Below, piece after piece: positions 1-21,782 of a stretch of DNA of 21,782 bases. The notes below the pieces were generated by a model. That model searched no databases. It had not been told where the DNA came from and saw only the letters and a program-made list of their open reading frames with translations. Location of the stretch: positions 1-21,782 of the forward strand of contig JAJZVM010000064.1 of assembly GCA_021845645.1 (NCBI GenBank), written 5' to 3'. Each line of letters opens with the position of its first letter. Positions within the stretch are counted from its first letter, which is position 1. The stretch is from Bacillota bacterium. Lineage in GTDB: Bacteria; Bacillota_E; JAJZYS01; JAJYTV01. Position numbers and translations under genes: made by a program.

Positions 1-34
1 GCTGGACGTGCGGATCCGCAGGAGGAGAGCCCAC

Positions 35-574
35 ATGGAACACCTGGACTTCCCGCGGGACATGGCTAGTTTGTCGCAGGAGCAGCTCCGGGAACTCGTC
101 GCGGACATGGCCAAGCGCTGGCTCGCCCACGATGGTCTCTGGTTCCAGGCGGTGGAGCGGGCCTATGGCCTGGATGAGGCCATCCGGCTCGATGCGGAGG
201 CCTGGCACGGCATGACGCGCAATGAGGCCCAGCGCATCCTGCGCCTCCTCGGCGCCGAGCGGGGCGGTGGCCTGGACCTCCTGGAGCGGGCTCTGCGCTT
301 CCGGCTCTACGCCCTGATCAACGAGCAGGAAATGGAGCGCGAAGGTGACGACGCCCTCGTATTTCGCATGCGCACTTGCCGCGTGCAGGAGGCGCGGCGG
401 CGCAAGGGCTTGCCGGACTTCCCCTGCAAACCGGTCGGGATCGTCGAATACGGTGGCTTTGCGGAGACAATCGACCCGCGGATCAAGACCGAGGTCATTG
501 CCTGCCCGCCAGACGACAACCCGCGCGACTACGCCTGCGCCTGGCGCTTCAGGCTGCCGCAGGCAGACCTCTGA
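35..574 (+). CDS. DUF6125 family cytosolic protein
   Basis: A 179-residue soluble protein with no signal peptide or membrane segment. It matches my memory of the DUF6125 family of Bacillota and related anaerobes, through the segments WLAHDGLWFQAVE near the N-terminus, NEQEME and RMRTCRVQEARRRKG in the middle, and LPDFPCKPVGIVEYGGFA, TIDPRIKTE and CPPDD toward the end. The conserved cysteines (CRVQ, FPCK, ACPPDD, YACAW) could bind a metal or cofactor, but no function is established that I know of. The ATG at 35 is chosen because GGAGG at 21-25 lies nine bases before it; an in-frame GTG at 8 has no such site. The gene stands alone in the visible sequence, its upstream context being cut by the window edge. 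Family call fairly sure, function unknown. Confidence 0.8.
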   Translation: MEHLDFPRDMASLSQEQLRELVADMAKRWLAHDGLWFQAVERAYGLDEAIRLDAEAWHGMTRNEAQRILRLLGAERGGGLDLLERALRFRLYALINEQEMEREGDDALVFRMRTCRVQEARRRKGLPDFPCKPVGIVEYGGFAETIDPRIKTEVIACPPDDNPRDYACAWRFRLPQADL

Positions 575-608
575 CGACCGCTGCCTTCGAGCAGGCGGCG
601 ACGCGTTT

Positions 609-625
609 CCTGGCAACCTGCCAGG
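609..625 (+). terminator. Stem-loop after the DUF6125 gene
   Basis: A perfect 7-bp stem, CCTGGCA and TGCCAGG around a three-base loop, begins 34 bases after the stop codon. No T-run follows, so a Rho-independent terminator is only possible. A second small stem (CGTGC/GCACG, 692-708) sits just past the stop of the convergent regulator gene. Nothing else is seen in 575-709. Confidence 0.3.
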
Positions 626-709
626 CCTCGCTGGGCTGGGGTCCCTCTTTCCCTCGGGCCTCTTGCCTTGCAATCTTGCGCGTAGATCAGCCGTGCGAAC
701 CTGGCACGC

Positions 710-2044
710 CTAAAGCGCTGGCGGTGTCTCCAAAAGAGGCAGGAGCGGCATGGCAGCTGCCGAAATGCGCTCGCGGATGTCCTGCAGTGCGGCCGTGAGG
801 GCGTCCGGCCGACGCAGGGCGATGTAGGCGTCGCGCGAGCGGACAAGGGCAACGGCTGCGTCGGCCGTTCCCCCACTCATGGCGAACGCAAGCGCCTGGC
901 GCGCGTAAAGCCATGCGACGCGCTGCAGATCCCGGTCCCGCATCGCGTGCTCGATGCCGATCGTTGCCGTACGGGCCGCCTCATCTCCTGAGCCGGAGGC
1001 AAGCTGCCGCTCGACGAGGGCCGAGCAGAGCGTGACACAGATCTCATCCTCGCCGGCTGCCTGCGCCGCCCAGAGGCACCTCTCGAGTTCGTCCCCGACC
1101 TCCGAGGCGCTCATCAGAGCTTCGAGAGCCCGCAGCCAGAGCGAGAGCCGGACGTCCTCGAGGCCGGACACGACCCGGCGCGCCATATCGAGTTCGGCCA
1201 ACGCTTCCTGCGGCTTGCCCTGTTCACGCATGATCTCGGCAAGGAGCAGTCGCGCCCTCCCCTCCTCGCCCGCGTCGCCGTGCTGGTGGCTCACCGTGAT
1301 CGCCTGGCGGGCGCGGCGCGCCGACTCCTCCGCCAGCCCACCGCGGAGCAGGATGCGGCTCAGCCCGATCAGGACGCGGCTATGCCCGACCTCTCGTCGC
1401 GGGATGTGGCGCAGGGCCTTCTCAAAGCAGCTCTTCGCCCGCTCGAGGTCCCCGCGGTCACCGTGCGCCAATGCGGCCACATGGTAGCACTGGCCGAGCT
1501 GGCGCTGGGGACCCGCGCTGCTGTAGACCTCGAAGGCCCCTGTGGTCATCTCGAGCGTCTCCGAGGTGCGCCCGGCCCGACGCAAAGCCTCTGCGTAGCG
1601 CAAGAGGGACTGCGCACGCAGCCTTGGGTCCTCGCTCGCCGCCGCGAGCCGCGTCGACTGCTCGAGCAGTTCAAGGGCGCTCTCCCGCTCGCCGTGCCGC
1701 TCAAGCCTCTCGGCCGCATTCCACAGGCGTCCCACGTCCTCGGGGCGGCTGCCGGTCTCGATCTCCGGAGCCAACTGCTGAATCGACGTGTCCAGCCGCG
1801 CGGCAATGACGGAGATCAGAGCGAGCGATGGCGCCACGCGCCCGCTTTCGATCTGGCTGATGTAGCCCTTCGAGAAAGGCCGGCCAAGTTCCGCCTGGGT
1901 CCAGCCGGCCGCAAGGCGCATCGCACGAACGCGCCTGCCTATGGCGATCCGGACATCCCGCGAGAGCGCGACGCTGGTGGTGGCCTCCTCCTCGCCTCCT
2001 GCACCAATCTCTGTCGATCGGCCGTCCCACGTTGGGAACCCCAT
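710..2044 (-). CDS. XRE-family HTH regulator with TPR-like repeats
   Basis: A predicted cytoplasmic transcriptional regulator of 444 residues. Residues about 36-88 form a Cro/C1-type helix-turn-helix (GRRVRAMRLAAGWTQAELG, then FSKGYISQIESGRVAPS). The rest, roughly 105-440, is a run of amphipathic helix pairs with TPR character, for example AAERLERHGERESALELLEQ, YAEALRRAGRTSETLEM and GDRGDLERAKSCFEKAL. HTH-TPR proteins of this layout often sense peptides or protein partners, but no ligand can be read here. The ATG at 2044 is chosen because homology to the HTH begins soon after; AGG-rich sequence precedes it. The frame stays open upstream to 2203 without recognisable protein. It is divergent from the proline dehydrogenase gene across about 370 bp and may regulate it, which is only positional inference. 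Confidence 0.8.
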   Translation of the reverse strand: MGFPTWDGRSTEIGAGGEEEATTSVALSRDVRIAIGRRVRAMRLAAGWTQAELGRPFSKGYISQIESGRVAPSLALISVIAARLDTSIQQLAPEIETGSRPEDVGRLWNAAERLERHGERESALELLEQSTRLAAASEDPRLRAQSLLRYAEALRRAGRTSETLEMTTGAFEVYSSAGPQRQLGQCYHVAALAHGDRGDLERAKSCFEKALRHIPRREVGHSRVLIGLSRILLRGGLAEESARRARQAITVSHQHGDAGEEGRARLLLAEIMREQGKPQEALAELDMARRVVSGLEDVRLSLWLRALEALMSASEVGDELERCLWAAQAAGEDEICVTLCSALVERQLASGSGDEAARTATIGIEHAMRDRDLQRVAWLYARQALAFAMSGGTADAAVALVRSRDAYIALRRPDALTAALQDIRERISAAAMPLLPLLETPPAL

Positions 2045-2253
2045 GACTGCCCCTGCCTTCCTGGTGAGGATGCTCCTCCTTCTACAGGCGGTTTTTTCCA
2101 ATACGTCGAAGGGCTCGCATGTTCCTGCCGCTTCCCGCGACAAAACCCGACATCGTTTGGCAACCAGCGGCATGGGACTGCTCCCAGGTGGCATGCCTGC
2201 CATGTCTCATACGCGAGCACGGTCGGCACTCGGGCAAGCGGGTTCCGAGAACA

Positions 2254-2321
2254 ACCGGCCTGAGCCGGTACCGGGTCGACACGAACAGCAGATGTCGGGT
2301 CCGGCACATCGGCCTGCTGTT
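2254..2321. promoter_or_regulatory. Inverted repeats between the XRE-TPR and proline dehydrogenase genes
   Basis: The 369-bp divergent intergenic region (2045-2413) has no credible gene. It holds two inverted repeats. The first is ACCGGC-N4-GCCGGT (2254-2269). The second is an interrupted stem of AACAGCAG plus ATGT (2284-2295) pairing with ACAT (2306-2309) and CTGCTGTT (2314-2321), with a four-base bulge. They lie 33-100 bases upstream of a possible -10 hexamer, so they could be operator sites or folded leader elements. No partner protein is known; the divergent HTH regulator is the obvious candidate. Confidence 0.35.
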
Positions 2322-2333
2322 GAGACCACGTAG

Positions 2334-2359
2334 TTGCACGCTGCAGCGGGTGTTATGAT
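2334..2359 (+). promoter_or_regulatory. Possible promoter of proline dehydrogenase gene
   Basis: TATGAT at 2354-2359 matches five of six bases of a sigma-70/A -10 box and lies 54 bases before the start codon. The only -35-like hexamer, TTGCAC at 2334-2339, gives a short 14-bp spacer. The -10 is therefore suggestive and the -35 weak, and an activator may be needed. Confidence 0.3.
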
Positions 2360-2413
2360 GTTCGCCGGATCGGATTGCCTCCGCAGCATGCGCGCGAGAA
2401 AGGGCGACGTGCA

Positions 2414-3337
2414 TTGGACAGTACGCAATTCTTGCGTCAATCGATTCTCCGTTTCGCGGGTTCCCCTTCCGTCTCCCGCTTTGTGCACAGGCACGACAAG
2501 ACGCTCGGGGCGCGCCGCTTCTTCGCCGGCCCCACTTTGGCAGACGCGATCAGAACCATCCGCCAGCTCAACGCGGTCGGCATCGTCGCGACGCTCGACC
2601 ATCTGGGCGAAAGCGTGACGAACGTCGAGGAGGCGAGGGTTCAGGCGGACGCGTACGTCGACGTGCTGCACGCCATCGCCGACGCCAAGGTGGCCGCCAA
2701 CGTATCGATCAAGCTGACGCAGATGGGCCTCGACGTGGGACGCGAAGAGTGCCTTGCAAACATGCGCCGCATCGTGGACGCGGCCAGGGTCAGCGGTAAC
2801 TTCATCCGCATCGACATGGAGGACTCGCACCATGTGGATGCGACGCTCGACGTGCTCTTCGCCTTGCGCCGCGACTACGAGAGGATCGGCACGGTGCTGC
2901 AGTCCTACCTCTACCGCACCAAGAGCGACCTCGAGCGCCTGATCGCCGCGGGCATCCCGGTTCGCATCGTGAAGGGCGCCTATCTGGAGCCCGAGAGCGT
3001 GGCGTTCCCCCAGAAGGCCGACGTGGACCGCAGCTACCTCGAACTCGTGGACACCTGCCTGAAGCTTGGGCACCCGGTCGCCATCGCCACCCACGACGAA
3101 GCGATCATCGGCGCGATCGAGGCGTGGGTCAAGGAACGCCAGATCCCGCGCGACCGCTTCGAGTTCCAGATGCTCTACGGCATCCGCTCCGCCCGGCAGC
3201 GCGAACTGGCCGCGGCTGGATACAAGGTGCGCTGTTACGTACCCTACGGCACCGACTGGTATGCCTACTTCATGCGGCGCCTCGCGGAGCGGCCGGCGAA
3301 CCTCGGCTTCGTGCTGCGCAGCCTCTGGCGGCAGTAG
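2414..3337 (+). CDS. putA: Proline dehydrogenase (monofunctional, FAD-dependent)
   Basis: Oxidises L-proline to pyrroline-5-carboxylate, passing electrons via FAD to the respiratory chain; first step of proline catabolism. The 307-residue protein has the single ProDH barrel typical of Gram-positive PutB/FadM-type enzymes, without the P5C dehydrogenase domain of long PutA. Visible family motifs, in order: TLDHLGESV (60-68), NVSIKLTQMGLD (96-107, with the active-site lysine K100), RIDMEDS (132-138), IVKGAYLEP (185-193), ATHDE (225-229), FEFQMLYGIR (249-258) and the substrate-carboxylate motif RRLAER (288-293). TTG at 2414 is chosen because AAAGGG lies nine bases upstream and homologs begin at the same point; an in-frame TTG at 2375 lacks a good site. 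No P5C dehydrogenase gene is in the window. Function is confident; the symbol is family-level (putB or fadM in some species). Confidence 0.92.
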   Translation: MDSTQFLRQSILRFAGSPSVSRFVHRHDKTLGARRFFAGPTLADAIRTIRQLNAVGIVATLDHLGESVTNVEEARVQADAYVDVLHAIADAKVAANVSIKLTQMGLDVGREECLANMRRIVDAARVSGNFIRIDMEDSHHVDATLDVLFALRRDYERIGTVLQSYLYRTKSDLERLIAAGIPVRIVKGAYLEPESVAFPQKADVDRSYLELVDTCLKLGHPVAIATHDEAIIGAIEAWVKERQIPRDRFEFQMLYGIRSARQRELAAAGYKVRCYVPYGTDWYAYFMRRLAERPANLGFVLRSLWRQ

Positions 3338-3393
3338 TCACAGGGAGATCCCGGCGCAATTTCGACTGCGGTTGGGTCCGCAGCAGGAGAATA

Positions 3394-3429
3394 CGAGCGG
3401 TCGGGCAGAACTTCTCGCCCGGCCGCTCG
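3394..3429. promoter_or_regulatory. Long near-perfect palindrome between putA and the DtxR-family gene
   Basis: CGAGCGGTCGGGC (3394-3406) pairs with GCCCGGCCGCTCG (3417-3429), thirteen pairs with one G-U. The loop AGAACTTCTC is itself nearly self-complementary. It lies 57 bases after the putA stop and 57 before the regulator start. No T-run follows, so it is not a classical terminator. It could be an mRNA stabilising or attenuating hairpin, or a protein-binding palindrome. Confidence 0.4.
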
Positions 3430-3486
3430 TGCTGCGCGACATGCTGCAGTTCGAGCCCGCCCCAGGCCCGAACAGGACGTGATGCC

Positions 3487-4146
3487 TTGGCTACCAGTAA
3501 TGTGGAACACTACCTCGAAGCCATCTACGTGCTCTCCGTGGAGACCCGCAACCCCTTCGGCGCCCGCATCGCCGAGTACCTGGGAGTGTCGCCTCCCAGC
3601 GTAACGCAGGCCATGCGCCGGTTGCGGCGGGACGGACTCGTGGAAGACGACGGAGCGAAGGCAATCCGGCTTACCCCCAAGGGACTGCAGGAGGCCGAGA
3701 AGGTCGTCAGACGACACCGTCTGGCCGAGCGCTGGGCCTACGACGTGCTCGGTCTCGACTGGAGCGCGTGCCACAGGGAGGCCCATCACCTTGAGCATGC
3801 CTTGACGCCGCTGATCGAGGAACGCCTCTGGCAGAGCCTCGCCCGGCCGACGACATGCCCGCACGGCAATCCGATCCCCGGACTCGCCCCGAGCGAAACG
3901 GTGGCTCTGCCCACACTCGCCGATACCGACCACGGCAAGAAGGTGGTCGTCGACCGCGTCTTCGAACAGGTGGAAGGGCTCGGCGAGTTTCTGCAGCAGC
4001 TGCAGCAGCTCGGTCTCGTGCCCGGCACGGAGGTGCAGGTGCTGACGAACGCCCCCGACGGCCTGACCTGCCGCATCGGGGAGCGGGAGCTGCGCATCTC
4101 CCTCGAGGTCGCGATGCGGTTACTCGTACGGCCCGCAGGCGCGTAA
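3487..4146 (+). CDS. DtxR/MntR-family metal-dependent transcriptional repressor
   Basis: A 219-residue cytoplasmic regulator with the full DtxR layout. An N-terminal winged helix comes first (VEHYLEAIYVL, then ARIAEYLGVSPPSVTQAMRRLRRDGLV, 26-52). A metal-binding dimerisation domain follows (RRHRLAERWAYDVLGLD at 75-91, HREAHHLEHAL at 96-106, CPHGNPIPGL at 124-133). A C-terminal FeoA/SH3-like domain covers about 150-219. Aligned by hand to DtxR, ancillary ligands H77, E81 and H96 and primary ligands E103 and H104 are kept. The Met and Cys of the primary site appear as H8 and H100, so metal preference (Fe, Mn or other) cannot be assigned. TTG at 3487 follows AGGA by nine bases; GTG at 3502 is an alternative. 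It presumably represses metal uptake or activates efflux genes; none lie in the window. Confidence 0.88.
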   Translation: MATSNVEHYLEAIYVLSVETRNPFGARIAEYLGVSPPSVTQAMRRLRRDGLVEDDGAKAIRLTPKGLQEAEKVVRRHRLAERWAYDVLGLDWSACHREAHHLEHALTPLIEERLWQSLARPTTCPHGNPIPGLAPSETVALPTLADTDHGKKVVVDRVFEQVEGLGEFLQQLQQLGLVPGTEVQVLTNAPDGLTCRIGERELRISLEVAMRLLVRPAGA

Positions 4147-4192
4147 CGTAGAGGCAGCCCGGCTTCTCCCTGGGCGAAAGGAGGAACGTCAG

Positions 4193-4501
4193 ATGCGGCT
4201 ATGGCGCTGGCTCATCCTCGTGCTGGGTGTGTGGCAGCTCTCGTCAAGCTACGCCCTGCATATCAGCGATCCGCTCATCGCCCAGATTTCCGTGCTGCTC
4301 GGCCTCCTCATCGTTCTGGCCGGCGTTGCGGCGAACCTCACACCCGATCGCTGGCCGTTCGTCGCCTCGGGCATTTTCGGCTTGGCGCTTGTCGGCATGC
4401 CCTTCCTCCATCACTCCGCCGCAACGACCGAGTTCATGGTGGTCGGGGCCCTGACTTCGCTCGCAAGCCTGGCGGAATACGTCAATCGGCACCACGCCTG
4501 A
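4193..4501 (+). CDS. Small SPW-like four-helix membrane protein
   Basis: A 102-residue integral membrane protein with a strong ribosome binding site (AAAGGAGG, eight bases upstream). Hydrophobic segments run at about residues 5-20 (LILVLGVWQL), 27-46 (IAQISVLLGLLIVLAGVAA), 53-70 (WPFVASGIFGLALVGM) and 77-93. The opening W-x-LILVLGVWQLSSSY followed by a short loop resembles the SPW repeat family, whose members usually read LGLWLxxSPW; here the SPW triplet itself is SSY. Function of that family is unknown. It lies 46 bp after the metal repressor and may share its transcript. Its stop is only three bases from the stop of the convergent acetyltransferase gene. Confidence 0.7.
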   Translation: MRLWRWLILVLGVWQLSSSYALHISDPLIAQISVLLGLLIVLAGVAANLTPDRWPFVASGIFGLALVGMPFLHHSAATTEFMVVGALTSLASLAEYVNRHHA

Positions 4502-4504
4502 ACA

Positions 4505-5353
4505 TCAGCGCACGCGTCTGAACACCCGGTAGGTCTCCTCGGCGCGGAAACCCGCGCTGCGATACAGCCCCAGCGCGGGCTCGTTCGCCTGGCAGACGGC
4601 CAGATGCAGCCTGCGCGCTCCGGCTCTGGTGGCTTCCGCCGCTGCGCGCAACAGCAGCTCGCGGCCGTAGCCCTGGCCACGCGCATCCGCCACCGTACCG
4701 AGAAAGCTCACCACCCAGTCGCTCGGAGCCGGGCCGTAGCGGTCCAGGAGGGCCATGCCTGCCGGGGTGCCGTCCGCGCACCTCCCGAGGTACCAGCGCC
4801 GCCCGTCCGGCCCGTGATCCTGAGCGATCTGGAAGCCGAGCGCGGCGGCTGGGTCCTGGGTGTCCTCGAGCGACATCGGCGAGAGGCAATCCACAAGGCA
4901 GCGCGCGTACGTGTCGGCGAAGAGACCTTCGTTGCCGCGCGCCAGCGGCACAAGCTCAAGGCGTTCCTCCGGCGCCTGCGGAGCAGGCAGGCGCCGCTGC
5001 ATGCTGTAGCGGTGCACAAAGTCCACGAAGCCCTGGCCCAGGTAGGCGCGTCCCACCGCGCCAAGCCAGGTCGCATCGTAATGGTAGACGCGGCGTACGT
5101 GCCTCGGCAGTTCGGGCAGCAGCGCCGCGAGGAGCGCCGGGAGATCCTCGAGGCCCAACTCTCCGGCCGCGCTGCCCAGGAAGAACTGGTCCGGACCGAA
5201 CGGCAGACCCGCAAGCCAGCTCTGGCTCGGCATGCCCGGCCGCCCGGCGACGATCGCGCCGGGTCCCAGCGACCGACCGATGGCCTGCCGCACAACTTCA
5301 CCGCGCCAGATCCGGATCTGACCATGGCCAACGGCGCGCCTCGCCTCCGACAC
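4505..5353 (-). CDS. GNAT-family N-acetyltransferase, apparently two-domain
   Basis: A 282-residue cytoplasmic protein. The C-terminal half (about 130-282) is a clear GNAT domain with the acetyl-CoA pyrophosphate loop RGQGYG (225-230), preceded by the beta-strand VVSFLGTVADA and followed by LLLRAAAEATRAGARRLHLAV and NEPALGLYRSAGF. The N-terminal half ends with WLGAVGRAYLGQGFVDFVHRYSM, which looks like the closing part of a second, degenerate GNAT fold lacking the RxxGxG loop. The substrate is unknown. The GTG at 5353 follows GGAG and starts five bases after the stop of the HTH-MBL gene, so it is the last gene of the glyoxalase-like operon. Domain call is strong; the two-domain reading is by eye. 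Confidence 0.82.
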   Translation of the reverse strand: MSEARRAVGHGQIRIWRGEVVRQAIGRSLGPGAIVAGRPGMPSQSWLAGLPFGPDQFFLGSAAGELGLEDLPALLAALLPELPRHVRRVYHYDATWLGAVGRAYLGQGFVDFVHRYSMQRRLPAPQAPEERLELVPLARGNEGLFADTYARCLVDCLSPMSLEDTQDPAAALGFQIAQDHGPDGRRWYLGRCADGTPAGMALLDRYGPAPSDWVVSFLGTVADARGQGYGRELLLRAAAEATRAGARRLHLAVCQANEPALGLYRSAGFRAEETYRVFRRVR

Positions 5354-5358
5354 GGCCG

Positions 5359-6135
5359 CTACTCCACTGGGAACGCGTTGTGCACGCGTTCCCAGGCGAC
5401 CGTCGTGGCTGGGCCGTGGCCGCAGTAGACCACAGTCTCGGGCGCCAGCGCGAGAATGCGCCGCGCGCTCGCGAGCAGGTCTTGGTAGGCGCCGGAAGAG
5501 CTCGCGCGTCCGAGGGAACCGGCGAAGATCGTGTCGCCGACGAACGCGACGCCGTCGGCATGGAACGCCAGCATATCGGGGCTGTGGCCGGGTGCGTGCA
5601 TGGCCGCGAGGCCAAACACCGTCTCGCCGTCCGCGAGCGGACGGGCTCCTGGGAGCCGCCGGCTGAGTTCAGGGTGGGCAAAGACCGGCACACCCTGAGG
5701 CATGTCGCCAAGACCAGCGACGTGATCTGAGTGGCCATGCGTCAGGAGCACAGCCTCTGCCGCGCCGCCGAGCGCGCGCAGGAGCTGCGGCACGCCCCCG
5801 CCGCAGTCGACGATGATCCTGCCGTAGGTGGACCGCACGGCATAGGCGAACGCGCCGACGTCGGCGGCAAAGACACTCGTCACGGCCATCGCTCGCGGCG
5901 GAGTGACCGACGGCGGCTCGACCCGGCCCGTGGCGATGTCCCGCAGCGGCGCCTGGCGCAGGTGGAGCACCTGCGCCAGGCGCTCGACCTCGCCCGAGGC
6001 GGGCAACTGACCCGTCTCCAGCGCTTGCAGGCGGAGGGCCGGGATGCCGGCGTCCGCGGCGACGGTCTCGATCGAGAGGCCGTGGCCCGAGCGCGCCTTG
6101 CGAATGATGTCGCAGAAATCGTCCTCGAAGGTCAT
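5359..6135 (-). CDS. XRE helix-turn-helix fused to glyoxalase II-like metallo-beta-lactamase
   Basis: A 258-residue fusion. Residues about 6-60 form an XRE-type helix-turn-helix (IIRKARSGHGLSIETVAADAG, then LQALETGQLPASGEVERLAQVL). Residues about 85-258 form a metallo-beta-lactamase hydrolase with the full dinuclear-metal set: HGHSDH (133-138), H184 in APGHSPD, D201 in GDTIFAGSLGR and H240 in VVYCGHGPAT. The GDTIFAGSLGR and YCGHGPATT segments are typical of hydroxyacylglutathione hydrolase-like (GloB) members. Its ATG overlaps the stop of the glyoxalase I-like gene by one base (TGATG), so translation is probably coupled. The pairing suggests thiol-adduct or methylglyoxal detoxification, with the HTH perhaps giving autoregulation. 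All metal ligands are intact, so it should be catalytic. Substrate thiol (bacillithiol, CoA or other) is unknown. Confidence 0.88.
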   Translation of the reverse strand: MTFEDDFCDIIRKARSGHGLSIETVAADAGIPALRLQALETGQLPASGEVERLAQVLHLRQAPLRDIATGRVEPPSVTPPRAMAVTSVFAADVGAFAYAVRSTYGRIIVDCGGGVPQLLRALGGAAEAVLLTHGHSDHVAGLGDMPQGVPVFAHPELSRRLPGARPLADGETVFGLAAMHAPGHSPDMLAFHADGVAFVGDTIFAGSLGRASSSGAYQDLLASARRILALAPETVVYCGHGPATTVAWERVHNAFPVE

Positions 6136-6512
6136 CAGGCCGGCGGCTCCTGCAATAGCTCGATCTCGTAGCCGTCCGGGTCGTCGATGAACGCGAGCGC
6201 GGAGCCGCGTTCGCTGAAGTGCGGCCCGTCGGTGAACGGGATGCCGCGCTTGCCCAGTTCCTCGCCCACCTGCCGCAGGTCCCGGACGGCCAGGGCGATG
6301 TGGAAGATGTCCTCGGGGAACTCGAAATCACCCGCGTCCGGCTGCAGACACAGCTCGATCTCGTGTCCCGACTCGCCATCCCGCATGAAGGCGAGCTTGT
6401 TGCCGCGTGGGGACGTCTGGCGCCCGGCCTCCTCGAGACCGAGCACGTCGCGATAGAAGGCGATGGACCTTTCGAGGTCCCTTACGCGGATGCGCGTGTG
6501 CAGGATACGCAT
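6135..6512 (-). CDS. gloA: Glyoxalase I-like VOC-family metalloenzyme
   Basis: A 125-residue vicinal-oxygen-chelate protein, the length of bacterial lactoylglutathione lyase. It opens MRILHTRIRVRDLERSIAFY, as GloA does. The four expected metal ligands are present: H5, E53 (in HEIEL), H71 (FHIALAV) and E118 (DPDGYEIELL). The family isomerises the hemithioacetal of methylglyoxal and a thiol; the thiol used here is unknown. Start 6512 is chosen because GGGAG lies eight bases before it; an ATG two codons earlier (6518) sits too close to that site. It overlaps the downstream HTH-MBL gene by one base, giving a glyoxalase I/II-like pair. The ABC exporter genes lie 84 bp upstream on the same strand and may be cotranscribed. 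Confidence 0.85.
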   Translation of the reverse strand: MRILHTRIRVRDLERSIAFYRDVLGLEEAGRQTSPRGNKLAFMRDGESGHEIELCLQPDAGDFEFPEDIFHIALAVRDLRQVGEELGKRGIPFTDGPHFSERGSALAFIDDPDGYEIELLQEPPA

Positions 6513-6596
6513 GTGCATCTCTCCCAGTTCAGGGCAGTCCGAGGTCGCCCCCTCTCATTCTTCCCACGCGCCCAGGCTCCTGCCACCACCGTTCCT

Positions 6597-7358
6597 TCAG
6601 CCCGTCCGATAGCTCAGCCGTTCCACGGCAAGGAACAGCAGCACCGAGAAAAGCAGCAGCATCGATCCGTCGACGAGCCAGGCGAGAGGGCCGGCCTGCC
6701 CTGTCAGCAAGTGAAGGATAAGTCTGACGCCGTACGTGGATGGCAGCGCATCCGACAGCGCGACCAGCAGGAGCGGCAGGCGCGCGGCGGGTATGATGCC
6801 GAGGAAGAGCACGGCCATCATGACGAGGTTGCCCGTGAGCCCGGCGAGTTCGCTGTCCCGCGCGGCGATGCCGAGCAGGGCCCCGATGCCGGAAAGCGCC
6901 ACGCCTGTAGCCAGGATGGCGGGAATGAGGCCCCAGGAGATCTGGAGATGCACGCCATAGAACAACGCCCCCACCGTGAGCACCACGGCGATCCCCGGCA
7001 GAGCGAACAGCAGGTAGGCGACCAGGATGGCGAGGATCACGGCGGAGTTGCCGACCGGCAAGGTGTGGTAGTAGTCGAAGGTGCGGTTCTGACGCATCCA
7101 GGCCACCTGTTGCGCCAGCATGGCGATCGCCGTGATCGCCACCGACAGCACGACATTGCCGCTGATGATCTGCAGGGCGAGCACCTTCCCGGGGTGGCTC
7201 GTCATGGCCCGGAGCAGGATGGCGATGCCGCTCGGCATGGCCGACGAGACGATGATGTACTGGCGCCAGCTCCGCCGGGCGCGGGCAAGCTGCATGGCGA
7301 GCAGAACCGAGAAGGCTGAGAGCGTTCGAGGTCGGCGCAGAGCAGCGTCAGCCCGCAA
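6597..7358 (-). CDS. ABC-2 type transporter permease
   Basis: A 253-residue membrane protein with about six hydrophobic segments. After an arginine-rich start (LARARRSWRQ) come IIVSSAMPSGIAILL, LALQIISGNVVLSVAITAIAM, VILAILVAYLLFALPGIAVVL, LIPAILATGVALSGIGALLGI, LTGNLVMMAVLFLGIIP and SMLLLFSVLLFLAVE. The arrangement fits ABC-2 (DrrB-like) exporters of drugs, lipids or polysaccharides. TTG at 7358 is chosen because GGGGAGG lies nine bases upstream; this start overlaps the end of the ATPase gene by 11 bp, so the two are translationally linked. The substrate cannot be told. Position next to glyoxalase-like genes hints at a detoxification or stress role, but that is guesswork. Confidence 0.83.
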   Translation of the reverse strand: MRADAALRRPRTLSAFSVLLAMQLARARRSWRQYIIVSSAMPSGIAILLRAMTSHPGKVLALQIISGNVVLSVAITAIAMLAQQVAWMRQNRTFDYYHTLPVGNSAVILAILVAYLLFALPGIAVVLTVGALFYGVHLQISWGLIPAILATGVALSGIGALLGIAARDSELAGLTGNLVMMAVLFLGIIPAARLPLLLVALSDALPSTYGVRLILHLLTGQAGPLAWLVDGSMLLLFSVLLFLAVERLSYRTG

Positions 7359-8280
7359 TCCCACGCACCTCCCCGTCGTGGTAGGAAAGATAGACGTCCT
7401 CGAGCGACGGGCTCGTGACGCGCAGGTCCGCGATCTCGGAACTCGTGCCGGGATCGCCGAGACGTGCCAACGCCTCCCCCAGTTCTCCGCGGGCGAGCTC
7501 GAGGCTCCAACTGCGCTCGCCGACCTGGCGGCCGCGGCGCAGCCACTCCCTGATCGACGGAACCTCGTCGCGCAAGGCGATCTCGAGGCGCACCTTGGCA
7601 TGCAGGCGCTGCTTGAGCTCGCTGGGCGTGCCGATCGCCGCGATGCGGCCGCCGGCCATGATCGCGACGCGCCCGACGACGCCTTCCGCCTCCAGAACGT
7701 TGTGCGTCACGAGAACGATCGTTGTGCCCTGTTCGCGGCGCCGCATCAGCATGTCCCACACCCTGCGCCTCGCGACAGGGTCCAGTTCGTTCGTCGGCTC
7801 GTCCAGGATGAGGACCGGCGGGTCGCCGATCAGGGCTGTCGCGAGACCGACGAGACGGTGCTCGCCCCCCGAGAGGTTGCCGACCAGTCGATCTCTGCGG
7901 TCGCCGAGGCCGGTCTCCGAGAGCAGCTGCGCCGCCTGTTCCTCGGCCTCCCTGCGCCTGAGGCCGCGCAAGCGTCCCGTATCGACGACGGCCTCGCGCG
8001 CCCTGAGGTCATAGAGTGCGAGCGGGCGCTGCGCGAGATAGCCGACTGTGGCGCGCACCCTGCGGTCGTGGGGACGAACCGCCTGCCCGAACAGGCGGAT
8101 CTCTCCCTTCGTGGGCACGCTGAGCCCCACCATCTGCTGCACAAGCGTCGATTTGCCCGCGCCGTTCGGCCCGAGGATGCCGAATACCTCGCCCGCTTCG
8201 ATCGCAAAGTCGAGCCCGTCGTTCGCATGCACCTGCACGCCGAACGTCTTGTGCAAATCGCGGATCTCGAACGCCAGCAT
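7348..8280 (-). CDS. ABC transporter ATP-binding protein
   Basis: A 310-residue nucleotide-binding subunit of a DrrA-like exporter. It shows Walker A GPNGAGKST, a Q-loop (VGYLAQ), signature LSGGE, Walker B with catalytic glutamate LILDEPTNELDP and H-loop THN. Beyond about residue 215 is the C-terminal extension usual in this class (LEIALRDEVPSIREWL, ending SLEDVYLSYH). The ATG at 8280 is preceded by GGGG with seven-base spacing. It energises the overlapping permease gene downstream. It is divergent from the GH1 glycosidase gene across 142 bp that include a perfect palindrome. Confidence 0.92.
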   Translation of the reverse strand: MLAFEIRDLHKTFGVQVHANDGLDFAIEAGEVFGILGPNGAGKSTLVQQMVGLSVPTKGEIRLFGQAVRPHDRRVRATVGYLAQRPLALYDLRAREAVVDTGRLRGLRRREAEEQAAQLLSETGLGDRRDRLVGNLSGGEHRLVGLATALIGDPPVLILDEPTNELDPVARRRVWDMLMRRREQGTTIVLVTHNVLEAEGVVGRVAIMAGGRIAAIGTPSELKQRLHAKVRLEIALRDEVPSIREWLRRGRQVGERSWSLELARGELGEALARLGDPGTSSEIADLRVTSPSLEDVYLSYHDGEVRGIAG

Positions 8281-8360
8281 CTGCGAACCCCCATTTCTCC
8301 AGGCTCCATTCTGGCGACACGAGCGCCTCGCGACTTGTGCGGCACGTCACATCCGCGAAG

Positions 8361-8383
8361 GTTCCACGAACCGCGCGTGGAAC
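8361..8383. promoter_or_regulatory. Perfect palindrome, candidate operator of the glycoside operon
   Basis: GTTCCACG (8361-8368) and CGTGGAAC (8376-8383) are exact inverted repeats separated by seven bases. The element lies 39 bases upstream of the GH1 start in the divergent 8281-8422 spacer, a place suited to a sugar-responsive repressor or to a leader hairpin. No convincing -35/-10 pair is visible nearby, and no LacI/ROK/GntR-type regulator gene lies in the window. Confidence 0.45.
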
Positions 8384-8422
8384 TGACTGAATGGCGTCGC
8401 ATCGCGTCGGAGGAGGGCGGAA

Positions 8423-9619
8423 GTGAGCGAGCGCGACTTCCCGACTGACTTTCTGTTCGGCGCCGCCACCTCGGCACATCAGGTCGAGGGCGGCAACGAC
8501 AACTGCGACTGGTGGGCTTGGGAGCGGGAGGGCGGCTCGCAGGACCTTTCCGGCGATGCCTGCGACCACTACCGGCGCTACACCGGCGACATCGCCCTGC
8601 TCAGGGAGCTCGGCCTGGGCAGTTACCGCTTTTCGGTCGAGTGGGCCCGCGTCGAGCCGGTCGAAGGCAAGTTCAGCACGGCCGCGCTCGAGCACTACCG
8701 CGACATGGTGGTCCAGTGCCGCGCCGCCGGTGTCGAGCCGATCGTCACGTTCCACCACTTCACGCTGCCGACCTGGCTCAGCCGGCGCGGCGGCGTGCTC
8801 GCCCGCGACAGCGCGGGACTGTTCGCCCGCTACTGCGGCGAGGTGGCGAAAGCCCTGTCCGGCGAGGTGCGCTGGGCGCTGACGATCAACGAACCGATGA
8901 TCCTCGTGCTGATGGGCTACCTGCAAGGCGTCTGGCCGCCAGGTCTGAAGTCGCCCCGGCAGGCGATGCGGGCGGCGCGTCGACTGGTGCTTTGGCACCG
9001 CATGGCGCATGCCGCGATCCGTGCGGCCGATCCAGCCATGTTGCTGGGCGTAGCAAAACACTGGATCGATTTCCGGCCGTTCGACCCTAGCCAGGCGTCG
9101 CACAGGCTCGGAACCCGCCTGCAGCATGGCCTCTTCAACCGCTGGTATCTCGAGCAGGTGAAGGGCGAGAGCGACTTCATCGGCATCAACTACTATGCGC
9201 GGCAGTACACGACCGGGCTCCTGCGCCAGGTGCCGCTCGCCTCACCCCAGGCGCCCAAGACCGAGATGGGCTGGTCGATCGTGCCGGAGGGCCTGCGCAC
9301 GGCGCTCGAGAGCGTGGCAGGCTACGGATTGCCGCTGCTCGTGACGGAGAACGGCATTGCATGCACGGACGACCGCGAGCGCAGCCGCTATATCGACCGG
9401 CATCTCCTCGCCGTCCTGCAGGCAATGCAGGCCGGCGCCGATGTGCGAGGCTACCAATACTGGTCCCTCCTCGACAACTTCGAGTGGGCTGAAGGCTACC
9501 GGCCCAAGTTCGGGCTCGTCGCCGTAGAACGCGAGAGCCAGAGCCGCACGGTGCGCGAGAGCGCCAAGCACTACGGCGACATCGCGAAGAGTGGGCGCCT
9601 GAGCGCGGACTTCGACTGA
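8423..9619 (+). CDS. Glycoside hydrolase family 1 beta-glucosidase/beta-galactosidase
   Basis: Retaining beta-glycosidase with a TIM barrel, 398 residues (GH1 enzymes are usually 440-480, so it is compact). The N-terminus FLFGAATSAHQVEGG is diagnostic. The acid/base glutamate is E157 in LTINEP and the nucleophile is E309 in LLVTENG. FHHFTLPTWL (110-119) and the C-terminal YWSLLDNFEWAEGY aglycone/glycone motif are present. No signal peptide is seen, so it acts on imported glycosides in the cytoplasm. Whether it prefers phosphorylated substrates is not clear. GTG at 8423 follows GGAGGAGGG. It is the first gene of a rightward operon (38 bp to the next gene). Confidence 0.92.
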   Translation: MSERDFPTDFLFGAATSAHQVEGGNDNCDWWAWEREGGSQDLSGDACDHYRRYTGDIALLRELGLGSYRFSVEWARVEPVEGKFSTAALEHYRDMVVQCRAAGVEPIVTFHHFTLPTWLSRRGGVLARDSAGLFARYCGEVAKALSGEVRWALTINEPMILVLMGYLQGVWPPGLKSPRQAMRAARRLVLWHRMAHAAIRAADPAMLLGVAKHWIDFRPFDPSQASHRLGTRLQHGLFNRWYLEQVKGESDFIGINYYARQYTTGLLRQVPLASPQAPKTEMGWSIVPEGLRTALESVAGYGLPLLVTENGIACTDDRERSRYIDRHLLAVLQAMQAGADVRGYQYWSLLDNFEWAEGYRPKFGLVAVERESQSRTVRESAKHYGDIAKSGRLSADFD

Positions 9620-9657
9620 ACGAGACATCTTCATCGCGCAAGGAGGTCCCGGACGAG

Positions 9658-10920
9658 TTGCCACCACGTCATTTCTCCTGGAGCCCAGATGGCACCGCGA
9701 ACTTGGCCGGAGCCCCTGTCGCCGGCCTCGCCTCCGCTTTCGGAACACCGCTTTACGCGTACGACGAAGCCGATCTGAGCGAGCGCATCGAGACGTACGC
9801 GCGCGCGTTCGGCGCGGAGAACGTCGCACTCGCCGGCAAGGCCTTCCTGACCGGCCGCCTGCTTGAGATCGTACAGGGCGCCGGGCTCGGTCTCGACGTC
9901 GTTAGCGAAGGGGAGCTCGATTTCGCGTTGCGGCTCGGTTTCCCGCCGGAACGCATCATCATGCATGGCCTCTACAAGCCGCTGTCCGCCCTGCGCACGG
10001 CCGCCCGCGAAGGTGTCGGCCACGTCGTGGTGGAGTCGCCCGGGGAGGTGGCGGAACTCGTCGAGGTGGCGCGTCAGGAGAAGCGTCGCGTGCCGGTCCT
10101 GCTGCGGCTCGCGCCAGCGGTCGACGTGCATACGCACCCCTCCCTCGCCACCGGGAACCCGGCAAGCCAGTTCGGGGTACCGATCGAGGACGGGCAGGCG
10201 CTCAAAACGGTGAGGGAGCTCGTTGCGGCGGCAGACGCGGTCGACTTGCAAGGCTACCACATGCATGTCGGCTCGCAGATCGCCACCCTCGATCCCTTCG
10301 TCTCCGGCCTGCACGCCGTAGCGGAATTCGCGCGGACGGCCTGGGCGGAGATGGGTGTGCGGCCGCAGGTCCTCGACCTGGGCGGCGGCCTCGGCATCAC
10401 CGACGACGCGCCGTCGCCCGGCGTCCTCAAGGAGGCGTACTTCTCGGCCGTGGCCGAGGCTCTGCACGGCATTCCGATGCCGCGCATCATGACGGAGCCG
10501 GGCCGCTACCTTGTCTCGCCGCCCGGCGTGACGATCTACCACATCGTCCAGCGCAAGACGGCAGCCGACGGCCGCACCTACCTGATCGTCGACGGCGGCA
10601 TGTCGGACGGGCCGCGTCCGGCCCTTTACGGAGCGCGGCCGGAGGTTGCCGTCTCGCCTCGCCGCGACGGTGAGGAGCGGGTGGACATCGCCGGCATGCA
10701 CTGCGAGAGCGGCGACATCATCCGCCGTGACGCCAAGGTGACACGAGCCGAGGTGGGAGACCTCCTGATCGTGTTCGACACCGGCGCCTACAACCACTCG
10801 ATGGCCTCGCACTACAACCGTGTGCCGGTGCCGCCCGTCGTGTTCGTGCAGGACGGCGTCGCCCGTCCCGCGACGCGCCGCGACAATCTGAGCGACTGGC
10901 TCAGGCTGGAGGTCCGCTAG
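9658..10920 (+). CDS. Diaminopimelate decarboxylase-like PLP enzyme (fold type III)
   Basis: A 420-residue PLP-dependent decarboxylase of the DapDC/ornithine decarboxylase superfamily. Residues fitting the family: Schiff-base lysine K61 (LAGKAF, where LysA has YAxKAN), SEGEL (83-87), HGLYK (103-107; LysA has HGNNK), SQFG (170-173), HMHVGSQ (201-207), the phosphate loop GGGLG (242-246), EPGRYLV (280-286), the active-site cysteine motif CESGD (349-353) and GAY/YN near 376-387. In most bacteria LysA makes L-lysine. Here the gene sits between glycosidase and kinase genes and several motifs deviate, so another amino-acid substrate is possible. TTG at 9658 follows AAGGAGG by 11 bases. Confidence is high for the superfamily and moderate for the substrate. 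Confidence 0.82.
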   Translation: MPPRHFSWSPDGTANLAGAPVAGLASAFGTPLYAYDEADLSERIETYARAFGAENVALAGKAFLTGRLLEIVQGAGLGLDVVSEGELDFALRLGFPPERIIMHGLYKPLSALRTAAREGVGHVVVESPGEVAELVEVARQEKRRVPVLLRLAPAVDVHTHPSLATGNPASQFGVPIEDGQALKTVRELVAAADAVDLQGYHMHVGSQIATLDPFVSGLHAVAEFARTAWAEMGVRPQVLDLGGGLGITDDAPSPGVLKEAYFSAVAEALHGIPMPRIMTEPGRYLVSPPGVTIYHIVQRKTAADGRTYLIVDGGMSDGPRPALYGARPEVAVSPRRDGEERVDIAGMHCESGDIIRRDAKVTRAEVGDLLIVFDTGAYNHSMASHYNRVPVPPVVFVQDGVARPATRRDNLSDWLRLEVR

Positions 10921-10922
10921 CG

Positions 10923-11837
10923 TTGCAAACGCCGCAGGCTCTCGTCGTCGGCCCATCCTACCTGGATGTCGTCGCCGCGCCGCTCAAGAGCTGGCCGCGG
11001 CTCGGCACTGAGGTGATCACGGAGCGGGTTGAGATTGCGGCGGGCGGCTTCGCGATCGCCGCAATCGCCCTGCGGCGCCTGGGCATAGCCGTGACGTTGG
11101 GCACCGTTCTCGGGGACGACCGCCCGGGTGCCTACCTCGCATCGCAAATCGCGGCGGAAGGCATCGAACGCGTCGGACCCAACGCCGACTCCACCGCCGT
11201 GACGCTCGCGCTGAACGGCGAGGGTGACCGCGCCTTTGTCACCGCGGGTCCGCCGCAAGGAGATGTGCTGGCCAGAGCAGGCGCGGCAGCCTTCGCGGCC
11301 CGGCCCGGGGCCCGTTGGCTGCACCTGTCGGGGCGTGGCTTCTGGGCGGCGGCCGTCGCGCGCGAGGCCAGGCGCAGGGGGATGTTCATATCCCTGGACT
11401 GCGGCACGGATGCCGCCTGGCTGGCCAGCGAGGCCTTCAAGGACATCCTTGGTCTCGTGGACATCTACCTGCCGAACGCGCTCGAGGCGGCGTTGGTCAC
11501 AGGCACCGAAGACCTGCGGGCTGCCGCGCGGGTACTCGGCGAACTCGTACCGGCGGCGATCGTCAAGCTCGGTGCGGGCGGCGTCCTGCAGGTGCGCGGC
11601 CAGGATGTGCGTCACGAGCCCGCCCTGCCGCAGACGCCCGTCGACACGACAGGCGCCGGCGACGTCTTCGACGCAGGCTATATCGCGGGACGACTCTACG
11701 GCTTTTCCGAGGACGAAGCCACGGCACTTGGCCAGTTCGCGGCCGGCCAGGCCCTGCGGGCCCTGGGCGGCGCGACGGCCGCGCCGGGGCTGGCGGAGTG
11801 CCGGGCAGCACTGCCCGACCTGCCGTGGCCCGCATAG
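10923..11837 (+). CDS. PfkB-family carbohydrate kinase
   Basis: A 304-residue ribokinase-like sugar or nucleoside kinase. The C-terminal PfkB signature VDTTGAGDVFDAGYIAGRLYG carries the catalytic base Asp in GAGD and the anion hole. VVKLG-type strand IVKLGAGGVL and NALEAALVTG are also typical. The N-terminal signature is altered: the usual GGxxxN reads GGFAIAAIALRRLG, so the sugar-contacting Asn is missing. The phosphoacceptor is unknown. TTG at 10923 follows GGAGG that lies inside the end of the preceding gene, two bases after its stop, so translation is coupled. Next to GH4, which in its best-known members cleaves phospho-glycosides, the kinase might make that substrate or phosphorylate the released sugar. 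Confidence 0.86.
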   Translation: MQTPQALVVGPSYLDVVAAPLKSWPRLGTEVITERVEIAAGGFAIAAIALRRLGIAVTLGTVLGDDRPGAYLASQIAAEGIERVGPNADSTAVTLALNGEGDRAFVTAGPPQGDVLARAGAAAFAARPGARWLHLSGRGFWAAAVAREARRRGMFISLDCGTDAAWLASEAFKDILGLVDIYLPNALEAALVTGTEDLRAAARVLGELVPAAIVKLGAGGVLQVRGQDVRHEPALPQTPVDTTGAGDVFDAGYIAGRLYGFSEDEATALGQFAAGQALRALGGATAAPGLAECRAALPDLPWPA

Positions 11838-11850
11838 TGAGGAGGTCTCG

Positions 11851-13230
11851 ATGGTGCGCTCGGTGGAAAAGGTCTCGGTGATCGGCGGAGGCGGCGTGCG
11901 CGTGCCGCTTCTGCTGCATGGGCTCTTGCGTCGCAGCCGGGAGCTCTCCCTCCAGGAGATCGTCCTGACCGACACGGTGCCCGAGCGGGCGCAGTTGATG
12001 GCAGAGCTCGGCACCGCCTTGGGCCGCTCTCTTGATGCAGAGACGCGCATCAGGGTCAGTGGGGACCTCGACGACGTCTTCGACGGGGTCGGCTTCGTCT
12101 TCTCGGCCGTGCGCACCGGAGGCGCCGAGGCCAGGATCCGCGACGAGCGGATCGCCTTGCGCCACGGCCTGATCGGTCAGGAGACCACTGGCATCGGTGG
12201 CATGTCGATGGCCTTGCGGACCATACCGGTCGTGCTGGACTTGATCGAGCGGATGCGGCGGAGGGCGCCCAGCGCCTGGTTCCTCAACTTCACGAACCCC
12301 TCCGGCCTGATCGTCGAAGCCTTGCACCAGGCGGGCCACGAGCGCGTCGTGGGGCTTTGCGACGCGCCATCTGGCCTGAAGGCCGACATCTGCCGCTACC
12401 TGGGCGTCGCGGAGGATGACGTCTCGATCGCCTACCAAGGTCTCAATCACCTTGGCTGGATCCAGTCCGTGCGGATCGAGGGGGTAGAGACCCTGCCCGG
12501 GCTCCTCGAGGGGGCGGCAGATCTCTGCAGCGGCGTGCGGACGCTGGGCTTCTTCGGACCGGAGCTGATTCAGGGCCTCGGCCTACTGCCCAACGAATAC
12601 CTTTACTACTTCTACCGCCGCCGGGCGGCGTACGAGCGCGAACTCTCGCTCGAGCGCACGCGCGGCGAGATGATCCTGGCCTGGAACGAACGGCTCTACG
12701 CCGAAGTGGGCGCCGCCCTGCGCCAGGGCGACGCGGCATCGGCGCTCGAGCGGTATCGCGCCATCCTGGCCGCCCGGCGCAACTCGTACATGACCGAAGT
12801 GACCGAATCCCGACACGACCGAGGCATCACGGCGGAGACGATCTTCACGGAAGAGGGGTACGAGGGCCTCGCCCTGCGCGTGATGACAGCCCTGGGTGGC
12901 CGGGGGGACGAGGAGCTGCATCTCAACGTGCCGAGCCGCGGCACCTCGGATATTCTCGCCCCTGACGAGGTCGGGGAACTCACGTGCGACGTGGATCTGC
13001 ACGGGGCGCATCCTCGGCTCGCCCTGCCCCTGCCGCTCGGCCCGCGCGGGCTCGTCCGCCAGGTCAAGGACTACGAGCGCCTCACGGTGCGTGCGGCTAT
13101 CCACGGCGACCGGGAGTCCGCCTTGCAGGCTGCCATGGCCCACCCTCTGATCGGCGACCGCGCGGTGGCGTCGGCCTGCCTGGACGAACTACTGGCCGCC
13201 CACCGCGATCTGCTGCCGCAGTTCGCTTGA
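11851..13230 (+). CDS. Glycoside hydrolase family 4 (NAD+/metal-dependent, 6-phospho-glycosidase type)
   Basis: A 459-residue GH4 enzyme. These hydrolyse glycosides or 6-phospho-glycosides by an oxidation-elimination mechanism needing NAD+ and a divalent metal. The Rossmann start is SVIGGGGVRVPLLL (9-22). IGQETTGIGGMSMALR (108-123) and FLNFTNPSGLIVEAL (144-158) are family hallmarks. Metal ligands C170 (GLCDAP) and H200 (GLNHLGW) are in place, matching the usual Cys/His pair. The C-terminal region (LHLNVPSRG, DVDLHGAHPR) also fits. ATG at 11851 follows GAGGAGG by five bases; a much longer open frame upstream overlaps the kinase gene and is not coding. Last gene of the operon. The exact glycoside is not determinable by eye. 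Confidence 0.9.
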   Translation: MVRSVEKVSVIGGGGVRVPLLLHGLLRRSRELSLQEIVLTDTVPERAQLMAELGTALGRSLDAETRIRVSGDLDDVFDGVGFVFSAVRTGGAEARIRDERIALRHGLIGQETTGIGGMSMALRTIPVVLDLIERMRRRAPSAWFLNFTNPSGLIVEALHQAGHERVVGLCDAPSGLKADICRYLGVAEDDVSIAYQGLNHLGWIQSVRIEGVETLPGLLEGAADLCSGVRTLGFFGPELIQGLGLLPNEYLYYFYRRRAAYERELSLERTRGEMILAWNERLYAEVGAALRQGDAASALERYRAILAARRNSYMTEVTESRHDRGITAETIFTEEGYEGLALRVMTALGGRGDEELHLNVPSRGTSDILAPDEVGELTCDVDLHGAHPRLALPLPLGPRGLVRQVKDYERLTVRAAIHGDRESALQAAMAHPLIGDRAVASACLDELLAAHRDLLPQFA

Positions 13231-13261
13231 ACCTCCAGGAACCGACGGGAATGGTGCGCAG

Positions 13262-13371
13262 ATGCTCGTGAACCCTGACGGGTTGCAGGCGGCGCTCTCT
13301 GCTCGGTCTGCGGCGTCATCCGGGACGAGATGACCCTGTCGGTGCACTCGTGGACATGTTCGGCGTGCAAC
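13262..13371 (+). pseudogene. Decayed TnpB (IS200/IS605 OrfB) zinc-ribbon fragment
   Basis: Within the 367-bp spacer 13231-13597, 13300-13371 reads CSVCGVIRDEM, then TLSVHSWTCSACN. That is the C-x2-C...LSVREWTC-x2-C zinc ribbon of TnpB/OrfB. In another frame just upstream (13262-13282) the bases read MLVNPDG, like the VxVNPxGTSQ segment that precedes the ribbon. The two are joined across a frameshift and a TGA in the ribbon frame (13276-13278). After 13371 no NAAxNI motif continues, although the frame stays open to 13608 with a PPAC...CG...SAG tail resembling OrfB ends. No RuvC residues survive. It is best read as a relic of an old insertion. Confidence 0.6.
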
Positions 13372-13569
13372 AGCACGGGTGCTCGTCTCTGGCTGTTCGG
13401 AAGCGAAGCGGAGTGGCGCGCGTTCCTTGACGCCGGCACCGAGCCGCCGGCTTGTCGGGTGGTAAGCTGCGGCCCCATGGGCGCCGCCACTTCCGCCGGC
13501 CGCGTCAAGGAAAAGTCCATTCGGATCCGCTACCCTACCCCCACAAAACGGCAGGCGCTCTCGAAGCGC

Positions 13570-13575
13570 TATAAA
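13570..13575 (+). promoter_or_regulatory. Possible -10 box of the flavinylation operon
   Basis: TATAAA at 13570-13575, in an otherwise GC-rich stretch, lies 22 bases before the TTG start of the cytochrome gene. No good -35 hexamer stands 16-18 bp upstream, and a small stem (GCGCT/AGCGC) overlaps the spacer. Low confidence. Confidence 0.3.
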
Positions 13576-13597
13576 AAACATCGCTGGGGGAGTTCGC

Positions 13598-14263
13598 TTG
13601 CGGGGTAGGCTTAGCCTAAAGGCAGCTGCGACAGGCCTTTTGGGGCTCTCGGCCTTGCTGCTTGGCCTCACTGTGCGGGCGGTGCCGCAAACCACCTTCT
13701 ATGCGCGCAATCTTCCCTGGATCATCGCGCGCGCCACCGCGCTCGCCGCACTGATCCTCCTGGCGGTGCTCGTCGCCGTGGGCATTCTCATGAGCCATCC
13801 GGTGAACAGGACAGTCTGGCGCCAGACGAAGCAGATGCTCGTCTGGCACCGCTATCTGACCGTCTTCGTCGTTGCGCTTGTGGCGCTCCACGTGGCGGCG
13901 ATCGTCCTTGACCTGTACGCCCACGTCAGCCTGGTCGGAGCGCTGGTACCCGGTTACGCCGCATACCGGACGCCAGCCGTCGCCCTCGGCACCCTGTCCC
14001 TCTACGCAATGCTGCTGACCGCCCTGACGGCGAGCCACGCCGAGAAGCTGCCGCCGAAGGTGTGGCTTTACGTGCACCGTGGGGCCATCCTCGTCTTCGC
14101 GCTCGCCTGGACCCACGGGCTGCTCGCCGGCAGCGACAGCATCGCCTTGCGCCCGCTCTACCTGGCCTTGGCCGGCCTCGTTGTGGCGGCGGCGGCGACG
14201 CGCTACTGGCTTGAGATCCCCCGCGCCCGCGGGGCTCTGCCGCAGGGAGGCAAAGAGGCATGA
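13598..14263 (+). CDS. Ferric reductase-like transmembrane di-heme cytochrome b
   Basis: A 221-residue polytopic membrane protein with six hydrophobic segments near residues 9-27, 41-65, 86-107, 124-145, 161-177 and 184-204. Segments three and five carry histidine pairs H84/H98 (WHRYL, ALHVA) and H160/H173 (YVHRG, WTHGLL), spaced 14 and 13. This is the bis-His arrangement that holds two stacked b-hemes in ferric reductase/NOX/MsrQ-like domains. It lacks the FAD and NADPH domains of full ferric reductases, so electrons must come from another carrier. TTG at 13598 follows GGGGGAG by six bases. Its stop overlaps the next ATG (ATGA). With the two motif-bearing small proteins and ApbE it likely forms a membrane electron-transfer unit. 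Electron direction and final acceptor are unknown. Confidence 0.82.
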   Translation: MRGRLSLKAAATGLLGLSALLLGLTVRAVPQTTFYARNLPWIIARATALAALILLAVLVAVGILMSHPVNRTVWRQTKQMLVWHRYLTVFVVALVALHVAAIVLDLYAHVSLVGALVPGYAAYRTPAVALGTLSLYAMLLTALTASHAEKLPPKVWLYVHRGAILVFALAWTHGLLAGSDSIALRPLYLALAGLVVAAAATRYWLEIPRARGALPQGGKEA

Positions 14264-14646
14264 AACTCCTGACACGCAGACTGCTCACGACCGTTGGCAC
14301 AGGCGCTACGCTGATCGGCGCGACCGCCGCCGTCCGCGGCGCCACCCCACCGGCACAGGCCCCGACGAAGCTCCCCGCGCTCGTGGCCATGCTGAAGTCC
14401 CAGGAGCAGGCGCAAGCCAATCTCAGTACGGCGATGCGGGACGTGAACACCCGGGACCGTCAGACCAGGACGCAGATCGGCGCCCTCGAGGCCTCGATCG
14501 CGACGACCAGGCAAAACCTTGCCGCCGCTGCCGCCGTCGCCGCGGAGCAGAGCTTGGCGACGCCAGCGGTCCAGGCGACGACGGGCGCTTCCGGAGGCGG
14601 GGACGACGGCGGCTCGGGCGACGACGGTGGCGGTGGCGATGACTAG
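14260..14646 (+). CDS. Small exported coiled-coil protein with putative C-terminal flavinylation motif
   Basis: A 128-residue protein with no recognised domain. Residues 1-28 look like a signal peptide or anchor (KLLTRRLLTTVGTGATLIGA); the TRRLL start is weakly Tat-like. About 38-98 is helical with coiled-coil character (LVAMLKSQEQAQANL, QIGALEASIATTRQNL). Residues 104-112 read VQATTGASG, matching the [S/T]GA[T/S] core that ApbE modifies; S111 would be the acceptor. A Gly/Asp tail (112-128) follows. The consensus Asp three residues before the core is Gln here (Q105). The next gene repeats the same motif and ApbE is two genes downstream, which supports covalent FMN attachment. Starts by ATGA overlap with the cytochrome gene. 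Existence of the gene is likely; flavinylation is inference. Confidence 0.75.
   Translation: MKLLTRRLLTTVGTGATLIGATAAVRGATPPAQAPTKLPALVAMLKSQEQAQANLSTAMRDVNTRDRQTRTQIGALEASIATTRQNLAAAAAVAAEQSLATPAVQATTGASGGGDDGGSGDDGGGGDD
14572..14594 (+). repeat. Direct repeat copy 1, encoding VQATTGASG
   Basis: A 23-base stretch that recurs at 15008-15030 with one silent difference (T at 14589, C at 15025). Each copy encodes QATTGASG in the reading frame of its gene, at or near the C-terminus. It is either a recent duplication of the motif or strong constraint at protein level. Confidence 0.85.
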
Positions 14647-15040
14647 ATCCACCTCCCGTCACACCGTGGCCAATGGCGGTACGGGCGGGCAGGTGCACAT
14701 CGGCCGCCTGCTCACCCTGATCGGGGTGGCGGCGGCCACCTACGCGTGGGCGCTGAACCCGGTCCTCGCATCGTTGCGCCCCACGGCGGCGCGCAACGCG
14801 CGGCAGGCAATCCTGGCGCGGCGCGTGTCGCACGTGGCGCTTGAGAACCGGCGCCTGGCACAGAAGCTGCGCAAGGAGGAGCGCGCCCTTGCGGCGGACA
14901 CCGCCCACGCCGCCTCGCTGAGCATGACCTTGGCGGACCTCAGGCGCCAGAAGCCCCCGGCGGCACCCGTGACGCCCGCGGTGGGCAACGTCGCCGTGCC
15001 GACTGTGCAGGCGACGACGGGCGCCTCCGGCATGCCGTGA
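14639..15040 (+). CDS. Membrane-anchored coiled-coil protein with putative C-terminal flavinylation motif
   Basis: A 133-residue protein. After a polar N-terminus comes one membrane helix (about 23-46, RLLTLIGVAAATYAWALNPV). A charged helical stretch follows (52-104, with ALENRRLAQKLRKEERALAAD), likely coiled coil, then a Pro/Ala/Val linker and a C-terminus ending VQATTGASGMP. T127-G-A-S130 fits the ApbE target core, S130 being the predicted acceptor, at four residues from the end. The layout (anchor, helical stalk, motif) parallels the preceding protein, yet the sequences otherwise differ. Arginines flank both sides of the membrane helix, so topology is ambiguous. The ATG at 14639 overlaps the preceding stop by eight bases with only a weak GGTGG site, so it depends on coupling. 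No known family recognised. Confidence 0.75.
   Translation: MTRSTSRHTVANGGTGGQVHIGRLLTLIGVAAATYAWALNPVLASLRPTAARNARQAILARRVSHVALENRRLAQKLRKEERALAADTAHAASLSMTLADLRRQKPPAAPVTPAVGNVAVPTVQATTGASGMP
15008..15030 (+). repeat. Direct repeat copy 2, encoding VQATTGASG
   Basis: Second copy of the repeat at 14572-14594, 436 bases downstream, one mismatch in 23. It encodes the C-terminal QATTGASG of the membrane-anchored small protein. Confidence 0.85.
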
Positions 15041-15945
15041 TGATCACCGCGCAGGGCCGCGTCTACAGGTGGCGCGCCATGGCCTCCCCCATCTCGCTAC
15101 ACCTGCCGGACCTCGACGAGGTCCTGGGCCAGGCGGTGGCGCAGGCCATCGCAAGCGACATCGAAACGACCGAGCAGGCCCTTTCGCGCTTCAGGGATAC
15201 GGCTGAACTCGTGTCCCTAAATGCCCGTGTCGGTCAGTGGACCGCCATCTCGGACCGGCTCTACCGAGCGCTCTCTGCCGCCCGCCGGGCCAATCTGCGC
15301 ACAGAGGGCCTGTTCGACCCCCGCGTGCTCGAACGTCTCGAGGCGTACGGCTATGCGGGCGCACCTCATCCGGGCCCCAAGCCGTCGGCCATTTCGGGTC
15401 CGTGGCTGATGCGCAGGCCCCGCAAGCGCGAGGTTATGCTCGGCGCGCGTGTGGACCTCGGCGGCATCGGCAAGGGGCTGGCCGTTCGCTGGGCCGCATC
15501 GATCGCGCAGCACGTCACCGCGAACTACCTGCTGAATGCGGGCGGCGATCTCATTGCCGCCGGTCCTGGCCTTGACGGACAGGGCTGGCAAATCGGCGTG
15601 GAGGATCCGCAGACTCCGGACCTGCTGAGAGCGGCGTTGCGCATATCGACGCGGAAAGCCGTCTGCACATCCTCCGTGGCGCGGCTGCGCTGGACGCAGC
15701 GCAGCGAGCGGGTACACCACCTGATCGATCCGCGCAGCGGTCAGCCGGGCGGCCGGGGGCTCCTGGCGGTGACCGTTTTGGGCAGGGACCCGGCCTGGAG
15801 TGAAGTCCTCAGCAAGACGCTCTTCCTGCACGGCTCAAAAGGCATCGGCAGGGCCGCCGCAGGGCACGCGGCCATCTGGATCGGCCAGGATGGCGAACTC
15901 GGAATGACCGACGAAGCCCAGGCCTTCGTGTTCTGGCGCCCGTGA
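15040..15945 (+). CDS. apbE: ApbE-family FAD:protein FMN transferase
   Basis: Transfers FMN from FAD to a Ser/Thr of target proteins, forming a phosphoester. The 301-residue protein shows the family path: RAMASPISL (12-20), ALSRFRDTAELVSLN (47-61), LFDPRV (91-96), VDLGGIGKGLAV (138-149), NAGGDLIAAG (166-175) and HHLIDPRSGQP (226-236). The C-terminal segment that usually reads ADAxxTALF is WSEVLSKTLF here, so the Asp and Thr that help bind Mg2+ appear as E255 and K259 (T260 adjacent). No signal peptide or lipobox is visible, unlike many exported ApbE proteins. The ATG at 15040 overlaps the preceding stop (TGATG); GTG at 15037 is an alternative. As last gene of the operon it presumably modifies the two VQATTGASG proteins encoded just before it. 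Confidence 0.88.
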   Translation: MITAQGRVYRWRAMASPISLHLPDLDEVLGQAVAQAIASDIETTEQALSRFRDTAELVSLNARVGQWTAISDRLYRALSAARRANLRTEGLFDPRVLERLEAYGYAGAPHPGPKPSAISGPWLMRRPRKREVMLGARVDLGGIGKGLAVRWAASIAQHVTANYLLNAGGDLIAAGPGLDGQGWQIGVEDPQTPDLLRAALRISTRKAVCTSSVARLRWTQRSERVHHLIDPRSGQPGGRGLLAVTVLGRDPAWSEVLSKTLFLHGSKGIGRAAAGHAAIWIGQDGELGMTDEAQAFVFWRP

Positions 15946-16035
15946 TTCAATGGTGTCCTGGAGCCCCGGCTTTGGCCGTGGGGTGGTTGACTGCCTTCAT
16001 GCGACATCCCCTTTCGTTGGCGGCGTCCGCATGCA

Positions 16036-16053
16036 GGGCCGCGCGAACGGCCC
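16036..16053. terminator. Stem-loop between convergent apbE and aldolase genes
   Basis: GGGCCG and CGGCCC flank a six-base loop in the 113-bp convergent spacer 15946-16058. No T-run adjoins it on either strand, so terminator function is tentative. Nothing else is seen in the spacer. Confidence 0.3.
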
Positions 16054-16058
16054 GCCGC

Positions 16059-16700
16059 CTAATGCATGTGGTAGCCGGCGAACGTCTCGCGGATGCGCCT
16101 TGCCTCCGCGCTGTCGAGCGACCTTGGCCCCATCCCCCGCGTCAGAAGGTAGTGGAGAGCCGCCTCATCGGCGGCGATGGCGCAGCTGTACGCCTCCATG
16201 AGGTTGCGTCCCGTGGCGCAGAGGCCGTGGTTGCGCATAAGGCAGGCGCTGGCGCCCGTCTCGAGCAGCAGGTCGGCCGCCTCGCTTGCCAGCAGTGCCG
16301 ACCCGGCCGGGCGGTAGGCGGCCACGGGAAGGTGGAGTCCGATCAAGCCGTGGCCCTCACCCGTGAAGATCGGCACCTCGTTCGTGATCAGCGCGGCGGC
16401 AACCGCGTACGGCGCGTGGTCGTGCCAGACGGCCGAGGCCTGCGGCAGGCGGCGGTAGATCGCGAGGTGCAGTTCGAGCTCGCTCGAGGGCCTTCCCGCA
16501 CGGACGTCGCCGTCGAGGCCGACCACAGCCATATCCCCCGCCCTGAGCCTGAGATAGTCGCTCGCCGTCGGCGTGATCAGAACTTCATCGCCCATGCGCA
16601 CCGAGACGTTGCCGAATGTGCCGCGCAGTACGCCCTCCCTGGCGCCCCGACGCACGAACCGCAGGAGTTCGCGCCGAACAAGTTCCTCCTCTGGCGGCAA
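16059..16700 (-). CDS. Class II aldolase/adducin-family protein
   Basis: A 213-residue zinc-dependent aldolase of the fuculose-phosphate aldolase/ribulose-5-phosphate epimerase type. GTFGNVSVR (in place of GTxGNISxR), ITPTASDY, the catalytic glutamate in SSELELHL, the zinc histidines in HDHAPYAVA and the third histidine in RNHGLCATG are all present. The substrate is usually a phosphorylated keto-sugar cleaved to dihydroxyacetone phosphate or a related product; the exact sugar is unknown. TTG at 16700 is preferred because GAGGAGGG lies six bases before it and homologs begin here; an ATG at 16751 has no ribosome binding site. It is divergent from the Lon gene, with 68 bp between starts. Confidence 0.86.
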   Translation of the reverse strand: MPPEEELVRRELLRFVRRGAREGVLRGTFGNVSVRMGDEVLITPTASDYLRLRAGDMAVVGLDGDVRAGRPSSELELHLAIYRRLPQASAVWHDHAPYAVAAALITNEVPIFTGEGHGLIGLHLPVAAYRPAGSALLASEAADLLLETGASACLMRNHGLCATGRNLMEAYSCAIAADEAALHYLLTRGMGPRSLDSAEARRIRETFAGYHMH

Positions 16701-16768
16701 AGGGATCCCTCCTCGACAAAGGCAGGAGTCTCCTGTCTGCTGCGGAAACATGACACGAGGTGGTCCGA

Positions 16769-19132
16769 GTGGGCTACGCATCGCTCGACCCGCAGACGCT
16801 GCGCTGGCAGCTCGATCCCCAGACTCTCGGCTTCGCATCGACAGAAGAGGTCATCGCGCAAGAGCGCCTCGTCGGCCAGCCGCGTGCGGAGGAGGCGATG
16901 GCGTTCGCCATCTCCCTCAGGCGCCACGGCTACCACATCTATGTTTCCGGGCCGACGGGCACGGGACGCACGACTTACGCTCGGCGCCGCCTCCGCGAGG
17001 CGGCGGAAGATCTGCCGCCCGCGCGCGACTGGCTGTACCTGCCAAACTTCCAGAACCCTCAAGCGCCGCAGGCCGTCGCTGTGGCCGCGGGCACCGGCCC
17101 GCACTTCGCCCAGGCCTTGCGCCAACTTCGCCGCGACCTTTCCGAGCGCCTGCCGCAGGCATTCGCCTCGGACGAATATCGCGCCGCAAGGGACCAGGTG
17201 CTGGAACAGGCTGCGGAGAGCACCGAACGGGAGTTCGCAACGTTCCAGCGCGAGGCGCGCGCGCTCGGTTTCGTGGTCAAGCCGGGGCCCACCGGCTTGC
17301 AGAGCCTGCCGCTCAAGGACGGCCAGCCGCTCGACCAGGAAGCCGTGGCGGCGATGGGCAACGACGAGCGCGAGGAACTCTCGGCAAGGTCGCAGCAGGT
17401 GGCGAAGCTCGGCGAGGCGTTCGTGCGTCAGGCGCACGAAATACAGCTCGTGGCCCAGCGCACCCTGGGCGATCTCGCCATCCAGCGGGCCAGCTACGCG
17501 TCAGCACCGCTCTTCGCCGCGCTGGTCGCCGCCTTCCCCGGCTCCGCCTTCAGTCACCACCTCGGGCAGTTGCAGGAGCGGATCGGCGAGTGGCTCGCGC
17601 TGTTCGTGCCGCCCGATGGCCAGGAAGCTCCGCCCGATCCGGGCTGGTTCGCGGTGAACGCGCTCGTCACGCGCGAGAGCGCGGAAGCCCCCGTCATCTA
17701 CGAGCCCAACCCCTCGTACTACAACCTGATGGGTCGCCTGGAGTACGAAGGCGGGCCCGAAGGATCGCTGCGCACCGGTTTCCACCTCATCCGCGCCGGC
17801 GCCATCCACCAGGCGAACGGCGGCTTCCTGATCGTGCCGGCCCGCGAACTCGTGCAGAACCCGCTTGCCTATGAAGGGTTGAAGCGAGCGCTGCAGCACC
17901 ACGTCGCGCGGATCGAGAACGTCGGGCAGCAGGAGCGCCCGATGCCCACGTCGGGGCTGAGACCGGAGCCCATCCCACTTGACGTGCAGGTGGTGCTCAT
18001 CGGACCGGAGAGCGCCTATCTGCAACTGAGGGAGCTCGACGAGCAGTTCCGCAAGCTGTTCAAGACGCGCGTCGACTTCAGCGCCGACATGGAGAACACG
18101 GCAGAGAACAGGACCGCGATGGCCGGCTTTTTGGCCGGACTCGCCCAGACCCATGGCATACGTCCACTGTCGGCCGATGGCGTGGCACGCATGATGGAAG
18201 AGGCCGCAAGGAACGCAGGTGGCCGCCGGCGCCTCTCCACGCGCATGTCCGACATCATCGAGCTGGCCGTGGAGGCCGATGCCTTTGCGCAGCAGGGCGG
18301 CAGGCACACGATCGACGCGGAAGCGGTCCGGGCGGCCCTCCTTGCCCGGCGCCAGCGCGCCGGGCTACTCGAGGAGCGCATGCTGGAGATGATCCAGCTC
18401 GGCACGATCCGCATCGAGACGAAGGGTACGCGCATCGGCCAGGTCAACGGCCTCACGGTGCTTACCGCGGGGGAGCGGTCGTTCGGGCTTCCTGCCCGCA
18501 TCACTGCACGCACGTACGCGGGATCGGCCGGCGTCGTCGACATCGAACGCGAAATCCAGCTCTCAGGACCGATCCATTCCAAGGGCGTGCTCACGCTCTC
18601 AGGTTACCTCGGCTGGCGGTTCGGGCAGCAGAGGCCGCTCGGCCTGTCGGCCAGCCTGACCATCGAACAGAACTACGGCGGCATCGAGGGAGACTCCGCC
18701 TCATCCACGGAACTCTACGCCATCCTCTCCGATCTGAGCGGTCTTCCCATCCGCCAGGAGATCGCGGTGACGGGGTCGGTGGACCAGGCGGGGCGCATAC
18801 AGCCGATCGGTGGCGTCAACGAAAAAATCGAGGGTTTCTTCGCCGTCTGCAAGGCCCAGGGGCTGACCGGCAGCCAAGGCTGCATGATCCCGCAGCAGAA
18901 CGTCGACGACCTGATGCTTTCGGACGAGGTGCTCGCCGCGGTACGCGACGGCCGGTTCCATGTCTACGCGATCGAGACGATCGAGCAGGGCATCGAGCTG
19001 CTCACCGGCGTCCCGGCCGGCGACGACAGCGACCCGTTCCGTCAGGGCAGCGTGTTCCAGCTCGTCGCGGAGCGTCTGGGCGGCTACGCCGACTCTGTGC
19101 CCGGGCTGTCCGCCCAGGCGCATAGCAAGTAG
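16769..19132 (+). CDS. Lon-family ATP-dependent protease (LonB-like, AAA_32 type)
   Basis: A 787-residue cytoplasmic protein combining an atypical AAA+ region and a C-terminal Lon protease domain. The P-loop is GPTGTGRT (61-68), with Arg where classical Walker A has Lys, as I recall for this subfamily. A long helical insertion follows (about 100-290), then EYEGGPEGSLRTGFHLIRAGAIHQANGGFLI and the AAA small domain. The protease domain starts around 570 and holds the Ser-Lys dyad S643 (GDSASSTE) and K686 (GGVNEKIEGF), 43 residues apart as in E. coli Lon. The N-terminal substrate domain of LonA is absent. GTG at 16769 follows GAGG by eight bases; GTG at 16760 is possible but overlaps that site. 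Substrates are unknown. It is transcribed alone. Confidence 0.9.
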   Translation: MGYASLDPQTLRWQLDPQTLGFASTEEVIAQERLVGQPRAEEAMAFAISLRRHGYHIYVSGPTGTGRTTYARRRLREAAEDLPPARDWLYLPNFQNPQAPQAVAVAAGTGPHFAQALRQLRRDLSERLPQAFASDEYRAARDQVLEQAAESTEREFATFQREARALGFVVKPGPTGLQSLPLKDGQPLDQEAVAAMGNDEREELSARSQQVAKLGEAFVRQAHEIQLVAQRTLGDLAIQRASYASAPLFAALVAAFPGSAFSHHLGQLQERIGEWLALFVPPDGQEAPPDPGWFAVNALVTRESAEAPVIYEPNPSYYNLMGRLEYEGGPEGSLRTGFHLIRAGAIHQANGGFLIVPARELVQNPLAYEGLKRALQHHVARIENVGQQERPMPTSGLRPEPIPLDVQVVLIGPESAYLQLRELDEQFRKLFKTRVDFSADMENTAENRTAMAGFLAGLAQTHGIRPLSADGVARMMEEAARNAGGRRRLSTRMSDIIELAVEADAFAQQGGRHTIDAEAVRAALLARRQRAGLLEERMLEMIQLGTIRIETKGTRIGQVNGLTVLTAGERSFGLPARITARTYAGSAGVVDIEREIQLSGPIHSKGVLTLSGYLGWRFGQQRPLGLSASLTIEQNYGGIEGDSASSTELYAILSDLSGLPIRQEIAVTGSVDQAGRIQPIGGVNEKIEGFFAVCKAQGLTGSQGCMIPQQNVDDLMLSDEVLAAVRDGRFHVYAIETIEQGIELLTGVPAGDDSDPFRQGSVFQLVAERLGGYADSVPGLSAQAHSK

Positions 19133-19143
19133 AACTCCCGGTC

Positions 19144-19179
19144 CTACTACCCTTGCCCGCTTCAGTTCCAAGGTGGTAG
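19144..19179 (+). terminator. Imperfect hairpin after the Lon gene
   Basis: CTACTACCCTTG (19144-19155) can pair with CAAGGTGGTAG (19169-19179) with one G-U and one bulge, starting 12 bases after the stop. No T-run follows. A weak terminator is possible; the element also overlaps a candidate rib promoter. Confidence 0.3.
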
Positions 19180-19182
19180 GAT
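19153..19182 (+). promoter_or_regulatory. Candidate promoter of the riboflavin operon
   Basis: TTGCCC (19153-19158) and TAGGAT (19177-19182), each four of six to consensus, are separated by 18 bp. Transcription would begin near 19189, about 25 bases before the riboswitch, in a locally AT-rich stretch. Confidence 0.35.
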
Positions 19183-19213
19183 GACGTAGTCAAATTACAT
19201 AGTGCTTTGATCC

Positions 19214-19340
19214 TCCTTCAGGGTCCGGTGCAATTCCGAACCGGCGGTGATGGCCTAAGGCCAAGCCCGCGAACTCCAGGCGACTGGAGCCGACCCGGTG
19301 AAATTCCGGGGCCGACCGTTAAAGTCGGGATGGGAGAAGG
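19214..19340 (+). ncRNA. FMN riboswitch (RFN element)
   Basis: The conserved RFN blocks appear in order: GGTGCAATTCCGAACCGGCGGTGA near 19227, AGCCCGCGA near 19264, CCGGTGAAATTCCGGGGCCGAC near 19295 and GTTAAAGTCGGGATGGGAGAAGG ending at 19340. CCTTC at 19214 pairs with GAAGG at the end to close P1. It binds FMN and lowers expression of the downstream riboflavin genes. The terminator-type expression platform follows directly. Confidence 0.95.
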
Positions 19341-19362
19341 GGCTTCATTGGGTATCCCTGCG

Positions 19363-19403
19363 GCCCAAGGAAGGAGTGCCTTCCCTGGGCTCTTTCCTTT
19401 TCC
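19363..19403 (+). terminator. Rho-independent terminator of the FMN riboswitch platform
   Basis: GCCCAAGGAAGG (19363-19374) pairs with CCTTCCCTGGGC (19379-19390) around AGTG, twelve positions with one A-C mismatch, then TCTTTCCTTTTCC. Lying between the aptamer and ribD, it is the regulated terminator expected when FMN is bound. The anti-terminator pairing was not worked out. Confidence 0.8.
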
Positions 19404-19420
19404 AGGTCAGGAGTGATCCC

Positions 19421-20518
19421 TTGTCGTCAGCGGAAGACCAGGCATATCTCGCGCGAGCGTTCGCGTTGGCTGATAGGGCGGTAGTGCGCGTCTCGCCGAA
19501 TCCCAAGGTCGGCGCCGTGCTGGTCCGCAACGGCGCCGTCGTCGGCGAAGGCCTGCACCTCGGTCCAGGCACGGCGCACGCAGAGGCGGCGGCCATCGCA
19601 GCGGCCGGCGAGGCGGCGCGCGGAGCGACGCTCTACGTGACGCTCGAGCCCTGCTGCCACTTTGGTCACACGCCGCCCTGCACCAAGGCGATCATCGCAG
19701 CCGGGATAGCGAGGGTCGTCACGCCGATCGAGGACCCCAACCCGCAGGTGGCGGGCCGCGGCTTTGCGGAGTTGCGCGCTGCCGGCGTCGAGGTCGTGGT
19801 CGGTCCCGGCGCCGACGTCGCGCTGGCGCAGAACGCGGCCTATCTGCACTGGCGCCGCACTGGCCGCCCTTATGTCACCGCGAAGTGGGCCCTCTCGCTC
19901 GGCGGTCAGTCCGCGGCGCGCACCGGACAGAGCCTCTACATGACCGGACCAGAGGCCCGCGCCGAGGCGCATCGCCTGCGAGCCGCGCACGACGCGGTGC
20001 TGGTCGGCATCGGCACGGCGCTCGCGGATGATCCGCAGCTTACGGTGCGCGACGCGCGCGGTCCTTCGCCGCTGCGCGTCGTGCTGGACAGCGAGGCCCG
20101 CCTGCCCGTCTCGTCGCGCATGCTCGCCGCGGAAGGGCGCACGATCGTCTACGTCGGCACTGGCGCGCCGCTTGAGAGGCTGAAGCCGCTCGCCGAGCGC
20201 GCCGAAGTCGTGGCCATCGGGCAGGGACCCAGGCTGCCCCTCAACGCCGTACTGGACGACCTCGGCCGGCGCGATGTCACGTCCCTGCTTGTCGAGGGCG
20301 GGGCGACCGTGCACGGTGAAATGTTCGACCAGACTCTCGTCGATCGCGTGGCGGTCTTCGTTGCACCGCTCGTCCTCGGCGGTCGGACGGCACCGCCCGG
20401 CGTCGCGGGTATCGGCGCGGCGAGCCCGGCCGCAGGTCTTCGCCTGCGGGACGGCAACTGGCGGGTCCTGGGCGCTGACGCGTGTTTCACCGCGACCGTG
20501 AAAAGAGAGGCGACGTGA
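19421..20518 (+). CDS. ribD: Bifunctional riboflavin deaminase/reductase RibD
   Basis: Carries out the second and third steps of riboflavin synthesis: deamination of the pyrimidine formed by GTP cyclohydrolase II, then NADPH reduction of its ribose. The 365-residue protein has an N-terminal cytidine-deaminase-like domain with HAE (H53 and E55, catalytic Glu) and PCCHFGHTPPC (77-87; C78 and C87 complete the zinc site). The C-terminal reductase domain begins near 150 (RPYVTAKWALSLGG, then VGIGTALADDPQLT and LLVEGGATVHGEMF). TTG at 19421 follows AGGAG by eight bases and lies just after the riboswitch terminator. It overlaps ribE by one base. Expression should fall when FMN is plentiful. Confidence 0.95.
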   Translation: MSSAEDQAYLARAFALADRAVVRVSPNPKVGAVLVRNGAVVGEGLHLGPGTAHAEAAAIAAAGEAARGATLYVTLEPCCHFGHTPPCTKAIIAAGIARVVTPIEDPNPQVAGRGFAELRAAGVEVVVGPGADVALAQNAAYLHWRRTGRPYVTAKWALSLGGQSAARTGQSLYMTGPEARAEAHRLRAAHDAVLVGIGTALADDPQLTVRDARGPSPLRVVLDSEARLPVSSRMLAAEGRTIVYVGTGAPLERLKPLAERAEVVAIGQGPRLPLNAVLDDLGRRDVTSLLVEGGATVHGEMFDQTLVDRVAVFVAPLVLGGRTAPPGVAGIGAASPAAGLRLRDGNWRVLGADACFTATVKREAT

Positions 20519-21111
20519 TGTTTACTGGCATCGTGACCGACATCGGCAGCGTTGTAGCGCTGGTCAGCCACGCTGGTGGAGCCCGGATCGCCATCGAGTC
20601 GGATCTCGCCTCGGACCTCGGCGTGGGGGAGTCCATCGCTGTGAACGGCTGCTGCCTCACGGTCACATCCTGCGGCGAGAACCGCTTCACGGCGGACCTC
20701 AGTCCCGAGACACTGTCGCGCACCGCATTCGAGCGCCGTGGCACGGGACAGGACGTCAACCTCGAACGGCCGCTGCAGCTCTCCGACCGCCTGGGCGGGC
20801 ATCTCGTCCAAGGGCACGTGGACGGGCTCGCCCTCCTCACGGGTCTGTCGGCGGAGGGCGACGGCTATAGACTCGTCGTTGATGTGCCGGAACTCCTGCG
20901 CCGTTACATCGCCGTCAAGGGATCCTTCGCGCTGGATGGGATCAGCCTGACGGTAGCGGACTACCACGAAGGGCGGGCGGCAGTCGCGGTGATCCCCTAC
21001 ACGTTTCGGCACACGACGCTGCGGCAGCGGACAGTGGGCGACCCGCTCCACCTCGAGGTGGATGTCATCGCCCGCTATGTTGAAGCTTTGACCCGTACCG
21101 AGGAGGCCTGA
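20518..21111 (+). CDS. ribE: Riboflavin synthase alpha subunit
   Basis: Dismutates two 6,7-dimethyl-8-ribityllumazine molecules to riboflavin, the last step of the pathway. At 197 residues it is the usual length and holds two beta-barrel repeats: MFTGIVTDIGSV with VGESIAVNGCCLTVT and GHLVQGHVDG in the first and second halves, then YIAVKGSFALDGISLTV. The trimer-forming C-terminal helix VIARYVEAL is present. TGATG overlap with ribD implies coupled translation, helped by GAGAGG upstream. Symbol ribE follows Bacillus usage (ribC in E. coli). Confidence 0.95.
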   Translation: MFTGIVTDIGSVVALVSHAGGARIAIESDLASDLGVGESIAVNGCCLTVTSCGENRFTADLSPETLSRTAFERRGTGQDVNLERPLQLSDRLGGHLVQGHVDGLALLTGLSAEGDGYRLVVDVPELLRRYIAVKGSFALDGISLTVADYHEGRAAVAVIPYTFRHTTLRQRTVGDPLHLEVDVIARYVEALTRTEEA

Positions 21112-21113
21112 CC

Positions 21114-21782
21114 ATGTTCGCGAGTGTCGAGGAAGCGGTCGCGGAGATCCGCAGGGGACGCATGATCGTCGTCATCGACGACAAGGACCGGGAGAACGAG
21201 GGGGACATCGTCGCCGCGGCGGAACAGGTGACGCCGGAAATCATCACGTTCATGGCCACGCAGGGCCGAGGTCTGATCTGTCTGCCCTTGGCAAGCGAGC
21301 GCGTCAAGGAACTGCAGCTGCCCCCGATGGTGTCCGAGAACACCGAGCACTGGGAGACCGCATTCACCGTCTCGATGGACGCAAAGGGCGTCTCAACAGG
21401 CATCTCGGCGGCGGACCGCGCCCTCACCGCCCGTCTGGCGGCGGACGCCAAGGTCGGTCCGGACAGCTTCGTGCGCCCAGGACACATCTTCCCGCTCGAG
21501 GCGCAGCCGGGCGGCGTCCTCAAGCGGGCAGGCCACACCGAGGCCGCGGTCGACCTTGCGCGCATGGCCGGAATGTCACCTGCGGCGGTGATCTGCGAGA
21601 TTATGAAGGACGACGGCACCATGGCCCGCACGCCCGACCTGCTCGCCTTCGCGGAGCAACACGGGCTCAAGGTGGTGACGATCGCCGACATCATCCACCA
21701 CCGCCGCCAGCGCGAGCGCCTGGTCGAACGCGTCGGCGAGGCCGAACTGCCGACCCGCTACGGCCACTTCCGCGCGATCGCG
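21114..21782 (+). CDS. ribBA: RibBA bifunctional DHBP synthase/GTP cyclohydrolase II, cut by window end
   Basis: The first 223 codons are visible and the frame is open at the end. Residues 1-205 are a 3,4-dihydroxy-2-butanone-4-phosphate synthase domain: VIDDKDRENEGDIV (20-33), ATQGRGLICLPL, GISAADRALTA, HIFPLEAQPGGVLKRAGHTEAAVDLA and EIMKDDGTMAR. The last residues, ELPTRYGHFRAIA, are the start of a GTP cyclohydrolase II domain, so this is the RibBA fusion and not RibB alone. It makes both precursors, from ribulose 5-phosphate and GTP. ATG at 21114 follows GAGGAGG by seven bases, two bases after the ribE stop. A ribH gene is expected next outside the window. Confidence 0.95.
   Translation, partial: MFASVEEAVAEIRRGRMIVVIDDKDRENEGDIVAAAEQVTPEIITFMATQGRGLICLPLASERVKELQLPPMVSENTEHWETAFTVSMDAKGVSTGISAADRALTARLAADAKVGPDSFVRPGHIFPLEAQPGGVLKRAGHTEAAVDLARMAGMSPAAVICEIMKDDGTMARTPDLLAFAEQHGLKVVTIADIIHHRRQRERLVERVGEAELPTRYGHFRAIA

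Follow-up and report, generated by a model that had tools for sequence, protein, structure and literature searches.

A candidate flavin-tether electron-transfer unit in Bacillota built on small membrane stalk proteins with predicted C-terminal flavin tags

Which protein would receive FMN from an ApbE whose gene cluster encodes no FMN-binding domain protein? This question was raised by the window, that is, the whole stretch of 21,782 nucleotides analysed here (contig JAJZVM010000064.1 of the Bacillota assembly GCA_021845645.1), in which four genes encode a membrane cytochrome, two small stalk proteins (SP1 and SP2), and ApbE, an FAD:protein FMN transferase (Table 1), and in which a Pfam search found no FMN_bind (PF04205) substrate within the gene cluster. 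TGAS is a known target core of ApbE, and both stalk proteins carry it. We consider it likely that the four genes constitute a minimal flavin-tether electron-transfer unit, in which SP1 and SP2 would be natural C-terminal flavin tags exchanging electrons with the cytochrome. The observation in the original prediction was confirmed, and comparison lends support to the proposal that, next to a di-heme membrane protein, proteins without a flavin-binding domain may carry FMN attached by ApbE: the motif is kept while the sequences drift, an unrelated secreted protein encoded near or next to related ApbEs has a similar tail, the genome has no FMN_bind match, and a prediction of [ST]xxS-COOH ends held in further loci. 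Two points go beyond that earlier view: an export signal is absent from the ApbE, and the tag is part of a wider class.

Table 1. Positions of the four genes and of the tag codons in the window.
Feature	Position	Strand	Description
cyt, membrane cytochrome, NOX/STEAP-like core	13598..14263	+	TTG start, 221 aa; PF01794 Ferric_reduct 3.4e-7, above Pfam cut-off
SP1, 128-aa stalk protein	14260..14646	+	N-terminal signal/anchor with RR; tag at 104-112, then Gly/Asp-rich tail
SP1 tag codons	14569..14595	+	predicted FMN site Ser111 = codon 14590-14592
SP2, 133-aa membrane-anchored stalk protein	14639..15040	+	ATG 14639; VQATTGASG at 123-131
SP2 tag codons	15005..15031	+	predicted FMN site Ser130 = codon 15026-15028
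apbE, FAD:protein FMN transferase	15037..15945	+	GTG start, 302 aa; PF02424 4.2e-43

The four genes had been predicted to overlap and to encode a ferric-reductase-like membrane protein with two bis-His pairs, two small proteins with a hydrophobic N-terminus and an identical VQATTGASG near the C-terminus, and an ApbE homolog, and all of this was borne out, with overlaps of 4, 8, and 4 bases (cyt/SP1, SP1/SP2, and SP2/apbE) between genes of the same strand and with the Pfam matches listed above. VQATTGASG ends 2 residues short of the C-terminus in SP2 and is followed by a Gly/Asp-rich stretch of 16 residues in SP1, and of the 27 bases that encode the tag, 3 differ between the two genes, all of them at third codon positions. 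SP1 and SP2, which both contain the [ST]GA[ST] core with the Ser/Thr acceptor of ApbE substrates, were the only 2 of the 142 stop-to-stop frames (at least 80 aa) of the window to have this core in the last 25 residues. A Pfam profile search placed neither protein in a family above its cut-off, and the model of SP2 consists of a helix (residues 21-103) and a disordered tail (pLDDT 72, pTM 0.31).

H84, H98, H160, and H173 are the sole histidines of the cytochrome that are invariant across 15 homologs, and H84/H98 and H160/H173 are two bis-His pairs of putative heme ligands. The NOX/STEAP heme reductase fold, with its two bis-His pairs and six-helix core, is assigned to the cytochrome by sequence and model only; the model alone gave nothing significant in Foldseek, and no Pfam match to the fused NAD(P)H/FAD module of NOX/STEAP reductases was found in the 221-residue protein. 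Of the 154 genomes of the class, 37 matched the cytochrome profile at E<=0.001, and 16 did so below 1e-40. DUF4405 cytochromes are likewise apbE-associated membrane heme proteins with four central His, as described in the accessible portion of PMC11334425, but the window cytochrome reaches 16.6 bits, below the DUF4405 cut-off of 26.7.

In the original prediction, the gene set was not recognised as a described system, which holds in part. The unit is a variant of the MsrQ-like flavinylation systems (Meheust et al, 2021; PMC8238504, here and below by its accessible text), which also combine a PF01794 membrane protein and apbE in one cluster, and six helices and two hemes are predicted for both their PF01794 protein and the window cytochrome; the claim stands in that their FMN_bind protein is replaced by two small stalk proteins that bear a tag at the C-terminus. 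By their definition, MsrQ-like systems include a target gene (ApbE, FMN_bind, DUF3570, or DUF2271) that encodes a signal peptide or a lipid site (PMC8238504). Unlike the ApbEs of these systems, that of the window has no signal peptide and falls outside this definition (its N-terminus is not hydrophobic, as judged by hydropathy only), and the tail-tagged stalk design would have been filtered out in the earlier survey. On the protein side, one likeness is to the engineered flavin-tag (Tong et al, 2021, as cited in the accessible part of the review PMC12052999), in which a short ApbE motif at the chain end is the sole acceptor, as here; the SP tags differ in being natural, genome-encoded, and placed on membrane stalks, and their motif is mostly Q/H-x-x-[ST]-G-A-S, whereas the engineered one is Asp-led. 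FMN_red proteins also bear a flavinylated motif on an unstructured C-terminal extension, which adjoins the flavin site of a flavin-binding fold according to the accessible text (mSystems, 2024; PMC11334425), a fold not seen in SP1 and SP2. No description of such tagged stalk proteins was found in the ApbE and flavin-tag literature searched, supplements and most subscription papers being beyond its reach.

To assess conservation, an SP2 profile was searched against the 154 class genomes, of which it matched 18; the 14 matches below 1e-13 are those counted here as SP2 genomes, and the remaining four were set aside. SP2 adjoins the cytochrome in 13 of the 14; in G008, the two are on different contigs, with the cytochrome at a contig end. 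Sulfobacillus thermosulfidooxidans (P0001, P0002) is a named holder of SP2, and the unit is present in the named metagenome-assembled genomes DX1.bin88, MAS3.bin149, and Bu54 (Bacillota) and ZJ3.bin39 (Actinomycetes, L069). The homologous loci with the same order and motif that the original prediction proposed to seek were found (cyt-SP1-SP2-apbE in L025, L029, L077, and L079), along with the order SP1-SP2-apbE-cyt in L030, L072, L073, L074, L069, and L080, cyt-SP1-SP2 with apbE on the opposite strand in L076, and cyt-SP1-SP2 with apbE elsewhere in the genome in G007; the contig of L078 has no apbE, and its genome carries others. In both G007 and G008, apbE lies away from the SPs and adjoins a molybdopterin oxidoreductase, which speaks against the flavin-tether unit.

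The homologs have diverged widely, with identities to the window copies of 20-44% for 13 SP1 and 18-50% for 14 SP2, the aligned rows including close relatives (L077, L048) and leaving L080 outside. TGAS is nevertheless kept in 12 of the 13 aligned SP1, where it is among the few conserved positions (the others being M1, G13, P30, A92, and G126), and [ST]GAS in all 14 aligned SP2 (TGAS in 13, SGAS in 1), where invariant or near-invariant columns are confined to the tag. Homologs beside apbE that lack the motif, which the original prediction counted as a refutation, do occur in part, for SP1 (L074, L080, and L069, the last recognised by eye and unaligned), and the partner SP2 has TGAS in L074 and L069 and TRGS, within a C-terminal VTRGS, in L080; the database SP2 P0003 reads TGSS. 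At the position of the canonical Asp (DxxSGAT), most tags have Gln, His, or Asn, the window having Gln, and an Asp three residues before the core was seen only in the SP1 of L030, L072, and L073, three SP1 of one genus. FMN_bind was found in 2 of the 14 SP2 genomes (weak matches, G075 and G125) versus 66 of the 140 others (Fisher p 0.02), and ApbE in 14 of 14 versus 86 of 140 (Fisher p 0.002), both values being uncorrected for relatedness.

A third tagged protein, SP3, was found by a search for the tag pattern and reading of loci. Orthologous ApbEs (60-67% identical) with no SPs beside them are encoded in G001, G002, G005, G007, and G008, the last two of which have SP1/SP2 elsewhere. SP3 is a small secreted-looking protein of G001, G002, G003, and G005, in none of which the SP2 profile found SP2, and it ends in VHTSSGASG or close to it. 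G001 has two SP3 copies on the strand of the orthologous apbE, at distances of about 3 and 7 kb from it, and one of them is an in-frame fusion with a portion of a membrane protein; in G002, SP3 is about 6 kb from the orthologous apbE, again on the same strand. SP3 and the orthologous apbE are on different contigs in G005, and the latter was not found in G003, which is 78% complete. In G106 and G107 (L163 and L164), SP3 immediately precedes apbE, with unannotated multi-pass membrane proteins on either side, the apbE of G106 being interrupted by a stop. A database search with SP3 returned 15 proteins, all 15 of which end in [ST]GASG or [ST]GASGAP. At the sequence level, as distinct from structure, SP3 has the tail in common with SP1 and SP2, and no other likeness was seen. 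G001 and G002 belong to the same genus as the window genome.

The window ApbE has the PF02424 profile and the HxxDP active-site stretch and matches 13 distinct PDB sequences at E<=0.001 (best, 1vrm, 2.8e-22). Its metal site reads E...K instead of the canonical D...T, the latter being residues that we take to be the metal ligands, and this also speaks against the flavin-tether unit. ApbEs were assigned by hand to tag and no-tag groups. Of 63 scored members of the former (16 unscored), 52 had E...K, 5 had D...K, and 6 had D...T, and of 16 scored members of the latter (5 unscored), 15 had D...T and 1 had D...K. E...K follows the ApbE clade and is no proof of tag use, because the five SP-less orthologs have it as well (5/5). 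Judged by hydropathy only, the window ApbE lacks both a signal peptide and a membrane segment, there being no hydrophobic stretch before its first conserved motif, and none was seen ahead of the N-terminal motif in the SP-linked ApbEs in which that motif was found (L080 was unscorable, and G007 and G008 lie outside this set). Most ApbEs are exported, and cytosolic exceptions are named in the accessible part of the review (PMC12052999).

A second locus type extends the tag beyond SP1, SP2, and SP3. In this type, a small membrane protein is followed by apbE and then the cytochrome, and the stalks, taken as the ORF upstream of each ApbE, end exactly in Ser (...TQSTVS, ...TNVS, ...TRTRRS, and ...QSRTGAS); one such locus is on contig C93 of this genome, outside the window. 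The prediction of [ST]xxS-COOH ends was fixed before 149 genomes, the order of a Paenibacillus-like genome, were searched with the ApbE of that genome, which matched 70 of them. Fifty loci (30 returned and 20 fetched) were examined, leaving out 11 listed matches, one of which (G255) is L177, and a cytochrome homolog starts within about 220 bases downstream of apbE in all 50. With a first, too strict rule, the tag was in the top candidate at 22 of the 50 loci and in the second at 3, 1 locus had another end, and 24 had no ORF; the rule was loosened once, by lowering the hydropathy threshold after this result, and both rules ignored the C-terminus. Three loci were then dropped as repeats, and the top upstream ORF ended in the tag in 44 of the 47 left, as did the second candidate in L185, L223, and L226. 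Genus g150, already in the discovery set, accounts for 20 of the 47, and the remaining 27 (13 genera) gave the tag in the top candidate in 25 and in the second in 2. Neither a cytochrome nor such a membrane ORF was found in 14 of 14 low-scoring ApbE loci.

A cytochrome closely follows apbE at 82 distinct loci, of which 72 have the tag, 6 have no membrane ORF by the rule, 3 have another end, and 1 ends in Ser without the core (L086, RARRS). The loci with no membrane ORF either start at contig ends (L044, L067, and L087) or show a Ser-ended small ORF missed by the rule (L062, L176, and L177), and the three others are L185, L223, and L226 again. Among 43 ApbE loci without a downstream cytochrome, 10 have the tag (8 SP2 or SP3 loci, L058, and L059), 32 none, and 1 another end. 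The background of [ST]xxS ends is 12 in 1152 frames (at least 280 aa, some spurious). By genus, 35 of 36 fit, in rows hand-picked one per genus, the class part of which formed the hypothesis. A final search, of the class of G337, gave matches in 5 of 72 genomes; at the three new loci, one in a genus already seen, an ORF on the cytochrome strand ends in RTGRS, VSRPS, or RSRPS, and the ApbE motif was confirmed in L248 only. The chances seem to us about even that domain-less C-terminal flavin tags ([ST]GAS or a relaxed [ST]xxS-COOH, often HTRSxAS) represent a widespread, overlooked class of bacterial electron carriers, in which stalks would be tagged in the cytoplasm by a signal-less ApbE subclass, mostly E...K, and exported as tethered, mobile flavins for NOX/STEAP-like hemes throughout Bacillota and in one or more lineages of Actinomycetes.

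Alternatively, the unit might be an ordinary MsrQ-like system whose true substrate is encoded elsewhere in the genome, with SP1 and SP2 as accessory proteins. This would suit the presence of a second apbE in this genome and the FMN-binding gene 'typically' found in MsrQ-like clusters, a usual and not an absolute feature in the accessible text (PMC8238504), yet it appears very improbable given that this 99.4% complete genome has no FMN_bind (PF04205) match at E<=0.001, in a search that left DUF2271, DUF3570, NqrB, and Flavodoxin_4 outside its scope, whereas 68 of the 154 class genomes have one. A reading in which the C-terminal motif carries no covalent flavin and is instead a peptide that docks onto ApbE or the cytochrome is also improbable. 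The relaxed [ST]xxS-COOH form, which does not keep to the G and A of the known ApbE motif, would agree with docking, but TGAS is an established ApbE core, a different protein (SP3) bears the tag too, and engineered terminal tags of 7 residues are flavinylated, according to the accessible part of PMC12052999.

The remaining alternative, that the tags are ApbE substrates whose C-termini stay in the cytoplasm and move electrons on the inner face, is unlikely. It would fit the signal-less ApbE, all scorable SP-linked ApbEs being without a hydrophobic N-terminus, as well as the charge of the window SP2 (+1 before and +3 after the hydrophobic segment), which would favour a cytoplasmic C-terminus. 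On the other hand, the N-termini of the SP2 of L030, L072, L073, L074, and L069 are strongly positive (+5 to +6 ahead of the segment and 0 to +2 after it), which predicts an outside C-terminus, SP1 has a signal-like N-terminal segment preceded by RR or KR in 8 of 13, and the N-terminus of SP3 resembles a signal peptide by eye. An N-in/C-out topology is clearly backed by charge bias in part of the homologs only.

For the preferred flavin-tether unit, we infer flavinylation, topology, the direction of electron flow, and the acceptor as follows. With FAD as the source, ApbE would place FMN on the Ser of the C-terminal TTGAS; modification of Ser111 and Ser130 is judged likely, because seven terminal residues are reported to suffice for ApbE and replacement of the leading Asp to have a minor effect in the accessible part of the review (PMC12052999). 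Attachment probably occurs in the cytoplasm, before translocation of the tail, because the ApbE has no export signal, and this would suit a tag at the chain end. The N-terminus of SP1 and SP2 would hold the protein in the membrane, with FMN carried on a helical stalk and flexible tail, without a flavin-binding domain and probably outside the cytoplasm. Exchange between these flavins and the cytochrome hemes is probable: the cytochrome may pass electrons through two stacked hemes between a membrane donor (menaquinol or NADH-linked) and the tethered flavins, which could then reduce something beyond the membrane. If this is true, the 'flavin tag' described by protein engineers in 2021 is already in use in nature, covalent flavins can carry electrons without any flavin-binding domain, and exported targets can be served by an ApbE that lacks an export signal. 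Acid-loving bacteria seem to build such carriers and, judging from their gene pattern, other Gram-positive bacteria do so too. Orphan apbE genes, moreover, gain candidate substrates in SP-type proteins, the remaining substrates of such genes being described as unidentified in the accessible text of PMC8238504.

As to the acceptor, iron is a guess from the physiology of Sulfobacillus, all isolate species of which are said to reduce ferric iron, by enzymes that are poorly known (PMC4378227, accessible part). Genus group g70, home of the S. thermosulfidooxidans-like G116, is taken as Sulfobacillus because the SP2 of G116 contains the P0001 sequence; the unit is a testable candidate for ferric iron reduction in Sulfobacillus, not as a general route, because SP2 is present in only 2 of the 8 g70 genomes. 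As to the donor, a NuoF-like gene (PF01512, PF10589) follows apbE-cyt in the relative L067, as one is also present in 31 MsrQ-like clusters (PMC8238504), hinting at NADH as the donor in that locus.

A possible electron donor is suggested by locus L067, at which a NuoF-like gene stands in a row with apbE and the cytochrome gene, and thus NADH may supply the electrons there. At seven further loci (L032, L084, L086, L087, and L178-L180), a response regulator was read by eye after the apbE-cytochrome genes, as was, where in view, a histidine kinase. For the PfkB kinase, family 4 glycosidase, and class II aldolase genes around the cyt-SP1-SP2-apbE unit in the window, no clear link to the unit was recognized.

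Coordinates of the genes and loci discussed
Feature	Location	Strand or orientation	Remark
PfkB kinase and family 4 glycosidase	window, 10923-13227		upstream of the unit
Class II aldolase	window, 16059-16838	opposite to the unit	downstream of the unit
L082	G000 (the window's genome), contig C93, 7244-9437		outside the window; the genome's second apbE
L067	1-3023		consecutive apbE, cytochrome, and NuoF-like genes; region upstream of apbE missing from the sequence
L070, S-layer homology and CAP-domain protein	3809-5902	divergent from the cytochrome-SP1-SP2 genes	

At L082, the second apbE lies between an upstream gene for a small membrane protein with the C-terminus TQSTVS and a downstream gene for a second Ferric_reduct cytochrome, which has a long C-terminal extension terminating in an acidic, Gly-rich tail. 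At L163 (genome G106) and L164 (G107), SP3, with its TGASG tail, and apbE are flanked on both sides by unannotated multi-pass membrane proteins, which resemble cytochrome oxidase subunit I as judged by eye only and for which database matching gave nothing useful.

In genomes G007 and G008, the ApbE ortholog adjoins a molybdopterin oxidoreductase gene (L023 and L024, respectively; Pfam was run on the L023 gene), and cyt, SP1, and SP2 are located elsewhere in the same genome. The database protein P0009, an ApbE/SP2 chimera encoded on a 1 kb contig, is probably an assembly artefact.
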